A DNA stretch of 35,515 nucleotides from Akkermansiaceae bacterium (lineage in GTDB: Bacteria > Verrucomicrobiota > Verrucomicrobiia > Verrucomicrobiales > Akkermansiaceae), in assembly GCA_903888515.1 (NCBI GenBank), contig CAISTY010000091.1:1-35515 (forward strand), written 5' to 3'. The notes under the pieces are model-generated. The model had not been told where the DNA came from. It saw only the letters and a program-made list of their open reading frames with translations, and searched no databases. The translations under genes were made by a program, and so were the position numbers. Positions 1 to 35,515 of the stretch are shown piece after piece. Every line of letters starts with the position of its first letter. The first letter of the stretch is position 1.

Positions 1-136
1 ATGACCCATGACCCATGACCCATGACCCATGACCCATGACCCATGACCCATGACCCATGACCCATGACCCATGACCCATGACCCATGACCCATGACCCAT
101 GACCCATGACCCATGACCCATGACCCATGACCCATG
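1..136. repeat. Heptanucleotide tandem repeat (ATGACCC)19
   Basis: Nineteen perfect head-to-tail copies of ATGACCC fill bases 1-133, followed by a partial ATG. The array may continue left of the window. Because 7 is not a multiple of 3, the plus strand meets a TGA every 21 bases in every frame. The minus strand (GGGTCAT units) has no stop. The array lies downstream of the uracil-DNA glycosylase gene and is followed by a run of ten G at 146-155. Perfect copies imply recent expansion by slippage. Confidence 0.97.
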
Positions 137-183
137 GCGAAGTCTGGGGGGGGGGAGAGGTGGGCCATCAGGTGGCGGGCGTG

Positions 184-900
184 TTACCAGACGCCTTGAT
201 CCACGAGTTGGCGGGTGGCGGCTTCCGCCCATCCGCGGTTGGCCGCGGGCGAAGCCGGCGAGGGATGCAGAATGCGGCCGCGGCGTGCGGTGGTGCCGAG
301 GGTTTCGGCGGCACGGCGCAGGCGTTCCTCCGCGAAACCGCCGACGCCTATCAGGAATGACGGGCGCATCAGGTCGATCACTTCCGTGAGGTGTTGCATG
401 CATGCCTGCTCCACCGGTGCCATTTCCACGGTGGGGAGTGCGTTGGGAGTTAGGTTTGCGCCGCTCGCACTCATCCACACCAGCGGGCAGAAGTTGAGTA
501 CGAAGTGGTCATGGAAAAACGCTGAGGCGGTGCCGAAGCGTTGCGCGAAAAGCCCCCACAGGCGGCGACCGCTCACTTCGGAGCGTTGGCAATGGAATCC
601 CTCGACCGGGCGTTTGGCATGTTCGGTAGCCGGCTTGCCGACCGGTTCCTCGATGCCCATCCAATCGCGGACGGCGGTGACTTCGCCGAAGGGCACGCCG
701 GTTTGCACCATGCCGAAGGGTCCCGGATTCATGCCGAGAAACAACACGCGCTTGGTTCCGCTGCCGAAGTTCTCCAGATACCGCCGGTAAGGTTGCCACG
801 CGTAGTCGAGCGGCCGATAGACACAGGACACCGGGGCGGAGAATTCAAGATCCCGCAGAGCGTCTGCTAGATTGCGGGTCGATGCGAGCAATGCCTTCAT
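184..900 (-). CDS. SMUG1-type uracil-DNA glycosylase
   Basis: The 238-residue protein should remove uracil and oxidised pyrimidines from DNA as the first step of base excision repair. Both active-site motifs of the SMUG1 branch are present: GMNPGPFGM at residues 56-64 and HPSPASPAANRGW at 212-224. Between them lie the SMUG-typical stretches VPFGEVTAVRDWMGI (69-83) and EVSGRRLWGLF (108-118). Length matches bacterial SMUG homologues. The ATG at 900 lies 41 bases after the stop of the M23 peptidase gene, and six co-oriented genes run from accB to here, so co-transcription with the upstream genes is possible. No truncation or missing catalytic residue is visible. Family assignment is firm; exact substrate range is inferred. 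Confidence 0.92.
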   Translation of the reverse strand: MKALLASTRNLADALRDLEFSAPVSCVYRPLDYAWQPYRRYLENFGSGTKRVLFLGMNPGPFGMVQTGVPFGEVTAVRDWMGIEEPVGKPATEHAKRPVEGFHCQRSEVSGRRLWGLFAQRFGTASAFFHDHFVLNFCPLVWMSASGANLTPNALPTVEMAPVEQACMQHLTEVIDLMRPSFLIGVGGFAEERLRRAAETLGTTARRGRILHPSPASPAANRGWAEAATRQLVDQGVW

Positions 901-941
901 GGTGATCTCACATGCGGTGCGGGCCAGTCATGCAGTCCGTT

Positions 942-1607
942 TCAGAGGCCTTTGAAACCCTTGTATTCCTGATAGGTTCCGGTCGGCACGGGCACCGGGC
1001 GCCACTCGCGGTTGAGGCGGCGGTATTGGTTGATGAACTGGGTGGGGTCCGCCCAGTGGTCCAGATCGGTGGGCGCGTTGTTGCGCAGCATGCCGATCGT
1101 GATGTCGTGGCGGATTTCGAAATGCAGGTGCGCCGGATACATGCCGGAGTTGTGGCCCAGCGTGCCGATTTGCTGGCCACGTTTGACGACTTGCCCGGTG
1201 GTAACCATGATCTTGTCGAGGTGGCCATTGAGGGCATCGATGAATTTCACCAATCCCGAGGATGGCACCCGATAGGCATGGCGGGTGATCACGACGTTGC
1301 CCCAACCTCCCTGCACGTTGTGTGCGAAGGTGACGATGCCGTCGGCGATGGCGTAAACAGGATCGCCGAGATCGCTATTGCCGCCGGCGCGGCCATTCCA
1401 GTCCTCGCCAAAGTGCTGGGGTGCCCGCAAGCGCAACCCGCGCGACTTGTAGTAACCCTCGGCGTTGGGTTTCCCAACCGGAAAATCAAAACCGTCGGCC
1501 AGATTCACCTGCACATTCTGGGCCATGGCATCCAGCGCCACGGCCCAGCTAACAGCCGTCAGCCATGCCGTGATTTTTTTCCACCGGGATTTCCGCACAT
1601 GCGCCAT
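942..1607 (-). CDS. Secreted M23-family (LytM) metallopeptidase
   Basis: A 221-residue predicted exported peptidase of the zinc M23 family, whose members usually cleave peptidoglycan cross-links. I chose the ATG at 1607 because it gives a standard signal peptide: a basic start with RKSRWKK, a hydrophobic run, and a likely cut after DAMA. An in-frame ATG at 1658 would add 17 residues with no signal-peptide character. Candidate zinc ligands are His65 and Asp69 (HFGED) and the HLH motif (His160, His162), with His129 as a further conserved histidine. The usual glycine-rich beta core follows (GDPVYAIADGIV). It sits between the sugar-nucleotide pyrophosphorylase and the glycosylase genes on the same strand. 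Both H-x3-D and HxH motifs are intact, so activity rather than a LytM-regulator role is likely. Confidence 0.87.
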   Translation of the reverse strand: MAHVRKSRWKKITAWLTAVSWAVALDAMAQNVQVNLADGFDFPVGKPNAEGYYKSRGLRLRAPQHFGEDWNGRAGGNSDLGDPVYAIADGIVTFAHNVQGGWGNVVITRHAYRVPSSGLVKFIDALNGHLDKIMVTTGQVVKRGQQIGTLGHNSGMYPAHLHFEIRHDITIGMLRNNAPTDLDHWADPTQFINQYRRLNREWRPVPVPTGTYQEYKGFKGL

Positions 1608-1693
1608 CGGCAAGAGTCCATCGTCCGCAGACCTGCGCCGCAAGCCCAAAAAAACCATGAAAAGATTGATGATTCACATGACTTGACAATCTT

Positions 1694-2650
1694 TCACAAG
1701 TCCGCGTGCTGATAGCAGCCGCTCACGGATTGTCCCGAGCACACGATGCAGGCGTCGAGCACCGCGTCCCCGGAGATCCGGCTGCCGGCCCACAGGATCG
1801 AATCGCGGACGATGGCACCGGACGCCACCACCGCACCGGGGCCGACGATCGAATTTTCCACGATGGCGCCGGTTTCGATGTGCGCATGCGGGTGGATGGC
1901 CGGGCCGAGGGAGAGTTGGCGGTGTGCTAACAGATAGGACTGCCGGTCTCCCAGATCGAGCCAGGCACCTTCATCCAGCACGACGGCACCGAGTTGGTAT
2001 TTTGCGGCGAGGGTGAGGAACGCGGGAATGACGGAGACTATTTCGCCTGCGGGCAACAGTTCGAGAAAGTCGGGGTTCACACAGTAGATTCCGGAAAACA
2101 CGTGGCTTCCATCGGCCCGGCCAAGACGGCGGCGGATGTCGGTGACGCGGCTGCGCGAAGCGTCGAGCGCGATGTGTTTGGCATGGCCCTCCGAACGCAA
2201 TGCCAGCGTAACGGGGAGACCGGAGGCCTTGTGAGCCGCGATGAGTTTTGCCAAAGGAAGGGTGGAGAAAATGTCACCGTTGTGCACCAGCAGGGGATCC
2301 CTGCCGATCCACGCGGCGATGTTTTTCAGGCCTCCGCCGGTTTCTAACAATATCGGCTCGTGAAACAGGGCGACCTCGTTTCCTTCCCAATCCCGCATGA
2401 TTGCGGGTTGGCCGTTGACTCCGGTGACGGCGGGTTGGCCGGTGACCGGCGGGTTGCCGAAATCGCTCCACGCCTGTGCCAGGTGGTGGGTGTTGATGGC
2501 GAAGTGCCGGATGCCGGCGCCGACGCATGAACTCATCGCCCATGCGGCGAGCGGGCGGTGATACAAGGGCACCAGCGGTTTGGGCAAGTGATCGGTGAGC
2601 GGGCGCAAACGAGTGCCGAGTCCTGCGCCAAGAATGAATGCCTTGTTCAC
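1694..2650 (-). CDS. NTP-transferase (NDP-sugar pyrophosphorylase) with left-handed beta-helix tail
   Basis: A 318-residue nucleotidyltransferase that should join a sugar 1-phosphate to NTP. The GTG at 2650 is the likely start because the signature loop GAGLGTRLRPLTDHLPKPLVP follows within ten residues; an ATG at 2758 would add 36 unrelated residues and overlap thiE. LLETGGGLKN and HNGDIFS match the MurNAc-1-phosphate uridylyltransferase / mannose-1-phosphate guanylyltransferase branch. The last 65 or so residues form hexapeptide-like repeats (for example IETGAIVENSIVGPGAVV), a left-handed beta-helix absent from small MurU enzymes. The segment VTGQPAVTGVNGQPA comes from short GC-rich near-repeats at about 2403-2458, which look like a local expansion in a surface loop. 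Sugar substrate cannot be told from sequence. Confidence 0.86.
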   Translation of the reverse strand: MNKAFILGAGLGTRLRPLTDHLPKPLVPLYHRPLAAWAMSSCVGAGIRHFAINTHHLAQAWSDFGNPPVTGQPAVTGVNGQPAIMRDWEGNEVALFHEPILLETGGGLKNIAAWIGRDPLLVHNGDIFSTLPLAKLIAAHKASGLPVTLALRSEGHAKHIALDASRSRVTDIRRRLGRADGSHVFSGIYCVNPDFLELLPAGEIVSVIPAFLTLAAKYQLGAVVLDEGAWLDLGDRQSYLLAHRQLSLGPAIHPHAHIETGAIVENSIVGPGAVVASGAIVRDSILWAGSRISGDAVLDACIVCSGQSVSGCYQHADL

Positions 2651-2741
2651 GGAGTTGCTTTGGCGTGTGGAAATGAAGTATGCAACCTGAAAACCGGAAT
2701 GCTGTTTTTCACGGCGGCAAACAGGGACAACGGCGGGTCCA

Positions 2742-3395
2742 TCATGGGGAACCGGCAACGCCCGGCTGAATCATCGCGCGTGCTTCGCGGGTGGCGGCGA
2801 GCACATCCCGGGCTAACAGAAGGTCCGAGACGATCACGACGCGCCGGGTCCCGGCGGCGAGCACGCATGTTAGATTGGATCGTTTGATCCCGCCGATGCA
2901 GAAGGCCGGGATGTGCCGCCCGACCTCGCGCTCCATGGCCGCGATGTCCTGCAACCCGATGGCGGGACGACCGGCCTTGGTGGGGGTGGCAAACAACGGT
3001 CCGAATCCGATGTAATCAAATCCCTCGACCAGCGCGGCGCGGGCCTGGTCAAGCGAATGGGTGGAACGGCCGATGATTCTATCAGGACCGATGATGAGCC
3101 GGGCAGCGGCCAGCGTGCCATCGTCCTGGCCGAGGTGGACGCCATCGGCGCCGATTTCCGCAGCGAGCGCGGGGTGGTCGTTGAGGATGAACGGCACGCC
3201 CGCGGCGCGGCACAGCGGCAGCAGGGACTCCCCAACACGCCGGATGGTGGCGGCCGGCTGGTTCTTCGCGCGGAGTTGCAGCAAATCGACACCACCAGCT
3301 AACAAATCGCTGGTGACGGACACGGCGTCCGGTTCGGAGACGTAGCCGAGATCGAGAATGCCGTAGAGGAGTAGGTCATGGGTTATTAATTTCAT
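2742..3395 (-). CDS. thiE: Thiamine-phosphate synthase
   Basis: A 217-residue TIM-barrel enzyme that joins the hydroxymethylpyrimidine diphosphate and thiazole phosphate halves of thiamine. Diagnostic stretches are LLQLRAK, ILNDHPALAAEIGADGVHLGQDD, the GRSTHS loop, YIGFGPLFATPTK and the phosphate-binding IGGI. The ATG at 3395 (MKLITHDLL) is preferred over the ATG at 3422. The nine extra codons of the longer form are translated palindromic repeat sequence at 3396-3446. No other thiamine genes are nearby, so its position after accC may be incidental. The final PGVAGSP looks like an ordinary disordered tail. Confidence 0.92.
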   Translation of the reverse strand: MKLITHDLLLYGILDLGYVSEPDAVSVTSDLLAGGVDLLQLRAKNQPAATIRRVGESLLPLCRAAGVPFILNDHPALAAEIGADGVHLGQDDGTLAAARLIIGPDRIIGRSTHSLDQARAALVEGFDYIGFGPLFATPTKAGRPAIGLQDIAAMEREVGRHIPAFCIGGIKRSNLTCVLAAGTRRVVIVSDLLLARDVLAATREARAMIQPGVAGSP

Positions 3396-3446
3396 AAGTC
3401 CTATAAGTCTTATAGGTCCCATGGGACTTATAGGTCACATGGGACG
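3396..3446. repeat. Nested palindromic repeat between accC and thiE
   Basis: CCTATAAG-T-CTTATAGG (3400-3416) is a perfect 17-base palindrome. It runs into a second perfect palindrome, GTCCCATGGGAC (3416-3427), followed by a further TTATAGGTC and CATGGGAC copy. It is AT-richer than its surroundings and fills the gap between accC and thiE. It may form an RNA hairpin in an accC-thiE transcript. From general knowledge such CCTATAAG/CCCATGGG palindromes recur in this phylum, but only this copy is visible here. Confidence 0.85.
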
Positions 3447-3458
3447 AATGGCCTCCGC

Positions 3459-4811
3459 TCACCTTGCACGTTCTTCCAGGAAGCGTGCGATCCATCCGAT
3501 GTTGTAGGTGCCACGAATGAAATCCGGATGGGAGATGATTTCCAGTTGGAAGGGAATGGTGGTTTTGATGCCGCGAATGGTGAACTCAGCGAGGGCGCGC
3601 CGCATGCGGGCGATGGCGATCTCGCGGGTGGACGCCGTGACGATGAGCTTGGCGATCAACGAATCATAGTGTGGCAAAACGGTGTAGCCGGAATAGACGT
3701 GGGTGTCCACACGCACACCCTTGCCGCCGGGGGCATACCATAACTCGATGGTACCGGGGCTGGGAGCAAAATCATGGAACGGATCCTCGGCATTGATGCG
3801 ACACTCGATCGCATGACCGCGCGCCATGGCCTGCAGGACATGATGGGACATCACCTCGCCGGCGGCAATACGGATTTGTTCCTTGACCAAGTCGCAGCCC
3901 ATGACCTCCTCGGTGATCGGGTGCTCGACCTGGATGCGCGTGTTCATCTCCATGAAATAAAAATTCCCACCCGTATCATCGACGAGGTATTCGATGGTGC
4001 CGGCGTTCTGATAGCCGATGTTGCGGATGAGGTTTACGGAAGCCTCGCCCATGCGGGCACGGAGTTCCGGTGTGAGCAGCGGCGAGGGACATTCCTCGAT
4101 GATCTTCTGGTTGCGGCGTTGCAGCGAGCAATCACGCTCGCCGAGATGCACGAAGTTGCCGTGGGAATCGCCGAAGACCTGGAACTCGACGTGGTGCGGG
4201 TTGACTACGAGCTTTTCGAGATAACAACTGCCATTGCCGAAACACACGATGGCCTCACTGGAAGCGGCTTGAAACAACGCAATGAAATCCTCCGCTTTGA
4301 AACACGGGCGCATGCCCCTCCCCCCCCCTCCGGCAGTGGCCTTGATCATCACTGGAAAACCGATTTCCCGCGCTTTCCCGAGGGCGGTCTCGGCATCCGG
4401 CATGATGTCGGATCCGGGAGTCACGGGCACACCATTGGCGAGCGCGGTGGCGCGGGCGGTGGCCTTGTCGCCCATCATGGAGATGATCCTGGCGGATGGA
4501 CCGATGAAGGCGATGCCCGAGGCCTCGCAGATTTCGGCGAAGCGCGCGTTTTCCGCTAGAAAACCATAACCCGGATGGATGGCGTCCGCACCGGTGATCT
4601 CCGCCGCCGCAAAAATGCGGTCCATTTTCAGATAGGACTCCTTGCTTGATGCCGGGCCGATACAGACCGCCTGATCGGCAAATTGCACATGCATTGAATC
4701 GACATCCGCCTCGGAATAAACGGCGATGGATTCCACATTGAGTTCGCGGCAGGCGCGGATGATGCGGAGGGCGATTTCACCGCGATTGGCGACCAGAACG
4801 CGCTTGAACAT
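3459..4811 (-). CDS. accC: Acetyl-CoA carboxylase, biotin carboxylase subunit
   Basis: A 450-residue ATP-grasp enzyme that carboxylates biotin on AccB, the first half-reaction of acetyl-CoA carboxylase in fatty acid synthesis. The start at 4811 (MFKRVLVANRGEIALR) is the canonical N-terminus; the open frame upstream to 4865 is not needed. Key features are the glycine-rich ATP loop ATAGGGGRGMR, the HVEFQVFGD and ERDCSLQRRNQK segments, the MEMNTRIQVEHPITE catalytic stretch and the NAEDP motif near the C-terminus. Length equals that of the family. The glycine loop contains a run of eight C on the plus strand at about 4321, a possible slippage site, but the frame is intact. It follows accB by 50 bases, so the two form an accBC operon. 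Confidence 0.96.
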   Translation of the reverse strand: MFKRVLVANRGEIALRIIRACRELNVESIAVYSEADVDSMHVQFADQAVCIGPASSKESYLKMDRIFAAAEITGADAIHPGYGFLAENARFAEICEASGIAFIGPSARIISMMGDKATARATALANGVPVTPGSDIMPDAETALGKAREIGFPVMIKATAGGGGRGMRPCFKAEDFIALFQAASSEAIVCFGNGSCYLEKLVVNPHHVEFQVFGDSHGNFVHLGERDCSLQRRNQKIIEECPSPLLTPELRARMGEASVNLIRNIGYQNAGTIEYLVDDTGGNFYFMEMNTRIQVEHPITEEVMGCDLVKEQIRIAAGEVMSHHVLQAMARGHAIECRINAEDPFHDFAPSPGTIELWYAPGGKGVRVDTHVYSGYTVLPHYDSLIAKLIVTASTREIAIARMRRALAEFTIRGIKTTIPFQLEIISHPDFIRGTYNIGWIARFLEERAR

Positions 4812-4861
4812 GGCGGAGGGAGCGAAGATTGTGGATAGAGGATCAAAGACCCGTGGGTTCC

Positions 4862-5302
4862 TCACTGGAGGCGGAAAAGGACATCGCCGTATTGCACGGG
4901 AGCGCCGTTCCTGGCGACGATCGCAGTGATGACGCCGGCCTGTTCGGCTTTGATTTCATTCATGACCTTCATGGCCTCGATGATACAGACCGTCTGGCCG
5001 ATGGAAACGGTGGAACCGATTTCAATGAGATCGGGAGCATCCGGCGCGGGTTTCAAATAGAACGTGCCAACCATCGGCGAGGTGATTTCACCGCCTGTCG
5101 CGGCCGGGACGGCAACGGGCGGAGCGGCGGCGGCTGAAGTGGGGGCGGCGGCAGATGGCAGGCTGGCGAGAAGACTGCGGAGCTGATCCACGTCAGCACC
5201 TTTTTTCAGCTTGAGGTGAAAATCCTTCTTGGTGAGATCGAAGAGCGTGAGTCCGTGCTCATTCATGAGTTCTACGATGCGACGGATTTCCTGGAGGTCC
5301 AC
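4862..5302 (-). CDS. accB: Biotin carboxyl carrier protein of acetyl-CoA carboxylase
   Basis: A 146-residue carrier whose biotinyl-lysine shuttles carboxyl groups from AccC to the carboxyltransferase. I chose the GTG at 5302 because VDLQEIRRIVELMNEHGLTLFDL is the normal AccB N-terminus and gives normal length; the open frame to 5515 adds 71 low-quality residues. Order: N-terminal helical region, Ala/Pro-rich linker (AAAPTSAAAAPPVAVPAA), then the biotinyl domain with EAMKVMNE, in which Lys112 is the biotinylation site. It is the first gene of the accBC operon. Its start faces trmB across about 190 bases, which should hold both promoters. Confidence 0.95.
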   Translation of the reverse strand: MDLQEIRRIVELMNEHGLTLFDLTKKDFHLKLKKGADVDQLRSLLASLPSAAAPTSAAAAPPVAVPAATGGEITSPMVGTFYLKPAPDAPDLIEIGSTVSIGQTVCIIEAMKVMNEIKAEQAGVITAIVARNGAPVQYGDVLFRLQ

Positions 5303-5492
5303 GGTGCGAGAAAGGGTTGGATGCTGGTTGAGGGAAAGCGCCAGACGGGCCACGCCGCGCGCGCTCGAAGCGCATAGGAATGGGGCGGGAACGTCAAGCG
5401 GAAAGGGTCGGGGTGGTGGACTTGCCCAGCCCTCATGATCGGATGATCCGTGATTGCGGATTGCAAAAGGCAGCTTACAAACACGGCGGACC

Positions 5493-6134
5493 ATGAACAC
5501 ACCAGCACTCAACATCCTGCCACGGCCGGCGATGGACGGGGAATTCGTGCCTGCGGATTATTTCCGGAAGCTGGAGCGCCGGGAGATTTGCCGTGACGAC
5601 AGGCCGCTGGAGGTGGACTTGGGCTGTGGTGACGGCTCGTTTCTGTTGGAAATGGCGCGGCATTATCCGGAACGGGATTTTCTGGGAGTGGAGCGATTGT
5701 TAGGACGGGCGCGCAAGGTTTGCAGGAAACTGAGCCGGCACCGCCTTGGAAACGCACGGGTGTTGCGGCTGGAAAGCCGGTATGTCATCGAGTGGTTGCT
5801 ACCGGAAGCAGCGGTTTCCCGGGTGCATCTGCTGTGCCCCGATCCCTGGCCGAAGACGCGCCACCATCGGCGCAGGCTGGTGCAAACGGAGTTTCTAACG
5901 GCCGTACGGCGGGTGCTGGTGCCGGGAGGCGAGTTTCTTTTCATGACCGATCACGAGGAGTATTTCCGCTGGACGGAGGAAAAAATCGCGGTCTTCGGGA
6001 AATTCGAGCGACTGGCGTGGGATGACGATGCGTTTTTCTATCCGAAATCCGATTTCCAACAACTCTGGGAAGGCACGGGCAAACCGATGTGGCGGCTGCG
6101 CTGCCGCAAGTGTGAGGTTCGTGACGAGTTATGA
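5493..6134 (+). CDS. trmB: tRNA (guanine-N7-)-methyltransferase
   Basis: A 213-residue SAM-dependent methyltransferase that makes m7G46 in the variable loop of tRNA. Evidence is the SAM-binding motif EVDLGCGDGSFLLEMA, the following FLGVER, and the TrmB signature CPDPWPKTRHHRRRLVQ, with the conserved C-terminal TDHEEYF and a typical final aromatic/basic stretch. The ATG at 5493 is preferred over one at 5454, whose extra 13 residues have no family support. Divergent from accB. No operon partner is obvious: the next gene starts 256 bases downstream. Confidence 0.93.
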   Translation: MNTPALNILPRPAMDGEFVPADYFRKLERREICRDDRPLEVDLGCGDGSFLLEMARHYPERDFLGVERLLGRARKVCRKLSRHRLGNARVLRLESRYVIEWLLPEAAVSRVHLLCPDPWPKTRHHRRRLVQTEFLTAVRRVLVPGGEFLFMTDHEEYFRWTEEKIAVFGKFERLAWDDDAFFYPKSDFQQLWEGTGKPMWRLRCRKCEVRDEL

Positions 6135-6390
6135 GTCATACCGCGCGACCGCGCGACAATTCCGGAGATTCTGCTTGACGGCGGCATGCCGGGGACCATT
6201 CTTCCCTTCCCGCATTTACCGAATCCTTCGCAAATCATGGCAAGTATGTATAGCATTAGAGGCACCCACGTCCGCACCGGCGGCACTCATCCTTGCTCCC
6301 GAACTCAGGTCCGCACATCGGCTTTCGCATGCGCGTGAGCCCGCCAGGCGATTTACTAGCAGAAACCGCTATCCTGCCCGCTTGCCAAAC

Positions 6391-8493
6391 ATGCTTGAAT
6401 CCCTATTAACACCTGAAATCGTGGCCGTGTTGGGCGCGTCCCGCAACCCCGGCAAAGTCGGTCACGCCTTTGTAGCCAACCTGATCAAGAGCGCTTTCAA
6501 AGGCACCATTGTCCCGGTCAATCCCGAAGCCGACGAAATCCTCGGCCTGAAATGCTACAAGAGTCTGGAGGAATTCGGCGGCAAGATTGATCTGAGCATC
6601 ATCGTGGTGCCACCGAGATTCGTGAAGGACGCGATCCAAAAGTCGGCCAACGCGGGGGCCAAACAGATCATCATTATCACGGCCGGTTTCAAGGAAGTGG
6701 GTGAGGAAGGCGCGAAAGACGAAGAGGAAATCGCGCAACTCTGCCGTTCGCTGGGGATGCGGCTCATGGGGCCGAATTGCCTGGGAGTGCTCAACACGCA
6801 TCACCAGATGAATGCCACCTTCGCCCCGGCGCTGCCGCCGCCCGGCGGGATTTCGCTCATCTCCCAGTCCGGCGCACTCTGCGTGGCCATCCTTGATTGG
6901 GCCAGCAAGCAAAAGCTGGGCATGAGCAAGGTGTTCAGCATCGGCAACAAGGCCGACCTGAACGAAGCGGATTTTCTCCAGATGCTGGGTGAGGACAAGC
7001 AAACCGCAGTCGTCGCCTGCTATTTGGAAAGCATCACCGAGGGCAACCGGTTCCTGCGTGTCGCCGAAGAAGTCGCCTCCATCAAGCCGGTGGTTGTCCT
7101 CAAAGTCGGCGTCACCTCGGCGGGTGCGAAGGCCGCCTCGTCCCACACCGGCAGTCTGGCAGGTGCCGATATCGCCTACGGTGCCGCGTTCAAACGCTCC
7201 GGCATCATTCGGGCCGAGAATTTCGAGGCCTTGTTTGATTATGCCCTGGCTTTCGCCACGCAACCGATGCCACTCGGGAATCGCGTCGCGGTCATCACCA
7301 ACGCCGGCGGCCCGGGCATCATGGCCGCCGACAGCGCGGAAATGTGCGGCCTCAAAATGGTTGCGCCGAGCGATGCCACCAAAGCCAAGTTGCGGGAATT
7401 CCTTCCCGCTGCCGCCTCGTTCAGCAATCCGATAGATGTGCTGGGCGATGCGGAACCCGACCGCTACATCAAGAGTTTCGAACTGGCCCAGAACGACGAT
7501 GCCATAGATGCCATTGTGGTGGTGGTCACGCCGCAAAACATGACCGCACCACTGCAACTGGCGAAGCAACTCGCGGTGGCGCACCAAGGGAAAAAACCGT
7601 TGCTGACCGCATTCATGGGTGGTGGCGACGTGGAGCAAGCGAAGGCCAAACTCATGGCGCTGGGCATCCCGAATTACCCATCACCCGATCGCGCGATGGG
7701 TGCGCTGCGGGCGATGTGCGACTACAACGCGTGGCGGCGGCGCCCGCCACGCATCGTCACCCGCTTTCCGGTCAACCGCCGGCGCGTCGACCGCGTCCTC
7801 CAGATGCATCTCCGCACCGGCCAGCTCCAGATGGGAGAGGTGGAAGCGAAGGAAATCCTGCGCGCCTACAATTTCAATGTGTTAGACGGCAATCTGGCCA
7901 GGACGGCGGATGAGGCGGTGGAAATCGCCGAGCGCCTCGGTTATCCGCTGGTGCTGAAGGTTTCATCGCCGGACATCATTCACAAGTCCGACTTCGGCGG
8001 CGTGCGTCTCAACCTGGCCAACGCCGAGCAGGTGCGCGATGCCTTTGATTTGATGATGCTGCGGATTCAAGGGCACGCACCCAAGGCCAGCATCCGCGGT
8101 GCTTTCGTCGAGAAGATGGGACAGCGAGGCCGCGAGGTCATTCTCGGCATGACCCGCGACCCGCAGTTCGGCCCGATGTTGATGTTCGGCCTGGGAGGTA
8201 TTTTCGTCGAGGTCATGAAGGACGTGACGTTTCACCTGGCACCCATCACCGCCGAGGAAGCGATGCAGATGTTGAAGGGCACGCGTTCCTATGCGCTGCT
8301 GGAAGGGGCGCGCGGGCAGGCACCCGTGGACCTGTTAGCCATTGCCGGCGCACTGCAACGCATCAGCCAGTTGACCACCGATTACGAGGAAATCAGCGAA
8401 TTGGATATCAATCCGTTCATCGTCGGACCCGTCGGCATGCAGCCGTATGTGGCCGATGCCCGCATGACTTTGACTGCCGCAGGAGATAAATAA
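6391..8493 (+). CDS. Acyl-CoA synthetase, NDP-forming (fused alpha and beta chains)
   Basis: A 700-residue enzyme of the ADP-forming acetyl/acyl-CoA synthetase family, which interconverts acyl-CoA + NDP + Pi with acid + NTP + CoA. The ATG at 6391 gives the usual start (MLESLLTPEIVAVLGASRNPGKVG), a CoA-binding Rossmann domain. A succinyl-CoA-ligase-like domain follows with SHTGSLAGAD; His252 in SHTG is the expected phosphohistidine, which argues for real catalysis rather than a Pat-type regulatory relic. The C-terminal ATP-grasp domain begins near residue 490 (YPLVLKVSSPDIIHKSDFGGV). The open frame upstream to 6022 overlaps trmB and is not part of the protein. Its TAA overlaps the ATG of the next gene by one base, so the two are translationally coupled. 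Substrate acid is not determinable. Confidence 0.93.
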   Translation: MLESLLTPEIVAVLGASRNPGKVGHAFVANLIKSAFKGTIVPVNPEADEILGLKCYKSLEEFGGKIDLSIIVVPPRFVKDAIQKSANAGAKQIIIITAGFKEVGEEGAKDEEEIAQLCRSLGMRLMGPNCLGVLNTHHQMNATFAPALPPPGGISLISQSGALCVAILDWASKQKLGMSKVFSIGNKADLNEADFLQMLGEDKQTAVVACYLESITEGNRFLRVAEEVASIKPVVVLKVGVTSAGAKAASSHTGSLAGADIAYGAAFKRSGIIRAENFEALFDYALAFATQPMPLGNRVAVITNAGGPGIMAADSAEMCGLKMVAPSDATKAKLREFLPAAASFSNPIDVLGDAEPDRYIKSFELAQNDDAIDAIVVVVTPQNMTAPLQLAKQLAVAHQGKKPLLTAFMGGGDVEQAKAKLMALGIPNYPSPDRAMGALRAMCDYNAWRRRPPRIVTRFPVNRRRVDRVLQMHLRTGQLQMGEVEAKEILRAYNFNVLDGNLARTADEAVEIAERLGYPLVLKVSSPDIIHKSDFGGVRLNLANAEQVRDAFDLMMLRIQGHAPKASIRGAFVEKMGQRGREVILGMTRDPQFGPMLMFGLGGIFVEVMKDVTFHLAPITAEEAMQMLKGTRSYALLEGARGQAPVDLLAIAGALQRISQLTTDYEEISELDINPFIVGPVGMQPYVADARMTLTAAGDK
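8481..8485 (+). promoter_or_regulatory. Shine-Dalgarno site for the CoA-transferase-GNAT gene
   Basis: AGGAG lies seven bases before the ATG at 8493, inside the end of the synthetase gene. Together with the one-base stop/start overlap it supports coupled translation. Most other starts in the window lack a clear Shine-Dalgarno sequence. Confidence 0.7.
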
Positions 8494-10370
8494 TGAGTGA
8501 CCGAAAACCAAGTTATGACCTCGCGTGGAAGGAGAAGTACCAATCCACCATCGCCACCGCCGAGGATGCGGTGAAGAAAATCCGGCCGGGGCAGCGTGTC
8601 TTCATCGGCACCGGTTGCGGCGAGCCGTTAGAGCTGGTGAGCGCCCTCACGCAGCGCGCCCGCGAATTACCCGACACGGAGATCCTGCATTTGTTAACCT
8701 TTGGCGAGGCTCCGTACGCCCACAAGGATCTGGCCCAGTATTTCCGCGTCAACAGCTTCTTCATCGCTGAAAATGTGCGCGACATTATCCAGGAAGGCCT
8801 GGGTGATTACACTCCCATCCATCTATCGGACGTGCCGCGCTTGTTCAACTCCGGCCAACTTCCGCTGGATGTGGCCTTGATCCAGGTGACGCCGCCCGAC
8901 GAGTACGGCATGTGCAGCCTGGGAGTCTCGGTGGACATCGTCAAGAGCGCTGCCGAGAACGCGTCACTGGTGATTGCCCAAGTCAACTCCAACATGCCGC
9001 GTACGCTGGGCGATGCCTTCATTCACGCTTACGACATTGACGTGCTGGTGCCCAGCGAAGCGCCGATTTTCGAGGTGACGCCCCCGGAGATCACCGATGT
9101 CACCCGGCAGATCGCCGAGAATATTTCGGCCCTGGTTGAAGATGGTTCCACGATTGAAGTCGGCATCGGGCGCATTCCGCAGGCTCTGTTAGGTTTCCTC
9201 AAGGACAAAAAGGACCTAGGCATTCACACCGAGATGATTTCCGACGGGATTGTGGACCTGATCCAGTGCGGTGCCATCAACGGCACGCGCAAAACCATGG
9301 ACCACGGCAAGGTGGTTGCCAGCTTCTGCCTGGGCACGCGCAAACTCTACGACTTCATTGACAACAACCCGCTCTTCGCCTTCCACCCGACGGAATATGT
9401 CAACAATCCGATCATCATCAACCAGCAGCACAAAATGGTGGCCATCAACACCGCGCTGCAAATCGATTTGACCGGCCAGGTTTGTGCCGACTCCATCGGC
9501 TCGAAGTTTTTCTCGGGTGTGGGCGGGCAGGTGGATTTTAACCGCGGCGCGGCCAAGGCGGTCGGTGGCAAGGCGATCATCGCACTCCCGTCGACGGCCC
9601 AGGACGGCGCGGTGTCCCGCATCGTGGTCCATCTCAGCACAGGCGCGGGCGTCGTGACCACGCGGGCGGGCGTGTATTACGTGGTCACCGAATACGGCAC
9701 GGCCTACCTGCACGGCAAAAGCATCAGCGAACGCGCCATGGCGCTCATCAGCATCGCGCATCCCAAGTTCCGCGCCGACTTGCTGCGGCAAGCCATCGAA
9801 GCCAAGTATCTACCCGCCGAGCTGTCCGACTTGGAAGGCAAGATTCTGGTGGGTCCGAAGGAACTGCGCACCACCTACCTGCTCAACGACGGCACGCTCA
9901 TCAACTTCCGGCCCATTCACCCGACCGACGAGCCGCGCATGCGCGAGTTGTTCTATCGGCTCTCCGAGGCGACGATTTTCTATCGGTTCATGAGCCATCA
10001 GCGCTTCGTGCCGCGCCGGCAGATTCAGGACTTCGTGTTTATCGATCACCGCAACGACGTGGCCATCGTCGGCACCCTGCCCGAAGCATACGGTGATGAC
10101 ATCATCGCGATCGGCAGTTATTATCTCGATCCGAAGACGAACCTGGCGGAAGTGGCCTTCGTGGTGCATGACCAGTGGCAGAACCGTGGCATCGGCGCGT
10201 TTTTGTTTCTGCATCTCATCCGCATCGCCCGCCGCAACGGGATTCGCGGGTTCACGGCCGAGGTTCTGCTCGAAAACAAGGCGATGCAGGCGGTCATCAA
10301 CAAGTCCAACTGCAAGATCAAGACCCGGTTTCTCGACAACGTTTTCAGTTACGAAATGGATTTCGAGTAA
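8493..10370 (+). CDS. Acetyl-CoA hydrolase / CoA-transferase fused to a GNAT acetyltransferase
   Basis: A 625-residue two-domain protein. Residues 1 to about 460 match the acetyl-CoA hydrolase / 4-hydroxybutyrate CoA-transferase family, including TPPDEYGMCSLG and the GIHTEMISDG stretch, where Glu247 is the candidate catalytic glutamate. A glycine-rich GVGGQVDF and the AVSRIV region follow. Residues 464-625 are a GNAT domain, with acetyl-CoA loop QNRGIGAF at 563-570 and the usual beta-bulge (AEVAFVVHDQW) before it. E. coli-type Pat fuses GNAT to an NDP-forming synthetase-like half; here GNAT is fused to a CoA-transferase while the synthetase is the separate upstream gene. The deacetylase gene follows. 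I infer an enzyme that both handles acyl-CoA and acetylates lysines, perhaps on its neighbour. The GNAT target is unproven. Confidence 0.92.
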   Translation: MSDRKPSYDLAWKEKYQSTIATAEDAVKKIRPGQRVFIGTGCGEPLELVSALTQRARELPDTEILHLLTFGEAPYAHKDLAQYFRVNSFFIAENVRDIIQEGLGDYTPIHLSDVPRLFNSGQLPLDVALIQVTPPDEYGMCSLGVSVDIVKSAAENASLVIAQVNSNMPRTLGDAFIHAYDIDVLVPSEAPIFEVTPPEITDVTRQIAENISALVEDGSTIEVGIGRIPQALLGFLKDKKDLGIHTEMISDGIVDLIQCGAINGTRKTMDHGKVVASFCLGTRKLYDFIDNNPLFAFHPTEYVNNPIIINQQHKMVAINTALQIDLTGQVCADSIGSKFFSGVGGQVDFNRGAAKAVGGKAIIALPSTAQDGAVSRIVVHLSTGAGVVTTRAGVYYVVTEYGTAYLHGKSISERAMALISIAHPKFRADLLRQAIEAKYLPAELSDLEGKILVGPKELRTTYLLNDGTLINFRPIHPTDEPRMRELFYRLSEATIFYRFMSHQRFVPRRQIQDFVFIDHRNDVAIVGTLPEAYGDDIIAIGSYYLDPKTNLAEVAFVVHDQWQNRGIGAFLFLHLIRIARRNGIRGFTAEVLLENKAMQAVINKSNCKIKTRFLDNVFSYEMDFE

Positions 10371-10373
10371 CAT

Positions 10374-10536
10374 GCCGGGCAGTCCCCGGGTTGGCAAACA
10401 TACAGTGAGCCGCAAAGCGGCACGGCAAACGCAAACAATGAATACTACCAGGTAATATGGCGTATCCTGCGCCTTGTTTGCGGCCATCATCATCCTACAG
10501 GGCAAACCAAGACCTCATCAGTAATACCAGCAACAG
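10374..10536 (+). repeat. Dispersed repeat of about 165 bp, copy A
   Basis: This intergenic sequence aligns along its length with the reverse complement of 20893-21058. Shared blocks include CCGGGCAG, CCGCAAAG-GGCAC, CAATGAATAC, ATGGCGTATCCTGCG, AAACCAAGA and CATCAGTAA. Differences are scattered substitutions and small gaps. It occupies nearly the whole gap between the CoA-transferase-GNAT gene and acuC, ending about 15 bases before the acuC ATG. It is either a mobile repeat or a 5'-leader regulatory element. Confidence 0.8.
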
Positions 10537-10551
10537 CCCGGAGCCAACATC

Positions 10552-11712
10552 ATGATCGCTCACAAACTGGCATTCGTCTATACGCCGGAAATCGAACGCT
10601 TGAGCTATCCTGCGGATTGCCCGTTCAAGACGCAGCGTGCCGGCCAGACGCGCCGGCGCCTGTTGTCCTTCGGCTTGCTTGGCAGTGATCATCAAGCGGA
10701 AGTGGAGCCCCGGATGGCCACCATGGCCGAACTTCAGAAATTCCATAGCGCCCGTTATCTGGAGGAACTGCAACGTTCTGCCGCAGGCGATCTAACGGTC
10801 GATGGCCTGCACATGGGTATCGGCGGGCCGGACACGCCTGTATTCAAAGACCTTTTCGCATACGGCTCCTGGGCGTGCGGGGCGGCGTTGACGGCGGCGG
10901 ACCTGTTGCTGGCGGGCAAGGCCGACATCGCCTTCAGTCTGCTGGGCGGTTTCCACCACGCGATGGCGGATAAGGCGTCGGGTTTCTGTTATCTGAACGA
11001 TGTGGCGCTGGCCTGTATGCACATGGCCGCGTCCGGCAAGCGGATTGCCTGCCTGGATGTGGACGCGCACCACGGCGATGGCACCCAGGCGGCCTTTTAC
11101 CACCGCAACGATGTGCTGACCATCTCCATGCACGAAAGCGGCAAGACCCTGTTTCCATGGGGTGGGTTCGAGAACGAAATCGGCGAGGGACCGGGGCTGG
11201 GGTACAACGTCAACGTCCCGCTGCCCGCCGGTATCTACGATGACGCCTTCCTGCTGGCCTTCGACCGGGTGACCGTGCCACTGCTCCAGGCTTACAACCC
11301 GGATGTCATCGTGGTGGAGTTGGGAATGGACGCGCTGGCGGGCGATCCGCTCACCCACCTGTGCCTGACTAACAACGCGCTGATGGACGCGCTGGCCCGC
11401 TTGTTGCGTTTGGACAAGCCGCTGCTCATCACCGGCGGCGGCGGTTATCACGTCGAGAACACCGTGCGCGGCTGGGCGTCGGCATGGCGCACGTGTTGCG
11501 GCGAGGAGGAACACGACTTCAGCGCGGGCATGGGTGGCTGCATGCTGGCCAGCGCGGAATGGATCGGCGGCTTGCGCGATCCCGCACTGGCAGTCACGCC
11601 CGAACAACGCCAAGCGGTCGAACCCGAACTGCTCGCCACCCTCGAAAGCGTTGCCAACCACGTCTTCCCATACCATGGCCTCGGCCTTCTGCCCGCCACA
11701 TCCGCCGGCTGA
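10552..11712 (+). CDS. acuC: AcuC-type histone-deacetylase-family protein deacetylase
   Basis: A 386-residue zinc deacetylase of the HDAC/AcuC family, normal in length. Seen residues: GGFHHA with the catalytic histidine pair 135-136; CLDVDAHHGDGTQ with metal ligands Asp171 and His173; GMDALAGDPL with ligand Asp260; and the GGGGYH loop with the transition-state Tyr at about 299. In Bacillus, AcuC reverses acetylation of acetyl-CoA synthetase. Here it follows an acyl-CoA synthetase and a GNAT-bearing protein, so the same regulatory logic is a fair inference. A small-molecule substrate such as an acetylpolyamine cannot be excluded. The gap of 181 bases upstream holds the dispersed repeat, so it may have its own promoter or leader. 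Confidence 0.92.
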   Translation: MIAHKLAFVYTPEIERLSYPADCPFKTQRAGQTRRRLLSFGLLGSDHQAEVEPRMATMAELQKFHSARYLEELQRSAAGDLTVDGLHMGIGGPDTPVFKDLFAYGSWACGAALTAADLLLAGKADIAFSLLGGFHHAMADKASGFCYLNDVALACMHMAASGKRIACLDVDAHHGDGTQAAFYHRNDVLTISMHESGKTLFPWGGFENEIGEGPGLGYNVNVPLPAGIYDDAFLLAFDRVTVPLLQAYNPDVIVVELGMDALAGDPLTHLCLTNNALMDALARLLRLDKPLLITGGGGYHVENTVRGWASAWRTCCGEEEHDFSAGMGGCMLASAEWIGGLRDPALAVTPEQRQAVEPELLATLESVANHVFPYHGLGLLPATSAG

Positions 11713-11946
11713 GCACAAGCTGAATAAGTGGGGCACGGGCGGCCCGCCCAATCCTGTTCAATTAGCACCTAACGAAGCGAAACCCCGGGCATCGTGATCA
11801 TTTCCGACTTGGATTGATGATTGTCGATTGTTGATTTTGGATCTGAGCTTGAAACCTAGCATCCGCGCCAAGCAAGCTCACTTCACCAATCGCAATTTGC
11901 GAATCCCATACGATATCCATTCGGCCCGCTACAGCTTACCCAGGAG

Positions 11947-11966
11947 GGGCGGTCTCCGAACCGCCC
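11947..11966. repeat. GC-rich hairpin GGGCGGT/ACCGCCC
   Basis: Perfect 7-bp arms GGGCGGT (11947-11953) and ACCGCCC (11960-11966) surround a six-base loop. No T-tract follows on either strand, so it is more like a REP-type dispersed hairpin than an intrinsic terminator. Confidence 0.7.
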
Positions 11967-11995
11967 GGCCCATGAAGAGTGAATGCAGCGGGCAG

Positions 11996-12029
11996 GACAT
12001 CCTGATGTCCGATCGGACACCAGGATGTC
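11996..12029. terminator. 34-base near-perfect palindrome past the dnaE stop
   Basis: GACATCCTG (11996-12004) pairs with CAGGATGTC (12021-12029), and the centre TGTCCGATCGGACA (12006-12019) is itself a perfect palindrome, with one A/C mismatch between them. It lies 22 bases beyond the dnaE stop and between convergent genes. It lacks a T-run, so a terminator role is an inference; a REP-like element is equally possible. Confidence 0.5.
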
Positions 12030-12051
12030 GCGGGCGGGTGCAAAGGCGGCG

Positions 12052-15000
12052 TCACCCGTGGAGCCAGCGGTCGAGGGCGGCATCGAGCGTGTCGTTGCGT
12101 GTGACGTTGAACGTTTCGTTAGCCGCGACCGTGACGCGGCACCCGGCACCATTCTGGAAATGCAACAACACCGGCGTGGTGCCCGGATGAGCGGCAATGG
12201 CATGCAGGATTTCGTCGAGATCTGCGGCGCTGTGACGGGTGGTCCAGAGCATCAGTTCCAACGGTCCTTGGGCGTTTGACAGTCGCGGTTTCGGCTTCAG
12301 TTCGGAAAGTTCATAACCGGTCAGGCGCCGGCTGCCGGTGCGGTCGTCCACCTGCACGGCGCACTTGAGTTGAAGGATTTTACCGGCTTCCAGCAATCCG
12401 GCATCGCGGGCGGGGACGAACGTTTCGGCCCACAGCAATATCTCGGCGCTGCCGGTGAAGTCCTCGAGCACGAGCGAACCATAAGGCTTGCCGGCTTTGG
12501 TGATTTTCGCCTCCATCGAGCGGACCATTCCGGCGAAGGGGAAGCGGTCCCGCGGGCTGGAAATCTCCAGATCCTCGACCAGCCCGAGGCGCTGGTATTT
12601 CTCCGAATCAATGACGTTGCGGAATTTGTCGAGCGGATGGCCGGTGACGTAGAAACCTAACAATTCCTTCTCGTGCGCGAGGCGCTCGTCCTTGCTCCAT
12701 TCCGCGACCTGTGGCATGGCGCAGGTTGGTTTCGCAGCCGCAACAGAAGCGGTGAACTCCATCGCGTCGAACAGCGAAACCTGGCCCGACGCCTTGTCGC
12801 GCTGGGAGGAAGAAGCGGATGCGACTACCTGTTCCAGGCGGGTGAACATGGCGGCGCGGAACTCACCGGTCCAATCGAGCGCACCGGCCTTGACGAGGTT
12901 TTCGAGGATGCGTTTGTTGACCACCTTGGAATCGAGACGCGTGGAAAAATCTTCCAGCGAAGCGAAAGTCCCATGGGTGTCGCGTTCGAGAATGGCGGCG
13001 GCCATGGCACCTTCCCCGCAGTTTTTGATCGCGGCGAGGCCGTAGCGGAGGCACGATTTTCCGTTAGGTCCGGTTTCCGGGGCGAAGCGGAGTTGTGAGG
13101 CATTGAGGTCCGGCGGCAGAATCTCCAGGCCCATCCGGTGGCATTCGGCAACAAAAACACTGATCTTGTCCGTGTTCTGGATTTCATTGGACAACAAGGC
13201 CGCCATGAACTCGACCGTGTGATGGGTCTTCAGATAGGCCGTCCAATAGGAAATGTGGGCATAACAGGCGGAGTGGGATTTGTTGAAACCATAACCTGCA
13301 AACATCGCGATCTTGTCGAAGATCTTATCCGCAAGCTTGTGGCTGATACGGTTGCTGTCCTTGCACCCTTTGACGAACATCACGCGCTGTTGCTCCATTT
13401 CCTGCTTGTTCTTCTTGCTCATGGCGCGGCGCAGCAGGTCGGCACCACCGAGCGTGTAGCCGGCAAGCACCTTCGCGGCATTCTGCACCTGTTCCTGATA
13501 GATCATCACGCCGTAGGTGTCGCTGCATACTTTTTCCAACAACGGATGTGCATATGTCGCCTTCTTGTGTCCTTTCTTGACGTCGAGCATCTGATCGATG
13601 AACTGCATGGCGCCGGGGCGATAGACCGCCAGCAGGTCGATGATATCATCAATCTTGCCGAGGGCATACTTGCGGCAGGTTTCCACCATACCGCCGGATT
13701 CCAGTTGGAACACGCCCATCGTCTCGCCGCGGTTGAGCAGCTCGAAAGTTCGCTCATCATCGAGCGGGACGGTTTCGATGGCGAAGTCCGGCGTGTGCCG
13801 CCGGATGTGTTGCACGGCCTCATGAATGACCGTGAGGTTTTTCAAGCCGAGAAAGTCCATTTTCAGCAGGCCGACATCGGTGATGGCCTTCATGGCATAT
13901 TGGGTGACCACTTCCCCTTCGTTACCACGGGTCAGCGGGATGTGCTCATCTAGCGGACGGTCACCGATGACGATGCCCGCTGCATGTACGCCGACGTTGC
14001 GGTTGAGACCCTCTAGCTTGAGGGCATAATCCCAAAGTTCCTGATAGGTACTGCTGCTTTCGATGAGGTTGCGCAGTTCGGTGTTCCTTGCCCATTCGCG
14101 GCGCAGAATGGATGCCCCGTATTTTTCCTTGTCCTCCTCGTCGATAGGCTTGGGATCGATCAGTTTTGAAAGCCGGTCGCCGTCGTTGTAGGACATGCCC
14201 ATCACGCGGGCGACATCGCGGACGACGCTTTTCGCGCCCATGGTGCCGTAGGTGATGATGTGGGACACGCAGCGTTCGCCGTATTTACGACGCACATAGT
14301 CGATGACCTCGCTGCGGCGGCTCTGGCAGAAGTCGATATCGACATCGGGCGGGCTGACCCGTTCCGGGTTGAGGAAACGTTCGAAGAGCAAGCCGAAGCG
14401 CAGCGGACAAATATCGGTAATGCCCATGGCATAAGAAGCAAGCGAGCCAGCCGCCGAGCCACGACCCGGTCCCACGGGGATGTCCTGATCGCGTGCCCAC
14501 TGGATGAAATCCGCAGTGATGAGGAAGTAGGAGGCGAATCCCATGTGGTTGATGGTGTCCACTTCATATTGCAAACGAGCGAGGATTTCCGGGTCGGCGG
14601 CAGTCGCGGGTCCGTAGCGTTTCACGAGGCCCTCCCGGCACACACGCAGCAGGTATTCCTCGCGCGGGCTGCCATCCGGCGTGCCGAACTGCGGGTATTT
14701 GGCCGACGACGCGGCATCGAGGTTGAAGGTGACATTGCAGCGTTCGGCGATTTCCAGCGTGGCATCACACGCACCCGGAATTCCGGCGAACAGCGCGCGC
14801 ATTTCCGCCGCGGTTTTGAAATAGACTTCCGGGGTGTAGCGCATGCGGTTTTCGTCGATGATGAGATGGCCGGTGCCGATGCAGATCATCACGTCGTGTG
14901 CCTCGTGATCGTCACGGTTGAGGAAATGCACGTCGTTGGCGGCGACGGGTGTCAGGCCGAATTCACGGGCGAGTTTGAGCAGCCCCGGCGTGACGCGGCG

Positions 15001-15558
15001 CTCGGGTTCGAGGTCGTGATTGTGGATTTCCACGTAGGTGTTTTCGCTGCCGAAAATGTCCACCAAGCCGGCCATGGTTTCGCGGGCTTTGTCCTCATCG
15101 TCGGCTAACAACCATTCGTTCACAGGTCCGGAAATGCAGCCTGTTAGACAAATGAGGCCTTTGGCATATTGCCGCAGCGCGTCGCGGTCCACGCGGGGTT
15201 TGCCATAGTAGGATCCTTCGAGGTGGCCTTTGGTCACCAGTTTCGATAGATTGTCCCAGCCCTCGTTCGTTGCGGCAAGCAAGGTCATGTGGGTGGCGCG
15301 CTTGCGGCCGGGAATCTCGCGTTTTTCGTCCATCGTGGTGGGCGCGAGGTAAATCTCGCAGCCGAGGATGGGTTTGACCTTGGCCTTGATGCATGCCTGA
15401 TAGAACTGGATCGCCCCGTAGAGGTTGCCGTGATCGGTCATGGCCACGGCCGGCATGCCGAGTTCCGCCACGCGCTTGGCCAGATCCTTGGTGCGGATCA
15501 TGCCGTCAAGCAGCGAAAACTCGGTGTGTTGGTGGAGGTGGACAAAGGAATCGGACAT
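12052..15558 (-). CDS. dnaE: DNA polymerase III alpha subunit
   Basis: A 1168-residue replicative polymerase of the DnaE1 type. The ATG at 15558 gives the standard start MSDSFVHLHQHTEFSLLDG, the first PHP-domain motif; the open frame up to 15750 is unrelated. Order: PHP domain (1 to about 280); palm with PDVDIDF, whose Asp405, 407 and 409 include the catalytic pair; the GRGSAAGSLASYAMGIT and YGFNKSHSACYA segments; helix-hairpin-helix region; and a C-terminal OB fold (PFAGMVRSMEAKITKAGKPYGSLVLED). Length is that of DnaE1 (E. coli about 1160), with no sign of error-prone DnaE2 features. The gap of about 120 bases upstream should contain its promoter, although none is clear. Transcribed toward acuC. 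Confidence 0.97.
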   Translation of the reverse strand: MSDSFVHLHQHTEFSLLDGMIRTKDLAKRVAELGMPAVAMTDHGNLYGAIQFYQACIKAKVKPILGCEIYLAPTTMDEKREIPGRKRATHMTLLAATNEGWDNLSKLVTKGHLEGSYYGKPRVDRDALRQYAKGLICLTGCISGPVNEWLLADDEDKARETMAGLVDIFGSENTYVEIHNHDLEPERRVTPGLLKLAREFGLTPVAANDVHFLNRDDHEAHDVMICIGTGHLIIDENRMRYTPEVYFKTAAEMRALFAGIPGACDATLEIAERCNVTFNLDAASSAKYPQFGTPDGSPREEYLLRVCREGLVKRYGPATAADPEILARLQYEVDTINHMGFASYFLITADFIQWARDQDIPVGPGRGSAAGSLASYAMGITDICPLRFGLLFERFLNPERVSPPDVDIDFCQSRRSEVIDYVRRKYGERCVSHIITYGTMGAKSVVRDVARVMGMSYNDGDRLSKLIDPKPIDEEDKEKYGASILRREWARNTELRNLIESSSTYQELWDYALKLEGLNRNVGVHAAGIVIGDRPLDEHIPLTRGNEGEVVTQYAMKAITDVGLLKMDFLGLKNLTVIHEAVQHIRRHTPDFAIETVPLDDERTFELLNRGETMGVFQLESGGMVETCRKYALGKIDDIIDLLAVYRPGAMQFIDQMLDVKKGHKKATYAHPLLEKVCSDTYGVMIYQEQVQNAAKVLAGYTLGGADLLRRAMSKKNKQEMEQQRVMFVKGCKDSNRISHKLADKIFDKIAMFAGYGFNKSHSACYAHISYWTAYLKTHHTVEFMAALLSNEIQNTDKISVFVAECHRMGLEILPPDLNASQLRFAPETGPNGKSCLRYGLAAIKNCGEGAMAAAILERDTHGTFASLEDFSTRLDSKVVNKRILENLVKAGALDWTGEFRAAMFTRLEQVVASASSSQRDKASGQVSLFDAMEFTASVAAAKPTCAMPQVAEWSKDERLAHEKELLGFYVTGHPLDKFRNVIDSEKYQRLGLVEDLEISSPRDRFPFAGMVRSMEAKITKAGKPYGSLVLEDFTGSAEILLWAETFVPARDAGLLEAGKILQLKCAVQVDDRTGSRRLTGYELSELKPKPRLSNAQGPLELMLWTTRHSAADLDEILHAIAAHPGTTPVLLHFQNGAGCRVTVAANETFNVTRNDTLDAALDRWLHG

Positions 15559-15679
15559 CGGACGCCGCGAACGTAGCAATGCCCGGCCCGAGGGCAAGCG
15601 GCGGTGTGCCTGATGGCCGGATTTTTCCAAGCAACAACCCTTCAGCAACTTCACACCCACATTGCCGCTGACGCTTTTC

Positions 15680-16168
15680 TCACGGGATCTCACCCGCTTC
15701 CGCGAGAATGACCATCTCGATTTCCCGGCTGACAAAAAAACGCGCTTCATTCCGCAGCCGGAAAATTTCGGATTTCACGGAAGCCAAGCGTCCTGCCCGC
15801 TTTGCGAAAACCAACTCGCCCAGTAATCCGGTCATCCGTGCACCGAGCATGCGGGCGGCTTGCCGTGCCAAGGAATCGTCAAGGATCAGTTTGTCTGCCG
15901 GGAGATTGCGCCATAGCCGGATCGCTTCTTCTTCGCCCGGATCCAAACCAAGGAACAGGGCTTCACCGACGGGTGGGGGCATGACGATCAACCAACCGAC
16001 GCGCAACGCCATCTCGATTTCCACCTTCCCTCCTGCGTGGCTCAGAGCCGCCAATTCTTGCGCCACTATCGGAGGTATCAGCACTTCACCGTATCGCTGG
16101 CGTAGCAGATCAAGCCTTCCGATGATCGCAAGATTAGAAAGCGGCGATGTGTCACTCACCACGCGCAT
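15680..16168 (-). CDS. PIN-domain protein, DUF3368 family (putative toxin)
   Basis: A 162-residue protein resembling PIN-fold ribonucleases of the DUF3368 group. It starts MRVVSDTSPLSNLAIIGRLDLL, with acidic Asp6 in the VVSDTSPL motif, followed by PIVAQEL, a GEEEAIRL acidic stretch and LILDDSLARQAA, which supply the expected acidic cluster. The ATG at 16168 lies inside the end of the UPF0175 gene, giving a 17-base overlap and likely coupled translation. UPF0175 plus DUF3368 pairs are common and often annotated as toxin-antitoxin systems, but for this subfamily toxicity is mostly inferred. The segment at about 15784-15860 encodes a GLLGELVFAKRAG stretch typical of the family. The gene appears intact. 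Confidence 0.82.
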   Translation of the reverse strand: MRVVSDTSPLSNLAIIGRLDLLRQRYGEVLIPPIVAQELAALSHAGGKVEIEMALRVGWLIVMPPPVGEALFLGLDPGEEEAIRLWRNLPADKLILDDSLARQAARMLGARMTGLLGELVFAKRAGRLASVKSEIFRLRNEARFFVSREIEMVILAEAGEIP

Positions 16169-16406
16169 CGGCGAGATCCTCCAAGATATCCGCAGCCGTA
16201 TGATTGCGCGGAATGTTGCGGTCAGCCAACTCGCAAGCAAACGCATGAGCGTCCAGTCCGGCGGTTCGTGCCCCTTGGCCGAAACTCAGCCAGCGCTTGG
16301 CGTAATAGCGGCATGCAAGCTCGATCCGCATGTGGCGTTCCCGCTCACCGGGCCCTAGTGGCAAGCAGGCCAGCGCTTCTTCCGGCATCTCCAAAGTGAT
16401 ACTCAT
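16152..16406 (-). CDS. UPF0175 family protein (putative antitoxin)
   Basis: An 84-residue small protein. Its pattern MSITLEMPEEALACLPLGPG, then RIELACRYYAKRWLSFGQGARTAGLDAHAFACELADRNIP, matches UPF0175, a group with a helix-turn-helix-like core that partners DUF3368 PIN proteins. The sequence ends in an acidic DILEDLADARGE tail, as usual for the family. It is the first gene of the pair and lies 40 bases beyond the end of the GYF-domain gene. Antitoxin or autoregulator function is inferred from family and context only. Confidence 0.82.
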   Translation of the reverse strand: MSITLEMPEEALACLPLGPGERERHMRIELACRYYAKRWLSFGQGARTAGLDAHAFACELADRNIPRNHTAADILEDLADARGE

Positions 16407-16445
16407 GGGACGAATGTATGTCGCATCAAGTCGGACGTCAACCTA

Positions 16446-17483
16446 TCACATGACTGTAAAGCGGCCGGAATTTCCACCTTGCGGCATGCCGGACAGAAGC
16501 GGGGTGGTGGTCCCGGGGTGATCCATCGTTGCGCGGGAGCCGTATTGCATCCAGCGGTAGGCGACGATGTAAGAAAGCCACGCAACGGGTGCCGCAAAGA
16601 TCAGGCCGATGAAACAGGCGAGCATGCCCGCGAAGACAATCACCATGGCCAACAACGCCAAAACGAGCATATTCCAGCGGTTGTTCGTGGTGAGCGAGGA
16701 ACTGTATGACAGGGCATCCATCACCCCCAGATCCCGATCCACAATCGCCACCATGTATTGGCCGTATCTCAATGCGATGTAAACTCCCGGGACAATCAGC
16801 AGCAGGAAGCCCACAATCATCATGGCTCCAAATAGGAATGTTGCGCCGATCGCCCGTAACAACTTGCCACCCTCGCCAAACAACATGCCCACCGAGACGG
16901 CCTTGCCGCTAACCAGATTCAACCCTATCCGCGTCAAGCCGAGCCCGAGAAAGATGGACAACACTTGGGAAATCACTTGGCTCACAATCATGAGTACGAT
17001 TTCAATCCCACCGGAGGTCGATTCCATGCCATAGGAACGACCCGCTGCAAAGATGCCCTGAAGCATCGCAAGCACCATCGAAAGTCCCATAAATACTGCA
17101 AAATAAACCACACCTACTAACAGGATGGTTCCAAACTGACGCTTGGTGATCTCGAATCCGCGTTTGACGCAAACAACCACATCGATGGGTTCGCTGCCGG
17201 GTGTGATTTCCATCAGCTCCGTGCCTGCGGCAGGCACAGCTTCGGTCCAAGCGCTTTGGGGCGCGGCGTAGGGATTGGCAGGATCCGCAGCGGGGACTCC
17301 CGGGTTGACGGCTGCGGCAAAGAGCTCTGGCACCTGGCCGGCCGGAATCCAATCCTTCATCGTCGATGTCCAGACCAGATCCTTGGTCTCATGGAGCGTT
17401 CCACTCCGGGCGATGACTTGAAGCTGTTCGAAACTCACCGGCCCGCTCTGCTGGCCGCCACATGCGTAATACCATTCGGTCAT
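16446..17483 (-). CDS. GYF-domain polytopic membrane protein
   Basis: A 345-residue protein with two parts. Residues 1 to about 55 form a bacterial GYF_2 domain (WYYACGGQQSGPVSFEQLQVIARSG...DLVWTSTMKDW), usually a proline-rich-peptide binding module. A proline/alanine linker follows, then about four to six hydrophobic segments, for example FGTILLVGVVYFAVFMGLSMVL, IEIVLMIVSQVISQVLSIFLGLGL, GAMMIVGFLLLIVPGVYIAL and MLVLALLAMVIVFAGMLACFIGLIF. The membrane part resembles the glycerophosphoryldiester-phosphodiesterase-like or DUF975-like integral domains. Function is unknown. It is divergent from recA; its start is 330 bases from the recA start, with tandem repeats in between. Confidence 0.82.
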   Translation of the reverse strand: MTEWYYACGGQQSGPVSFEQLQVIARSGTLHETKDLVWTSTMKDWIPAGQVPELFAAAVNPGVPAADPANPYAAPQSAWTEAVPAAGTELMEITPGSEPIDVVVCVKRGFEITKRQFGTILLVGVVYFAVFMGLSMVLAMLQGIFAAGRSYGMESTSGGIEIVLMIVSQVISQVLSIFLGLGLTRIGLNLVSGKAVSVGMLFGEGGKLLRAIGATFLFGAMMIVGFLLLIVPGVYIALRYGQYMVAIVDRDLGVMDALSYSSSLTTNNRWNMLVLALLAMVIVFAGMLACFIGLIFAAPVAWLSYIVAYRWMQYGSRATMDHPGTTTPLLSGMPQGGNSGRFTVM

Positions 17484-17524
17484 GACTCACTCACCTATCG
17501 GACTTTCCTAGCCATGGCAAGCAT

Positions 17525-17554
17525 TCTCTTGAGGTCTCTTGAGGTCTCTTGAGG
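17525..17554. repeat. Tandem 10-mer TCTCTTGAGG x3
   Basis: Three perfect copies of TCTCTTGAGG occupy the start-proximal leader of the GYF-domain gene (minus strand), about 40 bases before its ATG. Copy-number change could alter leader length or spacing. Confidence 0.95.
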
Positions 17555-17733
17555 TCAGAACCAATCCATGAGTGTACAAAGCATGCTCGCATGATCGCCA
17601 CCAAGTCACACCGCCGCAACAAACTTTTCAATAGTTTATCTGATCTTTAATCATAAACCCCGCCTCTGCTTCGAGGTGCGGTCATGGCTGCGGCTCCCCG
17701 TTCATCCCAATGTTCACCCCGAAGTCACATTTT

Positions 17734-17747
17734 TGTTCGCGCGAACA
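17734..17747. promoter_or_regulatory. LexA box upstream of recA
   Basis: TGTTCGCGCGAACA is a perfect 14-base palindrome with the layout TGTTC-N4-GAACA, the LexA operator form reported for Verrucomicrobia. It lies 66 bases before the recA ATG and next to a possible -35 box, so LexA bound here would block recA transcription until DNA damage. The sequence match is direct; repression is inferred. Confidence 0.82.
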
Positions 17748-17813
17748 TCTTTTTTTGCTTGCATTCTTTTTCTAATCGTCCATTCTCTGTCCGACATCCC
17801 ACCCCACACTCCC

Positions 17814-18857
17814 ATGGCCACCAAAGCAACACCCGAAGAATCCGCCTCTGAAAAACTCCAGGAAGCCCGCAAACGCAATCTGGACCTTGCCATCTCCCAC
17901 ATTCAAAAAGAATTCGGAGAGGGTGCCATCCTGCGCCTCGGCGACGACCGTTGCGTCGATGTTGATGTCATCCCCACTGGTAACCTCCTCATCGACCGGG
18001 CGCTCGGCGTCGGCGGTTTCCCACGTGGCCGCATCATCGAAGTCTTCGGCCCGGAATCCTCCGGCAAAACCACCATGACCCTCACCGTCATCGCACAAGC
18101 CCAGAAACGCGGCGGTCTCGCCGCGTTCATCGACGTCGAACATGCGCTCGACCCGCAATATGCCCGCAAACTCGGCGTCAATCTCGACGACTTGTTAGTC
18201 TCACAACCGTCCTCCGGCGAGGAAGCGCTGCAAATCTGCGAGGCCCTTGTCCGTTCGAATGCCATCGATGTGATCGTGCTCGACTCGGTCGCCGCTCTGG
18301 TCACCAAACAGGAACTCGACGGCGAGATCGGCGATTCCACCGTCGGTGCCCAGGCCCGCCTGATGAGCGCTGCCATGCGCAAACTCACCTCCTTCATCTC
18401 CAAGGCCCGCACCGTGTGCATCTTCACCAACCAAATTCGCGAGAAAATCGGCGTCATGTTCGGCAACCCCGAAACCACCCCCGGCGGACGCGCCCTCAAA
18501 TTCTATGCCTCGATCCGCGTTGATATCCGCCGCATCGGCCAAATCAAATCCACCGACGGCACCGTCACCGGCAACCGCACCAAGGTCAAAATCGTCAAAA
18601 ACAAGGTCGCACCGCCCTTCACTGAAGCCGAATTCGACATTATGTATAACGAGGGCATTTCCTCCACCGGTTCGCTGCTTGATCTCGCCCTCGAAATGGA
18701 AATCATCCAGAAACGCGGCTCATGGTTCTCCTATAACGGCACCCAGCTCGCCCAAGGCCGCGACGCCGCCAAGGAACTCATCAAGGCCGACGCCGCCCTT
18801 TACGCCGACCTCGAAACCAAGGTCAAGGAGGGCCTCGAAGCCAAAAAGAAAAAATAA
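17814..18857 (+). CDS. recA: Recombinase A
   Basis: A 347-residue RecA, the strand-exchange ATPase and SOS co-protease. The ATG at 17814 gives [21 protein letters not shown]; the frame open to 17676 runs through the LexA box and is not coding. Visible motifs are Walker [10 protein letters not shown] (79-87), the [10 protein letters not shown] segment, Walker B ([10 protein letters not shown]), loop 2 ([21 protein letters not shown]) and the RecA signature ALKFYASIR. The C-terminus is shorter and more basic (EAKKKK) than the acidic tail of E. coli RecA, which may alter regulation of filament nucleation. The gene appears monocistronic: a transposase remnant converges on its 3' end. Confidence 0.98.
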
Positions 18858-18879
18858 CAGAACACCAACCGCCACCACT

Positions 18880-19187
18880 CTAACGGAAGCACTGGTGGAA
18901 GATCTTCTCGATGTCCCAGCGGTGCTTGTAGAGCAGGACGATCTGATAGGCGGGCAGGGTGTGGTCGTTGGTCAGTGTGGTCGTTGGTCAGATAGTTGCA
19001 GGTCACGCCATCCACGGGATTGGTGTAAACGATGCGCCGCAGTTGCACTCCGCCCGGTGTGCCCACCAGATGGTCCGACACGACGCCCTCGTTTCTCGGA
19101 TCGGTGCGGTCGATTTGGTTGACCGAGCAGATTTCCGCCGCGCTGTTGGATTTTTCGACCATGACGAAGTAGATGCCGTAGGTGAAC
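18880..19187 (-). pseudogene. Transposase fragment (IS4-like), truncated and frameshifted
   Basis: Read on the minus strand the frame encodes YGIYFVMVEKSNSAAEIC, then GVQLRRIVYTNPVDGVTCNYLTND, and in the next frame HTLPAYQIVLLYKHRWDIEKIFHQ before a TAG. The LTN-D/N then LPA-then-ELYKHRWxIExxFxx ending is the C-terminal catalytic part of IS4-type DDE transposases, with the E of the triad in WDIEKIF. A perfect 16-base duplication (18959-18974 and 18975-18990) breaks the frame, and the N-terminal half is missing beyond the palindrome at 19185-19216. The gene is dead. It points to an insertion sequence once present downstream of recA. Confidence 0.8.
18959..18990. repeat. 16-bp tandem duplication breaking the transposase frame
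   Basis: GTGTGGTCGTTGGTCA is present twice head to tail. Sixteen is not a multiple of three, so the duplication shifts the transposase reading frame; removing one copy restores the family's expected sequence across the junction. Confidence 0.93.
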
Positions 19188-19216
19188 CCTGTCGTCTAAT
19201 GTTAGACGACAGGGTT
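19185..19216. repeat. Perfect 32-base palindrome beside the transposase remnant
   Basis: AACCCTGTCGTCTAA (19185-19199) and TTAGACGACAGGGTT (19202-19216) are perfect inverted copies with a two-base centre. It coincides with the point at which recognisable transposase sequence is lost. It could be two abutting insertion-sequence ends, or an independent hairpin element. Confidence 0.92.
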
Positions 19217-19265
19217 CCACTCTAAACAAGTGGCGGAGCGGGGGCTGGCAGTGTTCGGGATGGTT

Positions 19266-20111
19266 TCACTGGGTGGCCACTTTAACCAGCAAGCCGGTCT
19301 TGCGGACGTAGCGCAGGTTGGCGGCAAAGAACCAGGCGGCCAGTGCGCCCCAGACGAGGTTGAGGGTGAAGGCGTACCCGAGTTGGTGCCATGGGACGGG
19401 ATGTCCCGCGAGCACGGCACGCATGCCTTCGAAGATCGGCGTGCAAGGCAAGGAGTTGGCGATGGGTTGGAGCCAGACGGGCAGCACGGAGACGGGATAA
19501 AAAACCGCGGCGAGCGGTTGAATGAAGAAAGGCACCGCCCAAGCCAGGCTCTCGGCGGCCTGTCCCCAGCGCATGATGAGGGCGGTGGAGACCATGCCGA
19601 GGAACCAACCGAACAGCATGAGATTGGCGAGAAACGGCAACAGGACGATTCCGAGATCGGCGAGATGGAAGTGATAGGCCAGCGCCGCCACCCCGGTGAG
19701 CACGATGAGGGTTACGCCGACGCGCAGCACGCCCACGAGGCAGGTCGCCGCCACGTATTCAATGGTGCGCACCGGGGCGACAAACACATTGAGCAGGTTG
19801 CGTGTCCACACATCCTCGAGGAAGGAAATGGCGACCCCCTGTTGGGAACGGAACAGGACATCCCACAAGATCATTCCGCCGATGAGGAAAGTGATGGTGG
19901 AGGGGAGTCCGGCCGGCCCCTGTTTCTGCAGATAGATCGTTAGAAATCCCCAGACCAGCAGATCGACCAGCGGCCAGAAGATCAGTTCCACGAAGCGCAC
20001 CGGATGACGTGTGTAGAGGAACACATAGCGGAGCACGAGCGCGCCAACGGTATTGCAGGAAAAGGGCATGGGCGGACGGTGGGACGGGGGAGGACAGGGC
20101 ATGGCAATCAT
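19266..20111 (-). CDS. ABC-2 type transporter permease
   Basis: A 281-residue integral membrane subunit of an ABC-2 exporter. About six hydrophobic segments are visible, for example FVELIFWPLVDLLVWGFLTIYL, ITFLIGGMILWDVLFRS, VGVTLIVLTGVAALAYHF, IVLLPFLANLMLFGWFLGMVSTALIM and FNLVWGALAAWFFAANL-like C-terminal segment. The ATG at 20111 overlaps the stop of the ATPase gene as ATGA, which favours coupled translation from there; an internal ATG at 20069 gives a more typical short N-terminus (MPFSCNTVGALVLRYVFL). It forms an exporter with the upstream ATPase. Cargo is unknown; relatives move drugs, polysaccharides or lipids. Confidence 0.88.
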   Translation of the reverse strand: MIAMPCPPPSHRPPMPFSCNTVGALVLRYVFLYTRHPVRFVELIFWPLVDLLVWGFLTIYLQKQGPAGLPSTITFLIGGMILWDVLFRSQQGVAISFLEDVWTRNLLNVFVAPVRTIEYVAATCLVGVLRVGVTLIVLTGVAALAYHFHLADLGIVLLPFLANLMLFGWFLGMVSTALIMRWGQAAESLAWAVPFFIQPLAAVFYPVSVLPVWLQPIANSLPCTPIFEGMRAVLAGHPVPWHQLGYAFTLNLVWGALAAWFFAANLRYVRKTGLLVKVATQ

Positions 20112-20863
20112 GGGAGGCCGATCGCATCGATCTCGCCGCGGGCCACACCAATGAAAAAGTCTTCCAACGACGTGCGGTTGAAACGCGCCTGAACCTCGCC
20201 GGGCGTGCCTTCGGTCAACACCTTGCCGCCATGGAGGAAAACCAAGCGATCACAAACCTCCTCGATATCGCGCATGTTGTGCGACGTGTAGAGAATGGAC
20301 AGGCCGTCTTGTGCTTGGAGGTGGCGTAGCAATTTGCGCACGCGGTCGGCGATGTCGGGATCCAGCGAGGCGGTGGGTTCGTCTAGCAGGAGCAGGCGAG
20401 GTTTGTTGAGCAGGGCCTTGGCCAGGTTGACGCGGGTGGATTCTCCGGCGGAGAGTTTGCCGGTTACGGCTTTGCGCAGATGGGAGATGTCGAGCAATTC
20501 GATGAGTGCGTCGATGCGCTGTTTGGGACGCGGTACGCGGTAGAGCCGGGCGAAGACGGTTAGATTCTGCCAGACGAGGAGATTGGACGGCAGGCTGGTG
20601 TAGGCGGAGGAAAAATTGATTTGGCGCAGGATTTCGATACGGTGTTTCCAGAGGTCGAGGCCGAAGATGCGGACCGTGCCGGAAGTGGGTGTGGTGAGAC
20701 CGAGCAGCAGATTCATGGCGGTGGTTTTGCCGGCGCCATTGACGCCGAGCAAGCCGAGCGACTCGCCGGGTGCGACGGTGAATGAAAGCCCGTCAAGGGC
20801 AGAGGTGGCACCAAAGACCTTGACCAGACGATCCGCTTCAAGAATGGGAGTCATGGGTTGCAT
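20108..20863 (-). CDS. ABC transporter ATP-binding protein
   Basis: A 251-residue ATPase that powers the ABC-2 permease encoded next to it. Walker A GVNGAGKT at 40-47, signature LSAGE at 137-141, Walker B LLLLDEP at 157-163 and the H-loop His195 (YTSHNM) are all intact. It resembles the DrrA/NatA/CcmA exporter branch (domain starts EADRLVKVFG...ALDGLSFTV). Start could be the ATG at 20863 or at 20854. Its stop overlaps the start of the permease. Upstream lies copy B of the dispersed repeat, then the OmpA-domain gene on the same strand. Confidence 0.93.
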   Translation of the reverse strand: MQPMTPILEADRLVKVFGATSALDGLSFTVAPGESLGLLGVNGAGKTTAMNLLLGLTTPTSGTVRIFGLDLWKHRIEILRQINFSSAYTSLPSNLLVWQNLTVFARLYRVPRPKQRIDALIELLDISHLRKAVTGKLSAGESTRVNLAKALLNKPRLLLLDEPTASLDPDIADRVRKLLRHLQAQDGLSILYTSHNMRDIEEVCDRLVFLHGGKVLTEGTPGEVQARFNRTSLEDFFIGVARGEIDAIGLP

Positions 20864-20892
20864 CGGAGGCAGGGTGCAAGGCGGGATTCCAA

Positions 20893-21058
20893 CAAGGGAA
20901 ACTGCCGCAGGTTACTGATGGGTTCTTGGTTTTCCATAACGTATTTTTTGCCGCAGAAATCCGCAGGATACGCCATAAGCCGGATGGTATTCATTGATTG
21001 TGGTTTGTGTGCCTCTTTGCGGTTAACTGAATGTATTCCGACTCGGGGGCTGCCCGGT
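20893..21058 (-). repeat. Dispersed repeat of about 165 bp, copy B
   Basis: Read on the minus strand it matches 10374-10536: ACCGGGCAGC..., AACCGCAAAGAGGCACAC, CAATGAATACCATCCGG, ATGGCGTATCCTGCGG, AAACCAAGA, CATCAGTAAC. In this orientation it precedes the ABC ATPase start by about 30 bases, just as copy A precedes acuC. It fills most of the gap after the OmpA-domain gene. See the finding on a possible cis-regulatory role. Confidence 0.8.
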
Positions 21059-21089
21059 AAAGCGGGTATCCCACCACTGCCACGTTCAG

Positions 21090-22469
21090 TTAGAAATCCA
21101 GATAGATTTCGGTGCGGCGGTTGGCGCGGCGTCCTTCCGGATTGTCATCGCCGGTAGGGGTGATGTTGGGGCGGCGCGGTTGGCTGGAGCCTTTGGCGAC
21201 GGTGACGATCTGGCTTGCAACCACGCCAGCCCGGATCAGGAAATCCCTGACAACATCGGCGCGGCGCGAGGACAGGCTGTGATTGTAATCGTCGGTTCCC
21301 AGCGCATCCGTGTGGCCGCTGAGGGTGAGTTTCTTGCCGGGGTCGGCCATCAGGATCCGCGAGACGATTTCCAACTGCCGGCAGGTGCGCGGATTGATTG
21401 CGTCTTGGTCGAACTCGAAATAAAGCGCGAGGGTGTCACCGCCTGCGGGATTCTTGACCAGCGGCGAGTAATAGACATCCCCGCCGGCGACGCGCCGGGC
21501 GTAATCGGCGAGCAGTTGGTCGAGATTGATTTCGGCTACCCGCCAGTTCGCGGGCGTGGGCGCTTGTGTCAGGGTGAGGGAGAATTGAGCGCTTTGTGAT
21601 CCGTCTGTGGTTTCCACATGAGTCAGGAAGCCGACGGCATCCGGGCGTTGGAACATCGTGCGCAGAGGTTTGGATGAACGCAGCCGGTAGCCACCTTCCT
21701 CAAACAGGATGCAGAGCCCGGCGATCTTGGCATCGGAAACCGTCACCGCATCGACGAATGTGCGGGCGAGTTCGAAATTCTGTTTGAGAATTGCCTGGAG
21801 GAACGTATCTGCCACGCCGAGTGAATCGGTCAGGACCATTTTGGGAATCTGCTCGCCGGGAGCGGGTGGCAGGGTGATTTTTCCCACGCTCCATTTCTGG
21901 CCATCGCGCTGGAGATCGAGGAAAATTTTGTCGTGTCCGGGTTGCGTATCATCCAGTTCGAGTGCCCAGCGGCTGCGGGTGTTCAATTCGAGTTCACCGA
22001 CCTCGCGGACACCGGTTTGCGGGCGCAGCCGCAGGCCTTTGGCGGTCAGTGTTTTGAGGCGTTCCACGGTTTCCGGATCGAGAGCATCTTTGCCGATGAG
22101 CCGGCCGAGCGTTGCGAGGTCCCCCGCTTCGAGTGCTTTGGCGATTTGCTTGACGAGATCCGCGGGATCGTCGGTGGCAACACCGCCGCCGAGGTTTTTG
22201 AGAGCCGTTGCCGGGTCTTCGGGCACGACCGGTTTGTCGATGGGCTTGCGGATCGGAGGTGGCGGCAGGCCCGCATCGGGTTTCTCGTCGGCAGGCGGGG
22301 CATTCATATCGGGGGGGGGGACGGCAGGCGGGGCATTCACGTGCGGAGTTTCGCCGACAGGATGAAAATTCCCTGGCACCCCCGGTCGCAGGATGAGCAA
22401 GGCCAATGCGGCCACCGCCAGCACGGCGGCAAGACCCAGAAAAAAATGGGGAAGCTTGGAGCGTTTCAT
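21090..22469 (-). CDS. Membrane-anchored protein with C-terminal OmpA domain
   Basis: A 459-residue envelope protein. The ATG at 22469 (MKRSKLPHFFLGL) precedes an N-terminal hydrophobic anchor of about 20 residues. A proline-rich linker follows (residues about 35-80), then a central region without clear family, and an OmpA peptidoglycan-binding domain in the last 115 residues: YFEFDQDAINPRTCRQLEIVSRIL, LSGHTDALGTDDYNHSLSSRRADVVRDFL and ANRRTEIYLDF. The conserved Asp and Arg that hold diaminopimelate are present in GHTDALG and SSRRA. The linker is encoded by a run of ten C (22311-22320), a slippage-prone tract. It follows the HtrA gene by 51 bases, so both probably serve the envelope. Central-region function is unknown. 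Confidence 0.87.
   Translation of the reverse strand: MKRSKLPHFFLGLAAVLAVAALALLILRPGVPGNFHPVGETPHVNAPPAVPPPDMNAPPADEKPDAGLPPPPIRKPIDKPVVPEDPATALKNLGGGVATDDPADLVKQIAKALEAGDLATLGRLIGKDALDPETVERLKTLTAKGLRLRPQTGVREVGELELNTRSRWALELDDTQPGHDKIFLDLQRDGQKWSVGKITLPPAPGEQIPKMVLTDSLGVADTFLQAILKQNFELARTFVDAVTVSDAKIAGLCILFEEGGYRLRSSKPLRTMFQRPDAVGFLTHVETTDGSQSAQFSLTLTQAPTPANWRVAEINLDQLLADYARRVAGGDVYYSPLVKNPAGGDTLALYFEFDQDAINPRTCRQLEIVSRILMADPGKKLTLSGHTDALGTDDYNHSLSSRRADVVRDFLIRAGVVASQIVTVAKGSSQPRRPNITPTGDDNPEGRRANRRTEIYLDF
22311..22320. repeat. Homopolymer C10 tract in the OmpA-domain gene
   Basis: Ten consecutive G on the plus strand are ten C in the coding strand, at about codon 50 inside the proline-rich linker. 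A one-base slip would remove the whole periplasmic and OmpA region. Confidence 0.9.
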
Positions 22470-22520
22470 GAGCAATGATGTTAGATATTGGAGAATCGGG
22501 GCCGCGCAAGTGGATCCACA

Positions 22521-24038
22521 TTATTCCATACGGGGCAGTGCAGGCACGGTGACGCGCAAGGCTTGGCCTTCGCGGATGAGATGCATATGGGTATCCTGGA
22601 CGCTGGCGGAAGCGGCCAGATGTAGGAAAAACTCGTTGACTCCGCCGATGCGCGTGGTGTTCACGGCAACGATCAGGTCGCCCGCATGGATCAGCTTGGC
22701 GGCAAGGCCGTTGGCCGCGAGTCGCGTCACCACCACGCCACGGAAGCCTTGCATCCGCTCGGGCACGGACAGGTCGCGGACTTCAATGCCCAGCGTCTGT
22801 AGGACTTCCTCGGGATCGCGTGTGTTCCCTTGGCCGGCGGAGTTTTTGGCAGACGGTGCGGCCGGATTGGTCGCGCCACTTTCGGCGATGGTGGCCTTGA
22901 GTTCCAGATTCTGGCCCTTGCGCCAGACTCCGAGTGTCACCGTAGAACCGATCTGGGTTTTCTGGACAAGGGTGAACAATTGAGTCGCGGAGCGGATCTT
23001 TTCGCCATTCAAGGAGCGGATGACATCCCAGAGCTGCAGGCCAGCAGCTTGCGCCGGTGAGCCCGGTGAAATGCCAAGGACGGCGGCGCCCTCAGCCCCA
23101 TCGTAGCCGAGTGCGGAACGGACGGCCGGTTCCATATCGCGCATTTGCACGCCCAGGAATCCCCGGACCGGCCGACCCCGTTCAAGGATCTGAAACAAGG
23201 CGTCCTTCACATCGTTGGTGGGAATCGAAAAACCGACTCCTTGAAAACCCGGGTTTTGCTTGTCCGGGGAGAAGATCGCCACGTTGATGCCGATGATTTC
23301 GCCACGCAGATTGACGAGGGGGCCGCCGGAGTTGCCGGGGTTGATAGCGGCGTCGGTCTGGAAAAGGTCGCGTTGGTTGTCGGAAATCGAGCGCTCCTTG
23401 GCCGAGATGATGCCTTGGGTGACGGTTTCGCCGAGGCCGAAGGGGTTGCCGACGGCGAAAACGATCTGGCCCACCTGCGCTTGAGATGAATCACCGAATT
23501 TGAGCGGCGTGAATGATGCGTCCGCATCGATCTTGAGCACCGCGATGTCTAACAGAAGGTCCTCGCCTATCAGACGTGCGGGATAGGATTTCCCGTCGTG
23601 CAGGGTGACATGGATTTGTTGTTGGCCGGCGATGACATGATGGTTGGTGACCACATGGCCTTCCTTGGTGACGATTACGCCGGAACCTTGCCCCTGTGTG
23701 GGGTAGCGCCGCTCACGAGCGCGTCCCCACATGTCGAGCAAGCGCTCGGTCTGGACACCTGCGGTGTTGATGCTGACCACGGAGGGTACCACCGCGCGGG
23801 TCAGCCTGGCGTATTCCTCGTTCATGCGTGCGAGCAACTCGACATCTTTCGGGTCTAACGGCGGCTTGTCCGGCAAGGTGAAGGTTTCCGGGCGGAACTG
23901 TTTTCCGCCCGTGAAAATTCCCGGGATCCAATCACGGAGGCCTTTGCCCGCAAGGCACGTCCGCAGTGCGGCAACGGCGATAAACGCGATGAGGAAAATT
24001 GCGACAAGCGTCCACAGACGTCGGAAGGCAGGATTCAT
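22521..24038 (-). CDS. HtrA/Do-family serine protease with two PDZ domains
   Basis: A 505-residue periplasmic quality-control protease. An N-terminal hydrophobic helix (residues about 9-25) anchors or exports it. The trypsin-like domain carries the triad His134 (TNHHVI), Asp164 (LLDIAVLK) and Ser237 (AINPGNSGGPL). Two PDZ domains follow: the first from about 295 (RGFLGVQMRDM...GDVI-like LWDVIRSLNGEKI), the second near the C-terminus (GVVVTRLAANGLAAKLIHAGDLIVAVN). Length and order match DegP/DegQ/DegS-class proteins. It is transcribed toward the OmpA-domain gene and is divergent from the secreted protein gene at 24179. Confidence 0.95.
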   Translation of the reverse strand: MNPAFRRLWTLVAIFLIAFIAVAALRTCLAGKGLRDWIPGIFTGGKQFRPETFTLPDKPPLDPKDVELLARMNEEYARLTRAVVPSVVSINTAGVQTERLLDMWGRARERRYPTQGQGSGVIVTKEGHVVTNHHVIAGQQQIHVTLHDGKSYPARLIGEDLLLDIAVLKIDADASFTPLKFGDSSQAQVGQIVFAVGNPFGLGETVTQGIISAKERSISDNQRDLFQTDAAINPGNSGGPLVNLRGEIIGINVAIFSPDKQNPGFQGVGFSIPTNDVKDALFQILERGRPVRGFLGVQMRDMEPAVRSALGYDGAEGAAVLGISPGSPAQAAGLQLWDVIRSLNGEKIRSATQLFTLVQKTQIGSTVTLGVWRKGQNLELKATIAESGATNPAAPSAKNSAGQGNTRDPEEVLQTLGIEVRDLSVPERMQGFRGVVVTRLAANGLAAKLIHAGDLIVAVNTTRIGGVNEFFLHLAASASVQDTHMHLIREGQALRVTVPALPRME

Positions 24039-24178
24039 AAGCTAGGTGACGTCATGGATCCTACCTCAATTCCCGGAATTTCCAAGCCTCGAAACACAGC
24101 CTCGAAACACCCACCGCCGCACACCCACATTTTTATTATCCATTTTTATTATCCTTGCTGGAGGGCGGTGGAATTGTC
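24039..24178. promoter_or_regulatory. Divergent promoter region with two 13-bp tandem duplications
   Basis: GCCTCGAAACAC occurs at 24086-24097 and 24099-24110. CATTTTTATTATC occurs at 24128-24140 and 24141-24153. Both have a 13-base period. Each copy of the second carries TATTAT, a good -10-like hexamer, so the duplication may have doubled a promoter element ahead of the secreted-protein gene. No -35 box is clear. Confidence 0.55.
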
Positions 24179-25222
24179 ATGTCTTGGCGTATGAGAATTC
24201 TTGCGATCCTTCTGGTTGCGGCGCTCAGCATCGCCGGTGCCCGCTCCGAAACACTTTCCGCAGTGGATCGCGAAGCGTTGTTGGAAAAATTGGAGAAGCT
24301 GCGTGATGCGGTGAATTCCAGGGTGGATGCGAGGTTCCGCATGGGGATATCCGCCTACCGCGATGCTCTGGTGAGCGACGAGGCGGTTCTGGCATTGTAT
24401 TTGAAATGCACCGAAAAAGTGAATTTCATCGACCAACAGAAGAAAACCTCGGATTTTCTCGATTGGAAACGCCAGCAGCACGACAAGCTAGCCGCCCCCG
24501 GTTTCCGCTTGGCCCTCCATTACCAGTTGCGCTGGCTCATTCTCACGTTGCAGGCGTTTTCCGAGAAAAGCAACCCCCAGTCGCTGGCAGTTGACGCGCA
24601 GGAAATTGTCGACGCCCTGTTCCGTGATGCGGATAAACTCGCGGGCCAGGACCAGGAACTCGGACAGGCGGTCACCTCGACGATTTTTGCCAGAGCCTAT
24701 GACATCGGCCACCTTGAAAAGGATCAGGACGAGGAACCGTGGCCGCAGTCGCCCGTGAATTTGGGCGAGATCTACGGTTCGGTCGTGTTCCCCCCCCTGC
24801 GCAAGCCGGCCCGGGTGGATGAGTTGCGCGCGGCATGGATCAAACGTATCCAACAGGAAGGCATTAAAGCCGAAAAGATGTCGGGATGGGGCAACGGCAA
24901 CGTGACCAAAAACACCAACGCCAACAACAAGGGCAAGCCTGAACGCAGAATCGGCATGGCGGCCGATATGAAAGGACCCGCACATGAACGGTTTGTCACC
25001 AGGACCCTGCCGGAACTCCAATGGCAGATGGAAGTGGACTTGTTCCGCAGCGGCGACCAAAGCGCGGCCTCCAAGCGGATGCTGGCTCATATCGAAAAAT
25101 ACATCAACCACCGGTCCGTCCGCCGATGGGGCGAGGAATTCAGCAACCTTCTCAAACCCAAGGCGGCCACCGCGCCACGGCCTCCGGCGGGATCGACCCC
25201 ACCCGATACGTCAGCCGAATAA
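24179..25222 (+). CDS. Secreted protein of unknown function
   Basis: A 347-residue protein I cannot place in a family. The ATG at 24179 gives a clean signal peptide (MSWRMRILAILLVAALSIAGARS); an ATG at 24155 would add eight residues, and one at 24191 is also possible. The mature part starts with a charged helical stretch (DREALLEKLEKLRDAVNSRVD) that could form a coiled coil, followed by mostly helical sequence, a low-complexity NVTKNTNANNKGK loop near residue 240, and a proline-rich tail. No catalytic motif is visible. It is divergent from the HtrA gene and upstream of alaS, but no shared role is implied. Predicted periplasmic or extracytoplasmic. Confidence 0.75.
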   Translation: MSWRMRILAILLVAALSIAGARSETLSAVDREALLEKLEKLRDAVNSRVDARFRMGISAYRDALVSDEAVLALYLKCTEKVNFIDQQKKTSDFLDWKRQQHDKLAAPGFRLALHYQLRWLILTLQAFSEKSNPQSLAVDAQEIVDALFRDADKLAGQDQELGQAVTSTIFARAYDIGHLEKDQDEEPWPQSPVNLGEIYGSVVFPPLRKPARVDELRAAWIKRIQQEGIKAEKMSGWGNGNVTKNTNANNKGKPERRIGMAADMKGPAHERFVTRTLPELQWQMEVDLFRSGDQSAASKRMLAHIEKYINHRSVRRWGEEFSNLLKPKAATAPRPPAGSTPPDTSAE

Positions 25223-25362
25223 TCACCCTCTTGAGGTCGCTTGCGTACCCGCCTCCATGAGTTGCGCGGCCTGAAATCACTGCGTTGCGGGGCTTTACTT
25301 CCGCCCCGGACATCGGTCATCCTCGCGCCGCAATCCGGACATTCCGGACCACCCCGCGCCTC

Positions 25363-28300
25363 ATGACTGCTGCCGAAATCCGCCAATCGTTCCTCGATTT
25401 TTTTCGCGAGAAACAACACACCATCGTGCCGTCCGCATCGCTGTTGCCCCAGTCTCCCGGACTGTTGTTCACCAATGCCGGCATGAACCCCTTCGTCCCG
25501 TTTTTCCTCGGTGTCCAAAAAGCCCCCTATCACCCGCCACGCGCTGCGGATACCCAGAAATGCATCCGCGCTGGCGGCAAACACAACGACCTCGATGATG
25601 TCGGCTATGACACCTATCACCACACGTTCTTTGAGATGTTGGGAAACTGGTCGTTCGGCGATTATTTCAAAAAGGAAGCCATCCAGTGGGCTTGGGAACT
25701 CGTCGTCGAACGCTGGGGCCTGCCCGCCCATCGCCTCTACGCATCGGTTTACGCCCCGCAACCCGGCGACCCCGGCAAATTCGACCAGGAAGCCTGGGAC
25801 ATCTGGGCCGCGCTGTTCATTTCCAAAGGGTGCGACCCCGCCGTCCAGATCGTCAACGGCAACGTCAAAGACAACTTCTGGATGATGGGCGAAACCGGCC
25901 CCTGCGGCCCGTGCTCGGAACTCCACGTTGATCTGACACCGGCAGGCGACACCCGTGGCGCCCTCGTCAACAACGGCTCCGACCTGTGCATCGAGATCTG
26001 GAACCTCGTTTTCATCCAATACAACGCCGAGGCCGACGGCAGCTTCCGCGAGTTGCCCGCCAAACACGTCGATACCGGCATGGGCTTCGAGCGCGCCTGC
26101 TCGATCATCCAGAACACCAAGGGCTTCACCGATTTTTCTAACAAACCATCCAACTACGCCACCGACGTCTTCACTCCCATCTTCCGCAAACTCGAAACAC
26201 TCAGCGGAAAATCCTACGCCAATATCTATCCGGAACCCGGCGCCAACCGCGCGCTTTTCACCGGTGAAATGAAAACCGCGATCGCCTTCCGCGTCATCGC
26301 CGACCACCTCCGCACGCTCGCGTTTTCCATTGCCGACGGCATCATGCCCGGCAACAACGGCCGCAACTACGTGTTGCGCCGCATTCTCCGCCGTGCTGTT
26401 AGATACGGCCGCCAACTTGGATTCTCCGGCGAAAAACCGTTCTTCGCCGCGCTCGTCCCGACGCTCGTTGCGGAAATGGGCGGGGTTTTCCCCGAACTGT
26501 TAGCCCGCCAGGACGCCATCCGCCAAACCCTCGAACAAGAGGAAACCAGCTTCAATCAAACACTGGATCGGGGACTCAAGCGCTTTGAGGAAGCGGTGGG
26601 GGATCTTCCAAGTGTGGGGGTGGCGCCGCTTCCAGGGGTGGCGCCGCTTCCAGGGGTGGCGCCGCTTCCAGGGGTGGCGCCGCTTCCAGGGGTGGCGCAC
26701 GCTTCCAGCGTGCATGGTTCCGCATCCTGCGGAACTTCTTCCCCAAAATCCGCCCAAGGCGCACTTTACTCCAAGCGTGATTTGCCCCACTTCGAGCGCC
26801 CCTGGGGCAAATACTTCATAACCTGCAATACCCAAGATCATTTGTTGCTGCCGGATTCATCCCGCCAAACTGTCCTTGACGCCATCCTGCATTTCCACGG
26901 CTCACGCTACATCTTGTTTGCCGCAGTGGTCATGCCCGATCACGCTCATCTGCTCATCGAACCCCAGCCCAAGGAGTATGATGCCGAAGGTCATCCGATC
27001 TTCTGGTCGCTTGGCGAGTTGATGCATTCTATCAAATCTTTCACCGCGAAGGAAATCAACAAGCAACTCGGTCGCACGGGGCCTGTCTGGCAGAAAGAAT
27101 CCTATGACCGCCTGATACGCTCCGACTCGGATCTGGGAGAAAAGTTTGAATACATCACCACCAATCCGCAACGATCCGGGCTGACCGACGAGGGTTCCTA
27201 TCCATATGTTTGGTCGCGGGGGTGGAGTGAAACTTCGATGGAACAACTGCGCGGCGATGCCGCGAAGTCTCTGCAGATCCTTTCGCTGGAAGCGTGCGCT
27301 ACCCTTTCCGGCGACATTGCCTTCGAACTCTATGACACATTCGGCTTTCCAATCGACCTAACAGAACTGCTCTGTGCCGAGCGCGGCCTCACCGTGGACA
27401 TGCCGCGCTTCGAGAAGCTGATGGAACTCCAACGCGAGCGCGCCCGTGCCGCCCAAAAGACCACCGTCGTCCGCGCCCTCGACATTTCCACTGAAGCCAC
27501 CACTGAGTTTGTTGGATTTGAGTTGGATGAAGTGGCAGCGACCATCCTCGAAGTCCACCCGCAGGAGGACGCGCTGTTTGTCATCACCGATAAAACCGTC
27601 TTTTACGCCGAAATGGGCGGCCAGGCCGGCGATACCGGCACACTTGTCATCCATGGATCCGAACTCCCCATCACCGGTACCCAACAGATCGGCAAAGCCC
27701 GCGCTCTTGTCATATCTCAAATTTCAAATTCCAAATTTCAAATCGCCCCGGGCGACAAAGTCATGCTGCGGTTCGACCCCTCCCGCCGTCGCCCGATTGA
27801 AGCTCATCACACCGCCACCCACCTGCTCCACTGGGCGCTTCACGAAGTCGTTTCCAAGGACGCGACCCAGCAAGGCTCGTCCGTCGATGAATACCGCCTG
27901 CGTTTCGACTTCAACAGCGCCGCTCTAACATCCGAGCAGATCGCAATGATGGAGGACATGGTCAACGGCGCGATCAAACAGGACATGGCCGTTTCCTGGA
28001 CGGAAGTGAAACACGCCGACATCAAAGACCGCGCCGACATCATGCAGTTTTTCGGCGACAAGTACGGCGAGATCGTCCGCGTCGTCGAGATCGGAGGCAA
28101 GCGCAACGCGCTCGACGGCTACTCGATGGAACTTTGCGGTGGCACCCATGTCCGGAACACTTCGGAGATCGGCCTTTTCAAAATCAAATCCGAGGGCGCC
28201 ATCGCCGCCGGCGTCCGGCGCATAGAGGCCGTCTGCGGAGAAGCCGCATGGAACCACCTCAACGAAGTGGGCGATAAATGGCGCCACGAGTACAAAGCCA

Positions 28301-28875
28301 GCCAAGCAAAACTCGCCGCCGCCAACGACAAACTAAAAGTCCTCGGCGAGGCTCCCGTCACCGTCAACGAGTTCCCGCACATCATGGGAGCCATGCTCGC
28401 CGAGCGCGCGGATATCAACGAAATCAACGCCGTCTTCGCCCACGGTGCCCGCACACTTGAAGAAACCCAGCAAGCCTCCATCGAGGCCGAAAAACGCATC
28501 AAAAAAATCCAGTCATCCCAAGCCGCCCGAATGGCCGACGAGGCTCTAGCCGACCTGATCGCCACAGGCGGGCCCATCATCGCCAGCTTCGAGGCCGATG
28601 CCTCACTCCTCCAGGAACTCCAGAACGGCCTGAAGAAAAAGAACTTCGCCGGCCCCGCACTGCTCATCGTCGATGACGGCGAAAAACTCCATCTCGCCAC
28701 CCACTGCGGGGCGACCGCTCTATCAAACGGCCTCAAGGCCGGTGACCTGCTCCGCGATCTGGCCGCCCTCGCCGGCGGCAAGGGCGGCGGCAAACCCGAC
28801 CAGGCCCGCGGCGCCGCTCCGGACCGCACGAAAATCGCGGCGCTGCAAGCCGCTGCGGCCGGAATGTTGAGATAG
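25363..28875 (+). CDS. alaS: Alanyl-tRNA synthetase carrying an in-frame transposase-domain insertion
   Basis: A 1170-residue protein, far longer than the usual 870-950. The ATG at 25363 starts MTAAEIRQSFLDFF, the standard AlaRS N-terminus. The catalytic domain (FTNAGMNPFVPFFLG, ENWSFGDYF-type LGNWSFGDYFKKEAI, NVKDNFWMMGETGPCGPCSE) and middle helical domain precede an insertion at about 420-646. The AlaRS frame resumes at TLSGDIAFELYDTFGFPIDLTELL. The editing domain keeps HHTATHLLH (His816, His820) and the CGGTH motif, and the C-Ala oligomerisation domain is present. The inserted segment contains a complete Y1_Tnp/RAYT-like domain (see separate entry). No stop or shift interrupts the frame, so the protein should be made in full unless the RNA is processed. 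A second small insertion of about 11 residues (ISQISNSKFQI) lies before the editing domain. Confidence 0.94.
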   Translation: MTAAEIRQSFLDFFREKQHTIVPSASLLPQSPGLLFTNAGMNPFVPFFLGVQKAPYHPPRAADTQKCIRAGGKHNDLDDVGYDTYHHTFFEMLGNWSFGDYFKKEAIQWAWELVVERWGLPAHRLYASVYAPQPGDPGKFDQEAWDIWAALFISKGCDPAVQIVNGNVKDNFWMMGETGPCGPCSELHVDLTPAGDTRGALVNNGSDLCIEIWNLVFIQYNAEADGSFRELPAKHVDTGMGFERACSIIQNTKGFTDFSNKPSNYATDVFTPIFRKLETLSGKSYANIYPEPGANRALFTGEMKTAIAFRVIADHLRTLAFSIADGIMPGNNGRNYVLRRILRRAVRYGRQLGFSGEKPFFAALVPTLVAEMGGVFPELLARQDAIRQTLEQEETSFNQTLDRGLKRFEEAVGDLPSVGVAPLPGVAPLPGVAPLPGVAPLPGVAHASSVHGSASCGTSSPKSAQGALYSKRDLPHFERPWGKYFITCNTQDHLLLPDSSRQTVLDAILHFHGSRYILFAAVVMPDHAHLLIEPQPKEYDAEGHPIFWSLGELMHSIKSFTAKEINKQLGRTGPVWQKESYDRLIRSDSDLGEKFEYITTNPQRSGLTDEGSYPYVWSRGWSETSMEQLRGDAAKSLQILSLEACATLSGDIAFELYDTFGFPIDLTELLCAERGLTVDMPRFEKLMELQRERARAAQKTTVVRALDISTEATTEFVGFELDEVAATILEVHPQEDALFVITDKTVFYAEMGGQAGDTGTLVIHGSELPITGTQQIGKARALVISQISNSKFQIAPGDKVMLRFDPSRRRPIEAHHTATHLLHWALHEVVSKDATQQGSSVDEYRLRFDFNSAALTSEQIAMMEDMVNGAIKQDMAVSWTEVKHADIKDRADIMQFFGDKYGEIVRVVEIGGKRNALDGYSMELCGGTHVRNTSEIGLFKIKSEGAIAAGVRRIEAVCGEAAWNHLNEVGDKWRHEYKASQAKLAAANDKLKVLGEAPVTVNEFPHIMGAMLAERADINEINAVFAHGARTLEETQQASIEAEKRIKKIQSSQAARMADEALADLIATGGPIIASFEADASLLQELQNGLKKKNFAGPALLIVDDGEKLHLATHCGATALSNGLKAGDLLRDLAALAGGKGGGKPDQARGAAPDRTKIAALQAAAAGMLR
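26621..26692. repeat. Four perfect 18-bp tandem repeats (VAPLPG)4 in alaS
   Basis: TGGCGCCGCTTCCAGGGG occurs at 26621, 26639, 26657 and 26675, each 18 bases and perfect, encoding VAPLPG units. A fifth, variant unit (TGGCGCACGCTTCCAGCG) starts the RAYT element at 26693. The 18-base period preserves the alaS frame whatever the copy number, so expansion and contraction are tolerated. Confidence 0.96.
26690..26735. repeat. REP-like hairpin pair at the left end of the RAYT insertion
   Basis: GCACGC-TTCCA-GCGTGC (26697-26713) and GTTCCGCA-TCC-TGCGGAAC (26717-26735) are perfect stems with short loops, four bases apart. Paired hairpins at one side of a RAYT gene are the usual arrangement of its own REP/BIME substrates. 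Here they are inside translated alaS sequence. Confidence 0.88.
27285..27304. repeat. Inverted terminal copy closing the RAYT insertion
   Basis: GCTGGAAGCGTGCGCTACCC matches the reverse complement of 26690-26709 at 19 of 20 positions. It lies just before alaS similarity resumes and marks the right boundary of the element. Confidence 0.88.
27712..27745. repeat. AT-rich repeat inserted in alaS
   Basis: The stretch (ATATCTCAAATTTC, then AAATTCC, then AAATTTCAAATC) is AT-rich inside a GC-rich gene and contains two near-copies of ATTTCAAATTCC. It encodes ISQISNSKFQI between KARALV and APGDKV. AlaRS proteins normally have only a short linker here. It looks like a second repeat element captured in frame. 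Confidence 0.7.
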
Positions 28876-28958
28876 GACTTCAATGAATGTCCCCGTGCCA
28901 TCATTACCAAATTGGATAATAGTCCCTCCGAGCGAAGTATTAATCCACCACAACCGTC

Positions 28959-29939
28959 ATGATGTCACTCAGCACCCACACCGCAGCACCCGCCCTGCCC
29001 GCTAAAATCCCCGTGGCAGTCACCATCACCGACCCCAATTTTTTCATTGCGGTGTACACGCTACTGCTCTCGATGCACTATCACCGAGTGCGGGCCAAGA
29101 TGCATGTCTTGAGCGTCAACCTCGGTGAGCGCGAAAAAGACCTGCTCCGCCAGTTTCCCGGCACCGAAGTGATCGAAGCGACCCGCGACAACCCGCGCGG
29201 TCCGGCCTGCCGCAAGGGCGAAGCGATCCTCGCGGCGGCGCAAATCACCCCGGAAGCCACCCATATTTCGCTCTTTGACGGTGACACGCTGGCCACCGGC
29301 GACATCACCGATCACCTTTGCCCCGATGGGGAAACCCTCTTCGCTCGCTGGAAAACCCCCGATGAAGATGGCCGCATTTTCGCCAGCCATTACCAACCCG
29401 GCGACACCCCGGGCACCATCCCCAAGCATATCCTCAAAATCTGGCAGCAAGACGTCAATGAGAGGGAGACGCCTAACATCCAAAACACGGTTTGCGGCGG
29501 CAACCTGACGGTTCATCGCGCCGTGCTGCCCTGCATCGAGCGCTGGCAATCGCAAATGGACAAAGTGCTGCCAATCACCACCATGGGCGCGCATGATTTC
29601 GCCTCGCAAGGGTATTTCCAAGTTGATGAATCGGTGCTCAATAGCTTGCTCGCCTTCGCACACGACGCCCCTCACGTCTTACCCGCCAATCTCAATATCG
29701 ACCCGGCCGCCTACGTCGCACACCTCGGCCCGAATAACCCCAAACCTTGGGTCCTCTGGCGCCCAGAAAAATTAAACTATTACCCGCAGGTCGCTAGGTT
29801 TTTCACTTGGGCCAAACAACAGGGATACACCCTGCCCAAAGTCCCATGGACATTCCAACAACGCTACAAACTTCCCGTCATCGCCAGCGCCCACCTCTTT
29901 GGCACCGCCCGTACTCTCAAGGGAAAACTCAAATTCTAA
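28959..29939 (+). CDS. Glycosyltransferase-like protein (GT-A fold, GT8-like)
   Basis: A 326-residue protein with a nucleotide-sugar transferase layout. After the N-terminus (VAVTITDPNFFIAVYTLLLSMHYHRV) comes the metal-binding DxD-type motif FDGDT at 106-110 and a C-terminal half with NTVCGGNLTVHR and AHLGPNNPKPWVLW, as in GT8/DUF-type transferases. A start at 28959 or the adjacent codon is supported by a sensible N-terminus. No signal peptide, so it should be cytoplasmic. It is followed 149 bases later by a GT4-type gene; the pair probably belonged to a polysaccharide or glycoprotein locus. Donor and acceptor are unknown. Confidence 0.8.
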   Translation: MMSLSTHTAAPALPAKIPVAVTITDPNFFIAVYTLLLSMHYHRVRAKMHVLSVNLGEREKDLLRQFPGTEVIEATRDNPRGPACRKGEAILAAAQITPEATHISLFDGDTLATGDITDHLCPDGETLFARWKTPDEDGRIFASHYQPGDTPGTIPKHILKIWQQDVNERETPNIQNTVCGGNLTVHRAVLPCIERWQSQMDKVLPITTMGAHDFASQGYFQVDESVLNSLLAFAHDAPHVLPANLNIDPAAYVAHLGPNNPKPWVLWRPEKLNYYPQVARFFTWAKQQGYTLPKVPWTFQQRYKLPVIASAHLFGTARTLKGKLKF

Positions 29940-30088
29940 GGCACGCCTCCCACCGACTGCATGAAACTACCGCATAACCGACTATTTCAAGTACTTCCAG
30001 ACGCTGCCCGCCAATTCCAGACCCATCTAGCAATTAGCAATAATGCAATCCTCCGCAAACTGCGCCGCAAACCGGCGCCCGCCATCGC

Positions 30089-31507
30089 ATGAATCTGCCG
30101 CGCCTCCTTTACGTGGACGTGCCCTTTGAGCACGAGTCCGGCGGCGACAAGAACCGCAGTCGCTTCCTCTGGCACACGCTGAGCGGCGCTTTCGACACCG
30201 ACTTGCTGCTCATCGCCCCGAGCCAGTCCGTCACGGGGCGTCCGCTGTTTACGGACTTCAAACCCGTTCTCCGCCTGCCGCCGGTGCGCGGGCCATGGCA
30301 CCAATCCGACTCCGTCTTTGCCTTCGGCCCGCTGGAGTTGGACGCCTTCCGCGAACTGCTGACCGACCGCCGCTACGACGCCGTTTTCACCCGGTTCCAT
30401 TCGCCTTGGGCACTGGCCCTCGCCGCCTCCGCACACGCGACGCGCCCCGCCGTGATCGTGGACTTGGACATGGTTTCGTCCCGGCTCGTCGGACTGACTT
30501 GGCAGCAGGCGCCGTCATTCAAGAACCGCTGGTTCTTCTTTGAAAAGCTCAAGCTGGCCCGCCTCGAAAAGCAGCTCGTCCGGCAGCCTTTCCTCGTGCT
30601 TTTCAGCAACCCGGTCGAATTGGCGGACATCCGCGGCCGCGTCGCACCGACGCCCTCGCCGGCCCGACTCGCGGTATTGCCCAACGTCATGCCTCCGCCG
30701 CCCAAACCCGGTCCGGTGACACCGCAGCCGGCCATCCTCTTCTTCGGTAGCATGAACTCCGGCGCGAACACGGACGCCTTCCGCTTCCTGGTCGAGTCGT
30801 TGCTGCCGCTCCTCGACGCCGATCTGCGCCGGCATGACGTGAAGCTGCACATCGTCGGCAAGAACCCGCCGCCGTGGTTCGCCGAATTGCTGGAGAAATC
30901 CATGAGCGACCGCGTGTTGCTGGTGGGCGGCGTGGACTCGATGGAACGCGCCATCGCTGAATCGCGTTTTGTTTTCCTGCCACTCCGCGTCGCGTCGGGT
31001 ACCCGCACCCGCATTCTCGAAGCCGCCGCCCTTGGCAAAGCCGTCGTGACCACCACCATCGGCGCAGAAGGCATTGAGGTGGGCGAAGACGCGCTGATCG
31101 CCGACACGCCGACAGCACTGGCGACGGCAGTCCGGCAGTTGCTGGACAACCCAGCGCAAGCCGAGACGCTGGGCCGGCGGCTGCGCGAGCACTGCGTGGC
31201 ACGCTACTCCGAGCCGCGCGTGGCTGGCGATCTTGTGCGCGAGGTGAGCGATTTTATCGCCTCTCGGAGCGCCAACCCCCATTTCCCCGCCCACCGGACC
31301 GGCCACCGGCTATTCCAACGGCCTTCACCCCATCCACATCTCCAAATCAGCCATTGCGGCTCTGACGTTGCCCTTGGCTCCTTCCGCGATCTGGCGGATG
31401 ATAGAGATAGGAGCGTCCCAGCGCCGGGCGAGGAAGGCCGCGAGGAGCCCGTTTTCCGGTGGCTGGAGGCGGACCGATTGAAAGCGGGTCTGGAAGCGTT
31501 CCGTTAG
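30089..31507 (+). CDS. Glycosyltransferase family 4-like, with an unnatural C-terminal extension
   Basis: A 472-residue frame, but only the first 390 or so residues look like a GT-B glycosyltransferase: MNLPRLLYVDVPFEHESGGD, FGSMNSGANTDAFRFL, and the donor-site region RTRILEAAALGKAVVTTTIGAEGIEVG. From about 31265 the frame runs out of the glycosyltransferase and, after 31325, is simply the antisense of an AAA+ ATPase fragment, ending at 31507. The natural C-terminus has therefore been lost or replaced at a recombination junction. Whether the extended protein is active is unclear. It lies 149 bases after the GT8-like gene and should be co-transcribed. Confidence 0.78.
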   Translation: MNLPRLLYVDVPFEHESGGDKNRSRFLWHTLSGAFDTDLLLIAPSQSVTGRPLFTDFKPVLRLPPVRGPWHQSDSVFAFGPLELDAFRELLTDRRYDAVFTRFHSPWALALAASAHATRPAVIVDLDMVSSRLVGLTWQQAPSFKNRWFFFEKLKLARLEKQLVRQPFLVLFSNPVELADIRGRVAPTPSPARLAVLPNVMPPPPKPGPVTPQPAILFFGSMNSGANTDAFRFLVESLLPLLDADLRRHDVKLHIVGKNPPPWFAELLEKSMSDRVLLVGGVDSMERAIAESRFVFLPLRVASGTRTRILEAAALGKAVVTTTIGAEGIEVGEDALIADTPTALATAVRQLLDNPAQAETLGRRLREHCVARYSEPRVAGDLVREVSDFIASRSANPHFPAHRTGHRLFQRPSPHPHLQISHCGSDVALGSFRDLADDRDRSVPAPGEEGREEPVFRWLEADRLKAGLEAFR

Positions 31508-31747
31508 GCTGGTCACGTCGAGGTTCGTGGTGCCGTGGAACGCGTGTCCCGGTCTCATCCGGTCGTGGTAGGTGAGGAGCATGTCCTGGGCGTCCTTCGA
31601 GCAGCGGTCCAACTCATTCACGACTTTGATAGACCACGGGCCGAACATGGACGCATAGGCACCGGTCGCGTCTCTGGCGCGGCGCATCAGCAATCGGATT
31701 GATTCGACGGATGGGTGGAAGTGATCCCCCCGGAATCGCGCACGCCG
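31325..31747 (-). pseudogene. AAA+ ATPase C-terminal fragment
   Basis: Read on the minus strand: SMFGPWSIKVVNELDRCSKDAQDMLLTYHDRM, GTTNLDVTSLTERFQTRFQSVRL and IRQIAEGAKGNVRAAMADLEMWMG, ending in TGA. The GTTN-sensor 1 and TERFQTRF segments are those of clamp-loader-like AAA+ ATPases, with NELDR as a Walker-B-like region. The Walker A half is absent, so it is a fragment. It lies antisense within the end of the glycosyltransferase frame. I cannot name the parent gene. Confidence 0.72.
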
Positions 31748-31809
31748 CCCTGCATGCCGCCCTTGCATCGGCGGCGGAAATCGTTTAAGAAATCCGAAAC
31801 AAATTTCCC

Positions 31810-31878
31810 ATGGCCGCCGATTACACTGAAGACGACATCAAATCGCTGGACTGGCGCGAGCATATCCGCATGCGGCCC
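31810..31878 (+). pseudogene. N-terminal fragment of a type IIA topoisomerase B subunit
   Basis: [20 protein letters not shown] followed by MRP is the start of GyrB/ParE proteins, whose next residues are usually GMYIGK. The match stops after about 23 codons and the frame continues into unrelated sequence, so only the gene's first 69 bases survive. AT-rich sequence upstream (about 31780-31808) may be its former leader. Confidence 0.72.
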
Positions 31879-31939
31879 ACGGGCATCTATGTGAACGGCC
31901 GCCACAACCGCGGGGTCGGGTTCGCCGCCGATCTTTCGG

Positions 31940-32620
31940 AAAACCAACGTCATCGGCACCATCCGCTTGTTGGATTTCTGCCGCCGCATGGAGGTGCCGA
32001 CCTTCATCCTCGCCTCGTCATCCAGCGTCTATGGCCCGGACACGCAGCTGCCGGCCCGCGAGGACCATCCGGCTGACCCGTGCAGCCCCTACGCCCTGAC
32101 CAAGCTCCACGGCGAGCAGTGGGGCCGCCTCTACTCCCGCATGCACGGACTGCGGTTTCTCGCCCTGCGGTTCTTCTCGGTGTGGGGACCAGGCCAGCGA
32201 CCCGACCTTGCCCTGGAGAACTTCCGCCGCCGGATCGAGGCGGGCCAGCCGGTCATCATCAACGGCGACGGCAGCCAGCGCCGCGACCTGACCCATGTGT
32301 CCGACGTGGCACGGGCGGTGGGACTGGCGCTGCGGTGGCAGGGGGTGGGATCGGTAGTCCTGAACGTTGGCACCGGCAGAAACCACTCGGTCATGGACAT
32401 GGTGGATGCCGCCACGAAAGCCGCAGCCGGAAAATCCACCGACATCCACCCTGCGCCGGTCCATCAGGAAAGCCACCCGGCCGACGTGCCGGAAACGCTC
32501 GCATCCTTGGAGTGGGTAGGGCTGGAACTCGGCTGGGTGCCCACGGTTTTCTTCCCGGATGCGCCGGTCGTGGCGGAAACCGGCAACTTGGAACGGCGGC
32601 CCGACAAGTTTTCGTGGTGA
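31940..32620 (+). pseudogene. NAD-dependent sugar epimerase/dehydratase, N-terminally truncated
   Basis: From [17 protein letters not shown] the frame continues as a short-chain epimerase: [12 protein letters not shown], catalytic YALTK (YxxxK), RFFSVWGPGQRPDLALENF and the GDGSQRRDLTHVSDVARAVGLAL C-terminal half, ending at 32620. The N-terminal Rossmann motif (GxxGxxG, about 80 codons) is missing, so it cannot bind NAD normally. A UDP-glucuronate/UDP-galactose 4-epimerase origin fits best. With the two glycosyltransferases it suggests a former cell-surface sugar locus. Confidence 0.78.
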
Positions 32621-33113
32621 TCGGCCCCGTGGGGGAGCCGCCACAAAATCGCCACAAAACCGAAAAACCGCCACAAAACCGCTGTTTGCTTTACACTGCT
32701 TTACACTCGAAATCCGCTAGATCATCGCTGGTCAGGAGGTCGTCGCGCCGTCGCAATCTGCTTATTTCCAGTAACTTGCGAAATCGCATCCCGCCTGACC
32801 TGACGCCTTTCGTGGCAAGTTCGTACGCAAAAAAAGTGTAAACCTGAAAAAACACCTTTCACATGATTTGGATGGGGGTGGGGGGACCCGAGGACTGGAA
32901 CGCTCTCGGGAATAGATTTCCTGTTCACAATCAACAGGTTACAGCACGAATAATATTCTAGCATGATCTAATATATCAATTTGGATTCTCATTTTAGCAC
33001 CACTAGGCACCCCGTCGTTCAGCCTGTATTCACATAAGATGCCACCTAAAGTTCTGATGTGAGGTTTGGAGCATGAAAAACTCTTTCTGTCAGAATTATG
33101 CGTGTACGACATA
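32621..33113. other. Gene-poor AT-rich stretch with short repeats
   Basis: No convincing gene in 493 bases. CGCCACAAAA recurs near 32640-32680, and TGCTTTACAC is duplicated at 32687-32706. GGTCAGG near 32729 pairs with CCTGACC near 32800 as a weak inverted repeat. A plus-strand peptide ending RNRIPPDLTPFVASSYAKKV at 32841 faintly recalls the N-terminus of tyrosine recombinases but is too short to call. GC content falls here and stays low to the window end, marking an accessory boundary. Confidence 0.6.
32687..32706. repeat. Tandem 10-mer TGCTTTACAC x2
   Basis: Two perfect adjacent copies of TGCTTTACAC lie just past the epimerase fragment, within a region of CCACAAAA repeats, at the boundary to lower GC sequence. 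A remnant attachment or recombination site is possible but unproven. Confidence 0.8.
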
Positions 33114-33932
33114 TCATGTCGTTGATTGGTGACGTTTTAATAAAGCGATCATGACAAAACAACCTAACAAGACAAATGCTGCAATCGATATATATATATA
33201 TATCTTTCGCTGATCGTAATCATCTGTTTTTTCCATGTCACGTTGCTTCACAGGGTCTAGATTATGTCGTGGATTTACAGATTCATCATTTGTAGATGTC
33301 GAACATGATTCCTTTCTTTTGTCTGGTTTGTTTAGACTTGGCACCGCAAGTGCCGCCGGTGATATGTAAGATGCGTCTATTGACTCGATTCTGAAGTGGA
33401 ACTCAGGAGACGCAATATCGACAGGAAAACCTGGCCGGAGTGCAGAAATATTTTCGGTGACAGTGAGATCTTCTTTGTAAATTCTTTTTTTCATAATGCA
33501 TCGGTACTCGCCAGCCAATTCAAGTGGATAGAAAAGTGACAATTCCACCGGATCTCCGATATCTTCTTGTCCCTGTTGTATAGTTTCCACATACAACCTC
33601 TTAAATTGCCCACGGAAAATGTTCGCTCCTTCCATGTCATGATAAGCCGTAATCCGTTTGCCATTTGGTCCAGTGAGTTCAAGATCAACATCGTGGATTC
33701 CATTAGCATGAATCATTTTTAATATAAATTCTGATTTGTTAAGAATAGAGTAGTTGATGTAAACTTTACGATTTGTGGGATAGGATTTCATAAACCGCAC
33801 GTGCATCATGATGCCATTGTGGAAAGTTTCCACTGAGGATTCCTTCGAATCTTCCGCGCTATCCGCAAACACATTTGCAATTGGTAACCCCGCAATAATA
33901 AGCATTTTCAAAATAATCGAATATATATTCAT
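33114..33932 (-). CDS. Exported protein with C-terminal membrane anchor, unknown family
   Basis: A 272-residue protein. The ATG at 33932 (MNIYSIILKMLIIAGLPIANVFADS) gives a signal peptide cut near VFA; the frame continues upstream to 33980 inside the previous gene. The mature body resembles a beta-rich extracellular module (VRFMKSYPTNRKVYINYSILNKSEF, ELAGEYRCIMKKRIY). A C-terminal hydrophobic helix (about IYIYISIAAFVLLGCFVMIALL) and a basic tail (KRHQSTT) give a single-pass anchor. A (TA)8 tract at about 33187-33203 encodes part of that helix. The start is four bases after the stop of the upstream gene, so they form an operon. Codon and base use are AT-richer than the rest of the window. I do not recognise its family. 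Confidence 0.72.
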   Translation of the reverse strand: MNIYSIILKMLIIAGLPIANVFADSAEDSKESSVETFHNGIMMHVRFMKSYPTNRKVYINYSILNKSEFILKMIHANGIHDVDLELTGPNGKRITAYHDMEGANIFRGQFKRLYVETIQQGQEDIGDPVELSLFYPLELAGEYRCIMKKRIYKEDLTVTENISALRPGFPVDIASPEFHFRIESIDASYISPAALAVPSLNKPDKRKESCSTSTNDESVNPRHNLDPVKQRDMEKTDDYDQRKIYIYISIAAFVLLGCFVMIALLKRHQSTT

Positions 33933-33936
33933 AAGT

Positions 33937-35515
33937 TTAATTGGGTACTGGTATCCATGAAAAAGGCTCAATATTTCCATCCCATTCGGGATGGACTGAT
34001 GTGGCTACGCCAACGCCATTGTTAAGTACGTGCGCATCCGCACCGGCATCAAGACTCCATGCGTTAGAACCTTTTGTGGCATCCCAATTCCAATTCCATT
34101 CAACTACCTTTAGCGGAACCCATGTCGCATTAACCCCTGGAGGCTTGAACATAACATACATTTTAAAATTATCTACCAAACTAATATGTTGGTAGGAAGC
34201 CCCCCATTGATTTAAATTTGTAATAGGAGAATCCGCAGCCTCTTTATTCTGCCCTGTTGCATTTTCCGGTTTGTATGGGAATGTTGTATCAAGCACCCAT
34301 TCACCATAGTGGTTTCCGTGTTCGACTGTTTGATCAGTTTTCGTTGCCTCCTGATTGTTCTCTATTAGCTGTACATAAGCCCACGTTCCCTCTTCACTGA
34401 ATTCCCGCATAAGAGAGTTTACTTTTGATTGAAATATAATACCCGCACGAATCCCGGTAAGCTCAACAATGCTATTATGAAGTGATACTCCTCCAATACC
34501 GGCACCAAGATAAGATCCAGGATCGACAAGGTTAATTTTTGTAAAAATTGATGTTTGGCCTCCATTAACAGTTAGGTTAAGAGTAACCGTTTGATTTCCT
34601 GGCTGAGAAAAATAAAAGGATGTTGTCTGTGCATTTAAATCTGATTCCGCGAGATCAGTTTTGTCTCCATGTGTACTGTCAGCAATATAATCTTTGAACG
34701 GGCATCCTGTAGCTGTCCATAAAAAGTTAGACACGCTCACGTTTTGAGCAATCTTCGATAAATCAATTTTCAAATTAATTTTCTGGCCCGGTAGCGCTTT
34801 GCTCAATGCTCCAGCAATTGGTTGCCAGTTAGGCTCGGCACCTCCCTCTTCATCTCTTTGGATCTCCACCGGCATAAGCTTCACATTATCCACAAAACAG
34901 CCCATGGTGTCGTTCTGATTGTTATCGGGAACGAGTGATATATGCGTGATGACATCTGTGGCTTTGAAGGAGATTGCCTTGGATATCCATCCGGTATGCG
35001 CCGTAAATGTGATAGGCTTGGGATCTTCACTGTCTATTATAACTGAGAAATTGTTGTTGGCGGCATCGGTGCCGGGCCTTGTCCTACAATCAAAAACGAG
35101 CAGGTAGGTTACGCCAATGCGGGTGCCTACTTGTTGTTTGATGCCATAGTTGTATCCTGGATGCGCCTTTAATTCGACGTATTGGTCACATCCCTCTTTG
35201 GGTGTGCCGATTTGGTATTCGATATTCGTGCCGACAACGGCTGTCCAGCTTGTCTTGCCATATTCGTCGGCAGGCAAGCCCTCCCAGTAGTCCCAGTCCG
35301 GGTCGGTGACCTCAGAGCGTTTCCCGCTGCCGATCAGTGGATGTGAGAATTCTCCGTTACTGATAGAATCTTGAACGATTCCAGGATTGTCCGATACAGC
35401 GGGGTTTGTTCCAAGCTTCTTCTCCTGTGCGTTTGTTAGTCCGTCCAGATCAGGATCTCCATTAAGGTCAAGTGAGGAAAGCTCGTCGTTGAGAAGATCT
35501 GGCAAGTAGTTTTCG
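33937..35515 (-). CDS. Large secreted/surface protein with thrombospondin-type-3-like calcium repeat (5' end outside the window)
   Basis: At least 525 residues; the frame is still open at the right edge, so the true start lies beyond 35515. The N-terminal part seen has DLNGDPDLDGLTNAQEKKLGTNP, an Asp-rich DxDxDG-type calcium-binding repeat. It is followed by a beta-rich domain (SNGEFSHPLIGSG, DYWEGLPADEYG, ...GCFVDNVKL) like a galactose-binding or DUF642-type jelly roll, then an Ig-like region (LNLTVNGGQTSIF) and a tryptophan-rich C-terminal part (VVEWNWNWDATKG). This suggests a secreted, possibly carbohydrate-binding protein of phage-tail, adhesin or hydrolase context. Low GC supports recent acquisition. 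It is translationally close to the downstream anchored protein. Confidence 0.7.
   Translation of the reverse strand, partial: ENYLPDLLNDELSSLDLNGDPDLDGLTNAQEKKLGTNPAVSDNPGIVQDSISNGEFSHPLIGSGKRSEVTDPDWDYWEGLPADEYGKTSWTAVVGTNIEYQIGTPKEGCDQYVELKAHPGYNYGIKQQVGTRIGVTYLLVFDCRTRPGTDAANNNFSVIIDSEDPKPITFTAHTGWISKAISFKATDVITHISLVPDNNQNDTMGCFVDNVKLMPVEIQRDEEGGAEPNWQPIAGALSKALPGQKINLKIDLSKIAQNVSVSNFLWTATGCPFKDYIADSTHGDKTDLAESDLNAQTTSFYFSQPGNQTVTLNLTVNGGQTSIFTKINLVDPGSYLGAGIGGVSLHNSIVELTGIRAGIIFQSKVNSLMREFSEEGTWAYVQLIENNQEATKTDQTVEHGNHYGEWVLDTTFPYKPENATGQNKEAADSPITNLNQWGASYQHISLVDNFKMYVMFKPPGVNATWVPLKVVEWNWNWDATKGSNAWSLDAGADAHVLNNGVGVATSVHPEWDGNIEPFSWIPVPN

What the first reader, a model, noticed from the sequence alone, without database searches (positions are those of the whole stretch)
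26621..27304. REP-associated transposase domain living in frame inside alanyl-tRNA synthetase
Seen: alaS reads without a stop through about 228 extra codons that contain a full HUH transposase domain (VVMPDHAHLL, KSFTAKEIN, YDRLIR, YITTNP), and returns to canonical AlaRS at TLSGDIAFELYDT. Known: RAYT genes normally sit alone between genes, flanked by REP elements. Inferred: an element landed in the variable linker between the helical and editing parts of an essential enzyme, and the frame was preserved or selected. Either the synthetase tolerates a large internal domain, the domain has been exapted (for example REP processing coupled to synthetase expression), or the insert is made separately from internal GTG/TTG starts. 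I know of no described tRNA synthetase-RAYT fusion.
Basis: partly seen in the sequence, partly recalled or inferred. Interest (0 to 1): 0.93.

Follow-up and report, generated by a model that had tools for sequence, protein, structure and literature searches.

The report
REP transposon riding inside essential enzymes
The only alanyl-tRNA synthetase gene found in this draft bacterial genome carries, in frame, a REP-type transposase with its inverted DNA ends, and more than two hundred other housekeeping proteins in the databases carry such a transposase too, so it is likely a mobile element that survives by being translated as a passenger domain inside essential enzymes.

Summary
alaS (25363-28875, +) reads unbroken through 228 extra codons that encode a RAYT (HUH transposase) between two inverted REP arms; no other alaS was found in the 93%-complete assembly.

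It is one case of a class. Embedded RAYTs occur in AlaRS, ThrRS, LeuRS, IleRS, MetH, CarB, IspG, RecG, PriA, PurH, GcvP and others. In this genome MetH (twice), CarB, IspG and a DUF1156 protein also carry them. Of 43 Verrucomicrobiota loci found by RAYT sequence alone, 40 lie in frames of 500 aa or more. In AlaRS, 100 of 108 mapped insertions share one linker.

All 276 embedded RAYT domains aligned keep H, H and Y. RAYT dN/dS is 0.09-0.17 in close pairs, while the REP-coded junctions drift. Similar AlaRSs can hold very different RAYTs at that linker; insert-less and REP-only alleles occur in the same genus. AlphaFold predicts a separate RAYT domain on disordered tethers, matching solved RAYT 4ER8.

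Best reading: catalytically selected REPtrons living as unspliced, in-frame guests in tolerant linkers. Mobility, full-length translation and host-enzyme activity are inferred. My searches of open-licence PMC papers found no description.

The parts
25363..28875 (+). alaS with the in-frame insert, ATG to stop (1170 codons plus stop)
   Evidence: only PF01411 gene found in the genome
26598..27304 (+). inserted element as read in frame, from the G-run after GAAGCGGT to the end of the right REP arm
   Evidence: comparison with insert-less alleles L063, L065; the left border is an estimate because about 6-7 native linker residues are missing or replaced
26617..26708 (+). tandem array of 18-bp units (5.1 copies) resembling a shortened REP; period divisible by 3
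26690..26713 (+). left REP: GTGG head and palindrome; its core has 7 exact copies in the genome
26770..27234 (+). RAYT domain (155 aa)
   Evidence: NF047646; model closest to 4ER8
26941..26949 (+). HUH motif (H-A-H) of the RAYT active site
   Evidence: sequence; conserved in 276 of 276 embedded domains aligned
27151..27153 (+). catalytic Tyr codon of the Y---NP motif
   Evidence: sequence; alignment to TnpA-REP 4ER8; 276 of 276; motif class as in PMC6006769
27284..27304 (-). right REP arm with GTAG head, 95% complementary to 26690-26710
27305..28872 (+). AlaRS continues: LSGDIAFELYDT, editing domain (PF07973), DHHA1 domain

Best explanation
This is a REPtron, a RAYT transposase between inverted REP ends, that lies in frame in a linker of the only AlaRS gene found and is likely translated as an unspliced guest domain of a working synthetase, where it would persist as a mobile element. 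The RAYT has no stop of its own and in most relatives no Met start, so its expression likely depends on the host gene. Host and guest are predicted to fold separately, joined by disordered REP-coded tethers, so aminoacylation and editing would continue. Selection on the host keeps the frame open. Selection on the guest keeps its HUH/Y active site, presumably because only elements that can still cut and join single-stranded DNA at REPs spread to new linkers or replace one another. Loss is presumably rare because only a precise in-frame deletion is tolerated in an essential gene. Shown: architecture, REP ends, conserved catalytic residues, purifying selection, many hosts, shared insertion sites, host-label changes on a tree, insert-less and REP-only alleles. 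Not shown: the full-length protein, host-enzyme activity, transposition.
For: Unbroken frame, domains and single alaS. Inverted REP ends in the window and around 60 of 62 embedded RAYTs tested, against 15% of 200 mismatched flank pairs. Hosts: of 240 distinct listed proteins (120 of 327 hits, 120 of 350 hits) MetH 118, AlaRS 74, ThrRS 22, RecG 12, CarB 3, IspG 2, others 9. Searches by RAYT alone: 40 of 43 Verrucomicrobiota loci in frames of 500 aa or more. H, H, Y in 276 of 276 embedded domains. RAYT dN/dS 0.09-0.17 in 15 pairs of six genomes, AlaRS parts 0.04-0.24, junctions 0.22-5.15. One linker holds 100 of 108 AlaRS insertions. Host labels change 24 times (minimum 14; shuffles at least 119). 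Same-site replacement: AlaRS distance 0.08, RAYT distance 1.74, P0014 and L086. REP-only allele at the site in G245 and insert-less alleles in the same genus. Separate domain on tethers in the AlphaFold model.
Against: No protein, activity or transposition data. [quoted passage not shown] In MetH most RAYTs form one large clade (103 of 127 domains), which looks like long vertical residence rather than mobility. Insertion relative to today's insert-less alleles is not clean. One of 13 AlaRS-RAYT genes seen in relatives (G010) has a frame break inside the RAYT. In more distant pairs RAYT dN/dS reaches 0.53, with high synonymous divergence. The protein searches find candidates by shared words, which may favour intact motifs. 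Across the phylum only 36 of 150 listed matches are in frames of 500 aa or more, so embedding is not general for RAYTs. Low confidence in parts of the model, AlaRS residues 24-43 and 64-89 included, pTM 0.51.
Confidence: 0.72

Rival explanations
1. Domestication: the embedded RAYT is an exapted single-strand DNA or REP-processing or regulatory domain that benefits the cell and is no longer a mobile element.
For: Strong purifying selection and intact active sites; one large MetH clade, 103 of 127 domains, with uniform protein lengths.
Against: Many unrelated host enzymes with no shared function; same-site replacement by distant RAYTs, and 12 presence/absence changes on the AlaRS tree; insert-less alleles in the same genus.
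Confidence: 0.2
2. The insert is removed before the enzyme works: protein splicing, RNA splicing, ribosome bypass, or excision of the DNA in part of the cells.
For: None directly; inteins and introns use this strategy, and IS200/IS605-type enzymes excise single strands (recalled).
Against: No intein family match in Pfam or NCBIfam and no Rfam match in the window. The frame stays open through near-neutral junctions in all 12 AlaRS fusions, which removal at DNA or RNA level would not require; one further copy, G010, is broken.
Confidence: 0.05
3. Artefact or decay: an assembly chimera at the 18-bp repeats, or a dying alaS copy.
For: Draft genome of 309 contigs with tandem repeats at the left junction.
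Against: Same architecture in many records, including contigs above 4 Mb for ThrRS and MetH hosts (P0112, P0190, P0241, P0276); no second alaS found; AlaRS parts of relatives under purifying selection.
Confidence: 0.02

Closest known systems
RAYT / TnpA-REP in REPtrons (IS200/IS605-related Y1 HUH transposases, class 2)
   Same: HUH and Y---NP motifs, fold (4ER8), inverted flanking REPs with GT(A/G)G heads (PMC2817692 and PMC6006769, passages)
   Different: Described as separate genes flanked by REPs; here gene and REPs are read in frame inside another protein, without own stop and mostly without Met start
Intragenic REPs (for example Opitutus terrae) and Rickettsia palindromic elements
   Same: Palindromic elements read in frame inside protein genes (PMC3733652, passages)
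   Different: Those encode about 20-82 amino acids and no enzyme; here the element encodes a transposase domain
Inteins with homing endonucleases
   Same: In-frame, nuclease-bearing insert in conserved enzymes, recurrent sites, patchy distribution (recalled; intein papers seen only in the listing)
   Different: No splicing domain found; sits in variable linkers; the enzyme is an HUH transposase with hairpin DNA ends

Membership tests
RAYT (REP-associated tyrosine transposase) | HUH motif and catalytic Tyr in Y---NP | tested here: met
   sequence of the window; alignment to 4ER8; 276 of 276 embedded domains keep H, H, Y and 267 of 276 the Asn
RAYT (REP-associated tyrosine transposase) | family profile NF047646 over its curated cut-off | tested here: inconclusive
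   80.4 bits on the excised piece against a cut-off of 80; 74.9 bits in the whole protein
RAYT (REP-associated tyrosine transposase) | fold of the solved RAYT | tested here: met
RAYT (REP-associated tyrosine transposase) | flanked by two inverted REPs with GT(A/G)G head | tested here: met
   arms 26690-26710 and 27284-27304, 95% complementary, heads GTGG and GTAG
RAYT (REP-associated tyrosine transposase) | abundant REP copies in the genome | tested here: inconclusive
   7 exact copies of the 19-nt core, 9 with up to 2 mismatches; 0 for the reversed control
RAYT (REP-associated tyrosine transposase) | REP cleavage or transposition activity | not testable with these tools
   needs a bench test
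Intein | Hint / protein-splicing domain | tested here: not met
   no such family among Pfam or NCBIfam matches at E up to 1
Self-splicing intron | group I or II intron RNA | tested here: not met
   no Rfam match at gathering score in the window
Intragenic REP / RPE | palindromic element in frame in a protein gene, without own enzyme | tested here: not met
   in frame, but it encodes a RAYT domain; the REP-only allele of G245 would meet it
Alanyl-tRNA synthetase | alaS equivalog over cut-off, with editing and DHHA1 domains | tested here: met
   TIGR00344 759.2 bits (cut-off 457), PF07973, PF02272

The most novel reading that the evidence does not exclude
A distinct lifestyle of mobile DNA: REPtrons that have given up their own start and stop and live as translated, unspliced domains nested in linkers of essential enzymes, moving from linker to linker and from gene to gene by single-strand cutting at their hairpin ends. 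This is an intein-like strategy without protein splicing, so far dropped from surveys as fusions or annotation errors.
Probability: 0.5. Interest if true: 0.95.

Novelty: new variant of a known kind. Interest (0 to 1): 0.88.

Why it matters
If right, a transposase class described as stand-alone genes has a second life inside host enzymes, in at least a dozen unrelated protein families. That would be a second route besides inteins for selfish DNA to shelter in essential genes, a natural large-scale test of where enzymes tolerate a nested domain, and a way to approach the open question of how RAYTs are maintained. It also means that many housekeeping proteins of Verrucomicrobiota differ in size and annotation from what is assumed.

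Tried and rejected
Intein: no such family. Intron: no Rfam match. Second alaS: none found in G000. Assembly error: same architecture in many records. Synthetase-specific exaptation: hosts are many and unrelated. I first suspected that the longer AlaRS linkers of other families (48-121 aa in six f4 genomes, 75-128 aa in three f1 genomes) were RAYT remnants; by eye they show no RAYT, so the site also takes up other inserts. Mapping of insertion sites failed for CarB and IspG (positions not usable). Dropped before counts: 29 of 123 AlaRS sequences without the anchors (27 with RAYT, 2 without) before the tree; 7 short domains, two of them the pieces of the frame-broken G010 copy, and identical domains; pairs with high synonymous divergence of the RAYT were not printed. 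Some genes are counted twice (a protein hit and the genome locus of the same gene, such as P0001 and L082). Frames of 500 aa or more are a proxy for embedding where the host was not identified.

Full report
What is in the sequence. The window is contig C91 of a draft genome of 5.3 Mb in 309 contigs, 93% complete. alaS runs from the ATG at 25363 to the stop ending at 28875 without a break. Between the anchors FNQTLDRG and AFELYDTFGFP the window has 248 residues and an insert-less allele of the same genus (L063) has 20. The 228 extra codons hold, in order, a tandem array of 18-bp units that resemble shortened REPs, a left REP, a 155-aa RAYT domain and a right REP in inverse orientation; the two 21-nt arms are 95% complementary. 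The heads are GTGG and GTAG, as in published REPs (PMC2817692, passages). No other alaS was found in the genome.

It is a class. A search with the RAYT region but at whole-protein length gave 327 long proteins; of the 120 listed plus the window's own, hosts are AlaRS 75, ThrRS 22, RecG 12, MetH 6, CarB 3, DNA methylase 2, SF2 helicase 1. A second search with a MetH-embedded RAYT of this genome gave 350; of 120 listed, MetH 112, DUF5107 4, IspG 2, restriction-type methylases 2. The 240 listed proteins are distinct and 231 of them have AlaRS, ThrRS, RecG, MetH, CarB or IspG as host. These searches pick long proteins by design. Searches by RAYT alone are less biased. In this genome and 38 relatives, 48 of the 66 best matches (E up to 6e-15) are in frames of 500 aa or more; the weaker matches of that list are mostly in frames below 400. 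Further hosts named by profile: PriA, IleRS, RarA, HAM1, PurH, GcvP, an SNF2 helicase, LeuRS, adenosine deaminase and a PglX-like methylase. In this genome, besides AlaRS: MetH with two RAYTs, CarB, IspG (cut by the contig end) and a DUF1156 protein; a seventh match is a free-standing RAYT. Embedding is not general for RAYTs: in 194 genomes across the phylum, 65 have a match at 1e-10, and 36 of the 150 listed matches are in frames of 500 aa or more; the six closest (E below 1e-60, the window among them) all are.

Ends and sites. AlaRS elements of the lineages compared start and end with lineage-specific palindromes headed GGGGAGC, GGGGAAC or GGGTGGC. Of 62 embedded RAYTs, 60 have flanking inverted arms scoring at least 13; of 200 mismatched flank pairs 15% do. 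Mapped on one insert-less AlaRS, 100 of 108 insertions share one linker, 7 a second site and 1 a third (some genes appear twice). For MetH, by my binning, 115 of 133 share one site, 7 a second and 11 are ambiguous. A genome of the same genus, G245, has only a REP pair at the AlaRS site, and others such as G118 and G231 have nothing. Compared with those, 6-7 native residues are missing or replaced at the site, so the insertion is not clean.

Selection. All 276 embedded RAYT domains aligned keep both His and the Tyr; of 64 free-standing ones 59 do (short and identical domains were dropped first). RAYT dN/dS is 0.09-0.17 in the 15 pairs among six genomes, AlaRS parts 0.04-0.24, the 5' junction 0.22-1.19 and the 3' junction, only 20 codons, 0.36-5.15; more distant pairs give RAYT values of 0.10-0.53 with high synonymous divergence. 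The 12 AlaRS fusions are unbroken. A thirteenth, G010, has a frame break inside the RAYT at an A-run near a contig start, an error or real. The junctions are thus free in sequence but, as far as seen, held in frame, as expected if they are translated.

History. On a tree of 340 RAYT domains, host labels change 24 times among embedded ones with 15 labels; the minimum is 14 and 100 shuffles gave 119 or more: long residence with occasional switching. On the AlaRS tree (94 of 123 sequences usable) RAYT presence changes 12 times (100 shuffles: mean 29.7, minimum 23). Host and guest distances correlate moderately (r 0.47, n 54, above all 999 shuffles), and similar AlaRSs can hold very different RAYTs at the same site (P0014 and L086: 0.08 against 1.74). 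I read this as replacement or repeated insertion at a preferred linker. In MetH, by contrast, 103 of 127 domains fall in one clade.

Mechanism. I read the element as a REPtron read in frame from the host gene and kept as a passenger domain. Host selection keeps the frame; guest selection keeps the active site. [quoted passage not shown] the host switches found here argue otherwise. A beneficial, domesticated role is the main rival, strongest for MetH.

Known or new. The parts are known: RAYTs, REPtrons, in-frame REPs (most numerous in Opitutus terrae among the GTAG species surveyed; PMC3733652, passages) and Rickettsia elements. The whole, a transposase with its ends nested in frame in many essential enzymes, I did not find (open-licence PMC papers only; of the 113 papers holding RAYT terms, 40 were listed). 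Databases already carry automatic names such as alanyl-tRNA synthetase/REP element-mobilizing transposase RayT, and one survey discarded unexpectedly long members as gene fusions or annotation errors (PMC6006769).

Noticed in passing
L018 3215-7570 (-) (G000 C107:13714-18069): MetH of the same genome carries two RAYT domains in one 1452-aa frame, one between the B12-binding and activation domains and one inside the activation domain.
   Followed up: partly
L021 2900-5257 (G000 C24): IspG with an embedded RAYT and long runs of repeated peptides (DSGSCVA-like before it, GLEQDAPATFTP-like after it), cut by the contig end.
   Followed up: no
L019 3483-7862 (G000 C231): CarB with an embedded RAYT and repeated REP-like peptides such as IGGGIGGG and GVPPVSEDGRPACSS read in frame.
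   Followed up: no
window 1-136: Contig end made of a 7-bp tandem repeat, ATGACCC, 19.4 copies without mismatch.
   Followed up: no
G010 C76, locus L025: Only AlaRS-RAYT copy seen with a frame break, inside the RAYT at an A-run near a contig start.
   Followed up: partly
L105-L110, L097, L101, L102: AlaRS linkers of other relatives hold inserts of 48-128 aa at the same site that show no RAYT by eye.
   Followed up: partly
G005 C28:8184-10325: A second, insert-less AlaRS gene (52% and 41% identical in two parts) in a relative that also has the RAYT-bearing alaS; contamination or a true second copy.
   Followed up: no
L015 1399-2017 (-) (G000 C106): A REP of the window's type read in frame at the end of a NuoJ-like protein (named by eye).
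   Followed up: no
P0005-P0008, P0010, P0185-P0191, P0195: Database proteins with two RAYT domains in one AlaRS, MetH or IspG frame.
   Followed up: no
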